From: Bdellovibrionales bacterium | Lineage (GTDB): Bacteria > Bdellovibrionota > Bdellovibrionia > Bdellovibrionales > Bdellovibrionaceae | Assembly: GCA_018266295.1 (NCBI GenBank) | Contig: JAFEAQ010000008.1 | Location: 248,001 to 312,000 of the forward strand | Direction: 5' to 3' | DNA: 64,000 nucleotides | Shown here: in pieces, positions 1 through 64,000 of the stretch | Layout: the number at the start of each line of letters is the position of its first letter | Position numbering within the stretch: position 1 is the stretch's first letter | The notes under the pieces: model-generated | What the model saw: the letters and a program-made list of their open reading frames with translations, nothing else | What the model was told of the DNA's origin: nothing | The model's database searches: none | Position numbers and translations under genes: made by a program

Positions 1-460
1 CGCCCTCCCGAATGATCGCGAACACGATCATGCCATAGCCGACCCACTGGAGAGCATCTGCCAAGTTAAATGCCGGGCTTGAAAGACTTGGCGAACCGAG
101 AACGATGAAATCGATGACGTAACCATAGATGATTCGATCGGCAACGTTGCCGAGGATACCACCCAATAGGATGGATAAACCCGAACGCAACATAAGACTA
201 CGAATCGGCAGCAAGTATTGCACGATCGCGTAGGAACAAATTAGAAATGCGCCGCCGGTTGAAAGAGACACGATACGAAGAACAGCTGGAAGATCAGAGA
301 ACAGGCCTAGCATTGCACCATGATTGTGGTGCAAGATAAAACTAACTGGACCATGGGTGGACGATCCCGGCATATTTGACGCTGCAACCTTGCTTACACG
401 GTCAATTATCCAGGTTACAATCAGTGGTAGAGTTACAAGGAGCCAGTCACGTTTTCTCAT
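1..460 (-). CDS. lspA: Lipoprotein signal peptidase II (partial, C-terminus outside window)
   Basis: LspA is the inner-membrane aspartyl protease that removes the signal peptide of prolipoproteins after lipidation. I translated the minus strand from the ATG at 458-460 and obtained about 153 residues, open to the window edge. It begins MRKRDWLLV and has hydrophobic segments. The family motifs are present: HNHGAMLG (family NxGAxF), then GGILGNVADRIIYG with the first catalytic Asp, and FNLADA with the second. The last bases of the gene lie beyond position 1. Many predicted lipoproteins in this window would be substrates. It is divergent from dacB with an 80-bp spacer. Identification is firm; the C-terminus is not visible. 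Confidence 0.93.
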   Translation of the reverse strand, partial: MRKRDWLLVTLPLIVTWIIDRVSKVAASNMPGSSTHGPVSFILHHNHGAMLGLFSDLPAVLRIVSLSTGGAFLICSYAIVQYLLPIRSLMLRSGLSILLGGILGNVADRIIYGYVIDFIVLGSPSLSSPAFNLADALQWVGYGMIVFAIIREG

Positions 461-488
461 ATCTTTTCAATGTACCAAGTGATTTTCC

Positions 489-517
489 TTGAGAGCAACT
501 AAGCTCATAGATACCAT
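489..517 (+). promoter_or_regulatory. Predicted sigma70-type promoter of dacB
   Basis: TTGAGA (489-494) and TACCAT (512-517) are separated by exactly 17 bases, about 20 bp ahead of the dacB start at 540. An AGGGAG ribosome-binding site (528-533) follows. The match is by eye to the sigma70 consensus, and the implied leader is short. Confidence 0.45.
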
Positions 518-539
518 TTTTTAGTCCAGGGAGATTTTC

Positions 540-1955
540 ATGAGATATCTGTTTTTTGTTTGTTTTTTAATTCTAGCGCGTCCAGTTCATGCTCAAGAGT
601 CTTCATTCAAGGCGGAGCTTCAAAAAATTATCAAAAAATCCGGTGTTCCCGAGTCTGACCTCGGAATTTACATCACAAGCGGCGAAGGCGAGCATCAAGA
701 GGTCATTTTTGATTTGAACTCAAAAAAGAAAATGATTCCTGCATCCATTTCAAAAGTCGCGACGTCTTCTGCGGTTCTTGAGTACTTCCCCCCTGGATAT
801 AAATTTAAAACTCAACTCGTTTCTGCTGGAACAATTCAAGATAAAACTTTGAAGGGTGATTTGTACCTAAAAGGCGGCGGTGACCCAAGTTTTGTCTCTG
901 AAAACATGTGGTTCCTCGTGAACAACTTCAAACGCAATGAGATTCAAAAAATCGAAGGTGATATCGTTGTCGATGATTCTCTTTTCGATTCAAAACGTTA
1001 CGATTCCAGTCGTCAGCCCGAACGTGTAGATCGTGCCTATGATGCTCCGGTCGGCGCGATGTCGTTTAACTGGAATTCTATCAATATCTTTGTGCGTCCA
1101 GCAGAAAAAGCGGGCGCACCCGCCGTGGTGTTCTTAGATCCTGAAAATGAGTACGTTCGCCTTGTCAACAAAACGACGACAACCAGTAGCGGTGAAAGCA
1201 GTGTTGTCGCGTCTCGTGTTGAAGATAAAAACTTTGGCGGCGATGTGATTCATGTCTCTGGAAAGATCGCTAAAGGCTCGAAGGAAGTCGTCATTTTCAA
1301 AAACATTACACAACCTGATATCTGGTCCGGCTACAATTTGAAATCCTTCCTCGCACAACGTGGAATCACTGTGACTGGAAAGATTCGTATTGGTAAAGCG
1401 CCGCTCAATTCAACAGTCATGGCCGAGGCTGAAAGCAAGGGGATCGAAGGTTCCCTCGCGGATATGAATAAGTTCTCGAATAATTACGTTGCTGAAATGC
1501 TGACAAAGAATCTGGGGACACTCAAAGGCGGGCAAGGAACATTGGACGCAGGCATGGCAATGATCAATGAGCATTTGAAAAAGCTCGGTCTGCCGGAAGA
1601 TCAATATTATTTCCAGAATCCATCGGGGCTGACTCGGGACAATCGCATCAGCGCGTTTGGTATGTGGAAGATCGTGTCGCACTTACGCAATGATCTTAAG
1701 GTCCAGCCGGAATTCTTAACATCGCTCCCAATTGCCGGCATCGACGGGACGCTGAAAAAGAGAATGAAGAATTCTCCTGCAGAACGCTGGGTTCGCGCGA
1801 AGACAGGATTCTTGACGGACGTTGTCAGTCTTACAGGATACGCTGGACGTAGCGACGGTCGAGTTTTCACCTTCACTTTTATCTTCAATGGTACAAAAGA
1901 TGAGGGGAGTGTGCGAAACTTCTATGATCAGATGCTCATCGCTCTGACAAAGTAG
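540..1955 (+). CDS. dacB: D-alanyl-D-alanine carboxypeptidase/endopeptidase (PBP4 type, peptidase S13)
   Basis: Periplasmic penicillin-binding protein that trims or cuts peptidoglycan stem peptides. It has 471 residues, close to PBP4 of E. coli. The signal peptide runs over about the first 19 residues (MRYLFFVCF...VHAQ). The three active-site motifs are seen: SISK with nucleophile S69 and K72, SNN at 313-315, and KTG at 421-423. The long region between the first and second motifs is the insert typical of the S13 family. The start is supported by AGGGAG 7 bases upstream. A lytic transglycosylase follows 31 bp downstream, so the two peptidoglycan hydrolases probably share a transcript. In predatory Bdellovibrio, S13 enzymes are known to help round up prey; whether this copy does so cannot be told from sequence. 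Confidence 0.93.
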   Translation: MRYLFFVCFLILARPVHAQESSFKAELQKIIKKSGVPESDLGIYITSGEGEHQEVIFDLNSKKKMIPASISKVATSSAVLEYFPPGYKFKTQLVSAGTIQDKTLKGDLYLKGGGDPSFVSENMWFLVNNFKRNEIQKIEGDIVVDDSLFDSKRYDSSRQPERVDRAYDAPVGAMSFNWNSINIFVRPAEKAGAPAVVFLDPENEYVRLVNKTTTTSSGESSVVASRVEDKNFGGDVIHVSGKIAKGSKEVVIFKNITQPDIWSGYNLKSFLAQRGITVTGKIRIGKAPLNSTVMAEAESKGIEGSLADMNKFSNNYVAEMLTKNLGTLKGGQGTLDAGMAMINEHLKKLGLPEDQYYFQNPSGLTRDNRISAFGMWKIVSHLRNDLKVQPEFLTSLPIAGIDGTLKKRMKNSPAERWVRAKTGFLTDVVSLTGYAGRSDGRVFTFTFIFNGTKDEGSVRNFYDQMLIALTK

Positions 1956-1986
1956 TTTTTGACGGCAAAGCCATGGAGGGTCTTGC

Positions 1987-3450
1987 TTGAAAGCCTTGGT
2001 GACAGCTCTTGTTCTGATTTTAGCAGTATCTTCCACGAGTCATGCTTTCGATTTCTTTGGGATGTTCTCCAACGAGCCTGCTGTCAAAGATGAAGATGCC
2101 GCGGCTGAAAGCACGACGCCGGACGAAGACAAAGTCAGCACACTTGATGAAGATACTCCAGTCGTACAGACGGATGTTGCCGGCGGAAAAACTCTGACAG
2201 GAACACGTCCTTTCCGCGCGCCGGATTATAGCGGCCAAGATAAAGCTCTCGGTTATAGCGCAGACGCCTTTGCGACACCTAAGGGCATGGAGCGCCAGCT
2301 TGCTTTCTGGATTGATATCTATTCAAAGTACACCACAGATCAAGGCTTGATTCACGATACGGAAAACTTGGATATCGTGTATGCCGAAATCGACTTCAAA
2401 GACATCGTGAATGATGAATCACTAAGCGCTCGCCAGAAAGAAAAGAAAAAGAAGAAGATGGTCGACGATAAGAAAAAAGAGATCGTCGATATCCTGCATA
2501 AGCTTGATAAGTTGGATTCGCCTGAGGGCTTGAGTGAAAGTGAAAAGCGTATTTGGGATTTTTATAAGAACGACAATGAGCCGCATAAATTCCGCGAGGC
2601 TTCTCACAAATCCCGTATTCGTTTCCAACTGGGGCAAAAAGACCGCATGCAAGCCGCGATCTTCTTTTCAGGCCGCTATCTTGAGAACATGGAAAAGATT
2701 TTCCGTGAAGCCGGATTGCCGATTGAGCTGACTCGCTTGGTATTCGTAGAAAGTTCATTCAACGTTCTGGCGCGCTCAAAAGTGGGTGCAAGTGGTTTGT
2801 GGCAGATCATGCGTTACACCGCTCGCCCTTACAGAATGATTAACGATGCAGTTGATCAGAGAAATCATCCGATGGCGGCGACGAAGCTCGCGTCTCGTCT
2901 GATGCGTGATAACTATAATATGTTGAAGGCATGGCCTCTGGCGATGACAGGATATAATCACGGTCCAACAGGCGTTCGTAAGATGACTGAGAAATATAAA
3001 ACGCGTGATCTTGCCGAACTGATTCAAAACGTAAGATCCCGCCGCAGTTTTGGTTTTGCATCGAGAAATTTTTACGCATGCTTCCTCGCCGTTCTTGAGG
3101 TGGAGAGAAATGCTCCGAAATATTTCCCGAAAGTTGCTTGGTCTCAACCACTGGACCTCGAAGAAATTAAACTTCCAGTCTCAATTAAATATAGAGATTT
3201 GCTGACTTGGTTTGACGGCAATGACGAGAAGGCCGAGGTCTTCAATCCTCATATCTCACGTCAGGCAAGACGTGGTAGCATTTCGATCCCAGCTAAGACA
3301 TTAATTTCTATTCCTAAAGATCGCTACAACCAAGCGCTCATCAGTTTAGCGCGCGGCGAGTTTAAATATGCGGCGAACATGGGCCCTGAAATCAAAGCTC
3401 CAGAGGAGACAAAAGGTCCTGAGATTAAAGCTTCTGACCCCGCAAAATAA
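1987..3450 (+). CDS. Membrane-bound lytic murein transglycosylase (MltD-like, SLT domain)
   Basis: A lytic transglycosylase cleaves the glycan backbone of peptidoglycan, leaving 1,6-anhydro-muramic ends. The 487-residue product starts at TTG, supported by GGAGGG six bases upstream. A signal peptide (MKALVTALVL...SHAF) leads into an acidic low-complexity stretch and then a Lys-rich helical region (around 130-180). The SLT domain has VFVESSFN with the likely catalytic E255, then VGASGLWQIM and MTGYNHGPTGV. The C-terminal part has a weak LysM-like region and ends with two near repeats of GPEIKA. There are no clear LysM repeats as in classic MltD. Coupled to dacB upstream. Confidence 0.85.
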   Translation: MKALVTALVLILAVSSTSHAFDFFGMFSNEPAVKDEDAAAESTTPDEDKVSTLDEDTPVVQTDVAGGKTLTGTRPFRAPDYSGQDKALGYSADAFATPKGMERQLAFWIDIYSKYTTDQGLIHDTENLDIVYAEIDFKDIVNDESLSARQKEKKKKKMVDDKKKEIVDILHKLDKLDSPEGLSESEKRIWDFYKNDNEPHKFREASHKSRIRFQLGQKDRMQAAIFFSGRYLENMEKIFREAGLPIELTRLVFVESSFNVLARSKVGASGLWQIMRYTARPYRMINDAVDQRNHPMAATKLASRLMRDNYNMLKAWPLAMTGYNHGPTGVRKMTEKYKTRDLAELIQNVRSRRSFGFASRNFYACFLAVLEVERNAPKYFPKVAWSQPLDLEEIKLPVSIKYRDLLTWFDGNDEKAEVFNPHISRQARRGSISIPAKTLISIPKDRYNQALISLARGEFKYAANMGPEIKAPEETKGPEIKASDPAK

Positions 3451-3536
3451 ACCGGGACAGAGCGCTCTCAGCTAGGGGACAGATTTCCATAAACTGGACT
3501 AGTGAATCGCTCCCATCGAGATGAAAATTAAAAGAT

Positions 3537-5084
3537 ATGGGAAAAAGTAAAAGTACTTTAGTATTCCTCGGTATTTGCGCATTCGCTTTGGTCGTTTCAT
3601 CTTTAATCTACTTCCAATACTCCCAGCGAAATGAAACCGGCGCAGACTTATCAAGTACTGCCGCTGCAACCACGCCCTCTTCAAATTATCGTGGTCCTTT
3701 GGATGATTGCCTTCAGAACGCTGTCCTTTACGGGCGGGCCAATCACTTAGCGGCTGATTGTACGACCAACTACGTGCACTTCTATCCGGATAATATGAAT
3801 CCACGTATGGCTGAAAGCACCAACGGGGAACTGCGTATTGGTTCTTTTAATCTTTTCCATTTGGGTGACAATCAATCTTCGATGAAGCATTACGGGCTTG
3901 TCGCAAAGATCATGAATCAATGGGACGTCGTTGGTGCTCAAGAGATGATGCCACTGCCTGGTGATTGGGCGACGGCAAATCAAAAGATCTACGAACTTCT
4001 TTCCGACGGCAATGGTAAAATGGTGACATTCCCATACGATAACTGGTCCGTTGCAATGCCGGGCTATTTGCGTTTGTTGATGGAGCTGCAAGCTTTAGAT
4101 CCAAGCTGGGCTGTGATTCTTCAGCCGGTGCCTGAGGGCGAAGGCAGCAGCGGAGAGATGGCGGGATTCTATTACCGCTCTAAAAGAGTGCGCTTAAAAG
4201 ACTGGGGATATTGCCCATCAGATCGCGCGGTTGATATCAAAACAAATAACCAAGTTGGCAATTTCGCCTGCCTATTGCAAATACCGAACGATCAACGCCG
4301 TTTGATGTCGCGTGTGGCATTCACAGCGTACTTCCAAGCGGGCAAGTTTGACTTTGTGGGGGTAACCACTCATGTCAGATTCCGTGCCGCTGATGCAGAA
4401 GCAGATTTAAAAGAGCAAACGGACGACATTTGTAGCTTCCACGAAAACGCAGCGAAATGTAAACCGGCAAAAGATGAAGTCGGTCGTTTCTTCGAAGTGG
4501 CGGCGATTGTAAATCAGTTTAAAGATATCAAACAGATCACAGGCGATAACGATATTATCTTTACCGGCGATTTCAACTTACAAGACGATCCAAAAAGCAA
4601 AGCTCTTTGGGAATCTGCTTTGAAGCCGGCTCCGGGATTTGTTGTGACTCAAACCGGTTTGACGACTTTGAGTATCAAGGGCTCAAAGTTGATCAGCAAC
4701 TACGATCACTTTATTTTAGATCCGAAGGCGACATCGGAGTGTGATATTCAAAGCATTCGTCCTTTTGACTTTACGACTGCAGATACAAGCTCCGACCCGG
4801 TTATGAGAGAGATCGCAAAATTCCTCAGTCCTTCGATGCAGCAGATGTATCTTGAGGATGCACAAAACGCGATTGCGACTTTGACAAAATACCAAGCCGG
4901 CCGCGGTAATACCGGCGGCAGTGTCCGTCCTCTGAGCGATAAAGAAAAAGCGGACATAGTTCGCAGCTATACTGAGGCCGTTCAGCGTATGAAGGCCAAT
5001 AAATACGGTGCATTGATGGAGCTGATCAGCGATCACGTTCCAATCGAAATGCGTTGCCGCATTCCACTGCGTGATGATGATTAG
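3537..5084 (+). CDS. Endonuclease/exonuclease/phosphatase (EEP, DNase I-like) family protein, exported
   Basis: 515 residues. An N-terminal membrane anchor or signal (about 8-26, LVFLGICAFALVVSSLIYF) shows export. The EEP fold motifs appear in order: GSFNLFHLG (metal/Asn strand), VGAQEMM (catalytic Glu), GDFNLQDDP (Asp-x-Asn), NYDHFIL, and SDHVPIE near the C-terminus (catalytic Asp-His pair). EEP proteins cleave phosphodiesters in DNA, RNA or phospholipids, so nuclease and phospholipase are both possible. Only 7 bases separate it from the next gene, a c-heme-motif lipoprotein, which is followed after 2 bases by a TIGR02147 gene, so all three are likely one operon. A role in digesting prey nucleic acid is an inference. 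Confidence 0.8.
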   Translation: MGKSKSTLVFLGICAFALVVSSLIYFQYSQRNETGADLSSTAAATTPSSNYRGPLDDCLQNAVLYGRANHLAADCTTNYVHFYPDNMNPRMAESTNGELRIGSFNLFHLGDNQSSMKHYGLVAKIMNQWDVVGAQEMMPLPGDWATANQKIYELLSDGNGKMVTFPYDNWSVAMPGYLRLLMELQALDPSWAVILQPVPEGEGSSGEMAGFYYRSKRVRLKDWGYCPSDRAVDIKTNNQVGNFACLLQIPNDQRRLMSRVAFTAYFQAGKFDFVGVTTHVRFRAADAEADLKEQTDDICSFHENAAKCKPAKDEVGRFFEVAAIVNQFKDIKQITGDNDIIFTGDFNLQDDPKSKALWESALKPAPGFVVTQTGLTTLSIKGSKLISNYDHFILDPKATSECDIQSIRPFDFTTADTSSDPVMREIAKFLSPSMQQMYLEDAQNAIATLTKYQAGRGNTGGSVRPLSDKEKADIVRSYTEAVQRMKANKYGALMELISDHVPIEMRCRIPLRDDD

Positions 5085-5091
5085 GAGTTAT

Positions 5092-6798
5092 ATGAAAGCA
5101 AAGTTTTTAATAACACTCGGAAGTGGTTTGGTTTTGGCTGCGGGCTTCACAGCATGCACGCAAACTGAGAAAACTCCAATGACGACGGAATCCGTGCGCG
5201 CACCTGCAGGGATTCAAGATGATGCCGCTCGCTTGGTTTATGTGACTTACGGAAAAGACGGCAAAGCGAATCGCGAAGAGATCACAGCCGCTCGCTGGCT
5301 CGGGCAGAACGGTGGATTCAGTGCCGGTGGCCGTGAGGACTATCTCCTTAAAATTTACTACTCAAACACTCGCGAAACTTCGTTGAAGGGCCTTCGCCAC
5401 GCGTCTTGCTTCTTTGGTGATGCAGCGAGTGTGGCAAAAGAGTTCTTCCCGGCAGGAAACACGGCGGCCGAGATTCGCAACTTGCGTACGGCGGTTCCTG
5501 AAGTGAAGGCAAGTTCTGACGGCCGTATGCTCGGTATCGCTTTTGATCATAATGCCAAAGGCCGTGTCAGCTTTCGCTTAGCTCATTGCGAATCCGGTAA
5601 ATCAACAATCTCTGACAGCATCATTTCAAACTGGGCGGACGGCAAACCATCTAAAAAAGTCAGTGATATGAAAGCGACAAAAAAGAGAACTGTTGCCGGC
5701 AATCAGCGTGACGACGGTTTCCAGATCTTCGATGATACTCCATTCTCAGAAGATCTACCGCTTTTCAAGTTGCGCGCAGACTACGACAAAGCTCCTCAGC
5801 GTCCGGATGCGAAACCTTGGGCAGGATTGGATTTGAAAGATCCAAAGCAGGCGTTGAAATTCACTTTGTTGGTTCAAAAATATTTCTATGAAAATATGGC
5901 GAATCAAAATCCGCGCAATGCGAACTACAACTTCATTGCACAAAACAATAAGAACCGTTTCTGGTGCCATATGCCTTGGATGCATGTTGGTCCTAATGGC
6001 CGCGAAGCGATTCATGGAATGACAAAAGAGCGCGACTTGATTCCGTCGATGCTGATTCCGACATATAAGAACGCAACTCCGGGTTCTGATTGGGGTGTAG
6101 CGTACTTCAATAACACCGGCTGTAATTCGATTGAACAGGTTTTTGGTACATCGACAAATCCAAAGCGTGATCCAAACTTCATGGGTGGTAAGTTCGGCGA
6201 TGGAACTGTGATCATTAAGATGCTCTTCACAACGGCGGACTTCCCCGAAGTTAAAGGTGCTTACACTTGGCGCGCGACGGTCAGCGGCCCTGGAGAGACA
6301 GAGCGTAAATTGCAAAACGTCCGTCATATCCAAATGGATATCGCGGTCAAAGATTACTCTTTGAAAGGCACGAGCCCGGCTTTAGAAAACTGGGTGATGG
6401 CGGGCTTCTACTACGATCCTAATTATGACTTCGACAAAGAGCTGCGCACAGTGCTCGGTGAAGAAAACCCACTGAAGAGCATTCCAAATGTTCCGAAGGA
6501 ACTCTTTAAAATGCGTCCAATGGGTGTTCAAACGGGATTTGATTCTCCGGATAAGGGCGAGTCTATTATCTTCCCGGGTGCTTACGCCAACGGCTCCGGC
6601 GGTCGCTTGAACGGTCCTGCAGATAACCCGAAGACCAGCTGCTTAGGCTGTCATGGAGCTGCGGGAACGGGTGCGAAGATGATCCCTGGATTCCTTTCTA
6701 TGAGAATGTTTGAACCCTACAAGGGCAATACTGTTCTGGATTTCAACCAGCAGTTTGCTTTGGCGAAGGAAAATTTCGAAACGGATATGCAGCAATAG
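5092..6798 (+). CDS. Lipoprotein with a C-terminal c-type heme motif, function unknown
   Basis: About 568 residues from the ATG at 5092. I prefer this start to the GTG at 5071 because AGGAG (5083-5087) sits just ahead and it gives a clean lipoprotein signal ending AAGFTAC. A single CLGCH motif (C517-C520-H521) near the C-terminus is the covalent heme-c attachment pattern, in a context (TSCLGCHGAAG) like those of small cytochromes. The rest is recognised only as a large soluble domain. It sits between a secreted EEP enzyme and a TIGR02147 gene, with 7-bp and 2-bp spacings, which implies co-expression. One heme could serve electron transfer or a peroxidase-like role. Whether heme is really bound is not shown. 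Confidence 0.72.
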   Translation: MKAKFLITLGSGLVLAAGFTACTQTEKTPMTTESVRAPAGIQDDAARLVYVTYGKDGKANREEITAARWLGQNGGFSAGGREDYLLKIYYSNTRETSLKGLRHASCFFGDAASVAKEFFPAGNTAAEIRNLRTAVPEVKASSDGRMLGIAFDHNAKGRVSFRLAHCESGKSTISDSIISNWADGKPSKKVSDMKATKKRTVAGNQRDDGFQIFDDTPFSEDLPLFKLRADYDKAPQRPDAKPWAGLDLKDPKQALKFTLLVQKYFYENMANQNPRNANYNFIAQNNKNRFWCHMPWMHVGPNGREAIHGMTKERDLIPSMLIPTYKNATPGSDWGVAYFNNTGCNSIEQVFGTSTNPKRDPNFMGGKFGDGTVIIKMLFTTADFPEVKGAYTWRATVSGPGETERKLQNVRHIQMDIAVKDYSLKGTSPALENWVMAGFYYDPNYDFDKELRTVLGEENPLKSIPNVPKELFKMRPMGVQTGFDSPDKGESIIFPGAYANGSGGRLNGPADNPKTSCLGCHGAAGTGAKMIPGFLSMRMFEPYKGNTVLDFNQQFALAKENFETDMQQ

Positions 6799-6800
6799 TT

Positions 6801-7550
6801 ATGAAGCATCAGATCGTCGGCGTACTTACGAGCATCTTTAATAAGCGAAAGCAGCGAAACCCAAAGTATTCGCTGCGTTCATTTGCAAGGGATCTAGAGA
6901 TCTCTCCGGGGCGCCTGTCACGTATCTTGAACGAAAAGGATGAACCGGGCCCTAAGTTTATCGATGCTATCTTAAAGACAAAGACTCTCGGACCGGCAGA
7001 ACGCGAAGAGATCCAAAAGAGTGTTCAAAACTCCCGTAATCCATTTACTCACATCCGTGATAATGAAGAACTCAGCCTCGACAAAGATGAAATCCAAATC
7101 ATCTGGAGTTGCATGGCGATCTTCAGCCTTTTGAATGCTCACCGCAAAGGCTTCTCGGAGCATGTGATCGGCGAGCGCATGGGGCTGAACAAGACTGAGA
7201 CTAAAGAGTGCCTGGCCTTTCTTTTAAAGAATAAAGCTATTAAGCAAACCGCCAACGGAGACTATGTTTCAGCGACTGATAAAGTGATGCTGCCACGAAA
7301 GCAGATGGTGGATTTATACTATTCCCACGTCGATTTCCTTAAAAATACCTTCGCAAGAAGCCAGGAAATCGCCCGCGGCGAGACCCTGTACGGCAACATG
7401 ACAGCGGCTTTGACGGAGGAAAGTGTGAAGAAAGTGAAAAAAATCCTCATAGCCGCCCTGACAAAAATTACCAAGGAAGCCTCCACAGCAGGGGAGAAGC
7501 GGGTCTTCCATATCCTCGCAGAGGTCTTTCCAGTCGATAAGGGCCAATAA
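6801..7550 (+). CDS. TIGR02147 family protein (paralogue 1)
   Basis: 249 residues. The N-terminal 60 residues carry the family signature, with RNPKYSLRSFARDL followed by ISPGRLSRIL, which reads as a helix-turn-helix-like region. The rest is the helical TIGR02147/DUF4423 domain. The family is common in Bdellovibrio and Fibrobacter. The N-terminus suggests a DNA-binding regulator, but function is not established as far as I know. It begins 2 bases after the c-heme lipoprotein stop, so it is part of that operon and may control it. The next gene is a clear paralogue (same length; both keep NPxYSLRSFARDL and SPGRLSRILN). Confidence 0.85.
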   Translation: MKHQIVGVLTSIFNKRKQRNPKYSLRSFARDLEISPGRLSRILNEKDEPGPKFIDAILKTKTLGPAEREEIQKSVQNSRNPFTHIRDNEELSLDKDEIQIIWSCMAIFSLLNAHRKGFSEHVIGERMGLNKTETKECLAFLLKNKAIKQTANGDYVSATDKVMLPRKQMVDLYYSHVDFLKNTFARSQEIARGETLYGNMTAALTEESVKKVKKILIAALTKITKEASTAGEKRVFHILAEVFPVDKGQ

Positions 7551-7553
7551 CTG

Positions 7554-7587
7554 TTTCGTGAAATCGGAAAACACTTTCGTGGTGTTT
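7554..7587. promoter_or_regulatory. Candidate operator: direct repeat TTTCGTG plus inverted repeat AAACAC/GTGTTT
   Basis: TTTCGTG occurs at 7554-7560 and again at 7575-7581, 21 bases apart (two helical turns). The second copy is the spacer of a 6-bp inverted repeat AAACAC (7569-7574) / GTGTTT (7582-7587). The site lies in the 60-bp gap ahead of the second TIGR02147 gene, where a regulator could bind. Confidence 0.35.
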
Positions 7588-7610
7588 CGAACCCGATATA
7601 CACGTTGCCC

Positions 7611-8369
7611 ATGAGTAAACAAAGAGTAGCTTCCATAATCAAAAAGGCTTTCGCAGAACGACAAAAAAAGAACCCGCAATATTCATTGCGATCTTTTGCC
7701 CGTGACTTAGATGTTTCTCCTGGCCGTCTTTCGCGAATTTTGAATGGTAAGGATGAAGCCGGAAATCGTCTAATTTCGGCCGTTCTCAGATCCAAGGTTT
7801 TCACCGAGGAGGAGCATCAAGAGCTCACTCAGTGCCTGAAAGAAATGGAAAATCCATTTACAGGTGAATACCAATATCAAGGTTACGATCTTGATCCACA
7901 AGATGTGGCAGCGGTTTGGCATCACCTCGCGGTTTTCAACCTGATCACGATTCCTGGTGCTGAATGCACTGAAGAAGTGATTGCGAAACGTCTGAACATG
8001 CAAATCGACGACGTGAAGCGCAGTATTGATTTCTTGCTCCGTCAAAATTCAATTCAGAAGCACGAAAACGGTCACTACGTTTCTCACTCTGAGCAAATGT
8101 ACTTCTCACCAAAGCAATTCAACGAGATCTATGAAGCTCATTTGAATTACTTGGTTGAGAATAAAAAAAGAGCCCTCACTGGGGGCTCTGAACAGACATT
8201 CTTTGGCTTAGTAACTGTGACTTTGAGTGATGAGGCCTTCCAGCGTGCGAAGCTCATGCTCAATAAGACCATGGCTAAGATTTGCAAAGAAGACCAGCAA
8301 AGTCCTGATAAAAAAGTCTTCCACGTGAGCGCGCAACTCTTCGCGGTTGACGAAGGCCCTACCACTTAG
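7611..8369 (+). CDS. TIGR02147 family protein (paralogue 2)
   Basis: 252 residues from the ATG at 7611; a TTG two codons earlier is possible, and neither has a strong ribosome-binding site. It has the same architecture as the gene before it: RQKKNPQYSLRSFARDL and SPGRLSRILN at the N-terminus, then a helical domain with FHVSAQLFAVDEG at the end, matching FHILAEVFPVDKG in paralogue 1. This is a tandem duplication that has since diverged. The 60-bp gap holds candidate operator repeats, so it may be transcribed on its own. Its stop codon overlaps the stop of the convergent carboxypeptidase gene by 4 bases. Its coding region contains the terminator of that gene (8163-8189). It probably binds DNA, but this is not proven. 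Confidence 0.85.
   Translation: MSKQRVASIIKKAFAERQKKNPQYSLRSFARDLDVSPGRLSRILNGKDEAGNRLISAVLRSKVFTEEEHQELTQCLKEMENPFTGEYQYQGYDLDPQDVAAVWHHLAVFNLITIPGAECTEEVIAKRLNMQIDDVKRSIDFLLRQNSIQKHENGHYVSHSEQMYFSPKQFNEIYEAHLNYLVENKKRALTGGSEQTFFGLVTVTLSDEAFQRAKLMLNKTMAKICKEDQQSPDKKVFHVSAQLFAVDEGPTT
8163..8189 (-). terminator. Intrinsic terminator of the carboxypeptidase gene, embedded in the opposing CDS
   Basis: Read on the minus strand, AGAGCCC / GGGCTCT form a 7-bp GC-rich stem (8169-8189) with a 7-base loop, followed by seven T residues (8163-8169). It lies about 180 bp past the stop of the minus-strand zinc carboxypeptidase and inside the coding region of the second TIGR02147 gene, where it encodes KKRALTGGSE. 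Confidence 0.75.
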
Positions 8370-9604
8370 TGGATAGGGTCGATACTGACATCGAGTACGC
8401 GGTACGGGTTGTCTGCGTATTCGAGTAAGTATAGTACCGGCTCCAGATTTTTTCTTTCAACATCTGGAATGACTCCCGCGCCTGGATAGAATCCGGCACT
8501 TCCTCCCCAGCCGTTATTGGTTGGATCCAATTCAAAAGTAAATGAAATGATTTTGTGCTCACCGTAGGCCCAATCGGTGGTATCGCCGCTGGCTTGATAC
8601 AATGACGATGACTGCTGCGGGCTATAGTTATTCCACGTCGCCATTTTCTCAGCCATCTTTTGGTGAACTTGCTGGTCGCGGGAAATATCAATGCCTGCGT
8701 ATTTGTAGCCCCAAGGATAAAGGATCAGTTCTGAGAACGTGTGGAAGGTGAGTAGAATCGTGATGTTCTGATGAGCTTCGACGTAATTCTTAACTGCGAC
8801 TGTTTCAGGTTCGCTGAATGCGCGAGGCCCTTTGTAAGTTTCGCTGTTTGTATTGCCGCTCGAGCCACCGGTGCCCCACTGATAACCATAGTTACGATTC
8901 AGATCGACACCGTAAGTACCGTCACTATTGCGGCTACGATTCTTGCGCCACATTTTGTAGTTGCCGCTAGCGACGTCGAACTCCAAACCATCCGGATTCA
9001 CGGCAGGGATGATGTGAATGTCACGACCGTTCAGCAAATTCACGATGCGTGGATTGCCTTTCGTGTATTCGCTGAGGAAGTATTCGGCGTAGTAAAGCGG
9101 AAGCTCGACTGACAAGTGCTCACGCGCATGGTGACCGCCCATGTAGATCGCTGCCGGCAGGCTGTCGGCTTGCGCCAGATTTCCAGAAATACGCAGAACC
9201 CAGATCTCACGGCCTTCAACCGATTTGCCAATCGAAGAAAGTTTCACGAGATTCGGGTAGGTCGCTGCGAGCTCTTGAACCTTTTGAGTCAGTTCCGCGT
9301 AGTTGTGATATGCAGCATCTTTCGCGGGGAAGTCCATCGCGTCTGTGAGGGGGAAGCTCACATCGAGCCAGCCGAGTTTTTCGATGGCGTTCTTTTCTTC
9401 GAGGGTGCCGGTGGCGGCAACGAAGTCTTCGCGCACGCTCTCGATAGATACGCCGGTATTAGCAATTACGCTGCGCTGGAATTGATCCTTCGCACGAATT
9501 TTCATCCAATAGAGATTTGTATCCGAGGTGTGAGCTTTTTGAGTGAACAGAGTGAGAGTCAGAGCGGCAAGTCCGATTGCCGTGATGTACTTGAGAGCCT
9601 TCAT
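8366..9604 (-). CDS. Zinc carboxypeptidase, peptidase M14 family, secreted
   Basis: 412 residues from the ATG at 9604, chosen because TAAGGAGGA lies just upstream; an in-frame extension to 9631 has no support. The signal peptide is MKALKYITAIG...QKAH. A propeptide-like region precedes the M14 domain. Zinc-binding HHAREH (HxxE) is followed by NPDGLEFD, the substrate-binding region RKNRS and DLNRNYGYQWG, the third zinc ligand in FHTFSE, and the catalytic Glu in FTFELDP near the C-terminus. M14 enzymes release C-terminal residues from peptides. A secreted copy fits digestion of prey protein, which is inference. The stop overlaps the stop of the convergent TIGR02147 gene. Confidence 0.93.
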   Translation of the reverse strand: MKALKYITAIGLAALTLTLFTQKAHTSDTNLYWMKIRAKDQFQRSVIANTGVSIESVREDFVAATGTLEEKNAIEKLGWLDVSFPLTDAMDFPAKDAAYHNYAELTQKVQELAATYPNLVKLSSIGKSVEGREIWVLRISGNLAQADSLPAAIYMGGHHAREHLSVELPLYYAEYFLSEYTKGNPRIVNLLNGRDIHIIPAVNPDGLEFDVASGNYKMWRKNRSRNSDGTYGVDLNRNYGYQWGTGGSSGNTNSETYKGPRAFSEPETVAVKNYVEAHQNITILLTFHTFSELILYPWGYKYAGIDISRDQQVHQKMAEKMATWNNYSPQQSSSLYQASGDTTDWAYGEHKIISFTFELDPTNNGWGGSAGFYPGAGVIPDVERKNLEPVLYLLEYADNPYRVLDVSIDPIH

Positions 9605-9683
9605 GGTTCTCCTCCTTAGAATGTAGCCCAAAGGCTAGCATAGCTGAGAAAGGAGGCAACACGACGAAGGTCTAGGATTGGCT

Positions 9684-10001
9684 TTACTGGGAGCGGTTTC
9701 GGGACAGCATCTTTGTCATCGTCTCTTGGCGATTGAGGAAGCAAATGCCAAGTCCGAGACTTTTTCCCCAGACAACTTCCGCATTCACGCTGTGCGTGCG
9801 ACCAAGAGTTTCGAGTGGGATCGTGACACGGATGATGTCACCTTTTTGTGGAATGTAATCGCCTTGAATGATTTCAAGGAAGGCGCCGGTGAGTGAGAGA
9901 TTTTTCATTTCAGCAATCAGGGTGCCCATGCGGCCGAAGATCTCAAGATAGGCGCGCTCTTGGGTCATATATCTCTCAGTAAAAATATTGCTATTCATCA
10001 T
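9684..10001 (-). CDS. PilZ-domain-like protein
   Basis: 105 residues starting MMNSNIF; AAAGGGA upstream supports the ATG pair at 10001/9998. The small beta-barrel pattern of PilZ is visible: TQERAYLEI in place of the usual RxxxR segment, then NLSLTGAFLE matching the (D/N)xSxxG motif, and LGLGICFL near the end. PilZ domains bind cyclic-di-GMP and tune motility, adhesion or secretion. The second Arg of RxxxR appears to be missing, so c-di-GMP binding may be weak or lost. It is a single-domain protein lying alone on the minus strand. Confidence 0.75.
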   Translation of the reverse strand: MMNSNIFTERYMTQERAYLEIFGRMGTLIAEMKNLSLTGAFLEIIQGDYIPQKGDIIRVTIPLETLGRTHSVNAEVVWGKSLGLGICFLNRQETMTKMLSRNRSQ

Positions 10002-10086
10002 CGGTCGGTCCCTTTGCTTGAGTCTACCTTCCTATTATCGGCGATAACTTTGCGGAAACTAAGCTCTTTAACGGACCGTGATGGTT

Positions 10087-10103
10087 ATTCTCATTCTGAG
10101 AAT
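10087..10103. promoter_or_regulatory. Perfect hairpin or operator upstream of the PilZ gene
   Basis: ATTCTCA (10087-10093) and TGAGAAT (10097-10103) are perfect inverted 7-mers around a 3-base loop, about 85 bp ahead of the PilZ gene start. It could be an operator or a leader hairpin; no gene lies in this gap. Confidence 0.35.
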
Positions 10104-10182
10104 GTCGAAATTAGAAGATCGAAGAAAGTGTCAAACTTGTTAGCTTGCTCCACCGGTAAGATTTCACAGTAGCGAAACTTGA

Positions 10183-10212
10183 AAGCCCAAGTTTTTCGCT
10201 TGGGCTTTTTCT
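10183..10212. terminator. Intrinsic terminator between a small secreted protein gene and the PilZ gene
   Basis: AAGCCCAAG (10183-10191) and CTTGGGCTT (10199-10207) form a 9-bp stem. The T-run is better on the plus strand (TTTTT then C), but the hairpin sits just after the stop of the minus-strand gene at 10216-10644, so it probably serves that gene. Confidence 0.6.
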
Positions 10213-10215
10213 TCA

Positions 10216-10644
10216 TTACTCGACATGAATAGTTTTATGAAGGTAGCGGTTCACTTTTTCAGGGCTGAACTTGCTGGCGAAGACACCTGTGTGAGAGCAG
10301 TGCAGATCTACAGCGAGATTGCCGTCAGAGCTTTCTGCTGAAACTCCGAGTTTGCATTGCTTTCCCCAATCTTGACCGCAATTATTTCTGTAGACCGAGG
10401 TGACTTCAAAGCGAGTTCCCGCAGAGACAATACGTGATGGTGAAGGATTGTTTTTGTCTGTCACTTGAAACGCGCAATCAGTGTTGAAGACTCCATTACT
10501 TGCCTTATAGACGAGATCTTTTTCTGCGCCTTTAACTGGAAACTTCGCAGGGAGTAGTTCGATATCTTTCTGCAATGTGATTGAAGTAAATGCGAATGAA
10601 TTCAAAGTCAGCAGGGTGATCGCAAAGAATAAAATTTTTTTCAT
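10216..10644 (-). CDS. Small secreted protein, function unknown
   Basis: 142 residues with a clear signal peptide (MKKILFFAITLLTLNSFAF). The mature part has four Cys (in FNTDCAF, NNCGQDWGKQC and LHCSH), probably paired in the periplasm. It looks like a short beta-rich domain. I do not recognise a family. AAGGAGA precedes the start. It appears to be a single-gene unit closed by the terminator at 10183-10212. Confidence 0.7.
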   Translation of the reverse strand: MKKILFFAITLLTLNSFAFTSITLQKDIELLPAKFPVKGAEKDLVYKASNGVFNTDCAFQVTDKNNPSPSRIVSAGTRFEVTSVYRNNCGQDWGKQCKLGVSAESSDGNLAVDLHCSHTGVFASKFSPEKVNRYLHKTIHVE

Positions 10645-10766
10645 AAGATCTCCTTATTTTTATCTAAACCTATTAAATTCGAAATGAGAGTGGCGCATTC
10701 AATCTTGAAATGAAAATTGAAGCAACGGTGAAAATAAGGAGTTTCACCGCTTTTAGGTTTTATCGT

Positions 10767-10805
10767 TCCCCAAAAAGGGGGATGCTAGATGGAACGTGTA
10801 ACTAG
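10767..10805. repeat. Intergenic hairpin pair; copy 1 of the GGAACGTGTAA loop element
   Basis: Two hairpins lie next to each other downstream of folA. The first is CCCC/GGGG with an A5 loop (10768-10780). The second is CTAG/CTAG (10785-10788 and 10802-10805), whose loop holds GGAACGTGTAA (10791-10801). The same 11-mer occurs inside hairpin loops near 14641 and, with its first base in the stem, near 48621. Confidence 0.5.
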
Positions 10806-10809
10806 TGAA

Positions 10810-11304
10810 TTACTTTTTCTTTTCGTAAGTCAGGAAAGAGAATGGTACCGGCTCCGTGCGATCTGATTTTGCGACCAGTTCAAAATTCGCGGGGATCTCA
10901 GGGTAATGAGTGTCGCCTTCGAAATCTTTGTAAATCACCGTCAGGTAAATTCTGTCGGTGATGTTCATTGATTGCTTGTAGATTTCGCCGCCGCCGACGA
11001 TGAAAACTTCGTCGCCCCATTGAGCTGTCAAAGGTTTTGCGGCTTCGACCGCTTCTTCAAGCGTCTTTACGTATTTCACGAGTGGATTCGTTGAAACCAA
11101 ATCCTGACGAGTGATCACGATGTGGTAGCGCTGAGGCAAAGGCTTGGCACCGATCGAATCAAAGGTCTTGCGGCCCATGATCATGATGTGACCCTTGGTA
11201 GTATCGCGGAAGAATTTCAAATCTTCTGGCAAACTCCATGGCAAAGTGTTGGCAGCGCCAATCACGCGGTTTTGGGACATTGCTGTGACGTGAGTTAACA
11301 TCAT
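10810..11304 (-). CDS. folA: Dihydrofolate reductase
   Basis: Reduces dihydrofolate to tetrahydrofolate with NADPH, regenerating the cofactor used up by ThyA. It has 164 residues, normal for bacterial DHFR. Motifs: [19 protein letters not shown] with the catalytic acidic residue D28, then [26 protein letters not shown], and the NADPH loop [13 protein letters not shown]. The start codon overlaps the thyA stop (ATGA), so the two are translationally coupled and thyA is first. Identification is secure. Confidence 0.97.
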
Positions 11305-12095
11305 ACGGCCACCTCGCCTTTGATTGCTGGATGTGGATCGTAGCCTACGATTTGGATATCTTCGAATTTGAAATCGAAGAGATCTTTGACGTCAGGATTT
11401 AAAACTAATTTTGGTAGCGGACGGCACTCGCGTTGCAACTGCGTTTTCACTTGTTCTAAGTGGTTGTTGTAGATGTGCGCATCGCCCAGTGTGTGAATGA
11501 ACTCGCCGGCTTTCAAACCACAAACTTGCGCGATCATATGCACAAGGAGTGCGTAGCTTGCGATATTGAATGGCACGCCCAAGAAGATGTCAGCGCTTCG
11601 TTGATAGAGCTGGCAAGAAAGCTTGCCGTTAGCGACGTAGAATTGGAAGAAGGCATGGCATGGAGGCAAAGCCATCTTGTCGACGTCCGACGGGTTGAAT
11701 GCCACGACCAACAGGCGGCGGGAGTCCGGATTTTTCTTAATTTGCTCAACCACGTTGGTGATTTGGTCAATCTTGCGGCCATCGGAAGTTTCCCATGAGC
11801 GCCATTGCTTACCGTAAACGGGGCCGAGGTTGCCCTCTTCATCCGCCCACTCATCCCAAATCGTGACTTTGTTATCTTGAAGATACTTGATGTTGGTATC
11901 GCCCTTTAGGAACCACAAGAGCTCGTGAAAGATCGCGCGAGTGTAAAGCTTCTTGGTTGTCAAAAGCGGGAAGCCCTCTTCGAGATTAAAACGCATCTGA
12001 TAGCCAAACACGCTGATCGTGCCAGTGCCTGTGCGGTCTGACTTCTGATTGCCGTGGGCAAGGACGTGTTTTAATAGATCATGATATTGGCGCAT
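11301..12095 (-). CDS. thyA: Thymidylate synthase
   Basis: Methylates dUMP to dTMP using methylene-tetrahydrofolate. With the ATG at 12095 the protein has 264 residues, exactly the E. coli length, and GGAGG lies just upstream; the 9-residue in-frame extension to 12122 is not needed. Motifs: [34 protein letters not shown], the active site [10 protein letters not shown], the dUMP site [18 protein letters not shown], and C-terminal IKGEVAV. Forms an operon with folA. Confidence 0.97.
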
Positions 12096-12201
12096 AGGAC
12101 CTCCGGAATTGACGGCTCCCATTCTATGAGAGCCGGTTCCATTGTCTGCCTTTTTCGCGCTGGGTAAGTGATTTTTTTACCGTTGTTTAGGCTGTTCCCA
12201 G

Positions 12202-12214
12202 GGCTTTAAAAGCC
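12202..12214. promoter_or_regulatory. Palindrome in the divergent thyA / radical-SAM spacer
   Basis: GGCTTT and AAAGCC flank a single A. The perfect 13-bp palindrome lies in the 160-bp spacer between the divergent thyA and the radical SAM gene, 42 bp ahead of the latter. It is a candidate operator only. Confidence 0.3.
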
Positions 12215-12256
12215 ATTTGCTTGATTTCCCGGCAATAAATTGGTTTAACGCTCCCC

Positions 12257-13825
12257 ATGCCTGCCAATCCCCAAAAAGACATCCTGTTAGTGACCCTCAA
12301 TTCGACGTACCAGCACTGCGCTTTCGGGCTTCGTTATTTGTACGCGAATCTTGGGGAATTGCAGCCCCGCGCGCAAATCCTGGAGTGGACCATCCACGCC
12401 AGCCCCCGCAATGTGGTTGAAAAAATCCTGAGCTTTGATCCCAAAATTGTGGGTTTCGGTGTGTATATCTGGAATACGACAGAGATCTTTCAAGTCGTTT
12501 CCGTCCTCAAGAAAGTCGCACCTCACGTGACAGTGGTTTTGGGCGGGCCTGAGGTTTCCTACGAAACTGAAAAGCAAGCGATCTGCCAGACGGCGGATTA
12601 CGTTATTAAGGGCGAAGCAGATTTCCTTTTCCGCGAGTTCTGCGAAAAAGTTTTGATTCAAAACGAAAAGCCCGAGCAGAAATTCTACGGCGGCGTTTTG
12701 CCAGACATCACAAAGATTCAATCGCCGTATAGTTTCTATACCGATGAAGATATCAAAAACCGTATCATCTATGTCGAAGTATCGCGCGGTTGCCCTTACA
12801 AGTGCGAGTACTGTTTATCGTCGCTCGATAAGCTCGTGCGCAGTTTTGATCTCGAGCAATTCCTGTCGGATATCGATAGTCTCATTCAGCGCGGAACGAG
12901 ACAGTTTAAGTTCGTCGATCGTACTTTCAATCTGAGCATTCAAACGAGCAGCCGCATTTTGCAGTTCTTCTTAGATCGCATTGACTTGGGTTTGTTCCTG
13001 CACTTTGAAATGGTGCCGGATCGTTTGCCACCGGAACTCAAAGAGCTCATTAAAAAGTTTCCAGCTGGTTCGCTGCAATTCGAAGTCGGTATTCAAACGT
13101 GGAATCCAGAAGTTGCAAAAAATGTCAGCCGCCGCAATGACTACACCAAAGTCCGCGAGAATTTCAAATTCTTGTCGCTTGAAAGCGGAGTGCACACGCA
13201 CGCCGATCTTATCGTGGGCCTTCCGGGTGAAACCGTGAAGAGCTTCGGTGTGGGCTTTGATGAGCTCGCGTCTTGTGGCCCGCACGAAATTCAAGTCGGC
13301 ATCTTGAAGCGCCTTAAGGGCACTCCGATCGTTCGCCACGACCGCGAGTTTGAGATGACTTATCAAGAGCATCCACCGTTTCAAATTCTCAGAAATAAAG
13401 ACATTTCTTACTCTGAAATGCAGCAGATGAATCGCTTTGCTAAATTCTGGGACTTGATCGCCAACAGCGGAAACTTCGTAAACACGACCGAGTGGTTGCG
13501 TGCTCAATCGCAGACCCGCGAAGATAAATCCTTTTTCTGGGAATTCTACGCACTCAGTGATTTTATGAGCCAGCGTTTTGCCGAAACCCACAGCATTGCG
13601 CTCCAAACTTTGTTAGAAGCGCTCTGGACCTACCTCACTGAAGTGAAGTTGCATGACAAGGTGGCCGTGCGTGATTTGCTCCTCAGCGATTATATGCGCG
13701 ATAAGCCTCGCAATATTCCAAGCTTCTTGCGTGATGGTCTGGGTGATACGGCTTATCAGTTGCACCAAAAGACTCAGAACGCGAATTCATTGCCGGAACG
13801 CCAGCAACGTCACATGCATAAATAG
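12257..13825 (+). CDS. B12-binding-domain radical SAM protein (DUF4080-like)
   Basis: 522 residues. The N-terminal cobalamin-binding-like domain (LLVTLNSTYQH...VGFGVYIWN...VVLGGPEVS) is followed by the radical SAM core, whose cluster motif RGCPYKCEYC gives C179, C183 and C186 for the 4Fe-4S cluster. ADLIVGLPGET is a typical core strand. The C-terminal helical region resembles DUF4080. Such enzymes use SAM, and often cobalamin, for radical methylations or rearrangements; the substrate cannot be read from sequence. No His cobalamin ligand (DxHxxG) is obvious, so B12 binding is uncertain. The stop abuts the upstream region of the next gene. Confidence 0.85.
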   Translation: MPANPQKDILLVTLNSTYQHCAFGLRYLYANLGELQPRAQILEWTIHASPRNVVEKILSFDPKIVGFGVYIWNTTEIFQVVSVLKKVAPHVTVVLGGPEVSYETEKQAICQTADYVIKGEADFLFREFCEKVLIQNEKPEQKFYGGVLPDITKIQSPYSFYTDEDIKNRIIYVEVSRGCPYKCEYCLSSLDKLVRSFDLEQFLSDIDSLIQRGTRQFKFVDRTFNLSIQTSSRILQFFLDRIDLGLFLHFEMVPDRLPPELKELIKKFPAGSLQFEVGIQTWNPEVAKNVSRRNDYTKVRENFKFLSLESGVHTHADLIVGLPGETVKSFGVGFDELASCGPHEIQVGILKRLKGTPIVRHDREFEMTYQEHPPFQILRNKDISYSEMQQMNRFAKFWDLIANSGNFVNTTEWLRAQSQTREDKSFFWEFYALSDFMSQRFAETHSIALQTLLEALWTYLTEVKLHDKVAVRDLLLSDYMRDKPRNIPSFLRDGLGDTAYQLHQKTQNANSLPERQQRHMHK

Positions 13826-13863
13826 TGATTGTCGAAATCAGTCCTCGGTGCTTCAATTTTGAT

Positions 13864-14574
13864 ATGAGCACGAGTCAGAAATACCTTTTTGCCGCTATTG
13901 TCGTTGGCCTTTTAGGCTTTTTCTATTTTCAGCATCAGCAAAAGACGGTGGAAGCCACGACGGCTTCGCAGAGCACTCAGCCGCTGCAGGCCTTGCCCGC
14001 AGTGAAGGCCTCCGTTTCAACAACAGAAAAGCCTATTGAGATCACGAAGTCTTCGGCCCCCTCCCAAGCAGCGGCGGCTCAGCCCGCAGCCGCAACCAAT
14101 GATGCGACTGGTGAGATGAGTGAAGAGATGCGCCAGAAAGTTTACTCAGAAATTAAAGTTCAGCTATCTTCGCTGTATACCGCCGAGAAGGCCTTTTACG
14201 CCGAGTACAACCGTTATTCATCGGACCTGAAGACCATCGGTTGGTTGCCAGATCCAGGCGAGATGAACATTAAGGTCGGCTTTGCCGAGGCCAGTGTTGG
14301 CGAGGTCAACGACGGGGAGGACCCGGAAGGCCGCATGGACTCGGATTTTCTCCAGGCGATCTCTGTTCCCGACGCTTCTTATGGGTATTCCAAGTGGGCT
14401 CAGGGGCTTTCTTTGAAAAATCTATCTGGTCAATGCCGAAACGGCTGCCGGGCCTCAGAGCATAGATTCGAAATTATGGCGGTTTCCCGCACCGGCCCCG
14501 GGGGTGAACCCGAGGTTTGGGTCATGAACGACGATAAAGAGATGATAAAGGTCACCGAGCCCTCCCACCAATAG
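13864..14574 (+). CDS. Type IV pilin-like membrane-anchored protein
   Basis: 236 residues from the ATG at 13864. An in-frame GTG at 13825 exists but adds residues ahead of the membrane helix. One N-terminal membrane helix (QKYLFAAIVVGLLGFFYF) is followed by an Ala/Pro/Thr/Ser-rich linker (about 30-85). The C-terminal domain has LSSLYTAEKAFYAEYNRYSSDL, the pattern of pilin-like minor subunits seen repeatedly in Bdellovibrio genomes. No type III prepilin cleavage site is evident, so it may be an anchored relative rather than an assembled pilin. Function unknown. Confidence 0.65.
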   Translation: MSTSQKYLFAAIVVGLLGFFYFQHQQKTVEATTASQSTQPLQALPAVKASVSTTEKPIEITKSSAPSQAAAAQPAAATNDATGEMSEEMRQKVYSEIKVQLSSLYTAEKAFYAEYNRYSSDLKTIGWLPDPGEMNIKVGFAEASVGEVNDGEDPEGRMDSDFLQAISVPDASYGYSKWAQGLSLKNLSGQCRNGCRASEHRFEIMAVSRTGPGGEPEVWVMNDDKEMIKVTEPSHQ

Positions 14575-14630
14575 GCGCGGGTCTTTTATTCGCTTGAAGC
14601 ATAGTAAATAGAAAAACATACAGTGGAGGA

Positions 14631-14660
14631 ATCCGGCCGGAACGTGTAAAACATCCGGAT
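14631..14660 (+). repeat. Copy 2 of the GGAACGTGTAA loop element
   Basis: ATCCGG (14631-14636) and CCGGAT (14655-14660) form the stem; the loop carries GGAACGTGTAAAA (14639-14651). It lies immediately upstream of the ribosome-binding site (GGAGG, 14664-14668) of the phospholipase D-like gene, so here it could be in its 5' leader. Confidence 0.55.
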
Positions 14661-14672
14661 CTCGGAGGTTCC

Positions 14673-15881
14673 ATGAAGTTCTTCGTATTGATGGCGACAT
14701 TGATGCTGACGCTCGTAGCGGAAGCGCGTATTCAGGTTCTTTTCCACCCGCATGACCCCACTTTGGAGGCGATTGCCGGTTGCATCTCTGATGCAAAATC
14801 CACTGTCGACATCGCGATGTACAACATGGATATCACGGATCAGTCTCCGATTATTCAAACTTTGAAATCTCCAGAAGTTCAAAAGCGCATTCAGTCCGGG
14901 GACCTTCGCATCCGCATGGTCTTGGAACTTTATGCAACTCCAGAGGAAAATGATAAAAAGCGCCAAGCTGTTGAAGCCCTCGGCATCGACGTTCGTTACT
15001 TAGGTAAGGCCGTCAAGGTTCATCACAAGTTTGCTGTCATCGACGCCGGTGGAGCTTTAGACCGTGTCATCACGGGCAGTGCGAACTGGTCTTTGTCTTC
15101 TTACAAAAACTATAACGAAAATATTTTGTTCTTCACCCAAGAGCCTGAAGTGACTTCTCGCTATCAATTTGAGTTCAACCGCCTGTGGAATGCTTCAAAA
15201 GAATTCGGCGTTGCAAAGAATTATCCGGACGTTCCTGTTCCAGCGTACAAAGATCAGCCGGATATCGACATCTATTTCAATTCGCCAAAAACAATCGATC
15301 CGACCTCGGCAGAGCCAAGCAATATCACAGAGCAAATCGTTGCTTTGATTAAAGGCGCGAAGAGCACTTTGCAAATTGCAACAACTCGTGTGCGTATTCA
15401 GTCAGTGATGGAAGAGTTGCTTGCAGCTGCTCAAAGGGGCGTGAAAGCGCAGATCATCATCAGCCAAGATGATTTTTCTCAGCTGATGCCACGTGCGAAG
15501 TACTTGCTCAATAATCCCAACATTCAGTTGAGAATTAAGTTCTACAACTTGAACGTGGGTAATTATCTGACATACCAAATGCACAACAAGTTCATGATCG
15601 TCGACGGTCAGACTTTGGAGACAGGTTCTTTCAACTGGTCTGACAGCAGTGAGAACGGTCACATTGAAAATGTTGTTGTATTGAGAAACGCAGCAGCTCA
15701 ACAAGTTCTGCCTGCGTACAAAAAAGAATTCGCTGATATTTGGGACATGGGCCGCACGGAATATGCAGCGACGCTTGAGTCTTTGCAGAAGGGCCAACAT
15801 CCTGAATGCGTGATTCCGCAGATGGTTCTGACACAACCAGAAATTCGTCAGCTTTTGAATTACGGCCGCAACTGCAAATAA
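14673..15881 (+). CDS. Secreted phospholipase D-superfamily protein (two HKD motifs)
   Basis: 402 residues with signal peptide MKFFVLMATLMLTLVAEA. Both catalytic motifs are intact: H117-x-K119-x4-D124 followed by GSANWS, and H304-x-K306-x4-D311 followed by GSFNWS. The superfamily cleaves phosphodiester bonds in phospholipids or nucleic acids. The short GSxNWS contexts and small size are like bacterial PLD-type nucleases as well as phospholipases, so the substrate is open. GGAGG lies five bases upstream. A role in prey-envelope or prey-DNA breakdown is plausible but inferred. Confidence 0.88.
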   Translation: MKFFVLMATLMLTLVAEARIQVLFHPHDPTLEAIAGCISDAKSTVDIAMYNMDITDQSPIIQTLKSPEVQKRIQSGDLRIRMVLELYATPEENDKKRQAVEALGIDVRYLGKAVKVHHKFAVIDAGGALDRVITGSANWSLSSYKNYNENILFFTQEPEVTSRYQFEFNRLWNASKEFGVAKNYPDVPVPAYKDQPDIDIYFNSPKTIDPTSAEPSNITEQIVALIKGAKSTLQIATTRVRIQSVMEELLAAAQRGVKAQIIISQDDFSQLMPRAKYLLNNPNIQLRIKFYNLNVGNYLTYQMHNKFMIVDGQTLETGSFNWSDSSENGHIENVVVLRNAAAQQVLPAYKKEFADIWDMGRTEYAATLESLQKGQHPECVIPQMVLTQPEIRQLLNYGRNCK

Positions 15882-15900
15882 CATTTTTCCTCTCGGAATC

Positions 15901-15920
15901 CTGGTGCCTGTCGGCACCAG
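15901..15920. repeat. REP-like hairpin in a 242-bp gap
   Basis: CTGGTGCC and GGCACCAG form a perfect 8-bp stem with loop TGTC, 20 bases past the PLD-like stop. There is no T-run, so it is not a standard terminator. The GGTGCC core resembles widespread REP-type palindromes. The rest of the gap up to 16123 shows nothing I can name. Confidence 0.5.
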
Positions 15921-16123
15921 TGCCCTCAAGCACCGTTGTCTGTATGCGAGGCAAAGTTCAAAGTGAGATTGCCAGAATGCTCTTAATTCACACTCTCGTA
16001 AAAACACTGTTGTCTCTCCTAAAGAATAGAAAATAAAACGCCGACATCCTATCATAAATAAAAGTCCGTTACTCTCTGTACGTTTCTCGAAGAACTCAAG
16101 CGGACTCTTAGGATGGGTGGGGA

Positions 16124-17821
16124 ATGTATCAGTTTTTGCGTCAATCCAAGGCAAAGAGATCTCTTGTAGTTCTCTTGGTGAGTGCTTCCGCTTTGATTTT
16201 TCTTTTCACAAACTGTGGCCGCTTTGGCGGTTTTATTATTCCCGATGTTGAGGGAACGAATTCTCTTGGCTCGGCGGGCGTGAATCCGCCGCTGCCTCCA
16301 GTAGATCAAAAGCTTTGCACCACAACGTCCGTACCGGGCCGTGTGGGGCTCCAGCGCCTGACAAGCCGTCAGATGGAAAACACTCTGCGCGACCTCTTAG
16401 GTATTAGTAACATAGTTCTTCCATCCACTTTTGCTCGCGATGATCAAATGGGCGGCTATGTTTCATTGCCAGAGACCCAATTGATGAGTTCACAGTTCGT
16501 TGAAATGCAGATGGATTTTCTTTTTGGTTTAGCAGACCAAGTTGTTACGCAAGCCCCGGCGGTTGTCATCAGCTGCGCTTATGCGAACTCCGCAACATGT
16601 GTTGATAAAATCATTTCAGACTTCTTGGTGCGTGCTTATCGCCGTCCTCTGCGTGCGGACGAAAAGTCGCGCTTTATCACTCAGTACAATAACTTCAGTG
16701 GCACCGCACAAGAGAAGATGAAAGTCGTGATCGCTTCGATTTTGTTTTCTCCGCAGTTTTTATATCGTGAGTTGACGAATCCTCCTGCGGGTTCAGGTAA
16801 CTATCTTGCCTTGAACTCTTACGAGCTTGCCAATCGTCTTTCATATTTTGCATGGGAAACCATGCCGGATGCGCAACTTTTCGCAAAGGCGCAATCAGGT
16901 GATCTCAGTAAGCCTGAAGTGTTAACGGCGGAATTGCAAAGAATGATACAAAGTCCGCGCATTGAGGCATTAGCGAGATCTTTGGCTGAGCAGTGGTTTG
17001 GTTATGGAAGTATCTGGCAACATTCACTGAATTCGACGACCTTTCCGAACTTCAATACGCCGATGAAGCAATCCATGTATGGCGAGAGCGTTCAGTTCAT
17101 TAAATATCTGATTCAGCAAAATCGACCGCTGAGTGACCTTGTGATTGCTGATTATTCCTTTGTGGATTCGAATCTTGCTACGCTTTACGGCTTAAGTGTT
17201 CCAGCAAATACGCCGATGACATTAACGAATATCGTGAATACTAAGCATCAAGGCGTGTTAGGGCAACCTGGAATCTTGGCTTTAACATCAAGTGGAGAAA
17301 AGACTTCGATTGTTCGCCGCGGTCTTTGGGTGAACGAAAAGCTTTTGTGTACGACTTTCGGGGCCCCTCCAGCAGGAGTTGATACGAAGCTTCCGACGAA
17401 TTTGCCAGCGGATGCAACTCCTCGCGAACAGATGGATGCCCATCGTACGATTGCAAGCTGTGCTGCTTGCCACAATTACATCGATCCTCCGGGATTAGTG
17501 CTTGAATCCTTCGATCCGCTCGGTCGAAGCCGTACGATTTATTCGACGGGAAGAACGATTGATACCTCAGCGAAACTTGTCAGCGGTGTGAGCTTCTTGG
17601 ATGCCAAAGATTTGAATGCTTACTTATCCAAGGACAAGAATTTCAATGAGTGCGTAACGAAGAAGGTGATGCCAGTGATTGTCGGACGTGTGTCGAAGTT
17701 TGAAGACGCGTGCTCCGTAAAAACAATTGCGGCAGGGAAAATTCCAACAGATTTAACTTTTGGTCAACTTTTTGAAAATATGGTTAAAAGCATGGTGTTT
17801 ACTATGCAGGCGGGGGAGTAA
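16124..17821 (+). CDS. DUF1592/DUF1588-family protein with c-heme motif, exported
   Basis: 565 residues. The N-terminus has a membrane signal (SLVVLLVSASALIFLF) then TNCGR, a possible lipobox. Domain signatures in order: RLTSRQMENTLRDLLGI (DUF1587), CVDKIISDFLVRAYRRPL (DUF1595), ILFSPQFLYRE and SYELANRLSYF (DUF1592), RRGLWVNEKLLC then CAACHNYIDPPGLVLESFD (DUF1588; C446, C449, H450), and a DUF1585-like C-terminus. These proteins are best known from Planctomycetes and Myxococcota, where they are encoded next to DUF1552 genes, as here. Function is unknown. One CxxCH suggests heme binding. Confidence 0.85.
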   Translation: MYQFLRQSKAKRSLVVLLVSASALIFLFTNCGRFGGFIIPDVEGTNSLGSAGVNPPLPPVDQKLCTTTSVPGRVGLQRLTSRQMENTLRDLLGISNIVLPSTFARDDQMGGYVSLPETQLMSSQFVEMQMDFLFGLADQVVTQAPAVVISCAYANSATCVDKIISDFLVRAYRRPLRADEKSRFITQYNNFSGTAQEKMKVVIASILFSPQFLYRELTNPPAGSGNYLALNSYELANRLSYFAWETMPDAQLFAKAQSGDLSKPEVLTAELQRMIQSPRIEALARSLAEQWFGYGSIWQHSLNSTTFPNFNTPMKQSMYGESVQFIKYLIQQNRPLSDLVIADYSFVDSNLATLYGLSVPANTPMTLTNIVNTKHQGVLGQPGILALTSSGEKTSIVRRGLWVNEKLLCTTFGAPPAGVDTKLPTNLPADATPREQMDAHRTIASCAACHNYIDPPGLVLESFDPLGRSRTIYSTGRTIDTSAKLVSGVSFLDAKDLNAYLSKDKNFNECVTKKVMPVIVGRVSKFEDACSVKTIAAGKIPTDLTFGQLFENMVKSMVFTMQAGE

Positions 17822-17825
17822 GCCT

Positions 17826-19211
17826 ATGAAGCCAATGAATCGAAGAGCATTTTTAGCCGGATCAGCTAAGACAATTATTGCTCTACCGCTGTTAGAGGCA
17901 ATGTTCTTAACAGACAAAGCTATGGCACAGGCCGCTTCGACAATGATGCCGCGCTTTTCATTTATGTATTTTGCAAACGGCGTCGTTAACTTTGAGGGCT
18001 CGCCGACGTCGATGGATAAATTGACGGGAATTTTAGCGCCCTTAGCGCCCTACCGGCAGCATTTAATTTCGGTGAATGGTCTTTCAAACCGCGAAAATTC
18101 GAGTTGGGACCAAACGGGTGGCCCTATTGGTGGTTTGGGAACTCCGCATGAGACCGAAGCAGCAACCTTTTTAACATGCTCTAAACTGGCAAGCTTAAAC
18201 GAGCTTCGAGTCTATAATTCTTCCATCGACCAGGTCATCGGCATGTATTTGCAAAACAAATATAGCACGAAGACATCCGCCCTTGTGATTGGTGCTGGTG
18301 ATGCCCTTAGCGGTATCGGTCAAGGGGATGTCAACATGGCTTATCATACTTTAATGTCGTGGAAGTCTGGGACTCAGTATGTGGCCCCTTTTATGACAGT
18401 CAATTCTGTTTTTAAAGAGATGTTTTCTTCGACTCCGCCAAGCACGACGAATCCGGATCTCGTAAAGCTGCAAAACCAAAAGAAAAGTATTCTTGATGCG
18501 GCTCTGTCGCAAATCTCTGTAATGAGAACTCGCCTCGGCAGTGCGGATCAAGTTCGTTTGGATCAATACCTTACGGGCGTGCGTGATGTGGAAAAAAAGG
18601 TCAACGCCATTGTGACAACAGGTCCGGCCTGCCCAACGGTGACTGCGCCGACAAATTATAATCCTGGTGATAGCGGCCAATTTGAAAACTACATCCGCAC
18701 AATGATTGATATGATTACGATTTCATTTCAGTGTAATTTGATTCCGGTTGCAAACTTCATGTTCACTCGCGGAAATGGTGGTGCTCGCTCGGGTGTAGGG
18801 GGAGTGCCGGATGACCAGCATGAGGTGTCTCACTATGCGGACGATAGCACGAAAAAAGACAAACTGAGAAAGATTAATACTTTCTATTATTCAATGTTTG
18901 CTTACTATCTGAAAAAACTCAGCGAGACTATGGAGCTGGATCAGCCGATGATTAAGAACATCCTGTCGCTTTATGGATGCTCAGCGAGTGATTCGCAACT
19001 GCATGATGGCAGTAACTGTCCTATCATGCTGGCCGGTGGTCAGAACATGGGTGTGGTTACAAACCGCGTATTGGACTACGGCCTTATCGCTGACAAGCCT
19101 TATAATACAGGCAAGCCTTTGGCCAATCTGTTCTTGGGAATGTCCAATGTCGCCGGTGTGGGACTCTCGAAGTTTGCGAATTCAAACGCAGCGATCAATC
19201 TGAAAGCCTAA
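17826..19211 (+). CDS. DUF1552 domain protein, Tat-type signal
   Basis: 461 residues from the ATG at 17826, supported by GGGGGAG upstream. The N-terminus NRRAFLAGSAKT followed by a hydrophobic stretch is a twin-arginine export signal, which implies folding, perhaps with a cofactor, before export. The body is recognisable as DUF1552 (FMYFANGVVNFEG, NGLSN, HETEAATFLTC, GVPDDQHEVSHYADD, LSLYGCSASDSQLHDGSNCPIMLAGG). It starts 4 bases after the DUF1592 gene, so the pair is co-transcribed. It distantly recalls sulfatase-like DUF1501 proteins in genomic habit. Function unknown. Confidence 0.85.
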   Translation: MKPMNRRAFLAGSAKTIIALPLLEAMFLTDKAMAQAASTMMPRFSFMYFANGVVNFEGSPTSMDKLTGILAPLAPYRQHLISVNGLSNRENSSWDQTGGPIGGLGTPHETEAATFLTCSKLASLNELRVYNSSIDQVIGMYLQNKYSTKTSALVIGAGDALSGIGQGDVNMAYHTLMSWKSGTQYVAPFMTVNSVFKEMFSSTPPSTTNPDLVKLQNQKKSILDAALSQISVMRTRLGSADQVRLDQYLTGVRDVEKKVNAIVTTGPACPTVTAPTNYNPGDSGQFENYIRTMIDMITISFQCNLIPVANFMFTRGNGGARSGVGGVPDDQHEVSHYADDSTKKDKLRKINTFYYSMFAYYLKKLSETMELDQPMIKNILSLYGCSASDSQLHDGSNCPIMLAGGQNMGVVTNRVLDYGLIADKPYNTGKPLANLFLGMSNVAGVGLSKFANSNAAINLKA

Positions 19212-19219
19212 ACTCTTGT

Positions 19220-19249
19220 CCTCGAGGTTATTATGACATAACCTCGAGG
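19220..19249. other. Perfect 12-bp inverted repeat directly before a start codon
   Basis: CCTCGAGGTTAT (19220-19231) and ATAACCTCGAGG (19238-19249) form a 12-bp perfect stem with a 6-base loop, ending one base before the ATG at 19251. There is no T-run. It could close the DUF1552 transcript or mask the next gene's start, for which no other ribosome-binding site is seen. Confidence 0.6.
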
Positions 19250-19250
19250 C

Positions 19251-20021
19251 ATGATTCTCGAATGGCTCTCATACTTACAAACCAAAGGCACACAAACTGC
19301 CAAAGACTGGGGATACATTTATCAAAATGTATCCCTCAGATTTCGTGCTCGTCGTTGCGCTAAAGCCTGGCAACCGCATGTCGCAGCTTCTCATAAGTTT
19401 ATTCAAGATCATTTCGATAAAGTAAATCCACGTTCAATACTCATTATTGGCAGCGGCATCTTAATGGAGATTCCTATAGAGGCGCTTTTAGCCAAGGCCG
19501 AGAAGATCTATTTGGTGGACCTTGTGCACTCCCGCCAGGTGCGCTCTTTGGCCCGTCAGAACTCGAAAATTGAATTGATTGAGCGGGATATCTCAAGCCT
19601 GCTGGGCATCCTTAAAAAGGGAACAGGGCCGTTTCAACTCAAGAATATTCCATGGAAGCAATTGCCTGCGTGGGATTTGCCGAAAGTTGATTGGGTTATT
19701 TCGGCGAATTTGCTTTCACAAATACCTCTGATGATTTCAGAAGTGCTGCCGATGACGACCGAGACTTACGAAAAATTTGCACGCTCTGTCCGTGACCAGC
19801 ATATAGAAAGACTTTTGGAGCAGGCGCCGAAAGTTTTGCTTTTTGCCGATTTTGAAACCCGTTATATTGATCGCGCCGGTGAGATGATCAAGTGCGAAAC
19901 TTATGAAGCCAACCTTCGCGGGCTTAAATATGATCGCGAATGGTTGTGGGAGATCGCTCCTTACGGCGAGACTTCAAAAGATTATAAAATTGAGATGTTA
20001 GTAAAAGGTTATTCGAACTAA
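19251..20021 (+). CDS. Methyltransferase-like protein (Rossmann fold), function unknown
   Basis: 256 residues. A nucleotide/SAM-binding signature is visible: SILIIGSGILMEIPIEAL (motif I, GxGxxxE-like), then IYLVDLVHS with the acidic residue, and IELIERDIS. After this come VDWVISANLLSQIP and YGETSKDYKIEMLVKGY, as in class I methyltransferases. The substrate is unknown. The start has no clear Shine-Dalgarno because a 12-bp hairpin occupies the region. The next gene follows after 6 bases. Confidence 0.55.
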   Translation: MILEWLSYLQTKGTQTAKDWGYIYQNVSLRFRARRCAKAWQPHVAASHKFIQDHFDKVNPRSILIIGSGILMEIPIEALLAKAEKIYLVDLVHSRQVRSLARQNSKIELIERDISSLLGILKKGTGPFQLKNIPWKQLPAWDLPKVDWVISANLLSQIPLMISEVLPMTTETYEKFARSVRDQHIERLLEQAPKVLLFADFETRYIDRAGEMIKCETYEANLRGLKYDREWLWEIAPYGETSKDYKIEMLVKGYSN

Positions 20022-20027
20022 TTCTAT

Positions 20028-20783
20028 ATGCAGACGATGAAGAAGTTTTTTACCAATATTTTTAATATCGCAGCCATTGCGGGCTTTGTGCTGACGATCG
20101 CGATGATCATCGGGATCTTTGGCTCCTCTTATCACTTGGTCAATAAAATGGCTGAGCAGGGCAAGAGCGAGCTGCCTAAAACTCCATCTAAAAAATCACA
20201 GACGAAAGCTCCGGAAGATAAGACAGATAAACCCGGTGGCGATATCAAAGTCACAGAAGCCAGTAAAACTCTGCAAGCACTTTCGCAAAAGCTTGCAAGT
20301 TTTAATGATGTTGATGTGATTGAGCAGGAGATGACCAAAACCGCGATCCCGCCCATTTGCAATATCATCTGCGATCAAAGTGCTTTTGATTTCAGGGCCG
20401 CTGAAGGTGCCGCGCGCGAGAATCCGGTTCTGTATCTGAGTGATTTCTACAAACAAGAAGGCCGCCGCGCGTTTGCGGATCCTAAATTCCGTTTAGCATT
20501 AGAAACGACACGGGTTTATTCAGATTTCTTTTCACCCTCCACGCGCCAGACAATTTTCGAACTCGGGCAAGACATGGGCCACATCGGGCAGATGAGCGAA
20601 ACAGAAAAGATCGCGCTCTCAGCAAAACTGCCGTTCATGGTGCTGAAAGTCGGCACTCAGTTCGCATCGCGCATCACTGATCTACAGGAGCGCGCAAATC
20701 GTGCGAGCGAAATGAATCAGCTTCGCAAGAGCTGCGACGGTGGCAAAGTAAAAGACGTCGTTCGAGAGTGCGAATCGCTTTAA
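20028..20783 (+). CDS. Membrane-anchored protein, function unknown
   Basis: 251 residues with one N-terminal membrane helix (FNIAAIAGFVLTIAMIIGIFGSSY), a Lys/Pro/Thr-rich linker (about 45-70) and a soluble helical domain with four Cys (ICNIICDQ, KSCDGG, VRECES) on the outer side. No known family recognised. ATG codons at 20028 and 20037 are both possible; neither has a strong ribosome-binding site. Coupled to the methyltransferase-like gene by a 6-base gap. Confidence 0.65.
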   Translation: MQTMKKFFTNIFNIAAIAGFVLTIAMIIGIFGSSYHLVNKMAEQGKSELPKTPSKKSQTKAPEDKTDKPGGDIKVTEASKTLQALSQKLASFNDVDVIEQEMTKTAIPPICNIICDQSAFDFRAAEGAARENPVLYLSDFYKQEGRRAFADPKFRLALETTRVYSDFFSPSTRQTIFELGQDMGHIGQMSETEKIALSAKLPFMVLKVGTQFASRITDLQERANRASEMNQLRKSCDGGKVKDVVRECESL

Positions 20784-20795
20784 GACCTAGGTCTT
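20782..20795. promoter_or_regulatory. Perfect 14-bp palindrome, candidate operator
   Basis: AAGACCTAGGTCTT is fully self-complementary with no loop, which favours a dimeric protein site over a hairpin. It overlaps the previous stop codon (20781-20783) and lies about 75 bp ahead of the outer-membrane barrel gene. Confidence 0.4.
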
Positions 20796-20870
20796 GTTGT
20801 CTCAGATCTTTGTTTACTTGAAGTCACAACTTTTTATGATGTCTTGGTAACAACATAAAAAGAGGTCTCA

Positions 20871-21548
20871 ATGAAATTCGCATCCATCTTAGTTTCTCTC
20901 ATGGCTGTCAGCATATTTGCTCAAGCTCAAACTGACGAGTTCCAACAATTTGATATGGCAAAATCCACTCCGTCCGTCGATGAAATGACGTTGGTTGCTT
21001 CAAACACTGATGAAGCCACTGCGGGTATGCAAACAATGCAAACTCCTGAGCAGCAAGCTATGTTTGGTAAAGAGACTTCGACTTGGAATTTCAACTTGGG
21101 CATGAGTGAGTTTGATAGCAGTTATGGTTCTCTTGGCGGCTTTAAAGGTAAGGGCCTCTCTTTCGAGGTTCAGAAGAGATTCATGGATATGTTTTATGTT
21201 GGTGCTGCTTATATGAACTATACAACTGAAGGCAGCACTTCATGGTCTGGTGAGTATGGAATGTCGACAACAAAAAGTTCTGTCGGTGTCGGCGCCTTTT
21301 CACTGGAAGGTCACTTGATTCGTTTACCTCTCCCGGGCCGTTCGGAGTTTTTTGCCTCCGTCACAGGCGGTTTTTTAACTGCTATGAGCTTCGGATCTGA
21401 AGATCAAACATTTATTCCACGCGCGGGTGTATTCTATGGTGCGGGTATTGGCTTGAACATTAGCAATCAAATCGGTATTCGTGCAGACGTAAAATCGACA
21501 GCAGATGTTCGTTCATATAACTCTGTTTCTTTAGTCGGTTACTACTAA
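20871..21548 (+). CDS. Outer-membrane beta-barrel protein
   Basis: 225 residues. Signal peptide MKFASILVSLMAVSIFAQA. After an acidic/Gln-rich stretch (about 25-65) it has alternating amphipathic strands with aromatic girdles (STWNFNLGMSEF, FYVGAAYMNYT, VGVGAFSLEGHL, FFASVTGGFLTAM, VFYGAGIGLNI, IGIRADVKS) and a C-terminal strand ending LVGYY, aromatic as in outer-membrane barrels. About eight strands, OmpA/OmpX-like in size. AGAGGTC precedes the start, and a strong terminator follows at 21614. Confidence 0.75.
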   Translation: MKFASILVSLMAVSIFAQAQTDEFQQFDMAKSTPSVDEMTLVASNTDEATAGMQTMQTPEQQAMFGKETSTWNFNLGMSEFDSSYGSLGGFKGKGLSFEVQKRFMDMFYVGAAYMNYTTEGSTSWSGEYGMSTTKSSVGVGAFSLEGHLIRLPLPGRSEFFASVTGGFLTAMSFGSEDQTFIPRAGVFYGAGIGLNISNQIGIRADVKSTADVRSYNSVSLVGYY

Positions 21549-21579
21549 TCAGATAATAATATCTGACACGGAGGCCGTG
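21549..21579. other. Two adjacent small hairpins after the barrel gene
   Basis: TCAGAT/ATCTGA (21549-21566, 6-base loop) and CACGG/CCGTG (21567-21579, 3-base loop) directly follow one another. They precede the terminator and may protect the mRNA end. Confidence 0.3.
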
Positions 21580-21613
21580 CCGGCGAGCCGAATATTTATA
21601 GCCTTGATTCATG

Positions 21614-21650
21614 ACCCATGTCTTTCATTAGATGTGGGTTTTGTTTTTTG
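21614..21650 (+). terminator. Intrinsic terminator of the barrel gene
   Basis: ACCCATGTCT (21614-21623) pairs with AGATGTGGGT (21630-21639), 10 bp with two G-U pairs, followed by a T-rich tail (TTTGTTTTTT). Confidence 0.75.
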
Positions 21651-21684
21651 ATGGGATTCCAAGGGCTTCTGTGTCTACGTTCGC

Positions 21685-21715
21685 CTCTATTATACGAGTA
21701 AGTCGTCTTATAGAC
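21685..21715 (+). repeat. Palindromic repeat, diverged copy A
   Basis: Core ACGA-GTAAG-TCGT (21694-21706) flanked by imperfect arms CTATTAT and TTATAG. It matches the centre of the 37-bp elements at 21770 and 57155. It lies in inverted orientation to copy B, about 60 bp away. Confidence 0.45.
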
Positions 21716-21769
21716 GAGTTGCTCGGAAGGGCCCTTACGGCATTTGATAAAAAGGATCTCTCAAACGAA

Positions 21770-21806
21770 ATGGTATATTATGCGACTCACTCGTACCGTA
21801 TACCAT
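21770..21806 (-). repeat. 37-bp palindromic repeat, copy B
   Basis: Ends ATGGTATA (21770-21777) and TATACCAT (21799-21806); centre CGA-CTCAC-TCG (21783-21793). On the minus strand the centre reads CGA-GTGAG-TCG, the same as copy C at 57155-57191, which is also exactly 37 bp. Confidence 0.6.
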
Positions 21807-21882
21807 TTCAGTCGAAGGGTCCTAAGGTTTACAGGAGCCTGACGGCCTGGATGGCCACAACTCTACACGCAGCCCACACGCC

Positions 21883-21912
21883 AAAAAAAACCCTGGTTCA
21901 TCACCAGGGCTT
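21883..21912 (-). terminator. Intrinsic terminator of hpt
   Basis: On the minus strand CCCTGG / CCAGGG (21891-21909) form a 6-bp stem with a 7-base loop, followed by eight T residues (21883-21890), about 40 bp after the hpt stop. Confidence 0.8.
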
Positions 21913-21951
21913 TTATATTTGTTTTAATCCGGAAAAGCGAGCTGGTACCTT

Positions 21952-22479
21952 TTATTGGAAGTTCTGAACTTGGCCGATGAATGGAAGATTGCGGTAGTAA
22001 CCTTGGTAATCCAAGCCGTAACCAACAACGAACTCGTTGGTGATTTGGAAGCCAACGTAGTCCAATTTGCATGGCACTTTCAAAGCTTCTGGTTTTTCAA
22101 GCAACGCCACCGTTGTGAGTGACGCCGGCTTGCGAGCCATGATCGAGTTTTTCAAGTAGTTCATTGTGATGCCGGTGTCGACGATGTCTTCAACCAACAA
22201 GATGTGTTTGCCTTCAACCGGGCTTGCTAAATCCAAAGTCACTTTTACTTCACCTGAAGAGGTTGTGCCATGGTAGCTGGAAACACCGAAGAATTCGCAG
22301 TTGATGTCAGCATCAATCGCGCGGATCAAATCAGAGTAAAAAACAAAAGAACCCTTCAAAACACAAACAGCAACAATTTGTTCGCCTTTGAATTTCTTAG
22401 TGATCGCGGCGCCAATTTCAGCCACTTTTTTCGCGAGTTGGTCTTCAGTGATGTAAGGTTTGATTTGCAGGTGAGTCAT
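21952..22479 (-). CDS. hpt: Hypoxanthine phosphoribosyltransferase
   Basis: Salvages hypoxanthine/guanine to IMP/GMP with PRPP. It has 175 residues, the usual length. The PRPP-binding motif ILLVEDIVDTGITM is perfect; IVAVCVLKGSFVFYSDLIRAI and DYVGFQITNEFVVGYGLDYQGYYRNLP are family hallmarks. The start (MTHLQIKPYI) follows the uracil phosphoribosyltransferase stop by 10 bases. Purine and pyrimidine salvage in one operon suits an organism that takes nucleobases from prey (inference). Confidence 0.97.
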   Translation of the reverse strand: MTHLQIKPYITEDQLAKKVAEIGAAITKKFKGEQIVAVCVLKGSFVFYSDLIRAIDADINCEFFGVSSYHGTTSSGEVKVTLDLASPVEGKHILLVEDIVDTGITMNYLKNSIMARKPASLTTVALLEKPEALKVPCKLDYVGFQITNEFVVGYGLDYQGYYRNLPFIGQVQNFQ

Positions 22480-22489
22480 GTTTGATCCT

Positions 22490-23269
22490 TTAAACGAAGG
22501 AGTTATTCATTATTTCGCCAAAACCGCCGCCGCCAGGCACGATATAGTCATGATCATTCAGACCCTTTTCTTGGTCCCAATGGAGCCCTGGAGGAGACCT
22601 TAAAACTGCCTTATCGGAAAGGCCCCGGTCAAGCCTCAAGGCATAGATCACGACCTCCGGGTGAGCGCTTAGAACTTTCTTCAAATACTCCGGGGTCACG
22701 ATCAAATGCATGGCGATATATTTCTTCGCCGGACCAGCGACCTTTTGTTTGTAGTAGTCGATTGTGGACACAATCGTACTGCCGGTAGCGCCCATGGGAT
22801 CGGGGATCATGACGTAAGCATCTTTCACGTCGCCACCGATTTTAAGACTGCCGAAATGAGCTCCGGTGACGTGCTGATCAGCGCCAGTCATGCGGGCAGC
22901 AAAGATATGATCCTGACGGATATTTTGAGGCTCCAGCGCCCAATGTAATTGGTTATAGCAGAGGTGGCTTGGGTAAGTACCAGCGCGAGCTAAATTCACC
23001 GTGACGGCTTTTTGTGACTTCGCAATTCCTTGGCTTTCCAACAAAATATCAGGATGGACTTCGGTCATTCGGGTTGGAACGCGGAAGGACTCGAGCTCGA
23101 ACTCTTGGCCGATGACTTCGGCGATCATGTGCGTATAAAGAGGTTCGACCAGACGGTTGATTTCAGGCTGAAAGGTGTTCGGAGAACAAAGCTTCGCCAG
23201 GAGATCGTTTAAAAGTGGGTTGTCGATAATGTGAACTTGTGGGCCGTAGTGATGCTGAAGATATCGCAT
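22490..23269 (-). CDS. upp: Uracil phosphoribosyltransferase, divergent
   Basis: Converts uracil and PRPP to UMP. It has 259 residues, longer than the usual 208-210, with an extra N-terminal region. Landmarks: MTEVHPDILL, VNLARAGTYPSHLCYNQL, the PRPP loop IPDPMGATGSTI (usual form DPMLATGGS), and C-terminal YIVPGGGGFGEIMNNSF in place of the usual GDAGDRLFGT. The PRPP loop is clear, so it is a phosphoribosyltransferase of the UPRT type; the altered uracil-loop region could mean changed base specificity. It lies between the zinc-ribbon gene (12-base gap) and hpt. Confidence 0.8.
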   Translation of the reverse strand: MRYLQHHYGPQVHIIDNPLLNDLLAKLCSPNTFQPEINRLVEPLYTHMIAEVIGQEFELESFRVPTRMTEVHPDILLESQGIAKSQKAVTVNLARAGTYPSHLCYNQLHWALEPQNIRQDHIFAARMTGADQHVTGAHFGSLKIGGDVKDAYVMIPDPMGATGSTIVSTIDYYKQKVAGPAKKYIAMHLIVTPEYLKKVLSAHPEVVIYALRLDRGLSDKAVLRSPPGLHWDQEKGLNDHDYIVPGGGGFGEIMNNSFV

Positions 23270-23281
23270 CCGAGCAATATC

Positions 23282-24280
23282 TTAAGGTTTTTTCTCAAAC
23301 TCAATAAAAATGACGAACTCAGTCTCTTTATTTTGGAAGGCTGGAGAACGCAAAACCTCAAAAGGACCTTTGCGGCTCAACTCTTCTTCATGGGCGATGC
23401 GCGTCTTACGCGGAAGCACGCCGGCGATAAAGAAGCCGCTGCCAGGTCCCATCTCAAAAATAGCCGGGTAAGAGTTTTTCTGAGGAGCCGGGGCTGCCGC
23501 TGTTGCATCGACTGCCGCCAAAGCACGCTTGTCAGTGTCGGTTTCACGCAGAGTGCGAACGATTTCAAGATTGCCGCGGAAGACGTTGCTGTCGGTCTCA
23601 GCAAGTTCAACAAATGTGCTAAGGCCCATATCTTCATCAAGCTCATTGTCGTGAAGACCTGTGAACCACTGCTGATTCTTTGTGATCGTCTTTTCGCTTT
23701 TTTCAAGAATGCGGATTTTCAGACCCTCCGCGGTGATGCGTTTTTGCACATCCGGTAAAATACCCGCCGTGTAATCGCCGAAGGAGTTAAACTGGCCTGT
23801 CGCTTGGCTCTCTTCATAGAGGCGTTCAAGAGCGCGGCGTGGAACTTCAGCATAATAAATGTAAGCAGTTGTGGTGCCTGATGCGACAGATGCAGTTGCA
23901 GCCGGCGTCGCGGGAGCCGCAGTCGTTGCGACAGACGCCACGGGTGCCGGAGATGCGGCCTCGGCGGCTGCAGCGGGCGGAGTCTCTTGTTCAGCGACAG
24001 CTTCTTTCTTTGCGTCGTGACCATTGGTGCTGGCGATTTGCAGTGTGCCTTTAAGGAACTTCACTCGTTGCGCAAGATCCGTTTTGTCTTTTTTGTAGAG
24101 AGTCGTAATAGAAACGCCAATGACCACAAGAGCAATGATCAGATACATCATCGGATCTGTCGCATAGCGCTTGAACGCCGATTGACGTGGTGGCTTGAAC
24201 GCCATCATGTCGATTCCGCACTGGGCGCAGTATTGATCTTTTGGTTGTGAAAAGCCACAACGTGGACATTTGACTAGCAT
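23282..24280 (-). CDS. Zinc-ribbon membrane protein, function unknown
   Basis: 332 residues. The N-terminal zinc ribbon has C5, C8, C18 and C21 (CPRCGFSQPKDQYCAQCG). Next come a basic stretch, one membrane helix (MMYLIIALVVIGVSITTLY), an Ala/Pro/Thr-rich linker (about 100-135), and an outer domain of about 190 residues with no family I recognise. The topology places the zinc ribbon in the cytoplasm and the large domain outside. It is the first gene of a probable operon with upp and hpt, and divergent from rsmH. Confidence 0.7.
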   Translation of the reverse strand: MLVKCPRCGFSQPKDQYCAQCGIDMMAFKPPRQSAFKRYATDPMMYLIIALVVIGVSITTLYKKDKTDLAQRVKFLKGTLQIASTNGHDAKKEAVAEQETPPAAAAEAASPAPVASVATTAAPATPAATASVASGTTTAYIYYAEVPRRALERLYEESQATGQFNSFGDYTAGILPDVQKRITAEGLKIRILEKSEKTITKNQQWFTGLHDNELDEDMGLSTFVELAETDSNVFRGNLEIVRTLRETDTDKRALAAVDATAAAPAPQKNSYPAIFEMGPGSGFFIAGVLPRKTRIAHEEELSRKGPFEVLRSPAFQNKETEFVIFIEFEKKP

Positions 24281-24305
24281 TATTAATAGCTTAAATCATA
24301 GGCTC

Positions 24306-24334
24306 TTGACCCACAAACATTTTGTTCATACCTT
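24306..24334 (+). promoter_or_regulatory. Predicted promoter of the dcw cluster (rsmH)
   Basis: TTGACC (24306-24311), a 17-base spacer and TACCTT (24329-24334) lie about 60 bp ahead of rsmH. The -10 resembles that of the predicted dacB promoter (TACCAT). Confidence 0.45.
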
Positions 24335-24360
24335 GGGAATCACAGAGAAAAATTTCAATT

Positions 24361-24373
24361 CTAGACGGTCTAG
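24361..24373. promoter_or_regulatory. Palindrome CTAGAC-G-GTCTAG, candidate operator in the rsmH leader
   Basis: Perfect 6-bp arms around one base, 22 bp before the rsmH start and downstream of the predicted -10. In many bacteria mraZ encodes the dcw repressor at this spot; here mraZ is absent and this palindrome is the only visible symmetric site. Confidence 0.35.
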
Positions 24374-24395
24374 TCTTCATTAAAGCGAGAGCCTT

Positions 24396-25355
24396 TTGTC
24401 AGAGCCCAACAACCCTTCCAGCAGCGCCTTTCCTGATCTAACAAAAGTCGAGTTCGCGCCAGAGCACTATCCGGTGATGGTGCGTGATATCCTCGAGAAT
24501 TTCGCTGTTTTCAGAGACAAAAAAGACCTCCGTTATTTCGACGGAACCTTCGGTCGCGGCGGTCACTTGCGTGCCGTGCTTGCGAATTTTCCGCAAGTCA
24601 AAGCCGTGGTGATGGACCAAGACGAAACCGCGGTGAAATTCGGTTATGAAAATTTCAGGACTGAGGTCGAGTCTCAGCAAGTACGCATAATTCATGGAAA
24701 TTTTTCAGAGTTTCAGGAGCACAATTTAGGTTCTTTTGATATGATGTTGTTAGACCTGGGAGTCAGCTCACCCCAGTTAGACACTGCAGACAGAGGCTTT
24801 AGCTTCAATAAAGACGGCCCTCTGGATATGCGTATGAACCAAACACGTGGCGTAACGGCGGAATATATTTTGAATACATCGTCCGAGCAGGAACTCAACG
24901 AAATGTTCAAACAGTATGGAGAGATCCATAGGCCTTTCCGTGTTGTCCGCGCTATCGTTCACGATCGTAAAACCAAAGCATGGCAAAGCACGAAAGAACT
25001 CGCGGGTCTTATTGAGCGCGTTGATGGCTGGAGACACAAAGGTTTCCATCCGGCGACTCAGTATTTCATGGCGCTTCGTTTGCGCGTGAATGCCGAGCTT
25101 GAGGTTTTAGAACACACATTGCCTGCAATGATGCAGGCCTTGAATCCGGGCGGACGCTTGGCCGTGATCAGCTTCCATTCCTTGGAAGACCGAATCGTAA
25201 AGAACATTTTTAGAAGTGATAAAGAGTTTGGTGAACAAACTCATAAAAGAATTTTACTACCCACTCAGGAAGAGTGCGATATGAATACTCGCTCGCGTAG
25301 TGCGAAGTTGAGAGTTTTTGAGAGGAGAGTTCAGGATGAGCTCGGAAAATTTTAG
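24396..25355 (+). CDS. rsmH: 16S rRNA (cytosine1402-N4)-methyltransferase
   Basis: SAM-dependent methylation of C1402 in the ribosomal P site; traditionally mraW, first gene of many dcw clusters. It has 319 residues. Motifs: HYPVMVRDIL, the SAM site YFDGTFGRGGHLRAVL, MLLDLGVSSPQLD, GFSFNKDGPLDMRMN, NPGGRLAVISFHSLEDRIVKN. The start is TTG at 24396, because the family N-terminus must precede HYPV and no ATG is available; the ribosome-binding site is weak. It overlaps ftsL by 20 bp. Confidence 0.95.
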   Translation: MSEPNNPSSSAFPDLTKVEFAPEHYPVMVRDILENFAVFRDKKDLRYFDGTFGRGGHLRAVLANFPQVKAVVMDQDETAVKFGYENFRTEVESQQVRIIHGNFSEFQEHNLGSFDMMLLDLGVSSPQLDTADRGFSFNKDGPLDMRMNQTRGVTAEYILNTSSEQELNEMFKQYGEIHRPFRVVRAIVHDRKTKAWQSTKELAGLIERVDGWRHKGFHPATQYFMALRLRVNAELEVLEHTLPAMMQALNPGGRLAVISFHSLEDRIVKNIFRSDKEFGEQTHKRILLPTQEECDMNTRSRSAKLRVFERRVQDELGKF

Positions 25356-25683
25356 ACAGCTAAAGCCTTTTTGCAGCGTTTTGATTTTGATTTTTACATT
25401 CTTCTCGTTGGTGTTCTTGCAAATGGAAGAGCGCCGTCTTGGTTACAGCGTTTTGAAGCTGAGCCGCGAACATAAGAAAATTCTCGAAGATAAACACGTT
25501 CGCGAAATCCAACTCGTGAAAGTTACGCGTCCACAACTTGTGGAGCACATGGCTCAATCCAAATTTACGCTTAAGAAAATTCAAGCTGATCAAATCATCC
25601 ATCTGAGTGGAAGCACGGCAAGCGTTGTTGATATGACTCCGGCAACAAAAGCGGCTCCAAATGTGGCAAAGAAGGAGCTCTAG
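25336..25683 (+). CDS. ftsL: FtsL-like cell-division protein
   Basis: 115 residues from the ATG at 25336, with CAGGA just before. It has a short cytoplasmic segment, one membrane helix (FCSVLILIFTFFSLVFLQM) and a coiled-coil-like outer part (LGYSVLKLSREHKKILEDKHVREIQL). FtsL is poorly conserved in sequence; the assignment rests on size, topology and its place between rsmH and ftsI. It would act with FtsB/FtsQ to activate FtsWI. The stop is directly followed by the ftsI start. Confidence 0.8.
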   Translation: MSSENFRQLKPFCSVLILIFTFFSLVFLQMEERRLGYSVLKLSREHKKILEDKHVREIQLVKVTRPQLVEHMAQSKFTLKKIQADQIIHLSGSTASVVDMTPATKAAPNVAKKEL

Positions 25684-27648
25684 TTGAAATCTCGTATTAT
25701 TGCAGTTTTTGCCGGTGTGATGGTTCTTTGGGGGGCGCTGATTCTGCGTGCCGCCTATCTGCAGTTCTTGCCGAATGAAAAACTTCAATCATTGCAAAAC
25801 CGCCAGTTCCAAACGGTGGTGACATTGCAAGCCCGTCGTGGCGCGATCATTGATCGCAATGGCCGTGATTTGGCGATGTCAGGTACAGCGTACTCTCTTT
25901 ATGCCGATCCGAAGCTTCTTGAAAAGCGCAAGCCTTTGGCAAAAGCGCTGGCAAAAGAACTCGGAGTCACGGCTGAAAGTATTTACGGAAAAATCAAAGA
26001 CGGCAATAAGCGCTTCGTTTGGATTCAGCGTCTGATGGACGAAGACAAAGCCAATAAAATCAAATCCTGGAATATCCGCGGTCTTTCTTTCGTTGAAGAG
26101 TGGCGCCGCGTTTATCCGAATGAAACTCTCTTGGCTCATACATTGGGATTCCTTGGCAGTGAAGGTCAAGGCTTGGAAGGATTGGAAAAATCTTTCGAAG
26201 GCGATCTCAAAGGAAATGCCAAGAAAGTTTCTGTTCGACGTGATGCCCGCGGGCGTCCTCTCATCGCAGACGGCTTGCTCTTTACCGAAAATCCAGACGG
26301 CAATGAAATCAAGCTCACAGTGGATTCTGATATTCAGTACAATCTTGAAAATGAATTGGCTCAAGCCGTGCAAACTCATGAAGCAGACTCGGCAGTGGGT
26401 GTGATCCTTGACGCAGAAACGTCAGCGATTGTTGCGATGGCGAGTGTGCCGACATTTGATGTGAATAAAGCGATGAAAACATCCGCTGATGTCCGTCGTG
26501 ATAAAGTGGCAACAGACGCATTTGAACCAGGCAGTACTTTAAAGACGTTCGTGATCGCGTCCGCCTTGCGCCAAGGCCTTGTCGCTCCGAATACGAAGTT
26601 CTTCTGCGAAAACGGTTCTTTCCGAATTGGCGACAAAGTGATTCACGAAGCTGAAACGCACGAGAGTTTTGGCAATCTCTCGGTCAGCGAGATCTTGGCG
26701 GTGTCTTCAAACATCGGTACGACTAAGATTGCTTTCAAAATGGGTGCAGACAGCCTTCGTCAAGGTCTGTTGGATTTTGGTTTCGGCAGCAAGCTCGGCG
26801 TTGATCTGCCGGGCGAAGCGCGCGGGGCGGTTCAGCCGTTGCCTTGGCGTCCGCACTTGCTGAGTAATATTTCTTTCGGTCACGGTATTGCAGTGACTCC
26901 TTTACAGATGGCGAATGCGTATGCGGCGATTGCAAACGGTGGTGTGTTGAATACTCCATTCATCGTTTCATCAATTCGTGACAGCGAAACCGGTCAAGTT
27001 CGCGAGATGCAGCAAAAGCCGATTCGCCGTGTGCTTACTCCTGAGCAGGCATCGCAGATGCGTTTGATGTTAAGCGGAGTTATTTCTGACGGCGGAACCG
27101 GTAAAAATGCGCGTGTTCCGGGATTTCTTGTTGCTGGTAAAACAGGGACTGCGCAAAAAGTAAATCCAAACGGCCGCGGTTATATGAAGGGCGCTTATAT
27201 TTCGAGCTTCGCTGGTTTTCTTCCAGCAAATAATCCAAAATTTGTGATCTACGTAGCGTTGGATCATCCGCGCAAAGGTTTCTATGGTGCGGCTGTGGCA
27301 GCTCCGATTTTCTCGCGTGTTGCTTCATATGTTGTTCGTAAAGAAGGTTTAGCGCCGGTCCTGTTGACTGAGAAAAACATTCTGGCAGGAAAGCGTAAGG
27401 CGATTAAAGTGGACGGCGAAAAAAGCCGTGGCCTTGCGACTGTTACTGAAGGCGACATCGTTTCAACCAGCCTTGAGCTTGGTGTCGTGCCAGATGTGAC
27501 GACAATGACGTTGCGTGAAGTTTTACGCCGCTTTAACGGTAAAGATATCAGTGTGAAGTTCCGTGGGCAGGGAGTTGTGACGGGAGTTGAGCCTCCTGTT
27601 GGTGCTCCACTCCCTGAGAACAAAGAAATTACAGTGATTTTGCGCTGA
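25684..27648 (+). CDS. ftsI: Septal peptidoglycan transpeptidase (PBP3 class) with C-terminal PASTA domain
   Basis: 654 residues; TTG start immediately after the ftsL stop. N-terminal membrane anchor (IIAVFAGVMVLWGALIL), then the pedestal domain (RRGAIIDRNGRDLA). The transpeptidase has STLK with nucleophile S284, S341-S342-N343 and K486-T-G-T. The last 65 residues form one PASTA domain (VVPDVTTMTLREVLRRF...VKFRGQGVVTGVEPPVGAPL), more often seen in Gram-positive PBPs and SpoVD-like proteins but also in deltaproteobacterial FtsI. It crosslinks septal murein with FtsW. The 3' end overlaps a convergent esterase gene by 20 bp. Confidence 0.95.
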   Translation: MKSRIIAVFAGVMVLWGALILRAAYLQFLPNEKLQSLQNRQFQTVVTLQARRGAIIDRNGRDLAMSGTAYSLYADPKLLEKRKPLAKALAKELGVTAESIYGKIKDGNKRFVWIQRLMDEDKANKIKSWNIRGLSFVEEWRRVYPNETLLAHTLGFLGSEGQGLEGLEKSFEGDLKGNAKKVSVRRDARGRPLIADGLLFTENPDGNEIKLTVDSDIQYNLENELAQAVQTHEADSAVGVILDAETSAIVAMASVPTFDVNKAMKTSADVRRDKVATDAFEPGSTLKTFVIASALRQGLVAPNTKFFCENGSFRIGDKVIHEAETHESFGNLSVSEILAVSSNIGTTKIAFKMGADSLRQGLLDFGFGSKLGVDLPGEARGAVQPLPWRPHLLSNISFGHGIAVTPLQMANAYAAIANGGVLNTPFIVSSIRDSETGQVREMQQKPIRRVLTPEQASQMRLMLSGVISDGGTGKNARVPGFLVAGKTGTAQKVNPNGRGYMKGAYISSFAGFLPANNPKFVIYVALDHPRKGFYGAAVAAPIFSRVASYVVRKEGLAPVLLTEKNILAGKRKAIKVDGEKSRGLATVTEGDIVSTSLELGVVPDVTTMTLREVLRRFNGKDISVKFRGQGVVTGVEPPVGAPLPENKEITVILR

Positions 27649-28300
27649 TCTGCGCATTCAAGTATTCGCTGAGTTTTACCAACATCGTAGGAGGGATTTC
27701 GTGCCCTCCTTGAAACTCAAGACACCCGCCCTTCATACCACCACTATTTAGTAATGACTCTAGTTGGCGAGCGCTGCGCATTTGCAACACTTGATCATTT
27801 GCGCCATGACATTGGAAGAATTTTTCACCTCGGCGTTTTTCGACCAAAGGTTTAAGCTCATTTTTATTGATCAAGGCGCCAGACATCAAAACCAGTCCCG
27901 CAGGCGTTTCCGGAGCATGAAGGTAAACATCTGTTGCCAGCATCGCGCCTTGAGAAAATCCGCCGAGAATAATTTTGCTCCAGGGCACCTTGAGTGCGTC
28001 GATCATGTTCATAATTTCGCTGCGAACTTTTTCGATGCCTTCTGGCTTTGTCGCACTGAAATCACTCTCGAGAGTACTCATTTGCAAAGGCCACCAAGCT
28101 TTTCCTGTCCAACCAGGACCAATCGGCACATCGATGAGTCCTTGAGGAAACAACCAGTTTAATTTTTTCTGAGTTGGAATGTAATCCTTCAGAGGTTCGA
28201 GATCAGATGCATCTGCGCCGTATCCATGAAAAAGAATGACCCATGGGGCGTTGTCATCATGATATTCGTCGAGGCAATATACTTTTGCGAGTTTTCTCAT
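27629..28300 (-). CDS. Alpha/beta-hydrolase carboxylesterase (YpfH/phospholipase-carboxylesterase type)
   Basis: 223 residues, no signal peptide, so cytoplasmic. Oxyanion strand VILFHGYGADASDL; nucleophile elbow GGFSQG with S116; D169 in HGANDQV and H200 in GGHEIPP complete the triad. The family hydrolyses small carboxylic esters or lysophospholipids. It is transcribed against the surrounding dcw genes, between ftsI and murE, with a 20-bp tail overlap with ftsI and 37 bp to murE. The murE promoter must therefore lie inside or next to this gene, unless read-through from ftsI reaches it. Confidence 0.9.
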   Translation of the reverse strand: MRKLAKVYCLDEYHDDNAPWVILFHGYGADASDLEPLKDYIPTQKKLNWLFPQGLIDVPIGPGWTGKAWWPLQMSTLESDFSATKPEGIEKVRSEIMNMIDALKVPWSKIILGGFSQGAMLATDVYLHAPETPAGLVLMSGALINKNELKPLVEKRRGEKFFQCHGANDQVLQMRSARQLESLLNSGGMKGGCLEFQGGHEIPPTMLVKLSEYLNAQISAKSL

Positions 28301-28337
28301 TTTAGGATAATGTGTTTAGGAACATTAAAAGGTCAAT

Positions 28338-29822
28338 ATGAAGCTGCAGCATTTATTTTCAATATTTCCAGGAATTCCCGAGAATGCGTTTTCGCATCTC
28401 GAGGTCACGGATATTTGTTACGATGCTCGGAAAGTCACTCCCGGTGCGGTTTTTGTAGCTATCAAAGGCTCGAAGGCGGATGGTCATGATTTCCTTGCGG
28501 ATGCGATTTCAAAAGGTGCTGTGGCTGTTGTCCTTGAAGATCGCGCTAAACTTCCAGAAGGTTTTTCTGGTTTCGTATTGCAGGTTCCAAACTCCAGACA
28601 AGTGCTGGATATTCTTGCGAGCCGTTATTTCTGGGATCCAGGTCGTGATTTGTTCTGCGTCGGTGTGACGGGAACAAACGGTAAAACGTCGATCACCTAT
28701 ATGGTGGAGTGCATTCTTGATTACGCGAGAATGCCCGTGGGCGTAATCGGCACTGTGAATCATCGTCTGGGCGACAAGGTGTGGCCCTCTGAGATGACGA
28801 CGCCGGACCCCGTGAATGTCCAAAGACGTTTAAATGAGTTCCGTCAAGAGGGTGCTTCCGCAGTTGTGATGGAAGTATCGAGTCACGCACTGGAGCAAAA
28901 GCGTGTGGACAGCGTTCCGTTCAACGCCGTGGTCTTCACAAATTTGACGCGTGATCATCTCGATTATCACGGAACAATGGAAGAGTACTTCAAAGCCAAG
29001 CAAAGACTTTTCACGGATCTTCTTTGGAAGACCAGCAAGAGCCCTTGCTTTGCGATCATCAATACCGATGACAAATGGGGACGTCAGCTGCGCGTGGCAG
29101 ATCCTGCCATCTTGTGGACGTACGGTCATCGCGAAGGTGACTTCCAATATGAAATCCTGAAAATGGATTACACGTCGACGCGATTTAAAATTCAAACTCC
29201 GGCGGGTGAGGCCGAAGTGCTATTGCCGATGTCTGGCACTCACAATGTGATGAATGCGTTAGCGTCCATTGCGGTGGGTATTGCCGCCGGCGTTTCTTTG
29301 CAGACCTGTGTGAAGGCGCTGGAAAACTTTAAAGGAGTTCCGGGTCGTCTTCAATCTGTGACAAATGACAAGAATATCTCGGTCTTTGTCGATTACGCAC
29401 ATTCTCCGGATGCCTTGGAGAATGTTTTAAATGCGATCATCAAGGTGCGTGAGACGATGCGCACGGATTCAAAAATCTGGACGGTGTTTGGCTGCGGCGG
29501 TGACCGCGATAAAGGCAAACGCCCGTTAATGACTCAAATGGCTCTGAAATATTCAGATCATGTGATCATCACCTCTGATAATCCTCGCACGGAAGATCCA
29601 CAGGCGATCATCCGCGACATGACGGAAGAGTTGCCAGCGGGCGAGCAGTACAAAATTCAAATCGAAGTTCAGCGTCGTGAAGCGATTCAAAAAGCCATCA
29701 AACAAGCCAAGGTCGGCGATGTGGTTTTAATCGCGGGTAAAGGGCACGAAGATTATCAAATCATCGGCACCGAAAAATTACCATTCAGCGACTTCTTGGT
29801 CGCTCAGGAGTTTTTGAAATGA
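28338..29822 (+). CDS. murE: UDP-N-acetylmuramoyl-tripeptide synthetase (meso-diaminopimelate adding)
   Basis: Adds the third stem-peptide residue to UDP-MurNAc-dipeptide. It has 494 residues. ATP site GVTGTNGKTSITYM; MTTPDPVN; the carbamoyl-Lys region; and DNPRTEDP, the DNPR motif that marks meso-diaminopimelate rather than lysine specificity. C-terminal GKGHEDYQIIG. An AAAGG ribosome-binding site lies a few bases upstream. The stop overlaps the murF ATG (ATGA). Confidence 0.96.
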   Translation: MKLQHLFSIFPGIPENAFSHLEVTDICYDARKVTPGAVFVAIKGSKADGHDFLADAISKGAVAVVLEDRAKLPEGFSGFVLQVPNSRQVLDILASRYFWDPGRDLFCVGVTGTNGKTSITYMVECILDYARMPVGVIGTVNHRLGDKVWPSEMTTPDPVNVQRRLNEFRQEGASAVVMEVSSHALEQKRVDSVPFNAVVFTNLTRDHLDYHGTMEEYFKAKQRLFTDLLWKTSKSPCFAIINTDDKWGRQLRVADPAILWTYGHREGDFQYEILKMDYTSTRFKIQTPAGEAEVLLPMSGTHNVMNALASIAVGIAAGVSLQTCVKALENFKGVPGRLQSVTNDKNISVFVDYAHSPDALENVLNAIIKVRETMRTDSKIWTVFGCGGDRDKGKRPLMTQMALKYSDHVIITSDNPRTEDPQAIIRDMTEELPAGEQYKIQIEVQRREAIQKAIKQAKVGDVVLIAGKGHEDYQIIGTEKLPFSDFLVAQEFLK

Positions 29823-31240
29823 GAACAATGGAACTGAAAGATGTTCTAACGGCCACGAAAGGCCAAGCCCTCAGTGAAGTAAAGCAAAAATTCCAAGGCA
29901 TCGGCACCGACACCCGCCAATCTCTCGAGGGCCAGCTCTTTGTGGCTCTGAAGGGTGACAGCTTCGATGCACATAACTTTCTCGATAAAGCTGTGGCTCA
30001 AGGGGCGGCGGGTTTGCTGGTGCACGAAGATTCTCCGATGGTGCAATCGCTGAAAGGCAAAGTAAGCATCATTAAAGTTGCTGACACTTTGAAAGGCCTG
30101 CAGGATCTTGGCAACTGGGCCCGTAAAACGGCGAAGGCCACGATCATCGGCATTACCGGCTCTAACGGCAAGACCACGACAAAAGAATTCACCGCAGCTA
30201 TTTTAGATAGTTTTAAAACAGTTCACTACAGCAAAGGCAGCTTCAATAATCACTGGGGAGTGCCGTTTACTTTGCTTCAGCTCGATCCGCAGAAAGAAAT
30301 CGCGGTGGTTGAGATGGGGATGAATCACGCCGGTGAAATCACAGAGCTCGTGAAAATCGCTGAGCCTGATATCGTTGTTTGTACGATGGTGGGCCGCGCT
30401 CACATTGAGCACTTCGGCACGATTGAGAAAATTGCTGAAGCTAAAGAAGAAATCTATGAAGCGGCAAGCCCAACGGCAACCCGTGTTTACAATCTCGACA
30501 ATCCACTGACACGTAAAATGTACGAAAAAGCGCAAAAGAGATTCCCGCAAGCAAAGCTTGTCACTTTCTCTTCGCAGGATCCCAAGGCTGACGTTTATTT
30601 GAAACTCGAAGCGATGGGCTTGCAGAGTTTGAAGGTCGCCGGCCACATCGAAGATGAAGACGGCGAAGTGACAGTGCCGGTTTTTGGCGCGCAGAACCTC
30701 ACAAACTTGATGGCAGCTGCAGCAATTGGTGTGGCAGCGGGATTAGATCCGGAGCAAGTTTGGACGGGACTCAGCCATTGCAAAACGATCTGGGGTCGCA
30801 ATCAGTTGCTGGAGCTTAAATCCGGCGCGCAGATGATCTTTGACGGTTACAACGCGAATCCCGATTCCATGAAAGCTTTGTTGGATAACGTAAAAATCCT
30901 AACCACCAAGGGCCGCAAAATCGGCGTGTTTGGCGAGATGCTTGAAATGGGAACGCTCGCGAACTCATTGCACGAAGAACTCGGCGAGCTGGTTGGCAAA
31001 ACAGGTTTCGATAAAGTGTACTTCATCGGCGCAAGCTATGAAGCTTTCGAAAAAGGTCTTAAAAAATCCGGCTACAAAAACGCTTTCAATATCGCCAAAG
31101 ATTTCAAAGACGAAATCGCCCGCGAATTCGCAAGCGATCTCCGCCCAGGCGACATGGCCATGGTGAAAGGCTCCCGCGGCATGAAGCTTGAGCGCTTTGT
31201 TTTGCCGTGTGAACCGAAGGATTTCTCCGTTAATAAGTAA
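29819..31240 (+). CDS. murF: UDP-N-acetylmuramoyl-tripeptide-D-alanyl-D-alanine ligase
   Basis: Adds D-Ala-D-Ala to UDP-MurNAc-tripeptide in the cytoplasm. It has 473 residues. ATP site GITGSNGKTTTKEF, FNNHWGVPFTLL, EMGMNHAGEI, FDGYNANPDSMKALL and C-terminal VKGSRGMKLERF are the usual hallmarks. Start at the ATGA overlap with murE; a second ATG three codons in is possible. Its D-Ala-D-Ala supply (ddl) is not in the window. Confidence 0.96.
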   Translation: MRTMELKDVLTATKGQALSEVKQKFQGIGTDTRQSLEGQLFVALKGDSFDAHNFLDKAVAQGAAGLLVHEDSPMVQSLKGKVSIIKVADTLKGLQDLGNWARKTAKATIIGITGSNGKTTTKEFTAAILDSFKTVHYSKGSFNNHWGVPFTLLQLDPQKEIAVVEMGMNHAGEITELVKIAEPDIVVCTMVGRAHIEHFGTIEKIAEAKEEIYEAASPTATRVYNLDNPLTRKMYEKAQKRFPQAKLVTFSSQDPKADVYLKLEAMGLQSLKVAGHIEDEDGEVTVPVFGAQNLTNLMAAAAIGVAAGLDPEQVWTGLSHCKTIWGRNQLLELKSGAQMIFDGYNANPDSMKALLDNVKILTTKGRKIGVFGEMLEMGTLANSLHEELGELVGKTGFDKVYFIGASYEAFEKGLKKSGYKNAFNIAKDFKDEIAREFASDLRPGDMAMVKGSRGMKLERFVLPCEPKDFSVNK

Positions 31241-31256
31241 CTGCAGATAGGACGAT

Positions 31257-31766
31257 ATGAAAATACTGTCCTTATGCGGCAGCATCCGCACTGATTCTTC
31301 AAATCACAATTTGCTCTTAGCAGTTGAGGGGCTCTTGCCCCAAGATATAGAGTGGGTGGGTTTTCAGATCAAGCAGCTCCCTTTTTTTGATCCCATATTG
31401 CAATTTAAGAATGTCCCTGACGTTGTTAGTAGCTTTCGTAAGGCTGCCTTTGAGTCAGACTACATTGTTATTTCGACGCCCGAATATGCCCATGGCATTC
31501 CTGGTATATTAAAGAACGCCCTCGAGTGGCTTGTATGTGAAGAGACGATGAAAAAGAAAGTCGTCGTATTTATCGCTACAAGCAGTGGCGGCGAATTCGT
31601 GAGGGAATATCTACTCGAAACTCTTCGCACGATGGATATGCTCGCAAGCATGGATGCAATCTTCACTGTGACACGGGCTCGAGCATCCATTTCTGCGTCA
31701 GGTGAAATCCTCGATGCTGACTTACGAGAAAAGCTTAAAATATTCCTGAATAAGACTTTCCAATAA
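31257..31766 (+). CDS. NAD(P)H-dependent FMN reductase family protein
   Basis: 169 residues, flavodoxin-like fold. Phosphate-binding loop LCGSIRTDSSNHNL (GSxRxxSxN type) and STPEYAHGIPGILKNALEWL (the SPEY...PG.LKNALDW motif) are both clear. Such enzymes reduce FMN or flavin-linked substrates such as quinones or azo dyes. It starts 16 bp after murF on the same strand, so it may ride on the dcw transcript, although it has no known link to cell-wall synthesis. It is the first gene of an accessory stretch between murF and mraY. Confidence 0.9.
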   Translation: MKILSLCGSIRTDSSNHNLLLAVEGLLPQDIEWVGFQIKQLPFFDPILQFKNVPDVVSSFRKAAFESDYIVISTPEYAHGIPGILKNALEWLVCEETMKKKVVVFIATSSGGEFVREYLLETLRTMDMLASMDAIFTVTRARASISASGEILDADLREKLKIFLNKTFQ

Positions 31767-31885
31767 GGCTGACACTCAAGCGAAAATCGAAGATATAAAA
31801 GTAAATTTAATTCTGAAAAAAGACGCATTTCAGTCTTTGATTGAGATGCTTCTCCCTTTGAAACGTGACCTATAAACATCTTTAG

Positions 31886-31914
31886 TTGAGACTGGATGTG
31901 CCGAAAAGTATGGA
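31886..31914 (+). promoter_or_regulatory. Predicted promoter of the collagen-like lipoprotein gene
   Basis: TTGAGA (31886-31891), 17-base spacer, TATGGA (31909-31914); then AAAGGAGG (31923-31930) and the GTG start at 31937. The short leader and good spacing make this a fair sigma70-type call. Confidence 0.5.
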
Positions 31915-31936
31915 TACCTTACAAAGGAGGTATTCA

Positions 31937-32845
31937 GTGAAAACTTCGACGTATATTCGTTTTGCTGCCTTACTTTTTGTAATGTCCTCTGCGGCTTGCT
32001 TAGATAAAGGAACTCAAGACTCCGCATCTGCAAGTTCAAGCGAGACCTCAGCCTTCTCTCAAAGTGTCTCATCCATGGACGCGGCAGGAAACTGCACGCC
32101 TGGGAAAGAAGGTTCAATAATCTATGATATTGCAACGAAGGCATTCTACATGTGTGCCGGTAAAAGCTGGATGGCGATCGAAATCAATAGTGTGAAAGGC
32201 GACAAAGGAGACACGGGTGCAACAGGTCCTCAAGGACCACAAGGTGTCGCCGGAGCGCAAGGTCTTCAGGGTATTCAAGGTGCGCAGGGTCCACAGGGGC
32301 CGCGCGGGCCAACGGGTTCTGGTGGGCCGTCGGGTTTTGTAATTCGTGATGCCAACCATGACGTAGCGGCAAGAGTTATTCAATTCAATACCGGAGGGTA
32401 TATGTCTGGAGTAGCGCCTGGGCAAAGTGCACTTGTCATGTATGATGGTGGTGAACTTATTTGGGTGAATACGCTCACGGGTAAGTTTGATGGAAAAGCT
32501 GACATGGTCTTTTTCTCGGGCCCGAATTGCACGGGCACCCCATATAAGCGAGGTTTAGCGGAATATGGTTCTCCGGATGTGCTCAATAGGATTTATGTTG
32601 GTAAGTCTGATTATGGTAGTTATATAGCTTTTTACAAAGCTGTAGGTACAGCTACAGGTGTTATTTCAACTGTTAGTCAGCGAACCTTCAACCAAACGCC
32701 AGGGATGGGAACATGTTCAGAAGGTGGCCAAGCTTTTAATACGAGCTTATCCGGGGTAGGCCCAATGGTCGTTTTACAGCAGATTCCTATAGACAGCCTC
32801 AAAGATCTTTCGAGTGTTGCACCATTGAAAGTGGAGTTCGAATAA
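31937..32845 (+). CDS. Lipoprotein with collagen-like Gly-X-Y repeats
   Basis: 302 residues from the GTG at 31937, chosen because AAAGGAGG is six bases upstream and it begins a lipoprotein signal ending MSSAAC. After a Ser-rich stalk and a small Cys-containing region ([12 protein letters not shown]...FYMCAGKSW) comes a collagen-like run of about 14 Gly-X-Y triplets (roughly residues 95-140), rich in Gln and Pro (for example [13 protein letters not shown]). The C-terminal domain of about 160 residues has two Cys and no family I recognise. Bacterial collagen-like runs form trimeric rods, so this is probably a surface-displayed trimer; its target is unknown. Closed by the terminator at 32870. 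Confidence 0.82.
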
Positions 32846-32869
32846 CAAGAGCTGAAAATTTTAAGACAA

Positions 32870-32901
32870 AAAAAGAGGAGCCTCATCAGCTCCTCTTTTT
32901 A
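32870..32901. terminator. Bidirectional terminator, first of a near-identical pair
   Basis: AGAGGAGC (32874-32881) and GCTCCTCT (32889-32896) flanked by A- and T-runs. It serves the collagen-like lipoprotein gene (plus) and the convergent small secreted gene (minus). An almost identical hairpin is at 33441-33470. Confidence 0.85.
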
Positions 32902-32923
32902 TTTGTGCCGTGATCAGAATGAT

Positions 32924-33292
32924 TTACGGGCAAGGAATCAAGGCGTGAACTTTTGGCGCATCGTTGTTCTGCCAGAGCTTCACAACGTCTGGAGTTACTT
33001 CGAAGTTCATGTTTGTAATGGTGTAGCCATTAGGTCCATGCATCGTAAGGCCAGAAACTCTGTAGCCCGTTGGGAGTGCGTTGATTTCGCGGCCAGTAAT
33101 TGTCGCAGTCAAGCCACTCCAGCTGCCATCATCGCCCATATAGTCGATGCTTGCGCTGTCAGTATTCATCACAATGCGACCAGTATAGATTTTGTTTGGC
33201 TTAATATCTGAAAAGCAGACAGTAAAGATGTTAGAGGCATAAGCAGAGCTCGTAGTAATAAGAGCGAACATTACAAAGAGGATATTTTTCAT
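32924..33292 (-). CDS. Small secreted protein, function unknown
   Basis: 122 residues. Signal peptide MKNILFVMFALITTSSAYA. The mature part is about 100 residues, beta-rich, with two Cys (FTVCFS and C-terminal IPCP) that could form one disulfide. No family recognised. It lies between the two near-identical terminators, convergent with the collagen-like lipoprotein gene. AGGACCC upstream is a weak ribosome-binding site. Confidence 0.65.
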   Translation of the reverse strand: MKNILFVMFALITTSSAYASNIFTVCFSDIKPNKIYTGRIVMNTDSASIDYMGDDGSWSGLTATITGREINALPTGYRVSGLTMHGPNGYTITNMNFEVTPDVVKLWQNNDAPKVHALIPCP

Positions 33293-33440
33293 GAGGGGGT
33301 CCTTTTTGAATTCTTTGATTGGGTTTTGTCCGGCGAATATAGACTAGATGCAGTTTAATCACAATGCGGGGCTGAAAAAATGAACTGAGCTTGGTAAATC
33401 TTTCCCGTCTGTGTTCAGGTTAGCCATTATCATGAACTTT

Positions 33441-33470
33441 TAAAGAGGAGCCTCAGCAGCTCCTCTTTTT
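33441..33470. terminator. Second copy of the AGAGGAGC/GCTCCTCT terminator
   Basis: AGAGGAGC (33444-33451), loop CTCAGCA, GCTCCTCT (33459-33466), then T-run. Stem identical to the copy at 32874-32896, loop differing at one base. On the minus strand its T-run is short (TTTAA), so the plus direction looks stronger although no plus gene ends here. Confidence 0.6.
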
Positions 33471-33481
33471 GCATGGCGTCC

Positions 33482-33502
33482 GGAAACAGGGCCTGGCACC
33501 TA
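33482..33502 (-). repeat. 21-bp TAGGTGCC repeat, copy 1
   Basis: On the minus strand it reads TAGGTGCCAGG then CCCTGTTTCC. It begins 2 bases after the stop codon of the Cys-rich gene. The element at 42996-43016 matches at 19 of 21 positions and also begins at a stop codon. Confidence 0.55.
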
Positions 33503-33503
33503 A

Positions 33504-33773
33504 CTAAGCGCCGCCGGTGTAGGGGTCGTATACGCAGCGGGTGCCGCATTTGATCCAGCCTTTACCGCGTTTGTGGCAGTAAGCTTGCTCTGGCTTATAG
33601 CCCGTGCGGCAGCAGTTGTTCATTGGCTCGTATGAAGCCGGAGCCAAGCCGTTGAGAACCTCTTCTGCCGTTGGAACAGGTGTCGAGGAGTCGTTACTGC
33701 AAGTGCCATTTGCCATCGCATGAGATGCGAAAACACAGCTAGTTAATAAAAGAGCTGAAAAGAACTTCTTCAT
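33504..33773 (-). CDS. Small Cys-rich secreted protein, function unknown
   Basis: 89 residues from the ATG at 33773, chosen because GGAGG lies 5 bases upstream and a signal peptide follows (MKKFFSALLLTSCVFASHAMA). The mature part (about 68 residues) has six Cys (GTCSND, NNCCRTG, AYCHKR, IKCGTRCVYD), consistent with three disulfides. Small disulfide-rich secreted proteins can be toxins, inhibitors or structural; nothing decides this here. A longer in-frame reading to 33980 runs through the neighbouring gap and is not supported. Confidence 0.65.
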   Translation of the reverse strand: MKKFFSALLLTSCVFASHAMANGTCSNDSSTPVPTAEEVLNGLAPASYEPMNNCCRTGYKPEQAYCHKRGKGWIKCGTRCVYDPYTGGA

Positions 33774-33834
33774 AAGAGCCTCCATTTTGGTTGTCTTGTT
33801 GTTTGAGGCTCTGAACATAGTGTCTTTAGAGAAA

Positions 33835-33869
33835 AACAGGCCTGTGAAAAACTCAGGATACTGCCTGTT
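33835..33869 (-). terminator. Possible terminator of the GT-C glycosyltransferase gene
   Basis: On the minus strand AACAGGC and GCCTGTT pair across a 21-base loop, followed by TTTC. The loop is long, so the call is weak. Confidence 0.3.
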
Positions 33870-33900
33870 GGCAAAGGCTTTTTGTTGGCTTGCTGATGCC

Positions 33901-35319
33901 TTACTGCTTGCAGCCGTAAATCCAGAGAGGCGAGCGGCGCACGTTGTTCTCTGGATTGAACTTATAGGCAATGGACTCAATCACATTCACATCGAATTTT
34001 TCGAGGAACGTATAGTTCGCAGCCAGGAAGTCTTTGTTGGTTTCGTAAGCTTTTTCATTCAGCGCGATCACAAAATCGCAAGTCTTGTTCAGGTTGAGCT
34101 TTACGAAGTCCTTCGTGTAGACGTGCGAAACGTTGTAGTAAGCATTGCGCATAAATGCATCGGGGATCCATTCAATCGTTAAATCAACACTGACGATGTA
34201 AGTGTACTGCGGATGTGAATCCATATAGCGAGCCAGATCCGTAATATTTTTTTGCGCCGGGAAGAATGAAGCCGGCACCCACAACACAAAATTCAGCGCA
34301 GCCATCGAAATGAGGCGCGCTTTACGCTGCTGCCAGTTTTCTACAAAGTATGTCACAAACGGAGTCATCAAGAAAATCATGACCGGAATCATTGAAATCA
34401 AAAAGCGTTCAAACTTATTTGCAAACATCGAATGCAAAACCAAGAAGAGAGCAAGAATGATGAACAGAGAGCGGTAACGGCGGAAGTAATCTTTCATGAA
34501 TCCTTGTGGATACTTCGCGATCAGCCAAGGGATCAGCATAAATACGAAAATCAACGGAAAGAAGAAATACCACGGGCGGCTGCCGTAGTCGGCGCCGTGC
34601 TTGAAATTGTATTCTGCCAAAGCTCGCAGCGAATGATGGAAGCTGCCGCGAAGGAAAATATCGGGAACACCACTCAAGACAAAGAATCCAAGACCTGCAA
34701 CCCCAGCGATCAAGAAGTGCTTCCATTGTTTATGCATGAGCGGAAGGATCATAAATACCAGCGCACAAAAGCCGGTCTGCTGGCGCAACGTAAAGGCCAT
34801 CGAAGCGCAGAACACTCCGAAGAGAAGGTCTCGCCAATTTTTCTTCTCATCATAAAGAACTGCAAAGGCGCAGGAGAGCGCAATCCATGGCGCGGACAAA
34901 GCTTCAAACATCGGACGCGTTAGCAAACCCGGAGCTGCAAAGTGGAACGCCAGCAGAAGCACGGCGATCTTTGTGAGGTTTTCGCTTCGGTTTCGGAACA
35001 GCATGACCGCGGCCCAGGCACTCAAGGCAAAGCCAACGAGGCCCCAGAAGATAATAACAAAGTGATATTGATTGAAAGGCGCTTCGATTCCCAGCTTGTA
35101 AGCTAGCTGAGCCGCCATATGCATTGGCAGAATCTGCAGAGGAGTTTTCACGTCATCCGGTTTAATCAACGTCGCAACAGTCGCCTTCTGCGCCGGAAGG
35201 TAGCGAGTAATCCCATCCCAGTATTCGTCGGTCGCAATGAAGCCGGTATTAAAGATCACGACGAGGACGTAAACGACCAAAGAAATGAGGATGCAGTTGC
35301 GGAGTGAAAGATGCTTCAT
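33901..35319 (-). CDS. GT-C type membrane glycosyltransferase (Alg9/GT22- or GT39-like)
   Basis: 472 residues from the ATG at 35319; the longer reading to 35409 lacks support. About ten membrane helices begin with LISLVVYVLVVIFNTGF. The first outer loop has TDEYWDGITRYLPAQ, the acidic DE motif of GT-C enzymes that use polyprenyl-phosphate sugars. LTRPMFEALSAPWIALSCAFA is similar to the R-P-E/W region of Alg9-type mannosyltransferases. It would transfer a sugar to an envelope glycan, lipid or protein on the outer face of the inner membrane. It is divergent from mraY with a 129-bp spacer, inside the dcw region. Confidence 0.75.
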   Translation of the reverse strand: MKHLSLRNCILISLVVYVLVVIFNTGFIATDEYWDGITRYLPAQKATVATLIKPDDVKTPLQILPMHMAAQLAYKLGIEAPFNQYHFVIIFWGLVGFALSAWAAVMLFRNRSENLTKIAVLLLAFHFAAPGLLTRPMFEALSAPWIALSCAFAVLYDEKKNWRDLLFGVFCASMAFTLRQQTGFCALVFMILPLMHKQWKHFLIAGVAGLGFFVLSGVPDIFLRGSFHHSLRALAEYNFKHGADYGSRPWYFFFPLIFVFMLIPWLIAKYPQGFMKDYFRRYRSLFIILALFLVLHSMFANKFERFLISMIPVMIFLMTPFVTYFVENWQQRKARLISMAALNFVLWVPASFFPAQKNITDLARYMDSHPQYTYIVSVDLTIEWIPDAFMRNAYYNVSHVYTKDFVKLNLNKTCDFVIALNEKAYETNKDFLAANYTFLEKFDVNVIESIAYKFNPENNVRRSPLWIYGCKQ

Positions 35320-35448
35320 AGTCTTAGTAAATATAAGTGATTTCAATATCTTGCAAACATTTTCTTGCTTTTTGTTTGGGCTTTGTGTTACACAACGAAT
35401 TCCAGGCACAAATTAATCTTATCTTTAAGAAAAGGGATTTTTAAAAAG

Positions 35449-36525
35449 ATGCTTTATCAGTGGCTCTATTCCTTAGCGGACCAGTTTTCTCCTTTGAATA
35501 TCTTCCGCTACATCACCGTTCGCACTTTTATTTCATTCTTTACTTCTTTCTTCATGGCCTGGATGTGGGGTCCTTACTTCATCAACCGCCTCAAAGAAAA
35601 ACATTTCGGTCAAAGTATTCGCGATGACGGTCCCCAAAGCCATAAAAAGAAAGCCGGCACGCCTACGATGGGTGGCGGGTTGATTTTGTTGAGTGCGATG
35701 GTGCCGTGTCTTTTGTGGGTGGATCTTTTGAGCCCACTGGTTCTGGCGGTGATTGCAGTGACGGTCGGTTTCGGTTTGATCGGTTATGCCGATGACTATT
35801 TGAAAGTGAGCAAAAAGAACACCAAAGGTCTGTCGGGCAAGATTCGTCTGCTAGGTGAGTTTCTGATTGCGGGGATTACTGTTTTTATTTTGGTTCATTT
35901 CAATGATCTATCGACTGTTGTGGCAGTGCCGTTTGCAAAAAATCTGAACATCGATCTTGGTTATTTCTATGTGGTGTTTGCGGCGCTTGTGATCACAGGC
36001 ACTGCGAATGCGGTTAATTTGACAGATGGTCTTGATGGTCTTGCGATTGTGCCGGTGATTATTTCTGCGAGCACTCTGGGTTTGTTCGCTTATGTCGTCG
36101 GTCACTACTCGATTGCGACTTACTTACAGATTCCGCATGTTGTTGGCGCCGGGGAGTTGACTCCTGTAGCGGCTGCGATGGTGGCGGCAGGTCTCGGGTT
36201 TCTTTGGTTTAATACTTATCCGGCTCAGGTTTTCATGGGCGATGTGGGGAGCCTTAGCATCGGTGGCTTCCTTGGTATCATGGCGGTGATTACCCGCAAT
36301 GAGCTCTTGATGGTTTTGCTCGGCGGCGTTTTCGTTGTCGAAGCCTTGTCCGTTATCACTCAGGTGATTTCGTTCAAGCTCACCGGCAAGAGAATTTTCA
36401 AGATGGCGCCGATCCATCATCACTTCGAGTTAAAAGGTCTCACTGAGACAAAGATTATTGTGCGATTTTGGATTATCTCCATTTTGTTGGCAGTCCTAAG
36501 TTTAGCGACATTGAAATTAAGGTAG
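35449..36525 (+). CDS. mraY: Phospho-N-acetylmuramoyl-pentapeptide transferase
   Basis: Makes lipid I from UDP-MurNAc-pentapeptide and undecaprenyl phosphate. It has 358 residues from the ATG at 35449 (E. coli has 360), with about ten helices. Hallmarks: [26 protein letters not shown] (catalytic Asp pair), [41 protein letters not shown]. The first long in-frame codons from 35365 lie upstream of the normal N-terminus and are not used. murD follows after 6 bases. Confidence 0.97.
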
Positions 36526-36531
36526 GCAGTC

Positions 36532-37920
36532 ATGTTCAGAGAAGTTAGTGAATTAAAAGATAAGAGAATTCTTGTCGTCGGTTTAGGAAAAACCGGTGTG
36601 AGCCTCGCGCACTTTTTGTGCAAATACGAAGCTCAAGTGACTGTGACGGATCACAAATCAAAACCAGAGTTGTCAGCACAACTCGAGCAGTGCGAAGGGT
36701 TGCCAATCAAGTTTGATTTGGGCGGCCACAGCCCGAAGACATTCTTGCAACAGGATCTCGTGATCTTGAGCCCAGGCGTGCCTTCAAACTTGAAGATCTT
36801 CGACTATGCTCGTAGCCAGGGTATCAAAATCACTGGTGAGTTCGAATTCAGCGCGGGCTTTATTAAAGAGCCTATCATCGGTATCACGGGGACTAACGGT
36901 AAAACGACGGTAGCGCGTTTGATCGAAGCTTTCTTGAATAAATCAGACATCAAATCATGGGTTGGGGGTGCGAGTGAAAAGCCTCTCGTTGATTACCTTC
37001 GCCTGGATGACAAAGCTCAGGTTGTGATCGCCGAAGTATCAAGCTTCATGCTTGAGCACAGCGAGAACTTCAATCCAATGAATGTTGTTTTCACGAACTT
37101 GGCTGAAAACCACTTGGATCGTTATCGTTCCATGGAAGAGTACGTGAACGCAAAACGCCGTATCTTCAAAAACACGAACCAAGCTACTACGAGTATTTTG
37201 AATGCTGACGACAACGCGGTTGTCGAGTTGGCGCGTGATCCTCAGGTTCAGCGCGGAAGAATTTTCTACTTCTCTCGCAAACCGGCTTTGGAGCCGCAAA
37301 TCATGAACATCGGTGGCGCCGTGAATATCGGTGATGAAATCCGTGTTCGTACCGGTCCAGACATCGAGTACTACACGATCAAGGGCATGAAGATGAAAGG
37401 TAAGCACAACATCGAGAATTTGATGGCGGCGATCCTTGCAGCTCGTGAACATGGTGCTAAGCACGATGCGATCCAAACTGTGATCAACGGTTTTGCCAAT
37501 CTTGCTCATCGTATCGAGTACGTGCGCAAAGTGGGTGGCGTTCAGTTCTACAACGACTCGAAAGCGACGAACGTTCACGCCGTTCTTCGTGCGTTGGATA
37601 CTTTCGATGAAAACGTGATTCTGATTGCGGGTGGTAAAGACACCAACCTCAATTACGAACCGCTTCGTAACATCGTGAAGCGCAAAGTTAAGACCTTGAT
37701 CCTGGTCGGTGAAGCCAAAGAGCGCATCAACCGCGATCTTGGGGATTATAGCGAAACTTTCTTGATTGGCACTTTCGAAGAAGCGGTCTTGATCGCTTAT
37801 CAGAAGTCCAGAATTGGTGACATCGTCTTGCTCTCTCCAAGCTGCTCGAGCTTTGATATGTTTGATAGCTTTGAAGAGCGCGGTGATTACTTCAAGGAAA
37901 TCGTTCGTAAGTTCCATTAA
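36532..37920 (+). CDS. murD: UDP-N-acetylmuramoylalanine-D-glutamate ligase
   Basis: Adds D-Glu to UDP-MurNAc-L-Ala. It has 462 residues. ILVVGLGKTGVSLAHFL (N-terminal Rossmann), the ATP site GITGTNGKTTVARL, the AEVSSFMLE region, VFTNLAENHLDRY, FYNDSKATNVHAVLRAL, LIAGGKDTNLNY and LLSPSCSSFDMFDSFEERGDYFKEIV are all typical MurD motifs. Start at 36532, 6 bases after mraY, in an operon. Confidence 0.96.
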   Translation: MFREVSELKDKRILVVGLGKTGVSLAHFLCKYEAQVTVTDHKSKPELSAQLEQCEGLPIKFDLGGHSPKTFLQQDLVILSPGVPSNLKIFDYARSQGIKITGEFEFSAGFIKEPIIGITGTNGKTTVARLIEAFLNKSDIKSWVGGASEKPLVDYLRLDDKAQVVIAEVSSFMLEHSENFNPMNVVFTNLAENHLDRYRSMEEYVNAKRRIFKNTNQATTSILNADDNAVVELARDPQVQRGRIFYFSRKPALEPQIMNIGGAVNIGDEIRVRTGPDIEYYTIKGMKMKGKHNIENLMAAILAAREHGAKHDAIQTVINGFANLAHRIEYVRKVGGVQFYNDSKATNVHAVLRALDTFDENVILIAGGKDTNLNYEPLRNIVKRKVKTLILVGEAKERINRDLGDYSETFLIGTFEEAVLIAYQKSRIGDIVLLSPSCSSFDMFDSFEERGDYFKEIVRKFH

Positions 37921-37972
37921 TTAAAAATCACCGCTTTGCATGCGCCGCCTACGGGGCGGGGGAGTAGAAGCT

Positions 37973-38383
37973 GTGATTAAATTAATTTCTGTATTCGGCA
38001 TGTTAGGTCTATTGGCTCTGACGGGATGCGCTTCCAGCGCGTACAAAGCCCGTCAAGAGCAACGCGAGAAGCTCGCAAATTCTGCGGGCCTCTACTGCGA
38101 GTGGATTAACGGCGATAAACATTCTGATATCGACGTTGAACTCAATCTGCAGATGGCAAAACGCTGTGATTCATCTCGCCCCTTCACTTTGACTCCTTAT
38201 AAAAACACAGCAGACCAAAACGGAATCATGTATTGCTGTGCCATGGCAGGCGCCGAGCAAAAAGTAGCTCGTAAGGCGGCTCCGGCTCAGTCATCTACGA
38301 AAGATGCTGCTGCGGCGGCAGTGACGGCTCCAGCGGGAAAAGTAGCTGGACCTCAGTCCGAAGATATCGTCGAAGACAAATAG
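37973..38383 (+). CDS. Small lipoprotein inside the dcw cluster
   Basis: 136 residues from the GTG at 37973, supported by GGGGGAG 9 bases upstream; the ATG at 37940 would put a charged extension before the signal peptide. Lipobox LALTGC. The mature part has a conserved-looking core with Cys (YCEWINGDKHSDIDVELNLQMAKRCDSS, MYCCAMAG) and an Ala/Pro/Lys-rich tail. No family recognised. It sits between murD and ftsW on the same strand, so it is probably co-expressed with cell-wall genes. An envelope or division accessory role is an inference from position only. Confidence 0.65.
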   Translation: MIKLISVFGMLGLLALTGCASSAYKARQEQREKLANSAGLYCEWINGDKHSDIDVELNLQMAKRCDSSRPFTLTPYKNTADQNGIMYCCAMAGAEQKVARKAAPAQSSTKDAAAAAVTAPAGKVAGPQSEDIVEDK

Positions 38384-38451
38384 TCTAGTTTTATTTTGAC
38401 TGGAAGACGGCCTGCGAACTCCTTGCTTACAATAAAGCAGAGGAGTTTCGC

Positions 38452-39597
38452 ATGCTTCGCTATCTTTCCAGTAGTCTCTTTCTGTCAGTGATCGCCTTGA
38501 TCGGTATCGGTCTTGTTCAAGTCTATAGTTCTAGTTTCATCTTCGCGATCGAATCCTACGGCGATGGGCTCTTCTTCTTCAAAAAACAATTGGTGTTTGC
38601 CCTCATCGCTTTTGCCGCGTTGATCGGCGCGATTCACATTCCATTTAAGTACATCGAAAAATACGGCTGGCTCATGTGGGTTGGGGCCGCAGGTCTTGTG
38701 CTTTCAACTTTTATCCCGGGCGTGGGTGTTCGCGTCGGTGGGGCGATTCGTTGGATTCAATTACCACTCGGAATTCGTTTCGAGCCGGCAGAGCTTTTGA
38801 AAATTTCTTTCAGTCTTTTGTTTGCAAGTCTTATCTGTCGTCAGCAAAACTTCCTGGCAAAATTAAAATGGCCGGTGCTTGTCGCCTTGGTCCTCGTGCC
38901 AATGGGTTTGCTTTTGAAGCAACCTGACTTCGGAAGCTTCGCGATCATTCTGATGGTGGGCGTGGGTTTGCTGTTTGCATTCGGTCTTCGCTGGCGCTAT
39001 ATCGCGGCGGCGGCTACGGTGATTCTGCCTGCGGTTTACTTCCTGGTGATGGCGGTTCCTTATCGTCGTGCGCGTGTTCTTGCCTTCTTGGATCCTTGGT
39101 CAGACCCGGCATCACGCGGCTTCCAGGTGATTCAAAGTATGTTGAGCTTTCACTCCGGCGGTTTGACGGGAGCAGGGATCGGGCAAGGCCAAGGAAAGCT
39201 CTTCTTCTTGCCAGAAGCGCACACGGATTTCACATTGGCAGTGTTCGGTGAAGAAATGGGTTTCGTAGGATTCTTGATCATTCTCAGTCTTTACGGTTTC
39301 GTAGTGATGCGCGGAATTCAAATCGCTGTTCGCGCGGAAGAGCCGTTCAAAAAATCCATGGTGCTCGGTTTGACTCTGTCTTTCGCTCTGTCTGTGTTTA
39401 TCAATGCAGGCGTTGTCATGGGACTTTTGCCGACGAAGGGTTTGACGTTACCGTTCTTAAGTTACGGCGGAAGTTCTCTCGTCGTTTTGTGTTTTACATT
39501 TGGCCTGATTTTAAATGTTGAAAATTCGCTGGAATCGGGGGACCTTTCTAAAAAGTTTGGAAGAGCCCGATGGGATCAATCAAAGGTAAAAAAATAA
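38452..39597 (+). CDS. ftsW: Septal peptidoglycan polymerase FtsW (SEDS family)
   Basis: Glycosyltransferase that polymerises lipid II at the septum together with FtsI. It has 381 residues and about ten helices. Landmarks: IGLVQVYSSSF, WIQLPLGIRFEPAELLKISF, QPDFGSFAIILMVG, YRRARVLAFLDPWSDP, GQGQGKLFFLPEAHTDFTLAVFGEEMGFVG, MGLLPTKGLTLPFLSYGGSS. The position between murD and murG identifies it as FtsW rather than RodA. It overlaps murG by one base (TAATG). Confidence 0.95.
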   Translation: MLRYLSSSLFLSVIALIGIGLVQVYSSSFIFAIESYGDGLFFFKKQLVFALIAFAALIGAIHIPFKYIEKYGWLMWVGAAGLVLSTFIPGVGVRVGGAIRWIQLPLGIRFEPAELLKISFSLLFASLICRQQNFLAKLKWPVLVALVLVPMGLLLKQPDFGSFAIILMVGVGLLFAFGLRWRYIAAAATVILPAVYFLVMAVPYRRARVLAFLDPWSDPASRGFQVIQSMLSFHSGGLTGAGIGQGQGKLFFLPEAHTDFTLAVFGEEMGFVGFLIILSLYGFVVMRGIQIAVRAEEPFKKSMVLGLTLSFALSVFINAGVVMGLLPTKGLTLPFLSYGGSSLVVLCFTFGLILNVENSLESGDLSKKFGRARWDQSKVKK

Positions 39598-40688
39598 TGA
39601 GTCGCAAAAATGTCGTGATCGCTGGTGGCGGAACCGGTGGTCATATCTATCCTGGAATTGCTATTGCCCGCGCCATCAAAGCTCAACACCCTGATTTTGA
39701 AATTCATTTCGTTGGAACACCGGCCGGCCTTGAAAATAAAATCGTACCGCGAGAAGGCTTCCCTCTGCATCACATCAGCATCGGTAAGTTGAATCACGCC
39801 GGTGGCTTTAAAAGTAAAATCATGACGATCCTCGGAATGCCACGTGCATTCGTGCAGTCGATTGCTCTATTAATGGAGCTAAAACCGCAGGCCGTTCTCG
39901 GGGTGGGTGGTTATGCTTCAGGGCCTTTCGTTTTGGTCGCAAGCCTGCTGGGATTCCGCACGGCGATTTGGGAACCGAATGCGTTCCCAGGAATGACCAA
40001 TCGTTGGTTGTCCCGAGTTGTGGGTAAAAGCTTTGTGGTCTTTGAAGAGGCCGCAAGGTTTCTAAAAAGTAACGCGATCTCACAGGTGGGGCTTCCGATT
40101 CGTAAAGAGGTCGAAGCTCTGGCTAAAAAAGATTCTTCGAACAATGTAGGGAAAGACGGACAGGAATTTCACATCCTCGTGTTTGGCGGCAGCCAAGGAG
40201 CCCGTAGTATTAATATGGCAGTGCAAGAAGCCGTATTAAAGGGGGGATCGTGGCTTTCCAATACCAAAATTATTCATCAGACGGGTCCCGCGGATTACGC
40301 CAATGTCTCTGAAGCTTACAAGGGACACTCTCAAGTCGAAACTCACGAATATCTCTATCAAATGGAGAAGAACTACGAGTGGGCGGATATCATTATTTGC
40401 CGCGCCGGCGCGAGCACTGTGGCGGAAGTGGCGGCGTGCGGAAAGCCTGCCATTTTCATTCCATTGCCATGGGCTGCCGATGATCATCAGCGTAAAAACG
40501 CCGAGACTCTCTTTGAGCAAAAAGCCTCCGCCATGATTCTGCAGAAGGATTTAACTCCTGACACTCTGATACAGCAGATCGAATTTTTGAAAAACAATAC
40601 ACAAGCTCGTGAAGAAATGAGAAAAAACCTAACGAAGTTCTACAAGCCTCAGGCCGCAGAGAAAATGGCCGAACTTCTCTTGGCTTAA
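39597..40688 (+). CDS. murG: UDP-GlcNAc:lipid I N-acetylglucosaminyltransferase
   Basis: Converts lipid I to lipid II on the cytoplasmic face of the inner membrane. It has 363 residues from the ATG at 39597 (TAATG overlap with ftsW), giving the canonical N-terminus MSRKNVVIAGGGTGGHIYPGIAIA. Further motifs: GVGGYASGPFV, WEPNAFPGMTNR, ILVFGGSQGARSIN, IICRAGASTVAEVAACGKPAIFIPLPWAADDHQRKNA. An upstream in-frame ATG at 39570 would put extra charged residues before the Rossmann strand. Confidence 0.97.
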   Translation: MSRKNVVIAGGGTGGHIYPGIAIARAIKAQHPDFEIHFVGTPAGLENKIVPREGFPLHHISIGKLNHAGGFKSKIMTILGMPRAFVQSIALLMELKPQAVLGVGGYASGPFVLVASLLGFRTAIWEPNAFPGMTNRWLSRVVGKSFVVFEEAARFLKSNAISQVGLPIRKEVEALAKKDSSNNVGKDGQEFHILVFGGSQGARSINMAVQEAVLKGGSWLSNTKIIHQTGPADYANVSEAYKGHSQVETHEYLYQMEKNYEWADIIICRAGASTVAEVAACGKPAIFIPLPWAADDHQRKNAETLFEQKASAMILQKDLTPDTLIQQIEFLKNNTQAREEMRKNLTKFYKPQAAEKMAELLLA

Positions 40689-40740
40689 CTTGCGAGTTAA
40701 TTTGCGAATTGAGCCGGTTTTTTTAGAATAGGAAAATCCA

Positions 40741-42102
40741 ATGCGTTTAGAAAAAACAAAATTCCATTTTGTCGGGGTCGGCGGGATCGGCATGTGCGGT
40801 CTTGCGGAGTTGCTTCACAATATGGGTGCGATCGTTTCAGGCAGTGACTTGTCAGAAAATGCCAACACCGAACGTTTGAAAGAAATGGGCATTAAGGTTT
40901 ACAAAGGCCATGCAGCTGCCAATGTGGGCGATGCGGATGTGGTGGTGTATTCCAGCGCTGTTCAGAACTCGAATCCTGAAATCGCCGATGCCCGTGCAAA
41001 GCAAATCCCTTTGATTCCGCGTGCAGAAGCTTTGGCTGAAATCATGCGTATTAAACGCGGCATCGCCGTTGCGGGAACTCACGGTAAAACCACAACAACA
41101 AGTATGACTTCCGCTGTGTTCATGGAAGCAAACTTAAAGCCGACAATTTTTGTGGGCGGCCGCTTTGAGTTGATCAAATCCACAGCCTTGCTTGGCGATG
41201 GTGAGTGGATGGTCGCTGAGGCTGATGAAAGCGATGGCAGTTTCCATAAGCTCAGCCCCGAGATCGCGATCATCACAAATATCGACTCGGATCACTTAGA
41301 TCATTTTAAAACTTTCGAAAACTTGCAGAAGTCTTTCTACGACTTTGCTTTGCGTGTTCCTTTCTATGGCGCCACGATCATTTGCGGCGACGATCCGAAA
41401 GTGCATGCGCTATTTGAAAATTTCCCAAAGCGTGCGTTGTTTTATGGTTTTGAAGACAAGAACGACTTCATTCTTCAAGGTGAGCAAGGCAAATACAGTC
41501 TTTTCCGCCGCGATTATAAAACCGGCGAAAAAACAAAGATGGGCGACTTCGGTTTGAAAGTTCCGGGCCGTCACAATGCTTTGAACGCGACCGCCGCAAT
41601 CCTTGCGGGGATCACGGCTGGTGTTGATTTCGCGACCTGTGCAAAAGGTCTTCAGCGCTTTGAAGGTGTTGATCGCCGCTTCCACTTTAAGGGCGAGAAA
41701 AAAGGCATTCGTATTTACGACGATTACGGACATCATCCAACGGAAGTGCGCGCAGTTCTGCAAGCCTTCCGCGAGAAGTATCCGGATAAGCGCTTGGTGG
41801 TTTACTTTCAGCCGCATCGTTATTCTCGTACTCAGCACTGCTGGCATGATTTCACGACGTGCTTCTCGCAAGCCGATCAGGTCTTGGTGACGGATATTTA
41901 TCCAGCAGGAGAAACTCCGATTCCAGGAATTAATTCTGAGAAACTTGTTGAAGAGATGAAACACAAGCAAGCCGAATACTTTGTGCGTGATACTCAATCT
42001 TCAGACAAGATCCTTGGCCGGTTGCAACCAGGCGATGTGTTCATCACTTTGGGGGCGGGCGACGGTTGGAAACTCGGTCTTGAGGTTTTGAATAAAATCT
42101 AA
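40741..42102 (+). CDS. murC: UDP-N-acetylmuramate-L-alanine ligase
   Basis: Adds L-Ala to UDP-MurNAc, the first step of the stem peptide. It has 453 residues. FHFVGVGGIGMCGLAELL (N-terminal Rossmann), the ATP site VAGTHGKTTTTSM, EADESDGSF, NIDSDHLDHF, VPGRHNALNATAAI, IYDDYGHHPTEVRAVL and FQPHRYSRT are diagnostic. It shares a TAATG overlap with murB. Start ATG at 40741 with AATAGGAAA upstream. Confidence 0.97.
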   Translation: MRLEKTKFHFVGVGGIGMCGLAELLHNMGAIVSGSDLSENANTERLKEMGIKVYKGHAAANVGDADVVVYSSAVQNSNPEIADARAKQIPLIPRAEALAEIMRIKRGIAVAGTHGKTTTTSMTSAVFMEANLKPTIFVGGRFELIKSTALLGDGEWMVAEADESDGSFHKLSPEIAIITNIDSDHLDHFKTFENLQKSFYDFALRVPFYGATIICGDDPKVHALFENFPKRALFYGFEDKNDFILQGEQGKYSLFRRDYKTGEKTKMGDFGLKVPGRHNALNATAAILAGITAGVDFATCAKGLQRFEGVDRRFHFKGEKKGIRIYDDYGHHPTEVRAVLQAFREKYPDKRLVVYFQPHRYSRTQHCWHDFTTCFSQADQVLVTDIYPAGETPIPGINSEKLVEEMKHKQAEYFVRDTQSSDKILGRLQPGDVFITLGAGDGWKLGLEVLNKI

Positions 42103-42998
42103 TGGAAATTAAGAAGAACGTCTCCTTAGCAGAATACACATCTTGGATGGTTGGCGGGCCGGCAGAATACTTCTGTTTGCCTGAGACTGAAGCAGACGTG
42201 CGCGAAGCTTTGCTGTGGGCTCATAACAACAACCAGCCAGTCACCTTGTTTGGTGGTGGGACGAATGTTCTGATCTCTGATAAAGGCATTCGCGGTCTTG
42301 TGATGTGCTTACGCCGCTTCTCGGGCGTTGAGAGCAAAGAAGTGAACGGCCGCCTTGAGATCACCGCGATGGCAGGGACTGCAAAGTCGGAACTCCTTAA
42401 GGTTTTCCTGAAAAACAAACTCGCACCGGCGCTGTTCCTCGCAGGTCTCCCTGGAGATGTCGGTGGCGGTGTCGTGATGAACGCGGGTGTGGCCGAGGGC
42501 TTTGTGCCTCGCGAATTCGTTGAAATCACCGACTGGGTTGAAGTGCTGCGTTTGAAAGACGGGCAGTTTATAACTCAGAGATTCACCAAAGATCAAATTC
42601 ACTGGGAATACCGTCACTCGAAAGGCTGGCAGCCGGGCGTGATCACTCGCGTAGGACTCAGCTGGCCGATGCAGCCGGATGCAACGATCTTGGATCAGGT
42701 GAAGAGCGCCAACAAGACTCGTCTGTCGAAGCAACCGCTCGATATGCCAAGCTGTGGTTCAGTGTTCAGAAATCCCACCGGGCACAAGGCCGCGCAACTC
42801 ATCGATGGCTGTGGGCTTAAGGGTTACACCGTCGGTGGCGCACAGGTTTCGTTAAAGCACGCAAACTTCATCGTGAACTTAGGAGAAGCCAAAGCCATGG
42901 ATATGTGGCACATCATTGAACACGTTCGTAGCACGGTGAAGAGTCTTAAGAGCGTGGAGTTGCAAACAGAAGTCGTCCGACTCGGCGAATGGAATTAG
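42102..42998 (+). CDS. murB: UDP-N-acetylenolpyruvoylglucosamine reductase
   Basis: FAD enzyme that reduces UDP-GlcNAc-enolpyruvate to UDP-MurNAc with NADPH. It has 298 residues. NVSLAEYTSWMVGGPAEYF, FGGGTNVLISDKGIRGLV, LAGLPGDVGGGVVMNAGV, the catalytic serine region SCGSVFRNP and LIDGCGLKGYTVGGAQVSLKHANFIVN are all present, as in the type II (short) MurB class. Last gene of this dcw segment. The stop TAG forms the first bases of a 21-bp dispersed repeat, and a terminator follows. Confidence 0.96.
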   Translation: MEIKKNVSLAEYTSWMVGGPAEYFCLPETEADVREALLWAHNNNQPVTLFGGGTNVLISDKGIRGLVMCLRRFSGVESKEVNGRLEITAMAGTAKSELLKVFLKNKLAPALFLAGLPGDVGGGVVMNAGVAEGFVPREFVEITDWVEVLRLKDGQFITQRFTKDQIHWEYRHSKGWQPGVITRVGLSWPMQPDATILDQVKSANKTRLSKQPLDMPSCGSVFRNPTGHKAAQLIDGCGLKGYTVGGAQVSLKHANFIVNLGEAKAMDMWHIIEHVRSTVKSLKSVELQTEVVRLGEWN

Positions 42999-43016
42999 GT
43001 GCCAGGTCCTGTTTCT
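42996..43016 (+). repeat. 21-bp TAGGTGCC repeat, copy 2
   Basis: TAGGTGCCAGG then TCCTGTTTCT; 19 of 21 bases match the minus-strand copy at 33482-33502. Its first three bases are the murB stop codon. Confidence 0.55.
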
Positions 43017-43076
43017 GGTTGCAGCGCTTCTTGATTGCGGCGAAGCGATGCGCCACTGAATTTATCAACTAAAAGC

Positions 43077-43110
43077 AAAAAGCCCTGGCTTGGAAGTCAG
43101 GGCTTTTTTG
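43077..43110 (+). terminator. Intrinsic terminator after murB
   Basis: AGCCCTG (43081-43087) and CAGGGCT (43098-43104), with A-run before and T-run after. It closes the mraY-murB transcript and separates it from the accessory genes. Confidence 0.8.
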
Positions 43111-43428
43111 ATTGAGCAGTGTATCGAAGACGAGGTAAATATTCAACTCCTTGGGACAGGCGTTTTTTAGCATGAGTTATGATATTACTCACTTCTTTTT
43201 AAGAGTCTCGTATTTTGACCACAAAGTGTGCCAAGCCAATGGCGCAGCAGATTTCCGGTGTCGCTACCCTGAAGCCGCGCTCCCGGCGCCCCTCACTGGA
43301 ACCAGCAAATACTCGACATGCAATCGCCGGTCTCATATAGAACGACCACGAACTTACTTCAAAACGTTTATATTGAATTGTTTTTGCGTGGCAACTCGTT
43401 AATATCTGTGCTGCTTTTGGAGGCCGAC
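43111..43428. other. Intergenic stretch without a recognised gene
   Basis: About 320 bp between the murB terminator and a lipoprotein gene. Short ORFs on both strands show no signal peptide, motif or ribosome-binding site. The middle (43240-43300) is clearly more GC-rich than the flanks and may be a relic. A possible promoter TTGTTT (43378-43383), 16-base spacer, TAATAT (43400-43405) precedes the lipoprotein start. No tRNA-like T-arm was found. Confidence 0.4.
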
Positions 43429-44085
43429 ATGCAACGGACATTATTGAGCTTAGTTTTTGGAATTCTACTGGTAGGGTGCGCTAGTCATTCAGTAAAACCT
43501 CAAGTATCAGCAGAACGCTCTTCAAAAGAGGAAGAGTGCCTTCGCAAGATCGTCGGCGATCGCACCTACGGAAACGAGGTCCCCGCTGAAGAAATACTCG
43601 CGTATTCAGGTGGAGAATGGAAAGTTCGGCAAGTTCGAGTCTTTCAAAAAATTATCGTAGGAAAATCGCCTGCCATCTATTTTGCCTACGTCGTAGAGCC
43701 CATCAATGCAGCGAAAGACATTGACCAATCCAACACCAAGATAACACTTCTCTGTGAATCAAGTCCTGAATATCGAGCTCAAAACAACTCGATTATGTTC
43801 CCGACATCTTTTGATGCGGTCCATGGGTATTATAGTGAAGTCGCGAAAGTCCAAGCGGATCTTGATCAATATTCGGTGTTTAATAAAACGGCCTGGTTTA
43901 GCGCGCAAAAGGGAAATTTTATGATCGACCTTGATAAAGTTCAGGCATCTGGTCTTGTAACAAAAGTCATTAAACTCACTTCTAAAGAAGCTGACATTCG
44001 ACATCAGGTTGAGGCAACTACCGACGAATACTATGCAGAGATACTCAGCTCTGCGTCCTACGAGCTTCGTGGTTTGCCTAGATAA
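43429..44085 (+). CDS. Lipoprotein, function unknown
   Basis: 218 residues from the ATG at 43429, with TTGGAGG just upstream; an in-frame extension to 43318 is not supported. Lipoprotein signal MQRTLLSLVFGILLVGC. The mature domain is soluble, about 200 residues, with Cys in EECLRKIV and LLCESS. No family recognised. Base composition is more AT-rich than the adjoining mur genes, and the 3' end abuts a serine-recombinase remnant on the opposite strand, so it may have arrived with mobile DNA. Confidence 0.6.
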   Translation: MQRTLLSLVFGILLVGCASHSVKPQVSAERSSKEEECLRKIVGDRTYGNEVPAEEILAYSGGEWKVRQVRVFQKIIVGKSPAIYFAYVVEPINAAKDIDQSNTKITLLCESSPEYRAQNNSIMFPTSFDAVHGYYSEVAKVQADLDQYSVFNKTAWFSAQKGNFMIDLDKVQASGLVTKVIKLTSKEADIRHQVEATTDEYYAEILSSASYELRGLPR

Positions 44086-44536
44086 AATTATGCTAAAAAT
44101 CTCACCAAGCGATAAGGCTCTGCCACTTCCTAGCTTATTTTGGTCGATTTTATAACCCATCGGAAAAGAGCCGCCATTATAGAGCCCTCGTTTTGCACGT
44201 GCCAAGAATGAATGGGAAATGCGTTTAGCCGTTTGTTCCCTTTCAAACTCCGCAATATTTGCCATCATGTACCTGACAAGCTCGCCAGCCGCAGTGGAAG
44301 TATCAAAATTTTCTTTGACACTTAAAACATGCACTGATGCTTTTCTAAAAACTCTTTTAGAATTGAGAAGTCCCGAATAGTGTGTGAACCTTGAGAGTTC
44401 CGTTACAAAGATCATATCAAGTATAAAATCCAAATATTTTCGATTCAATCTATGATCAGATTTAAGCAGACCTGTTGACGGTAGGGCGCCGCTTTGTCGT
44501 GGACCCTCCAGATAAAACCACTTAAGATGCTTTCAT
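44086..44536 (-). pseudogene. Serine recombinase (resolvase family) remnant
   Basis: The minus strand encodes, without a proper start, a piece of a serine recombinase: DMIFVTELSRFTHYSG (family ELSRLSR segment), VHVLSVKENFDTSTAAGELV, and MMANIAEFEREQTAKRISHSFLARAKRGLYNGG, leading to MGYK at the start of the recombinase domain. The N-terminal catalytic-Ser segment is not visible upstream (the frame ends at a TGA near 44535). The C-terminus is lost where the reading runs into the antisense of the neighbouring lipoprotein gene. It is therefore truncated at both ends and not functional. It marks an old integration or transposition event between murB and ftsQ. Confidence 0.75.
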
Positions 44537-45467
44537 GGCTAAAAAGATGCTCGCGCGCCCTCAATCTGAAGTTCGTTATTTTTTAAAAGATGTCGAAACA
44601 ATTGCGGCGCTGCCGACTTCAAAAAAATATCAGAAAATGGTTTTGCCGGAGTATCCTTTCGATGCGCAGCTATTACATGCAAGCCGTCTATACCGTGAAA
44701 GCCGCAAGCTGTACTTATCTGTGGGCGGAATTTATTCGCCGCGGGTGTGTTCGACCATGCGCTCGCTCAGTGCGCAGGATTTATTTAAAGACGAGATCGA
44801 GTACACACCGTCGCTGTCGGAAGTGATGTGGTTTAAAGATCACTTTCAGGAAGTCGCTGATCCTGAGGCCGAGGTCAAAGCGTTGATTCGCTTTAATGAG
44901 ATCTCGCTCTACCATGAACAAAACCACCGTGTGCTGTGGCGTTTATTGCCACCGGCACCCACGGAAGAGCGTGATCTTTCCCGCTATTTGAATTTTGCGG
45001 AAAGCCTGGTCGTGGTTTTGGACTTAGCATTGGGTGATGAACTCGGCCGCAAACTTTCTCCGGTCTTAGAAAGCATGAAGGTCATTTATCGGCCTGGCGG
45101 CGAACATGCTTGGCATCGCAAATCGAAGTCCGTGTATCGCCAGTACTTGCTGGCGTTATTGTGCACGACTTATTTAGCACTCGAAGTGGTGCACAACGAC
45201 GATATCTTAAAGGCCGTGGATTATCTTTTGCCGGGGCAAAAAACTATGAACAAACAGGCGGTCCCTCGAGGCCTCCAGCTCAGTGAGCTCTTCACGCGGG
45301 TCACAAACCCCGAATGGCAAAAGCGCTACTGGAAAGACGCTGCGAAGAAGCTCCAGAAAATGCACAAGGGCTCAGAGGAGAATACGCTGTACATGCCAGA
45401 AGATCCCTTGGATCTTGAGGCTGAGTTTTTTTACGCCCATCGCGTGTTTGATTACTACGGGTTGTAG
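44535..45467 (+). CDS. Conserved-looking cytoplasmic protein, function unknown
   Basis: 310 residues, no signal peptide or membrane segment. It is helical and rich in aromatic and charged residues. NEISLYHEQNHRVLWRLLP contains an HExxH-like pattern with one residue shifted (HEQNH), which could be a metal site; a further Glu candidate lies in YLNFAESLVVVLDLALGDELG. If real it would be a zincin-like hydrolase, but there is no other support. I do not recognise a family. Base use is like the core genes, unlike the AT-richer flank at 43.4-44.5 kb. Confidence 0.6.
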   Translation: MAKKMLARPQSEVRYFLKDVETIAALPTSKKYQKMVLPEYPFDAQLLHASRLYRESRKLYLSVGGIYSPRVCSTMRSLSAQDLFKDEIEYTPSLSEVMWFKDHFQEVADPEAEVKALIRFNEISLYHEQNHRVLWRLLPPAPTEERDLSRYLNFAESLVVVLDLALGDELGRKLSPVLESMKVIYRPGGEHAWHRKSKSVYRQYLLALLCTTYLALEVVHNDDILKAVDYLLPGQKTMNKQAVPRGLQLSELFTRVTNPEWQKRYWKDAAKKLQKMHKGSEENTLYMPEDPLDLEAEFFYAHRVFDYYGL

Positions 45468-45602
45468 AAGTATCAAAGACCTTACCCCCAAGGCTTGGAT
45501 TTTTCGTTTTTGTAGGGAATAAGAACGTTTCCTTCGAGGACAAGAACGCTCTTGTTTTCGCATTCATAGCTTTCGTTTTTTTCTCGCGCATAATTTACGT
45601 TG

Positions 45603-46562
45603 ATGTGTAGAGAAAAAATAAAATATCACCGACGCTTATTGGCACTTTTAATACTTGTTTGCTGCTCTCGAGCATATTCGCAAACACTTCCGTTTACATT
45701 TTGGAAAAAACCACCCAGTCCACCTATTGTGATCGTGATTACCTCAGGCCCTTCGTGGACTGTGCCTTCAGACTGGAACAACTCGAATAATAAAATAGAG
45801 CTCATTGGCGGCGGAGGCGGATCAAAGAGCAGCGGCGGTTGCAATAATGGCCGTGGTGGCGGTGGTGGGGGAGCGTACGCTCTTAAGAATAACTACACAC
45901 TCACTCCAGGTGCTTCGATTAACATTCAGGTGGGCGCGGCCGGAGCCGCCACCGGCACTGCCGGAGGAGATACTTGGTTTGTTAGCAGCGCAACGATTCT
46001 TGCTAAAGGCGGCAGTGGGGCTACGAGCTCCAGTGGCGCCGCAGGAGGAGCGGCTTCGCCGACGAGTCTTGGTGATGTGACTTACGCCGGTGGCAATGGC
46101 GGCAGTGGCACGAGTTGGGAAGGTGCCGGCGGTGGCGGTGCTGCCGGGCCGAATGGAGCAGGCAAAAATGGCGGCTCTGCGGGAAGCGGTGGAGCGGGCG
46201 GCGGAGGCGGCAGTGGTGGTGGCTCCGCGGGAAGCAATGGAACTGCCAGCGCTGGCGGTGCCGGAGGAAATAATTTTGCCGGCGCCGGTGGAGGCGCTGG
46301 TGGAACTGGCAACGGCACGGCTGGAACTGATGGTGCCGGCGGTGGTGGTGGTGCTGATAGTAAAAGTGGTGGCAATGGTGGTTCAGGATCGGACTTGTCT
46401 TCAGTAGACGGTGCCGGAGCTGGTGGCGGCGGCGGAGGAGGTGGCGATAGTCGTCTTGGTGGCAATGGTGGCGGTTATGGCGGCGGAGCGGGCGGTTCCG
46501 GTGATTGTGCCGGAGGCGCCACTGGAGGAGCGGGCGTGATCGTTGTTACATACACGCCCTGA
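45603..46562 (+). CDS. Secreted glycine-rich surface protein with PFxFW N-terminal motif
   Basis: 319 residues from the ATG at 45603. The signal peptide (LLALLILVCCSRAYS) is followed by QTLPFTFWKKP, which matches IPFGFWRKH in the protein at 48735-49433. A short beta segment (WTVPSDWNNSNNKIELIGGGG) opens a domain of about 230 residues dominated by Gly, Ala and Ser, with repeated GGxGGxG. The end AGVIVVTYTP is the closing strand typical of glycine-rich tail-fibre-like domains. These polyglycine-helix or beta-prism domains bind receptors in phage tail tips. Likely a cell-surface adhesin; prey recognition is an inference. Confidence 0.72.
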   Translation: MCREKIKYHRRLLALLILVCCSRAYSQTLPFTFWKKPPSPPIVIVITSGPSWTVPSDWNNSNNKIELIGGGGGSKSSGGCNNGRGGGGGGAYALKNNYTLTPGASINIQVGAAGAATGTAGGDTWFVSSATILAKGGSGATSSSGAAGGAASPTSLGDVTYAGGNGGSGTSWEGAGGGGAAGPNGAGKNGGSAGSGGAGGGGGSGGGSAGSNGTASAGGAGGNNFAGAGGGAGGTGNGTAGTDGAGGGGGADSKSGGNGGSGSDLSSVDGAGAGGGGGGGGDSRLGGNGGGYGGGAGGSGDCAGGATGGAGVIVVTYTP

Positions 46563-46566
46563 GTTT

Positions 46567-48534
46567 TTAGTTCAGTTTTAAACCTGCAGAACGCGCCAAC
46601 CAGTAAACATACAAGTAGTCGACAGCGTTGTTGGTGCTACCGCGTGAAGAGCTGCCTTGGTAACCGAAGTACAGGCCTTTCCACATGAAGTTGTCGCTGA
46701 TACCTGCACTTTCAAACGCAGGGTAAGAGTACAAGCTTTCGAAGAACCATTCGGTTGCGCCAATTTTTTTGTTGGCAGCTTTCCAGAACATAGCCGGAAG
46801 GGGGCTCACGCACCATTCATTGCTGATAGTGTGATCGTAAGTAAGATCCATTTGCGGGCGCGGATATGGGAACTCACGCAATGTCCACGACGAGAAATCC
46901 ACGGCGCTCATGAAGTACGTGTCTGTGAATCGTTTACGAAACTGATCACCGCGAGTGCCTTTTGAAAAAGCGTATTTGTAAGCCGCAAACGTATAATAGG
47001 CATGACGAGTCGGCGAGTAAGTCACCCATGCATCCATCAAGCGCTCGCGCAGACGGTCGCGGATTTTATTTTCGCCGAGCATATCAGCCAGAGTAATTTC
47101 ATTAATGAAATTCAAGATGTTGAGATTCACTCCGCTCCAGTCGCCAATTCCGTTCCAATAGAAAGTGGTGTTGAAAAGGTAACCGCCGAAAGCGATGTCT
47201 TTATCGCGATACATCTTGTGGAATTTTGTTTTATAAACTGGATCCTTTAAAATTAATGCCGCGATTCCATAAGCTGCCGGTTTATTGCCTTCTTTCTCTT
47301 CAAGAATATTGAGCTCTAAAAGGCGCTTGGTTGCTTGAACCATGTCAGCGCGGAATGGATCGTTCTCAGGAATCACGATGTGGGCCCACAGCAACGCGTG
47401 CGTAATCCCGCGAACCATGTCGTTGTTACCGCCATCCAGCCAAGTGATATCCGAGTAGTCACCGGTGCCACGATGCCAGCGCTCGCCCAGATTTTCATTG
47501 CCTTTGTAAGGCATGATCGAGCGTGCGAATTGTTTTTTATCGCCCGTGATATTGAGCAAGATGAAGATCCCACGGAGTGAGCGCTTCATGTTCTCGATTG
47601 CTTTTTGATCTTTTGTTACTTGGTAGCGCATAGCTTCGGTCGCTACATACATGCCTGTCCAAAGACACGCATCGTAGTCGTTGTGCTGACCGGTCATGTT
47701 GCCATTGCCGTCAAAGGACGCGTAGCTCACGATGCCGTATTCGTTCAGACGATATTTTTGCATATCGACGCCAAAGCCGTCGGCTTTTTGATCCAGAGTC
47801 GAAGCATAGGCATTTCTGCGCATCAGCGATTCAGACAAGCTGATGGTATCCACTGGCTTATTCGCAACGCGAATGATGTCGTGATTTCTGCGATAGAAGT
47901 TAAAATCCGTTGGATCAAAAACCACGATGGGATTTTCATTCTTAAATTCAGGACGGTCTGCATATTTCTTAATCGTAGGATGCTCATCAAACTTGATGCG
48001 CGTTTTTGCGATCTTCATTCCGAGGCGAACCACGGCGGGAACGCCTTTATCACCTTTAGCATCGAGAAGTTGGCGTTCATTCTGATAGGGAGCTTGCGCG
48101 CCCACAGCTTGTGGGTTGCTGATTTTTTCGTAGAAAGAACCACCTGCCGGTGTGCTGAACTGAGCTTGGTACTCGTCACCCTTCGCTTCGTAGCTCACAG
48201 AGAAGTCCGTTGTCGTATTGTAGAGCTTCGGATCGCGGGTGAAGCCTTCGGCGCTCACCATGAAGTCGCTGTTTTTCAGAGAAAACTTCGGGTTGCCTTG
48301 GGCATCGGTGTCACCTTGCCACACTTCCTGAACTTTGAGGTTTTGGAATTTGTATTCGTCGTAAGTGATCACGCGAGTGACGAGGGTACCGCCATCATAA
48401 GGACGAAATTCGATTTGGCCGGTGTAAGAACCGTGCTGGCTATTGATTCCGCGCACTTGCCAAAGGCCGGCAGGAACCGCAGCGAAGCTCAGGATGGGGG
48501 CGAAAAGTAGACTCGTAAACACAAGCGTTTTCAT
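46567..48534 (-). CDS. Large secreted protein, function unknown
   Basis: 655 residues. Signal peptide MKTLVFTSLLFAPILSFAA. The N-terminal quarter looks beta-rich (VPAGLWQVRGINSQHGSYTGQIEF). The remainder is helical with conserved-looking aromatic/acidic stretches (NDYDACLWTGMYVATEAMRYQVT, ERWHRGTGDYSDITWLDGGNNDMVRGITHALLWAH, YWNGIGDWSGVNLNILNF, ESLYSYPAFESAG). The spacing suggests an alpha/alpha toroid like glycoside hydrolases or polysaccharide lyases, but I see no diagnostic motif and do not assign an activity. Ends 4 bp from the convergent glycine-rich gene. Confidence 0.7.
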   Translation of the reverse strand: MKTLVFTSLLFAPILSFAAVPAGLWQVRGINSQHGSYTGQIEFRPYDGGTLVTRVITYDEYKFQNLKVQEVWQGDTDAQGNPKFSLKNSDFMVSAEGFTRDPKLYNTTTDFSVSYEAKGDEYQAQFSTPAGGSFYEKISNPQAVGAQAPYQNERQLLDAKGDKGVPAVVRLGMKIAKTRIKFDEHPTIKKYADRPEFKNENPIVVFDPTDFNFYRRNHDIIRVANKPVDTISLSESLMRRNAYASTLDQKADGFGVDMQKYRLNEYGIVSYASFDGNGNMTGQHNDYDACLWTGMYVATEAMRYQVTKDQKAIENMKRSLRGIFILLNITGDKKQFARSIMPYKGNENLGERWHRGTGDYSDITWLDGGNNDMVRGITHALLWAHIVIPENDPFRADMVQATKRLLELNILEEKEGNKPAAYGIAALILKDPVYKTKFHKMYRDKDIAFGGYLFNTTFYWNGIGDWSGVNLNILNFINEITLADMLGENKIRDRLRERLMDAWVTYSPTRHAYYTFAAYKYAFSKGTRGDQFRKRFTDTYFMSAVDFSSWTLREFPYPRPQMDLTYDHTISNEWCVSPLPAMFWKAANKKIGATEWFFESLYSYPAFESAGISDNFMWKGLYFGYQGSSSRGSTNNAVDYLYVYWLARSAGLKLN

Positions 48535-48590
48535 AGGTTTTCTCCTCGGGCTCCTCTATACAAGAAGGAGGCCAAAGAGTTCGGGAGCAA

Positions 48591-48642
48591 GCTGACACCT
48601 AATTCCACGTAAAGCCCGGGAACGTGTAAAATTCACCGGGCT
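48591..48642. repeat. Partial TAGGTG repeat and copy 3 of the GGAACGTGTAA loop element
   Basis: Minus strand 48591-48606 reads GGAATTAGGTGTCAGC, 14 of 16 bases identical to 42991-43006. Next to it AGCCCGG (48613-48619) and CCGGGCT (48636-48642) form a 7-bp stem whose 16-base loop begins GAACGTGTAAAA. Both lie in the gap between two minus-strand genes. Confidence 0.5.
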
Positions 48643-48734
48643 GTCTAGGGATTGGTCAGTGAGAAATCAGTGCGAGTCAACTAGCGTTCTTTGATCGCGA
48701 TGACAGCGCCGAGATAGCGATTGCCTGAGGTGCT

Positions 48735-49433
48735 TCAGCCAGTCGTTGTGAGATTGCCCGTGGCTTGAGGGTTCAGATAAAGACGATCGAAGATGTAGAT
48801 CGACTGAGCATTCGTCGTGTCGACGTTGGCAGCTCTTTGAGTGAAGCCTGTGGGGGCTGTGAGTGTGCTTGCGCGCGAGGTTTCGGTTGTGCAGTGAACG
48901 ACTCGGGTCGCTGTTGAGACTGTTGTCAGGCCCGTCATCGATACAGAGCTCGTGCTTACAGTGCCTGCGCTGAAAACGGGGGTGGTATCTTCGGGGGTAT
49001 TTGTGTCTGGCGATGAGTAAGCGACAATCACACCCATCGAGTAATTCGCAGATTCCGTGAAGTTAAATGTGAAGCTAGCAGCCTCAGAGCCGTCGACAAT
49101 TCTGCGGTAAACGGAGGTGATGTATTGATTTCCACTTGATTGAATTGAACCAAGAAGTGTCCAGCCTGAAGGAGTTACTGTTGAATTTGTCGTGTCATAA
49201 TCATTGGTCCATATACATGCGTAAAGAACATCGTTGGTAATGACGCCACTGGGTTTTGCGAGGACGATACTTGCGCCGCTGGCTTGAGAGATAGCGGCGC
49301 CGGCACTTCGAAACTCCGCTCCATGCTTGCGCCAAAATCCGAAGGGGATGGTGCTGCTACTGCCATGAAATGAAAATAGGAATAGGATTGAAAAAGCGAA
49401 GACACGAAGCCATACAGAGGTTGAAATACGCAT
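48735..49433 (-). CDS. Tail-fibre-like surface protein with PFxFW motif; apparent premature UGA
   Basis: 232 residues to the TGA at 48735-48737. Signal peptide VFAFSILFLFSFHGSSS, then TIPFGFWRKH, the same post-signal motif as in the glycine-rich protein at 45.6 kb. The body is a beta-sandwich-like domain of about 190 residues (SGWTLLGSIQSSGNQYITSVYRRIVDG, SMGVIVAYSSPDTNTP, TVSTATRVVHCTTET) of a kind found in phage/adhesin tips. After the TGA the same frame continues STSGNRYLGAVIAIKER to a TAG at 48681-48683, which reads like the true last strand of the domain. The gene is therefore either recently truncated by 16 codons, read through, or affected by a sequencing error. Confidence 0.65.
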   Translation of the reverse strand: MRISTSVWLRVFAFSILFLFSFHGSSSTIPFGFWRKHGAEFRSAGAAISQASGASIVLAKPSGVITNDVLYACIWTNDYDTTNSTVTPSGWTLLGSIQSSGNQYITSVYRRIVDGSEAASFTFNFTESANYSMGVIVAYSSPDTNTPEDTTPVFSAGTVSTSSVSMTGLTTVSTATRVVHCTTETSRASTLTAPTGFTQRAANVDTTNAQSIYIFDRLYLNPQATGNLTTTG

Positions 49434-49691
49434 TCTTAAATTGTCCGACTTTTACTTTTAAATAAGCAGGGAAAACCAAAACCTGCTTTTAATAAATGAT
49501 TTAAATCGTGGGGAAATTTTTCGAAAATTTGGTAAGGAAATGTAACGGTACACTTTTTGGTAGAGGAACCTCTCAAAAGGTCAATCAGTTTTTCTGAGAC
49601 ATTTCACTCATCCAAAGTCCAGACGGTGTAAATGCCGTCCACAACTCGTAAGCGTTTTTGTTATACTGGAGGCACTTGTGAGGTTCTCAAA

Positions 49692-50438
49692 TTGAAAAAG
49701 CTCATCCTGAAATTGTTCGTAGCATTTTTTGTTCTCCCGTCGGTGATTGCGGGTTCGATGTATTGGCTCAATCAAAAAGGTTTTTTCAATATCAACGAAG
49801 TGCAAATCGTTCTTGTCGATTCGCCAGAATCTCAGTCGAATTTTTATTCTCCAATGGCCGATAAACTTGAAAAGCAGATGCTCGAGTTCAAAGGGCAATC
49901 GCTGTGGTCCGTGAAACTTTCAGAAGTTGTGGGTTTGCTCAACTCGCAAAACTGGATTGAGCATCACAGCATCAGTCGCAGCTGGCCGAGTGGTTTGACG
50001 GTGAAAATCAAACCTCATGACATCAAGCTCGTTTACCTGGGAAAAAACGGCAAATACATGCCGATCATTTCTGACGGCAGCTTTTTGGATACGGTGGATT
50101 CCAAACAAGCTCCAGATGTAACCCTGCTTGAAGGCGAAAATTTCTTGCAGAAAAAAGAGCTTCGCCAAAAAGCTGTGCAAGTTCTTAAGGAAATTCCGAA
50201 CGAAGGAACCTTCAGCCGAAAAACAATTTCGGAAATCAGATACGATCAAAAAGATGGTTTTTCGATGACGATGATGAAGACCGGAATACAGGTCAAGATC
50301 GGCGAAGAACAGGTCGGAATTAAAAGTGCTCGAGTCTCACAAGTTGTTGATTATCTTCAGACTCGTCAATTTGACGCGCGCGTCATAGACGCCAATCTGT
50401 CAAAGAAAGTTCTTGTCAGGTTGCGCAACGATCCCTAA
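49692..50438 (+). CDS. ftsQ: Cell-division protein FtsQ (POTRA domain)
   Basis: 248 residues from the TTG at 49692, with GAGGTT upstream; the longer frame from 49632 lies before the membrane anchor. Cytoplasmic tail KKLILKLF, one membrane helix (VAFFVLPSVIAGSMYWL), then the POTRA domain (GFFNINEVQIVLVDSPES...SLWSVKLSEVVGLLNSQNWIEHHSISRSWPSGLTVKIKPH) and the FtsQ beta domain. It links FtsL/FtsB to the septal synthases. The 258-bp gap upstream (49434-49691) shows no gene. The position before ftsA supports the call. Confidence 0.88.
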   Translation: MKKLILKLFVAFFVLPSVIAGSMYWLNQKGFFNINEVQIVLVDSPESQSNFYSPMADKLEKQMLEFKGQSLWSVKLSEVVGLLNSQNWIEHHSISRSWPSGLTVKIKPHDIKLVYLGKNGKYMPIISDGSFLDTVDSKQAPDVTLLEGENFLQKKELRQKAVQVLKEIPNEGTFSRKTISEIRYDQKDGFSMTMMKTGIQVKIGEEQVGIKSARVSQVVDYLQTRQFDARVIDANLSKKVLVRLRNDP

Positions 50439-50483
50439 GCTAAAGTCAAGGCAAACTGAAGTCCAGAGACTTTTGTCTGTCTG

Positions 50484-50507
50484 AATTCCCTGAAGAATTA
50501 GGGAATT
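50484..50507. other. Perfect 8-bp stem-loop between ftsQ and ftsA
   Basis: AATTCCCT (50484-50491) and AGGGAATT (50500-50507) with an 8-base loop, about 40 bp before ftsA. There is no T-run, so it is more likely a processing or regulatory hairpin than a terminator. Confidence 0.4.
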
Positions 50508-50549
50508 AATGAGGACCATTTGGTCGGACTTTATTGTTAGGACTTAAGG

Positions 50550-51812
50550 ATGAGCAACATAAAACCGAAAGCACCGGTGCTGGCTGGCCTTGATATTGGT
50601 TCCACGAAAGTTTGTTTTGTCATCGGCACGGTAAATCCTGAAGGTAAGATTGATGTCGCGGGAGTCGGAACAGCTCCTAATACTGGCATCCGACAAGGCG
50701 TTGTCGTTAACATCGAAGCCACTACTGAATCCATCAAAAAAGCAAAAGAAGAAGCAGAACTCATGAGCGGTTATTCCGTGAATGAAGTGTGGGTTGGCGT
50801 GTCCGGCACACATATCACTTCTTTTGATTCTAAAGGTATGGTCGCGATCAAAAATAAAGAAGTGACCAACCAAGACATCGAACGCGTGATCGAAGCTGCG
50901 AAAGCAGTGGCGGTCCCAGCGGATCGCAATGTCCTTCACGTATTGCCTCGTGAATACAAAGTCGACGGCCAAGACGGGATCACAGATCCTATCGGTATGT
51001 CGGGTGTGCGCTTGGAAGCAAGCGTTCACATCGTGACCGGCGGCCACACAGCTTTGCAAAACTCTGTAAAATGTGTCGAGAAAGCCGGCCTTCGCGTCAG
51101 CGGTCTTGTCTTGAATCAGCTCGCAGCTTCTGCGGCCGTGTTGAGTGAAGATGAGAAAAACCTCGGAGTCTGCGTTGTGGATATGGGCGGCGGCACTTGT
51201 GACGCTGTTTATTTCTCAAACGGCAGCGTGGCTCACACATCTATTATTCCGATCGGTGGCCACCACTTCACACACGATGTGGCGGTGGGCTTGAGAACTC
51301 CTCAAGTATCGGCGGAAGACCTTAAGAAAAAATATGGCTGCGCAATGGCTTCTATGGTGAACGAAAACGAAACCATCGAAGTGGAAGGTGTTGGCGGTCG
51401 TAAATCCCGTTTGATTCCTCGCAAAGATCTCGCGGATGTTTTGGAAGCACGCGCTGAAGAAACTTTGAACCTCATCGCAAACGATATGCGTATGAGCGGA
51501 TTATTGCCTATGATGGGATCTGGCTTGGTACTGACAGGTGGCGCGAGCCAACTCGATGGCCTAGTTGAAATGGGTGAATTTATTTTTGATATTCCTGTTC
51601 GTCGCGGTGGCCCTAGTAAAGTGGGCGGACTTATTGATGTGGTGAAGTCCGGCGAATTCTCTGCGGCGGTGGGATTGTTGTTGTATGGCCTCAGTCAGCG
51701 TAAAGATCTGATTGTGCAAAGCCAGCAAGGACAAGGTGAAATGATTAATTTGGGCGAATCCATCGATGGCTTGGCTCAAAAAGTAAAAGATTTTTTTGGA
51801 CAGATTTTTTAA
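50550..51812 (+). CDS. ftsA: Cell-division actin homologue FtsA
   Basis: Anchors FtsZ to the inner membrane and recruits the divisome. It has 420 residues. Phosphate-1 VLAGLDIGSTKVCFVIG; the SHS2/1C domain region VNEVWVGVSGTHITSFDSKG; phosphate-2 GVCVVDMGGGTCDAVYF; adenosine motif GSGLVLTGGASQLDGL; and a C-terminal amphipathic membrane-targeting helix (VKDFFGQIF). AGGACTTAAGG precedes the ATG. Directly upstream of ftsZ. Confidence 0.97.
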   Translation: MSNIKPKAPVLAGLDIGSTKVCFVIGTVNPEGKIDVAGVGTAPNTGIRQGVVVNIEATTESIKKAKEEAELMSGYSVNEVWVGVSGTHITSFDSKGMVAIKNKEVTNQDIERVIEAAKAVAVPADRNVLHVLPREYKVDGQDGITDPIGMSGVRLEASVHIVTGGHTALQNSVKCVEKAGLRVSGLVLNQLAASAAVLSEDEKNLGVCVVDMGGGTCDAVYFSNGSVAHTSIIPIGGHHFTHDVAVGLRTPQVSAEDLKKKYGCAMASMVNENETIEVEGVGGRKSRLIPRKDLADVLEARAEETLNLIANDMRMSGLLPMMGSGLVLTGGASQLDGLVEMGEFIFDIPVRRGGPSKVGGLIDVVKSGEFSAAVGLLLYGLSQRKDLIVQSQQGQGEMINLGESIDGLAQKVKDFFGQIF

Positions 51813-51844
51813 AAGTTTATCTCTCAAGTGTTTAATAGTTATCA

Positions 51845-51858
51845 GCGCAGGGATGCGC
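51845..51858. other. Small hairpin in the ftsA-ftsZ gap
   Basis: GCGCA (51845-51849) and TGCGC (51854-51858) with loop GGGA, 12 bases before the strong ftsZ ribosome-binding site AGGAGGAG (51870-51877). Possibly part of a local ftsZ leader. Confidence 0.3.
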
Positions 51859-51880
51859 ATAAAAGTTTTAGGAGGAGCGA

Positions 51881-53632
51881 ATGTTTGAATTAGAAGAGAA
51901 TATCAGTATCGGGGCCAACATTAAGGTTGTTGGTGTCGGTGGTGGCGGTAGTAATGCAGTCACAACCATGATCGAGTCAAATATGGGCGGTGTCGAGTTC
52001 ATCGTAGCAAATACTGATATCCAAGCGTTGAACGCGAATAAAGCACCTTCTAAAATTCAATTGGGTCTTGATTTAACAAAAGGTCTTGGTGCAGGAGCCA
52101 ACCCCGATATCGGTCGTCGCGCGGCGATTGAATCTTACAATGAAATCGTCGAAAAACTTGAAGGCGCTGACATGGTTTTCGTCACTGCCGGCATGGGCGG
52201 CGGTACTGGTACCGGGGGAGCTCCAATCGTAGCGAAAATCGCTCGCGAATTGGGTGCACTCACGATCGGTGTAGTGACTAAACCTTTCTTCTTCGAAGGT
52301 AAAAAACGTTCTAAGCACGCTGACGGTGGTTTGGCTGAGCTGAAAGAAAACGTTGATACCCTCATCGTTATTCCGAATCAAAAACTTCTTTCGATCGCGA
52401 CCGAAAAGACTCCACTTTTGGAAACTTTCAAAAAAGCGGATGAAGTTCTTTTGCAAGCGGTTAAAGGGATCTCTGATTTGATCAACATCCGTGGTTTGAT
52501 CAACTTGGACTTCGCAGACATCCGCACTGTCATGGCTTCTAAAGGTATCGCAATCATGGGTACTGGCACAGCGAAAGGTCAAAACCGCGCTGTCGAAGCG
52601 GCTACTGCGGCGATTTCTTCTCCTCTTCTCGAAAACATCCGTATCGATGGCGCTACTGGCATCATCGTCAACATCACGGGTGGTTCTGACCTGAGCCTCC
52701 TCGAAGTGAACGAAGCGACTATGTTGATCACAGAAGCTGCTCATGAAGATGCTGAAATCATCTTCGGTGCGGTGATCGATGACAACATGAGCGATGAAGT
52801 TCGTGTCACTGTGATCGCAACTGGTTTTGCTCAAGAAGACCGTCAAATGGCTTCTGATACCATCAACCAAATGCAGCAGTTCTTGAACGGCACAGGCATC
52901 CAGTTCCCTGGTATGAATGCATCTTCTAGTATGAATATGCTTCCACCAATTCCTGCGATTCCAAACATGCCGAATATGATGCCGCAAATGCCACAGATGC
53001 CGGCAATGCCTCAGTATCACCAGCCACAAGCTCCGGTGATGCCAGCTGAATTGCCACCTATTCAAACGGTACAAACTTCTGTGATGAACTACACTCAAAC
53101 TGTTGAGCAGCAACCAGCAGCTCCAGCGGTTCCGGCTTATGTTCAGCAAATGCAACAGATGCAGCAACAGCATCAGCAGCAAGTAAGCCAACCGGTTTAC
53201 CAAGCTCCTGCTCAACAAGCGGCTCCTGTAGCTCCGCAAATGCCAATGCAGCAACCTGTTCAACAGCCGATGCAACAAGAGCAAGTGGCGACTCCAATCG
53301 CTCCGATTGCTCCACAGCAAGCAGTTCAGCAGCAAGCCGCTCCGCAAATGCAACAACCACAAATGCCACAAGCTCCAAATCCAGCGGAAGCAGCAATGTC
53401 TCCTCGTGATATGTTGATGGCTAAAGCACGTGCTTTCAAAGAAAGCCAAGATTTGAAAGCTCGTCATACACAACCAGAACAATTGTCTATGAACGTGGAT
53501 CATGAACAGCAATCTCTCGAAGAAGCCCGCAAAATGGCTCGCGAGGTGCTGAGCTCTCCATTTTCTGGACAAAACCTCGAAGTTCCTGCTTTCATCCGCA
53601 AGAAACAAGGTTTTGACCTGAATAAAGAATAG
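51881..53632 (+). CDS. ftsZ: Cell-division tubulin homologue FtsZ with very long C-terminal linker
   Basis: 583 residues against about 380-400 in most bacteria. The GTPase core (about 1-320) is fully conserved: [51 protein letters not shown], and the T7 region [11 protein letters not shown]. Residues about 330-555 form a low-complexity linker rich in Met, Pro and Gln (many MPQ/QQP units). The last residues [18 protein letters not shown] are the conserved C-terminal peptide that binds FtsA. The linker is presumably disordered and could suit filamentous growth with many simultaneous septa (inference). Strong ribosome-binding site. Confidence 0.97.
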
Positions 53633-53635
53633 AAA

Positions 53636-54382
53636 TTGGAAGCCTGGTTTTTATCTGACATTCACATAAAAACAATGCAAGAGCGCAACAGTGACATCCT
53701 GTTGCGCTTTTTGCATTCTCTGCGCGAGAAAAACCCCCAAGAGATTCACTTGTTTTTACTCGGAGATATTTTTGATCTTTGGGTGGGTGGTTCAAATATC
53801 TTTGTTAAAAAATTTCAGCCACTGGTTGATGCGATTCGTGATTTGAAAAATGCCGGCGCGAGAATCACCTACATCGAAGGCAATCACGACGTCCACATTG
53901 ATTCTTTCTGGAAAAAAAAATTAGGTGTCGAAGTTTTTGTCGAAGCTCAGTTTTATAACATCAATGGTTTAGAAATACGAGTAGAGCACGGTGACCTCAT
54001 CAACCTCGATGACCACACTTACTTAAAATACCGTTCCTTTATTCGCAGACCTTGGGTGAAGCCACTCAGTTGGATTGTCCCCGGTAAATTCTGGGATGAG
54101 GTAGGGAACTATGCAGCCCGTAAGAGCCGCAAGCGCAGCCATGTCTATAGAGTTCGCAATGAAGAAAAGCTTAGTCAGATGATCCGCGCTCACGCTGAAC
54201 GTGTGTACTCTGAGCATCCTTACGATGTCATTATCTCTGGCCACATGCACGTGTACGACGATTATCAGTTCCATGTTGGGGACAAAACGGCCCGTTCCAT
54301 CAATCTCGGCAGCTGGTATGGCCCCGAGGTCAAAGTGTTAAAGCTTTCCAAACAGTCTCTGGAATGGGTCCAAATAAATTAA
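53636..54382 (+). CDS. lpxH: UDP-2,3-diacylglucosamine diphosphatase
   Basis: Lipid A pathway enzyme that cleaves UDP-2,3-diacylglucosamine to lipid X and UMP. It has 248 residues. Calcineurin-like metallophosphatase motifs: SDIHIK, GDIFDLWVGG, EGNHDVHID, VEHGDLI, ISGHMHVYDDY. TTG start at 53636, only 3 bases after the ftsZ stop, so it is translationally linked to ftsZ. An LpxI replacement is not needed. The pairing with ftsZ ties lipid A synthesis to division in this operon. Confidence 0.88.
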   Translation: MEAWFLSDIHIKTMQERNSDILLRFLHSLREKNPQEIHLFLLGDIFDLWVGGSNIFVKKFQPLVDAIRDLKNAGARITYIEGNHDVHIDSFWKKKLGVEVFVEAQFYNINGLEIRVEHGDLINLDDHTYLKYRSFIRRPWVKPLSWIVPGKFWDEVGNYAARKSRKRSHVYRVRNEEKLSQMIRAHAERVYSEHPYDVIISGHMHVYDDYQFHVGDKTARSINLGSWYGPEVKVLKLSKQSLEWVQIN

Positions 54383-54423
54383 AGCGAGTACAAGTTTATG
54401 GTTTAGTGTGATGAGATATTCAC

Positions 54424-54855
54424 ATGGAACTAAAACTAGATAATTGGGAAAGCTTTCTCTACGAATCACGTCCTTTTGCCTATGTCGCGCTTGGTGCCTA
54501 CGCACTGGCTGCCGATAAGCCGGATCTTATATGGATGGCAGCTGCGGCGATTCTGATCTTCTGCGGGATCGTTGTGTTGCGAATGAGATTCGCGGCTCGC
54601 GCGGGATCCACGCTCGAGTCTCTCTATTACGAAAGCTTGCCTTTTCTCTATCTCGGCATTGGCGTGTATGCATTGGCATTTATGAACTTCTCGAAGATTG
54701 CGGTGGGCAGTGGAGTGATCTTACTGTTCTGTGCGACCCGTGTTTTCCACTGGCGGATCCGCAATCGCCGTGCGGTTTTGAGGGTGATCGGTAACAAGCC
54801 TGCCGATGTTAAAAAGAAAGCAGCTGAGAGCACAACGACTCAGCCGCAGCCATAG
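54424..54855 (+). CDS. Small membrane protein made of two tandem repeats
   Basis: 143 residues with four predicted membrane helices in two similar halves. Half 1 has ESFLYESRPFAYVALGAYALA and ends LRMRFAAR; half 2 has ESLYYESLPFLYLGIGVYALA and ends FHWRIRNR. The shared pattern ESxxYESxPFxYxxxGxYALA shows an internal duplication. A basic, Thr-rich cytoplasmic tail follows. I recognise no family. It could be a small transporter-like or structural protein. AGATATTCAC upstream gives no strong ribosome-binding site. Confidence 0.68.
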   Translation: MELKLDNWESFLYESRPFAYVALGAYALAADKPDLIWMAAAAILIFCGIVVLRMRFAARAGSTLESLYYESLPFLYLGIGVYALAFMNFSKIAVGSGVILLFCATRVFHWRIRNRRAVLRVIGNKPADVKKKAAESTTTQPQP

Positions 54856-54860
54856 AAAAT

Positions 54861-54890
54861 AAAAAAGCCGGTTTTCCAACCGGCTTTTTT
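54861..54890. terminator. Bidirectional intrinsic terminator
   Basis: AAGCCGGTT (54865-54873) and AACCGGCTT (54878-54886) with loop TTCC, flanked by six A and six T. It serves the membrane-protein gene and the convergent barrel gene. Confidence 0.9.
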
Positions 54891-54913
54891 CATTCTTATA
54901 TTCTAACTTAAAA

Positions 54914-55642
54914 TTAGAAATTCAAAGTGTAAGCAATGCTACCTTGAATACCTGACAAAGTGGTTTTCAAGTCGCTGCCGTTGATCTCAACTTCTTGGTT
55001 CGAAGCGGCTTGAGAAAGACCAGGAACAGTACCGCTGGCTGAGCTTGCAAGGTTTCTTTCGATTGGCAAGTAACGAAGATTTCCTTCGATGCTCAAGCAG
55101 TGTTCTGGAGTAAAGCAGAAGTCTACACCGAGACCACCCATTGCACCGAAGGCGCTACCAGCAAACGCGATCGAGTTACCACCAGCGCTGATATCACCGC
55201 TCATGCGGCCATAGCCAAGACCGGTTTGCATGTAGAATTTAATGAAGCTGTTTTCAAGCGGGTAAAGACGGAAGATTGGAAAAACCGTCAAACCAGAAAG
55301 TTTGTAGTCATAAGAGTTACCGCCGCCAGAACCTGTCGCGCTTTGCATGACGTATGAAGGGCGGAAGGCAATCGCAAACATGGTACCGCTAAAGCGATAT
55401 TGATATTGCGCAAAGAGTTCGTAAGCAGAACCCATGTCGCCGGTGTCAGCTCCTGCTGCGCGTGCTGTTTTAATCAAAGAGTTGATGTCGTCTTGTCCAG
55501 CAGTTAGAAGACCAAGACCGAATTCCATCGAGTGACCACCACCACCGCCGCCACCGCGGGCTGCAAATGCATTAGGTGCGCTAAACGCAATGATAAGAAT
55601 TCCAACTACGGCGGAAAGCATAGATTTTTTGAATAAAGACAT
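54914..55642 (-). CDS. Outer-membrane beta-barrel protein
   Basis: 242 residues. Signal peptide MSLFKKSMLSAVVGILIIAFSAPNAFA, then a short poly-Gly run (RGGGGGGGHS). Amphipathic strands follow (MEFGLGLLTAG, YELFAQYQYRF, MFAIAFRPSYVM, KLSGLTVFPIFRLYPL, FIKFYMQTGLGYGRM, AMGGLGVDFCF, LSIEGNLRYLPI), ending IQGSIAYTLNF with the C-terminal Phe typical of Bam substrates. Two Cys around DFCFTPEHC. An eight-stranded OmpW/OmpA-like barrel is likely. GGAGG upstream. Function unknown. Confidence 0.78.
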   Translation of the reverse strand: MSLFKKSMLSAVVGILIIAFSAPNAFAARGGGGGGGHSMEFGLGLLTAGQDDINSLIKTARAAGADTGDMGSAYELFAQYQYRFSGTMFAIAFRPSYVMQSATGSGGGNSYDYKLSGLTVFPIFRLYPLENSFIKFYMQTGLGYGRMSGDISAGGNSIAFAGSAFGAMGGLGVDFCFTPEHCLSIEGNLRYLPIERNLASSASGTVPGLSQAASNQEVEINGSDLKTTLSGIQGSIAYTLNF

Positions 55643-55739
55643 TTCGTATCCTCCGTGAAACGTTTTAGATCTATAATAGGTTCTAAGAGGAGAGTGCGCT
55701 GAGCAAGTTAAGTCTCCTTGTCATAGACAAAGGGCCAGC

Positions 55740-56297
55740 ATGAAAAAAGTGAGCGGAAAATTAGTCGAAACAAAATTGAAATCAGATCTTGTCTACCAAG
55801 GCTCTTTCTTGAAAGTTCTCCGAGACGAGGTCGAGCTTCCAGACGGTAATAAGGCCACTCGTGAATACATTCCTCATCCTGGAGCGGCAATGATTATCCC
55901 TGTGACGGATCAAGGTCAGCTCGTGATGATTCGTCAATTCCGCTATGCAGTTCAAAAGATTTTTATCGAGTTTCCTGCGGGAAAAATTGATCATGGCGAA
56001 GACGCGCTTGAAACTGCGAAACGAGAACTCGAAGAAGAAACCGGTTTGGTGGCGAAAGACTATCGTCACCTCACAACGATTCATCCGGTGATTGGTTATT
56101 CCAATGAACGCATTGAGCTTTATTTAGCAAAGGGCCTCAGCGCCACAAAGCAACGCCTTGATCACGGCGAGTTTTTAGATGTGTTTGAAATTCCCTTCGC
56201 AGAAGCGATGACGAAACTCCAGAACGGCGAGATCACTGATGTGAAAACAATGGTGGGTCTCTTCTGGTACAACCAAGTCGTTAACGGGAAGTGGTAA
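55740..56297 (+). CDS. Nudix hydrolase, ADP-ribose pyrophosphatase type
   Basis: 185 residues. The complete Nudix box GKIDHGEDALETAKRELEEETGL binds Mg2+, and VMIRQFRYAVQKIFIEFPAG upstream is the pattern of ADP-sugar pyrophosphatases (NudF type). VIGYSNERIELYLA after the box supports this. It would hydrolyse ADP-ribose or related nucleoside diphosphate sugars. Cytoplasmic. Divergent from the barrel gene with a 97-bp spacer. Confidence 0.88.
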   Translation: MKKVSGKLVETKLKSDLVYQGSFLKVLRDEVELPDGNKATREYIPHPGAAMIIPVTDQGQLVMIRQFRYAVQKIFIEFPAGKIDHGEDALETAKRELEEETGLVAKDYRHLTTIHPVIGYSNERIELYLAKGLSATKQRLDHGEFLDVFEIPFAEAMTKLQNGEITDVKTMVGLFWYNQVVNGKW

Positions 56298-56391
56298 CTT
56301 GCTCGGACACTTCCGCCTTTCGGATATCGCGGCGCTTCTATGAGTAATACGGCCCGGTATTGTTTTTGATAGGCCTCTGCGAGGAGGTTTT

Positions 56392-56748
56392 ATGATTTAC
56401 AATACGCCCTATCAAGACTTGATTGCGGTCAAAGGCATCACGCAAAAATTTTTAGAGGAATACAAAGAAGAAAATGGTTTTTACCCACAAACCAAGCCTG
56501 GTATTTTCTTCAATAGTACTTTCGTTGGCCTTCAAGTAGAGGGATATCGGCACGAGCTAGTAACAAGAAAACATCCAACGAGAACTAAGTGGGAAAATCT
56601 TCTAGAAATGTCTCCAGATTTTTATACCTCTTATGAAATAAATCTGGTTCGAGAGGTCTTAGAGGAAATTACTAACTTAGAAGTTTCAGTTCGTGAACAG
56701 CCTGCAGAAATTGCCAAGGCTTTTAGGTTTAGGCTAAATCTAATTTAA
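56392..56748 (+). CDS. Small protein, function unknown
   Basis: 118 residues with AGGAGG close before the ATG. No signal peptide, no membrane segment and no family recognised. The C-terminal half looks helical (EINLVREVLEEITNLEVSVREQPAEIAKAF). The gene is AT-richer than the heme genes nearby. Its stop overlaps by 4 bases the stop of the convergent gene at 56745-57095. The two together could be a small imported module, since a palindromic repeat (57155) flanks them. Confidence 0.55.
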   Translation: MIYNTPYQDLIAVKGITQKFLEEYKEENGFYPQTKPGIFFNSTFVGLQVEGYRHELVTRKHPTRTKWENLLEMSPDFYTSYEINLVREVLEEITNLEVSVREQPAEIAKAFRFRLNLI

Positions 56749-57095
56749 GAAACTTTTGAGAGCTTCATAACATGCCAAATTTCGATAGCAATATCGTCGC
56801 CTTTTAAATGGAACTCAGCATGTATTTCTTTGCCGTTGAGCTCGCTGAAGAATTCCTCTTTCTTCTCAATAAGAAGACGCGGGCTGAAAGTATCTCTGTT
56901 TTCTACGAATTCACAGTACTTTTCAAAATTGGTGAACTCGAAAACTCTTTTAGGAGTCATCTCGAACTCATGGAACTCTATAAGATAGTAGATATTTTCA
57001 GATTTCTTCAGGATAAAATCTAAGAGGCAGCGTTTGATTTCAACGCTGAGTTCGACTTCATTTTCACGATAGCCTGAGAAATATTTTTCGATCAT
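56745..57095 (-). CDS. Small protein, function unknown
   Basis: 116 residues, acidic, with no signal peptide. It begins MIEKYFSGYRENEVELSVEIKRCLLDFILK and ends HAEFHLKGDDIAIEIWHVMKLSKVS. No family recognised. Convergent with, and overlapping by 4 bases, the gene at 56392-56748. AT-rich. The weak ribosome-binding site AAGAAG lowers certainty. Confidence 0.5.
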   Translation of the reverse strand: MIEKYFSGYRENEVELSVEIKRCLLDFILKKSENIYYLIEFHEFEMTPKRVFEFTNFEKYCEFVENRDTFSPRLLIEKKEEFFSELNGKEIHAEFHLKGDDIAIEIWHVMKLSKVS

Positions 57096-57154
57096 GGCTT
57101 CTTATCGGAAATAGGGGCTATCGCCTCAAGAGCCAAGGCTTAGGTCTGGGGCGA

Positions 57155-57191
57155 ATGGTATAATATACGAGTGAGTCGTCTATTATACCAT
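57155..57191 (+). repeat. 37-bp palindromic repeat, copy C
   Basis: ATGGTATAATA (57155-57165) and TATTATACCAT (57181-57191) are perfect 11-bp arms. Inside, ACGA-GTGAG-TCGT makes a second stem after one mismatch. It is the same element, and the same length, as copy B at 21770-21806. It lies 12 bp past the hemB stop. Confidence 0.65.
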
Positions 57192-57203
57192 TTGATTGGA
57201 AGA

Positions 57204-58187
57204 CTATTTTTTCTTCGCAAGAATCTGAGCCGCTTCTTTCGCGAAATAAGTTAGAATCACATCAGCGCCTGCACGGCGGATCGCCATCAAGCTTTCCATC
57301 ATTGCTTTTTCGCCGTCAAGCCAGCCATTTGCAGCAGCAGCTTTGATCATCGCATATTCGCCACTCACGTTGTAAGCGGCCACAGGGACTGTGAAATTTT
57401 GCTTTAGTAATTGAATGATATCCAAGTACGCCAACGCCGGTTTCACCATGATCATGTCGGCACCTTCATTCACGTCAAGACCTGCCTCCAGCAAGGCTTC
57501 ACGCGAATTGCGTGGATCCATCTGGTAAGTTTTCTTGTCGCCGAATTTAGGTGCTGAATCGAGAGCATCACGGAATGGACCATAGAAGCTCGAAGCATAT
57601 TTCGCAGAGTAAGCAAGAATGCCGGTATTCTCAAAACCTTCGGCATCCAGAGCGCGCCGGATTTCACCGACACGTCCGTCCATCATGTCAGAAGGTGCGA
57701 CCATATCAGCACCTGCGCGAGCTTGAGCCAAGGCCATTTTCACCAATACTTCAATCGTTTCGTCATTCAGAATTTGGCCGTCGCGAACGATGCCGTCGTG
57801 ACCGTCGCTGGAATAAGGATCCAGGGCGACATCAGTAATCACGCAAGCATCCGGGAACTTGTCTTTAATTTTTTTCACGGTTGTTGGCAAAAGGCCGCTC
57901 GGATTGAAGGACTCATCCGCCGTGGAATTCTTCAAAGAATCGTTGATCGCAGGAAAGAGGGCGAAGGAATGGACTCCTAAAGCCTGACATTCTGCTATTT
58001 CTTTAAGCAGATTGTCAGCGCTCAGGCGGAATTGACCCGGCATCGACTTAATCGCGATCTTTTGATCCTGACCCTCGCACAAAAAGACGGGATAAATCAG
58101 GTTGTCGGCACTGATAGCGGTTTCAGCGATCATGTTACGGAGGGCTGGAGTACGACGATTGCGGCGGGGGCGATTGATAATGTCCAT
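57204..58187 (-). CDS. hemB: Delta-aminolevulinic acid dehydratase (porphobilinogen synthase)
   Basis: Condenses two 5-aminolevulinate molecules into porphobilinogen. It has 327 residues from the ATG at 58187 (E. coli 324); an in-frame TTG/ATG extension to 58256 lies before the conserved RPRRNRR start. Active-site lysines are in YSAKYASSFYGPFRDAL and MIMVKPALAYLD. DVALDPYSSDGHDG, with Asp and no Cys, is the metal-loop type of the Mg-dependent rather than zinc-dependent enzymes. It is transcribed away from hemA, opposite to the rest of the heme genes. Confidence 0.95.
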   Translation of the reverse strand: MDIINRPRRNRRTPALRNMIAETAISADNLIYPVFLCEGQDQKIAIKSMPGQFRLSADNLLKEIAECQALGVHSFALFPAINDSLKNSTADESFNPSGLLPTTVKKIKDKFPDACVITDVALDPYSSDGHDGIVRDGQILNDETIEVLVKMALAQARAGADMVAPSDMMDGRVGEIRRALDAEGFENTGILAYSAKYASSFYGPFRDALDSAPKFGDKKTYQMDPRNSREALLEAGLDVNEGADMIMVKPALAYLDIIQLLKQNFTVPVAAYNVSGEYAMIKAAAANGWLDGEKAMMESLMAIRRAGADVILTYFAKEAAQILAKKK

Positions 58188-58309
58188 AGAACCCGTTTTC
58201 GCAGATTCCAGCGGGAAGTAAAGTCTTCTCAGGACCTTCGTATCGCTTTGAGTCAATCGGTCCTAAAATTCGCCGTAGATGACAATTAAATGACAATTCA
58301 AGGCCGAAA

Positions 58310-59197
58310 ATGCAGTACATAAGAGTAATGGAAGACGTCTCTATTCTACATCGCCGTGGCCACGGCAAGGCTTTGCCAGAACTGACCGAAGGTCTGGTTT
58401 GGAAGACTTGCTTGCGCCAGATTGCCTTTGTACCAGCCGGTGCGAACGTGATTCCTTACGAAGAGGGCGATGAGATCTATTCTGGAAAAGACGCCTTCGC
58501 ATTCTTGCTCGAAATCATCTGCGGCTTGCAATCACCGATCGTGGGCGAAACCGAAATCTTCGGTCAGTTCAAAAACTTCGTTGGGACCGCACTTGAAAAG
58601 CAAACCTTTCTGACTTTGCAGCTTCGCGGTTTCTTTCAGTCGTTGATTCAAACGGCGAAGAGCCTTCGCGCCGAACACTTGGTGGGCTTGGGCTCACAAG
58701 GTTACGGCAGCCTCGTTCGTAAGCTTGCGAAAAACGACAAAGCCGTGACTTTGCTCGGTTCAGGTCAGTTGGTTGAAGAAGTTCTTCCTTGGGTTGCGAA
58801 AGAGAAATCACTGCAAGTGGTTTGCCGCAATCCCGAGAAGGCACAGAGATTTGTTGAAAAATATCCGGCATTGAAAATAGATTCTGTTACAAGTGCGCAA
58901 GAGGTCTTCTCTTGTGTGGTTGTGGCGGCGCCGCTTACGGATGAAGCGCTTCTTCAATGGCTGAAGTCTTACAAAGTTCAAAAGATTCTCGATCTGCGTG
59001 GTGAGCTGGAAAAGCCTGAGCTTTTCAAAGATTACCAGTTCATTGGCCTCAAGGACGTTTTCAAGAACATCGAAGAAAATAAGAAAGATCTCAGCCAGAG
59101 AGTTGTTGCTCTCAAGGAATTGGTGCAGAGACGCGCGCAAGAATATTTCGAGCGCACTTTGCATCGCCCTTATGGCTGGGAGGACCTGTGCATCTAA
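58310..59197 (+). CDS. hemA: Glutamyl-tRNA reductase, short and divergent
   Basis: First step of the C5 pathway: glutamyl-tRNA to glutamate-1-semialdehyde. Only 295 residues against about 410-450. The catalytic region reads KTCLRQIAF with C34, in place of the usual STCNR, so the Cys is kept but the Asn is replaced by Leu. CGLQSPIVGETEIFGQFK matches GLDSMVLGEPQILGQVK, and VTLLGSGQLVEEV is the NADPH site. The N-terminal domain is about 15 residues shorter than usual and the C-terminal dimerisation helix is largely lost. Its place ahead of hemCD and hemL supports the role, and no other candidate is in the window. Confidence 0.82.
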   Translation: MQYIRVMEDVSILHRRGHGKALPELTEGLVWKTCLRQIAFVPAGANVIPYEEGDEIYSGKDAFAFLLEIICGLQSPIVGETEIFGQFKNFVGTALEKQTFLTLQLRGFFQSLIQTAKSLRAEHLVGLGSQGYGSLVRKLAKNDKAVTLLGSGQLVEEVLPWVAKEKSLQVVCRNPEKAQRFVEKYPALKIDSVTSAQEVFSCVVVAAPLTDEALLQWLKSYKVQKILDLRGELEKPELFKDYQFIGLKDVFKNIEENKKDLSQRVVALKELVQRRAQEYFERTLHRPYGWEDLCI

Positions 59198-60678
59198 AAA
59201 TCTCCGCGCGAAAAAGTGACCTCGCGCGGTTGCAAGCTTACCAAGTCGGTGAAGCTCTTCAAAAGAAAATCCCTGGAACAGAAATTCAATACAACTTCCG
59301 CGAATCCCTCGGAGACAAGAATCTCAATGATCCTCTCTGGCGCATGCCTGAGAAGGGTGTTTTCACTGAGGACTTCGTGCAGGATCTGCTGGATGGCAAG
59401 ACCGATATGGTTGTGCACTCGTGGAAAGATTTGCCGACAGCTCCGCGCATAGGCACAAAAATCATTGCGACTCTGCCACGCGCAGATCAGCGTGATTTAT
59501 TCTTGTTTAAGAAATCCTCTGAGGCGCGCGTTCGCTCGAGTGGTGAACTGAATGTGTTTAGCTCATCGCCTCGTCGTGCTTACAATCTTGAAGGCTTTTT
59601 GAAAGACCATCTGCCTTACAACTTGAGCAAAGTTCAATTCCACAACGTGCGTGGCAATATCCAGACGCGCGTTCGTAAAATGCTTGAAGATGACTCTGTT
59701 GACGGCCTTATTGTGGCAAAAGCGGCGATTGATCGCCTGCTAACGGTGAAAGCCTCTGAGTTTAGTGAAACTCGTCAGTTCTTGCGTGAAACTTTGAAAG
59801 AACTCAATTGGGTGGTTCTGCCTTTATCGGTAAACCCGAATGCGGCGGCTCAGGGCGCGCTTGCGATTGAAATTAAAGAGGGCCGTGAGGATCTTGAAAA
59901 GGTTCTCGCGCAAATCGATTGCCGTGAGACTTTCGCTGCTGCTCAGAAAGAGCGCGATGTGCTTGCGAGCTTTGGTGGTGGTTGCCATCAAAAAATCGGT
60001 GTCGCGGTTTTGAAGCGTTCTTACGGAGATGTGTTCTTCCTAAAGGGGCTGACTGATGCGGGCCAAATCTTAAATGAAAAATCATTGCTTCGTGCTTATC
60101 AGCCAAAGAAGTTTGCGGCAGATATGCTCGCGAGTTCAAAAGAACTCAAGGTCGAGCGCACTCATTCCTTGAAATTTGAAATTCCTCCGGGTGTTCAAGG
60201 CTTGTGGATCGCGAAAGCTGAAGCCTTCCCTGAGTCTTTATCATTTAGCGGTCTTGTTTGGACCGCGGGTTTACAAACCTGGAAGAAAATCGCCAAGCTT
60301 GGTATTTGGGTCCATGGTTCGAGCGAAAGCCTTGGCGAGGACGAGAACCCGCAAATCGAAACTTTGTTTGGCTCCGCAGTTCGCTGGGCTAAATTAACCC
60401 ATAAAGATGCTCCGCAAGAGCCCGGCAAGGACGTCGTTGCGACATACCAAGTCGCCGTTCACGCTGAGAGCTGGAATATGGGTGCTCGCGAGGCGTTCTA
60501 TTGGAATAGCGGGTCTCAGTTTTTGGCGGCACTCGCAAAAGAGCCTGAGCTGCGGCACAAAAGACATGCCTGCGGGCCAGGAAATACGTATAAAATATTA
60601 CGCGACCAATTGGGTCCTCAGGCCCCTATTGAAATTTATTTGGATGAAGAGGATTGGAGAAAATCATGCAGTCTTTAG
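59188..60678 (+). CDS. hemC: Fused porphobilinogen deaminase / uroporphyrinogen-III synthase (HemC-HemD)
   Basis: 496 residues. The HemC part (1 to about 310) has [21 protein letters not shown] with catalytic D81, [12 protein letters not shown], and GGGCHQKIG with C266, the dipyrromethane attachment site. The C-terminal part (about 325-496) is a diverged uroporphyrinogen-III synthase: [30 protein letters not shown] (HemD FTS/WTSGS strand), and [17 protein letters not shown] (GPxT motif). The fusion would convert porphobilinogen to uroporphyrinogen III in one chain. It overlaps hemA by 10 bp and hemL by 13 bp, so all are translationally coupled. Confidence 0.9.
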
Positions 60679-61949
60679 AACTTTTTGAACGTGCAAAGAA
60701 AGTAGCCCCAGGGGGAGTGCATTCTCCGGTTCGTTCTTTCAAAGGCCTCGATCACCATCCTATCTTTTTCAAAAAAGCTCAGGGCGCTTACCTGACAAGT
60801 GTTGAAGACAAGCAGTACATCGATTTCTGCCAAAGCTTCGGTCCGTTGATCTTGGGTCACCGTGATGCAGACGTCGCTGAAGAAGTTCATCGCATGATTG
60901 ATACGGCTTGGACTTTTGGTGCTTGTGAGATTTACTCACTCGAGCTTGCTGAGTGGATGACTTCGAACTTGCCATGGGTGGAGAAACTCCGCTTCGTTTC
61001 TTCTGGCACAGAAGCTGTGATGAGTGCGCTGCGTGTAGCGCGTGCTGCAACTAATCGCTCTAAGATTTTGAAATTCGAAGGCTGCTATCATGGCCACGCC
61101 GATCAGTTGCTTGTAAAAGCGGGCAGCGGTCTGGCGGGTACGGCGGCTTCTAGCAGCGCCGGTATTTCTCCGGAAATCGCGGCGACAACTTTGGTTACTC
61201 CACTCGATGATATTGCAAAGCTTCGTGAGGTGTTCACGGCCCAAGGCAAAGACATCGCGGCTGTGATCATTGAGCCATTGCCGGCGAATTACGGCCTTTT
61301 GGTTCAGCGCCAAGAATTCTTGAATGAAGTTAAAAACCTCTGCAAAGCTAACGGAGCGTTGTTAATCTTTGATGAGGTGATCTCTGGATTCAGAACGGCT
61401 TTCGGCGGCATGGTGGAACTCACGGGTATTCAGCCTGATCTTGTTACCTATGGTAAAGTCATCGGTGGCGGTTTCCCTGTGGGTTGCTACGGCGGTCGCA
61501 AAGACTTGATGGATCTGGTTGCTCCGAACGGCAACGTTTATCAAGCGGGGACTTTGAGCGCAAACCCTGTGGGGATGCGTGCGGGTCTGACGACTTTGAA
61601 GAAAATGAAATCTTTGGACGGCTGGAAAGTTTTGAATCAAAGAACGGCAAGCTTCTGCCAGAAATTGCAGAAGGGTTTTGATGAAATCAAAGCTCCAGTG
61701 CAAATCTCTTCGCACAGTTCATTGTTCTGGATCCACGGTCGTGTGAACGAGCCCATTCGCACGATTGAGCAAATCCCGCAAGCTCAAGGCGAGAACTTTA
61801 AAAAGTTGTTCTTAAAATGTTTGGACAAAGGTGTTTACCTTGCTCCGAACGCTTACGAAGTTGGTTTCTTGTCGATGGCTCATACAGATGCCATATTGGA
61901 CGAAGCTGCGAGCAAAATCTTGCAAGCTTCTCGTGAGGTTTTCGGATAG
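60666..61949 (+). CDS. hemL: Glutamate-1-semialdehyde 2,1-aminomutase
   Basis: PLP enzyme that makes 5-aminolevulinate from glutamate-1-semialdehyde, the product of HemA. It has 427 residues from the ATG at 60666. Family signatures: [60 protein letters not shown], and the PLP lysine in [13 protein letters not shown]. Its start overlaps the hemCD stop, and its stop overlaps the histidine kinase GTG by one base. Confidence 0.96.
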
Positions 61950-62797
61950 TGGGGAAAGTTAAGACCCTTCTTGCCACCGTTTGGTTTTTCTTTGTCGTCT
62001 CTTTAGTCGGCTGGTGGTGGATTTATTTCATGAACTCGATCGTTGCGGCAAGCGGACAAGAAATGAGCCGCACGCATCGTATGTTCATGTGGGAAGGGAG
62101 TATTCTTCTAGCGGCTCTCGTGATCGGGGGGCTTGCTTTGATTTTCCTTTCTTATCGCGATGAAAAACGCCACGAGCAGCTCAGAACTTTCTTTGCGACT
62201 TTCAGTCACGATATTAAAACTTCTATTACGCGCTTGCGCCTGCAGGCTGAGGTCCTGGAAGAAGACGGTGCTTCTCAACAAAGCCCGGTGCTTCAACGTC
62301 TGATTAAAGATATCTCTCGTTTGGATCTGCAGCTTGAGAACTCATTGCTGCTTTCTACCAGTGACGCGCAGAAATTGTTGATCGAGAAAATGTCTTTGTC
62401 GAAGTTGATCGAATCCATGCGTATTCAGTGGAGCGAACTCGATTTCCGTTTGCAACAAGATGCCGAAATCGTCGCGGATAAACGCGCGATGGTCAGCGTT
62501 CTTCGAAATCTGATTCACAATGCAGTCTTGCACGGCCAAGCAACATCAATCGAGATCTCTGCAAAAGCAGTCGGATCCGAGCAAATTGAAATTGCGGTTC
62601 AAGATAATGGCAAGGGCTACAACGGTGACGTGGATTTGCTGGGGGCTGAAGTGCTGCCATCAAAGAACGAGCGCGGCAATGGCATTGGTTTATATCTCTG
62701 CCGTCGTTTGGTTAAAAAGATGGGCGGAGATCTTCGCTTTGAACATGCAAAGCCTGGCCTTCGCGCCGTTGTTCTGATCACCGGGAGACCTCTATGA
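61949..62797 (+). CDS. Sensor histidine kinase (in heme operon)
   Basis: 282 residues; the GTG start overlaps the hemL stop. Two membrane helices (about 10-29 and 52-68) enclose a short outer loop of about 22 residues, too small for a folded ligand domain, so it may sense the membrane, a partner or an intramembrane signal. The H-box is FATFSHDIKTSITRLR with H87; N-box LRNLIHNAVLHG; G1 VQDNGKG; G2 NGIGLYLCRRLV. Phosphorylation of the response regulator encoded next (ATGA overlap) is expected. Placement between hemL and hemE suggests a link to tetrapyrrole demand (inference). Confidence 0.92.
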   Translation: MGKVKTLLATVWFFFVVSLVGWWWIYFMNSIVAASGQEMSRTHRMFMWEGSILLAALVIGGLALIFLSYRDEKRHEQLRTFFATFSHDIKTSITRLRLQAEVLEEDGASQQSPVLQRLIKDISRLDLQLENSLLLSTSDAQKLLIEKMSLSKLIESMRIQWSELDFRLQQDAEIVADKRAMVSVLRNLIHNAVLHGQATSIEISAKAVGSEQIEIAVQDNGKGYNGDVDLLGAEVLPSKNERGNGIGLYLCRRLVKKMGGDLRFEHAKPGLRAVVLITGRPL

Positions 62798-63465
62798 GAA
62801 AGATTCTTCTCTTAGAAGATGATGTCTCCTTGGGCGAGACACTGAAAGAGCGTCTCTCGAAAGAGTATAATGTGTTCTGGGCGCAGAATGTGCGCACAGC
62901 AAAGGAGATCCTCGGTAAAGAATCCGGTCTTGATCTTGTGATCTTGGATTTAGGTTTACCTGATGGAACTGGCTTTGATGTTGCGGAATATATCCGCACG
63001 CAGGATCAACATCCGCTCTTTATTTTTCTGACGGCTCAAGCAGATGCTGAAGCGCGGCTCAAAGGTTTTGAACTCGGCGCTGAAGAATTTATTCCAAAGC
63101 CGTTTCACCTGAAAGAGCTGCTTATTCGCGTAAAGCACGTTTTAGAATCGCATGCGCCTCAAGCGGAAATTTCAATTGAGGGCACCGTGATTAATTTCAC
63201 GACGATGTCGGTGAAGAAGGCCGATGGGCCGATCGAGTATCCGCCTTTGACGGATCTCAAGATTTTACAGTTATTAATTGAACGCGCGCCTCGCGTGGTC
63301 AGCCGTGATGAGATTATCAACGAAGTGTGGGGGCAGGATAAAAATCCGAGCCATCGCACGATTGATAATACCATCGTTCGCCTTCGCCAGTTGTTTGGCG
63401 ATAAAGGTGAGGAATTCATTCGCTCCGTTCGCGGTGTCGGATACCAATGGTTTAAAGAGAACTAA
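62794..63465 (+). CDS. OmpR/PhoB-family response regulator (in heme operon)
   Basis: 223 residues. Receiver domain: LLLEDDVSLGE acidic pair, phospho-acceptor D52 in VILDLGLPDGTG, T80 in FLTAQ and K102 in PKPF. The C-terminal winged helix (about 130-222) ends PSHRTIDNTIVRLRQLFGDK...IRSVRGVGYQW, typical of OmpR-type DNA-binding domains. It starts at an ATGA overlap with the kinase. hemE follows after 12 bp, so the pair is embedded in the heme operon, not just next to it. Confidence 0.94.
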   Translation: MRKILLLEDDVSLGETLKERLSKEYNVFWAQNVRTAKEILGKESGLDLVILDLGLPDGTGFDVAEYIRTQDQHPLFIFLTAQADAEARLKGFELGAEEFIPKPFHLKELLIRVKHVLESHAPQAEISIEGTVINFTTMSVKKADGPIEYPPLTDLKILQLLIERAPRVVSRDEIINEVWGQDKNPSHRTIDNTIVRLRQLFGDKGEEFIRSVRGVGYQWFKEN

Positions 63466-63477
63466 GGAAGTAGTACT

Positions 63478-64000
63478 ATGTCGAATATTCTTTTTCAAAA
63501 TGCCCTTCAACGTAAACCGCAAAACACGCCGCCGATTTGGTTCATGCGCCAAGCGGGCCGCTATCATAAGCACTACCAAAACCTCCGTAAGGATCATAGC
63601 TTCGACGATCTTTGCAAAAAGCCAGAGTTGGCTGCGCAGGTCGCTTTAGGTCCGGTTGAAGATTTCGATTTCGACGTGTCGATTCTCTTTAGTGATATCC
63701 TTTATCCATTGCAAGCTCTCGGTATGGGCTTGGAATACACTGATCATGGCCCTCGCTTGGGCTTCCAGCTGACTCCTGACAATATTCAAAGCTTAAAGCG
63801 CGGCGAAGACGTTGTCTCTTTCATGAACTTCCAGAAGGAAGCTCTTCAGCAGACACGTGCTGTATTGCCAAAGAATAAGTCTTTGATCGGCTTTATTGGC
63901 GGCCCGTGGACTTTGTTCGTCTATGCGGTTGAGGGTTCTCACGCCGGTAGTTTGACACAATCTAAGAAGTTGATCTCGCTCTTCCCTGAATTTTTAAAGA
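63478..64000 (+). CDS. hemE: Uroporphyrinogen decarboxylase (partial, C-terminus outside window)
   Basis: Decarboxylates uroporphyrinogen III to coproporphyrinogen III. I translated from the ATG at 63478 (TAAGGAAG upstream) to the window edge, about 174 residues, open. Diagnostic PIWFMRQAGRYHKHYQ (substrate-binding Arg region), AALGPVEDFDFDVSILFSDILYPLQALGM-like core in two parts (VSILFSDIL with the catalytic Asp) and FIGGPWTLFVYAVEG are all present. Last visible gene of the heme operon. Confidence 0.96.
   Translation, partial: MSNILFQNALQRKPQNTPPIWFMRQAGRYHKHYQNLRKDHSFDDLCKKPELAAQVALGPVEDFDFDVSILFSDILYPLQALGMGLEYTDHGPRLGFQLTPDNIQSLKRGEDVVSFMNFQKEALQQTRAVLPKNKSLIGFIGGPWTLFVYAVEGSHAGSLTQSKKLISLFPEFLK

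Follow-up and report, generated by a model that had tools for sequence, protein, structure and literature searches.

Two predicted secreted proteins encoded in the window (the whole 64,000-nucleotide stretch analysed here, from contig JAFEAQ010000008.1 of a Bdellovibrionales bacterium) share a short peptide directly behind the leader but differ in their bodies, which raises the question of what this peptide does. The initial annotation considered it a common tag with interchangeable tips, acting as a sorting or assembly signal for mosaic adhesins comparable to phage tail fibres. Both peptides were found where it had placed them, each right behind a signal-peptide-like stretch (Table 1), and the observation proved real and larger than noted. 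A Pfam scan of the two proteins returned nothing, and the 232-aa protein could be assigned to none of the Pfam or NCBIfam families. Its body has three relatives among the searched genomes of the order and none in the genome contigs, phages and viral contigs searched; the homologue in the relative G215 encodes the last strand in one frame, in contrast to the in-frame TGA of the window gene.

Table 1 Features of the two tagged genes in the window.
Feature	Position	Strand	Remarks
Tagged glycine-rich protein, 319 aa, Gly_rich_2-like body	45603..46562	+	leader, then tag, then body
Signal-peptide-like leader of the glycine-rich protein	45603..45680	+	predicted cut after AYS, by motif
Tag QTLPFTFWKK, predicted mature N-terminus of the glycine-rich protein	45681..45710	+	PFTFWK at 45690-45707
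Tagged beta-rich protein, 232 aa	48735..49433	-	
Signal-peptide-like leader of the 232-aa protein	49356..49433	-	predicted cut after GSS, by motif
Tag STIPFGFWRK, predicted mature N-terminus of the 232-aa protein	49326..49355	-	PFGFWR at 49329-49346
In-frame TGA, 17 further codons of conserved C-terminal sequence and second stop (232-aa protein)	48681..48737	-	

The window lies in a 4.22-Mb Bdellovibrio-like genome (G000), in which a tag profile, built largely from the same sequences that it finds (member C10:184736 was not in it), recovered 29 secreted proteins with E ≤ 1.6e-5, the next match appearing only at E 0.48. The initial annotation had named absence of the motif from other secreted proteins as the outcome that would speak against it; 27 others carry it. 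The loose PFxFW DNA pattern was not in excess in this genome (28 matches versus 30 for the backwards control), so that only position and frame discriminate, 21 of the 28 matches being in frame and directly behind a signal-peptide-like stretch. The tighter pattern NTNCCNTTYNSNTTYTGGARR gave 16 matches versus none for the backwards control. All 29 tags have the same position, three residues past an A/S/G signal-peptidase-like site, with cuts assigned by motif and no predictor run, and follow the consensus [QAHGSF]-[LTMIV]-[ILVTM]-P-[FMI]-x-F-[WFML]-[KRN]. The proline (encoded by all four codons) and the second phenylalanine are invariant, lysine or arginine is kept in 28 and tryptophan in 23, so that it is the protein sequence which is constrained. 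Residue +1 of the predicted mature protein is Q in 14, A in six, H in five, G in two, S in one and F in one, and a lipoprotein-type cysteine was found at this position in none of the 29.

About nine body types stand behind this tag, supporting the proposal of a common N-terminus with interchangeable bodies, and several match phage tail or head-spike proteins. A profile of the glycine-rich bodies (A3) matched the tail fibre of phage Pam3 (7ypx/7yfw, E 2.7e-11) and another body type the GTA head spike fibre Rcc01080 (6tb9, E 2.2e-15). These matches to solved relatives, Pam3 gp24 and Rcc01080, cover the bodies and not the tag; according to the available passages of PMC9608196, the Pam3 fibre itself ends in the glycine-rich domain. 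A functionless remnant of shared ancestry or of 5'-end gene conversion, or a mere signal-peptidase context, would be in keeping with the general observation that N-terminal segments common to paralogues are often inherited, and with 14 of the 29 bodies being related glycine-rich proteins. Mean pairwise identity is, however, 62% in the tag against 13% in the signal peptide and 10% in the stretch behind the tag, with codons varying freely, and the bodies at large are unrelated. The same peptide also occurs on phage proteins devoid of a signal peptide, described below. Taken together, this reading is highly improbable.

Outside G000, the loose PFxFW pattern gave mostly noise beyond the order when run over 368 genomes of the phylum, and none of the eight loci returned from the phylum genomes was post-signal. 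In 20 further stretches chosen from the order and the phylum, 14 post-signal tags were detected in 13. Literature searches retrieved no paper naming the motif, and the papers matching the string 'PFxFW' were unrelated, judging by title.

The phage connection emerged from a fibre C-terminal domain of about 110 residues, hereafter the acceptor. Viral fibres fetched by this domain alone were followed in five of five independent cases (61-79% identity), within 20 bases, by a gene for a tip protein with a PFxFW-type start, namely MSLIPFGFW, MSLIPLGFW, MSVNKLGFW, MSIIPFSYW and MIPFSFW. The viral tips bear the peptide at their very start, without a signal peptide, and the G000 proteins would match them only once the predicted leader is removed, an IPF[GAS]FW-type peptide then occupying the free N-terminus in both. 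No such start was seen in 23 LamG tips from other viral loci, and a control covered 743 viral ORFs. Counting against the link, the next gene begins with other peptides in six annotated phages whose copies of the acceptor domain are distant. The acceptor domain is the likely partner of the tag.

A separate tip protein that caps a trimeric fibre is known from gp38 on gp37 in T2-type phages, S16 and PP01, in which the tip also has a glycine-rich receptor-binding body and heads are exchangeable if the N-terminal part matches, according to the available passages of PMC6851490, PMC12892980 and PMC9608196. The S16 protein docks on the gp37 trimer by N-terminal tryptophans lodged in hydrophobic pockets, as described in the passages of PMC6851490 at hand. 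The attachment differs, gp38 using a three-helix domain with three tryptophans (113 residues in the PP01 swap) whereas the plug proposed here would be linear and about ten residues long. No domain of the gp38 type was found in the tagged proteins, in which about nine residues with one tryptophan precede the body; an AF2 model of a window protein has no helix from the leader to the first body strand (residue 42), a region modelled with moderate to low confidence. Unlike gp38, the tagged tips have leaders, reside in a bacterium and are far more varied in body type. With these differences in mind, we consider that the tag is probably a docking plug by which detachable adhesin tips are mounted on fibre shafts, in the manner of gp38 on gp37.

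Bacterial genomes offered further evidence of the same linkage. In five relatives (G145, G157, G162, G176 and G215, the last with the homologue of the 232-aa window protein) a tagged gene lies directly behind an acceptor fibre. Downstream genes were read for 69 of 126 acceptor matches (30 top loci, 19 mostly in tag-bearing genomes and 20 in genus g4), and the tag profile scored at least 12.5 bits in six of 31 acceptor-adjacent leader-bearing genes versus two of 296 background proteins, both themselves tagged. The core [GASTI]F[WF][KRQGSN], an expression picked after looking and failing to recognise the true tags that follow fibres in G145, G176 and G215 (three of five), occurred in 16 of 48 acceptor-adjacent leader-bearing genes, 32 lacking it, versus six of 300 untagged background proteins. 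Within the order, the acceptor itself was present in 15 of 17 tagged genomes versus 48 of 123 without a tag; for the Fisher test, genomes whose tag shows only in a search at E ≤ 0.01 were kept out of the tagged group. The acceptor was undetected in the tagged genomes G132 (85% complete) and G197 (93%), which, like the 32 genes without the core, speaks against docking.

The initial alternative of sorting or assembly can accordingly be narrowed, the phage starts and the fibre linkage backing assembly and the comparison with phage tail fibres. If recognised by a machine dedicated to secretion or surface anchoring, the tag would be an N-terminal counterpart of C-terminal sorting tags or of the export signal of surface lipoproteins. 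Its constant position right behind the predicted signal peptidase cut on 29 proteins would suit such a role, as would its use with both leader types, Tat-like on the RCC1-bodied proteins (by the Tat motif) and Sec-like on the remainder, and the separation of tips and acceptor fibres in G000. Since both leader types carry the tag, it should act after export. A pure sorting signal is made less likely by the phage copies without a signal peptide, and both phages and relatives have the peptide behind acceptor fibres. The surroundings of the tagged genes were inspected for a recurrent envelope machine and showed none; what recurs there is TIGR02147 regulators (in the comparison of regulator places, the lengths of C17 and C22 were assumed and window ORF 6801-7550 was added). 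We therefore regard sorting or anchoring as unlikely.

The gene order typical of gp38, in which the tip is encoded immediately after the fibre, occurs in phages and at five loci in relatives but not in G000, where none of the 29 tagged genes adjoins any of its four acceptor fibre genes. Three of these fibres have instead their own adjacent secreted gene with a different N-terminus. Both observations weaken the docking reading and would fit former fibre tips that now dock elsewhere, for example on another filament or an outer-membrane protein. Tags are, however, also found apart from same-genome acceptor fibres in the relatives G175, G178 and G180, and because sequence varies among the acceptors that adjoin true tags, the G000 acceptors could serve its tags as well. 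Docking elsewhere seems improbable to us, and we infer that the 29 tips of G000 would use its four acceptor fibres.

The mosaic adhesive trimer (MAT) fibres of Bdellovibrio bacteriovorus, of which the initial annotation took the tagged proteins for short members, are likewise predator surface fibres with exchangeable ends. Their tip lies within the fibre chain and a beta-rich domain of about 130 aa comes right after the signal peptide, according to the available passages of PMC10769870, the main text of which does not contain 'operon', 'neighbour' or 'gp38'. The tagged proteins differ in being separate chains without this domain, their bodies starting a few residues behind the tag, and when neighbourhood proteins were clustered by blastp (E < 1e-4, coverage >40%) they fell outside the cluster of the fibres with a domain of this kind, L162_8, L266_10 and L268_11. 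They look like detachable tips rather than short MAT fibres, and that part of the proposal found no support, the adhesin and phage-fibre idea standing largely. In G145, on the other hand, the fibre encoded upstream of the tagged gene matched Bd2133 (8ond, E 9.2e-10) and 8ojn (E 5.6e-8) in phmmer searches and shares its N-terminal domain with the G000 fibre L162_8 (36% over 169 aa). As judged from sequence, this fibre is MAT-like, the matches pointing to a beta-helical shaft as in solved MAT fibres and its N-terminal domain being a candidate for the published one.

A link between the acceptor and the Bd2133 tip domain had been suggested by the peptide seen bound at that domain in the passages of PMC10769870 at hand; it was unsupported, as 8ond is absent from the matches of the acceptor profiles A4 and A5, whose best PDB matches (fibronectin-type) were taken as chance. 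Profile A7 was built without L253, L254 and L257 (match containing a stop) and also without L242, L247, L248, L250-L252, L259-L261, L263 and L264. In fold, the model of the acceptor is similar to XD1, as known from TSP4 and T4 gp9 (VIA Z 6.7-7.1); neither 6F45 (S16 gp38) nor 8ond appears in the fold lists shown, which excludes nothing. In the branched tailspikes of phage CBA120, trimeric beta domains of the gp10/gp9-like XD type on one receptor-binding protein, TSP4, hold another, as is proposed for the acceptor. According to the available passages of PMC8825819, XD2 and XD3 bind partners and XD1 is regarded as a spacer; in contrast to what is proposed for the tagged tips, these passages describe no short N-terminal plug. 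The resemblance of the acceptor to XD1, as a presumed spacer, counts against a docking role.

According to the docking model that we favour, each tagged protein would be a separate adhesin tip, exported by Sec or Tat, from which signal peptidase I would free a mature N-terminus of the form X-phi-phi-P-F-x-F-W-K. A trimeric MAT-like surface fibre would receive this hydrophobic, Trp-bearing strand in its C-terminal domain, and a single shaft could bear many alternative heads. The same arrangement would operate in tailed phages, with a tip lacking a signal peptide encoded directly behind a fibre that ends in the acceptor domain. Physical docking, its stoichiometry, the surface exposure of the tips and a role in prey recognition are what we infer on this basis.

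Prey recognition by predatory bacteria is partly explained by MAT fibres, in which the tip is fused to each shaft. The chances seem to us evenly balanced that the Bdellovibrionales took over a phage tip-docking code, a Sec or Tat leader being followed by a plug some ten residues long, and that dozens of unrelated heads, many of them phage-like, are mounted on a few MAT-type shafts, so that the repertoire for recognising prey is combinatorial and regulated locally. If so, such a plug and socket would multiply this repertoire while the shafts stay the same, adhesin tips of related genomes could be recognised by a simple sequence test, and a short exchangeable peptide would be at hand for mounting proteins on phage and bacterial fibres.

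The peptides QTLPFTFWKK and STIPFGFWRK each open the predicted mature part of a secreted protein encoded in the window, as the initial annotation had stated, and the proteome search proposed there, for PFxFW behind signal peptides, yielded 29 tagged secreted proteins in the genome holding the window (G000; 4.22 Mb, 23 contigs). G000 is the sole member of its genus in the kinship table of phylum genomes, and its closest FtsA relatives among named genomes are in Bdellovibrio sp. MAGs (at most 83% identity), which puts it near Bdellovibrio. PFxFW as a DNA pattern was not in excess in G000 (28 matches versus 30 for the backwards control); 21 of the 28 lay in frame directly behind a signal-peptide-like stretch. 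A tag profile that took in the variants PFAFFK, PFAFLK, PFAFMK, PIGFWK and PMAFWR, built from most of the 29 sequences (member C10:184736 not among them), gave 29 matches at E ≤ 1.6e-5, the next following only at E 0.48. The predicted mature start lies three residues before the tag Pro and is preceded in 29 of 29 proteins by Ala (18), Ser (9) or Gly (2). Pro and the second Phe are invariant in the 29 tags, Lys/Arg occurs in 28 and Trp in 23. Pairwise identity averages 62% in the tag, 13% across the signal peptide and 10% in the stretch immediately behind the tag, and all four Pro codons are used, so that the tag, judged from these sequences, is shaped by selection on the peptide and not by recent copying of DNA.

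Features of the window and of viral loci (L numbers)
Feature	Coordinates	Strand	Remark
TIGR02147-type regulator	6801-7550	+	
TIGR02147-type regulator	7605-8369	+	
Protein with collagen-like GxY stretch	31886-32845	+	leader ends near a Cys
Glycine-rich tagged protein	45603-46562	+	319 aa
Peptide QTLPFTFWKK	45681-45710	+	predicted mature N-terminus of secreted protein
655-aa protein	46567-48534	-	signal-peptide-like start
In-frame codons after TGA, STSGNRYLGAVIAIKER	48681-48737	-	17 codons
Beta-rich tagged protein	48735-49433	-	232 aa
Peptide STIPFGFWRK	49326-49355	-	predicted mature N-terminus of secreted protein
Leaderless viral glycine-rich protein, L243	from 1986		
Leaderless viral glycine-rich protein, L244	from 1986		
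Leaderless viral glycine-rich protein, L255	from 1989		
Leaderless viral glycine-rich protein, L256	from 1992		

That a common N-terminal tag precedes differing bodies was borne out over the 29 proteins, 12 of which were scanned against family libraries and the others sorted by clustering, alignment and reading: 14 glycine-rich bodies, five RCC1 propellers, two Cys-rich, two long repetitive beta/Gly and two phage head-spike-like bodies, and one each of Kelch, LamG, fibrinogen-like (GGGWT) and the beta-rich protein of the window. The body does not dictate the tag: five of the seven RCC1 genes in G000 are tagged, and one of four Gly_rich_2 matches sits in an open frame outside the tagged places. 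Several bodies have counterparts in virions. The glycine-rich profile matched the Pam3 tail fibre (7ypx, 7yfw; E 2.7e-11), the body of locus L163 matched the GTA head spike fibre 6tb9 (E 2.2e-15) and NF048003, and in a PHROGs scan of six tagged proteins four had matches among tail, head or structural families, the other two solely among unknown ones. For the window's glycine-rich protein, AF2 gave a model of mean pLDDT 70 (mostly below 50 at residues 196-282), whose four matches at E < 0.001 are to the Pam3 fibre or the Bxb1 tail tip. Relatives of the glycine-rich body type are encoded on 24 viral contigs. The viral rows in an alignment of such bodies share 44-55% identity with the window body, and free-standing viral glycine-rich proteins lack both leader and tag, their sequence opening directly with the body (LTSGTSWTVPxDWNNSNN). 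The 655-aa protein encoded between the two tagged genes had no Pfam match at E ≤ 1. The beta-rich protein stops at an in-frame TGA and, since STSGNRYLGAVIAIKER resembles the last strand of its homologue in genome G215, its gene looks interrupted near the end in this assembly.

IPF[GA]FWK occurred on 16 viral contigs, in 13 of which the match was not at a protein start or lay in a short frame. The remaining L289, L294 and L295 (the first two near-identical) encode proteins of 225-234 aa without signal peptide that begin MSLIPFGFWK, with the match at residues 4-10. In L294 and L295, where the domains were read, this protein carries LamG (PF13385), and its gene is flanked by one for a fibre and one for a phage tail assembly chaperone (PF16778). 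The fibre ends in a domain of about 110 aa that aligns with the fibre ends directly upstream of tagged genes in bacterial relatives, and a search of viral contigs with this putative acceptor domain alone gave 13 loci (seed phage, L366/7). Besides the seed, these include five independent fibres (L368/9, L370, L371/2, L373, L374; 61-79% identity), each with a tip gene no more than 20 bases behind it, the tips starting MSLIPFGFWG, MSLIPLGFWS, MSVNKLGFWG, MSIIPFSYWK and MIPFSFWGG; behind the L375 fibre (40% identity) the next gene starts MPFGIHRH. No PFxFW-type tip gene followed the short partial domain matches L376-L378, and the LamG-tip relatives read in 23 of 35 viral loci had other starts, none of PFxFW type. 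The N-terminal motif was present in 15 of the 743 ORFs of these viral loci, 14 being PFxFW-type tips (redundant loci counted) and the last, in L300, an internal start in a contig picked by the pattern itself. More distant copies of the domain, in six annotated phages, are followed by a gene starting MFVGMGANG, MFNTLTRMG, MPLGATRLN, MSNVKKLMM or, in two, in unrelated ways, so that PFxFW would represent one plug type among several.

Across the 140 genomes of the order, the acceptor profile matched 126 times, in 63 genomes; in G000 it gave five matches in four genes. The downstream gene was read for 69 matches (30 top loci, 19 in mostly tag-bearing genomes, 20 in genus g4); 52 adjoin an ORF of 150 aa or longer, which in 48 cases has a hydrophobic segment at its N-terminus. 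A tag lies directly behind the fibre in genomes G145 (degenerate, AQLIPFAMM), G157, G162, G176 (AQFVVPFSYWK) and G215 (AQLIPFTNWEK), and G183 has AQMIPHGLWRK there; G145, G157 and G162 contributed to the tag profile and G176, G215 and G183 did not. The G215 gene is the closest relative found of the window's beta-rich protein, there placed as a tip. At 12.5 bits or more the tag profile matched six of 31 leader-bearing neighbours (first 49 loci) versus two of 296 background proteins, both themselves tagged. The core alone appears in other neighbour genes (GAFWKRK, SPSFWKQ, LGFWGSK, GGFWQKR, VGFWQ). As [GASTI]F[WF][KRQGSN] it was found in 16 of 48 adjacent genes (32 lack it) versus six of 300 untagged background proteins, a p of 6e-11 that is descriptive since the expression was chosen after looking. 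In genus g4 (L410, L412, L413, L415, L427 and others), the genes behind acceptor fibres encode secreted proteins whose plugs are shorter, such as GGFWQKR, LGFWGSK and VGFWQ, and plug types beyond PFxFW thus seem common. Of 17 tagged genomes 15 have an acceptor, as do 48 of the 123 that are untagged (p 1.2e-4, kinship ignored); against the proposed pairing, no acceptor was detected by profile in the tag-bearing G132 and G197.

The G145 fibre matched bd2133, a Bdellovibrio fibre of solved structure (8ond, E 9.2e-10), and also 8ojn (E 5.6e-8); the G000 fibre C19:345k, which has an N-terminal domain in common with it (36% over 169 aa), matched 8ojn weakly (E 0.0018). AF2 modelled the viral acceptor domain as a seven-strand sandwich (mean pLDDT 86), for which Foldseek returned nothing below E 0.001 (top, a phage capsid spike, 4.1e-3). 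The best structural matches by VIA were the same capsid spike, an entry for a baseplate, tailspikes and T4 gp9 at Z 8.1 to 6.7, together with 6o38 (7.1) and 4dny (5.5), the next lying at 3.7; because Z below about 8 can reflect a common arrangement, the modelled fold supports a phage virion domain and not specifically a socket. According to PMC8825819, gp9, 6O38 and 4DNY are relatives of TSP4 XD1, which is regarded as a spacer.

The closest working model for docking of the tag on a fibre is gp38 on gp37. S16 gp38 is described as binding the gp37 trimer in one copy, its three tryptophans inserted in hydrophobic pockets (PMC6851490), and PP01 gp38 as fitting the T2 fibre once its first 113 residues are swapped for those of T2 (PMC12892980). 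Unlike gp38, the proposed plug would be linear, the Trp/Phe-rich mature N-terminus of the tip docking on an acceptor fibre. The adhesin and phage-fibre reading of the initial annotation thus largely stands, made specific as tips on fibres, while membership of the window proteins in the mosaic adhesive trimers (MATs) does not. In the MATs of PMC10769870, tip and fibre form one chain. Against docking in G000, none of its 29 tagged genes adjoins any of its four acceptor fibres, three of which are next to genes of their own with N-termini of another kind (GYYNLGAMI, FTTPTGLSSGF, DVTWTSG). Three of the four fibre genes have open frames that run off contig ends (L379, C4; L380, C19; L381, C11), probably because repetitive fibre genes break assembly, so that these shafts are incomplete here.

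By motif, Tat-like leaders of RRxFL type precede the RCC1 bodies of L145, L159, L161 and L084 (L146 from a longer start) and tagged proteins of relatives (L039, L040 twice, L050; less clearly L037 and L049), and the remaining leaders look Sec-type; being common to both, the tag should act after the inner membrane. At E ≤ 1e-4 the tag profile matched 17 of the order's 140 genomes and none of 228 other phylum genomes; since many of the matching genomes supplied sequences to the profile, the count reflects what the iterative search found, and it misses a true tag carried by G176. G000 has 29 tags versus one to four in each other matching genome. With four acceptor fibre genes, its 29 tips would amount to many heads for few shafts, and we infer that the tagged tips would dock, be exposed at the surface and recognize prey. 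TIGR02147 regulators (41 match rows in G000, 40 places used in the enrichment test), several of which are paired with small secreted 'GNGG' proteins, lie within 1.5 kb of nine of the 29 tagged genes versus 1.6 expected from shifted positions (0/5000 shifts), within 3 kb of ten (2/5000) and within 1 kb of six (16/5000). This enrichment suggests that the tips may be expressed one by one.
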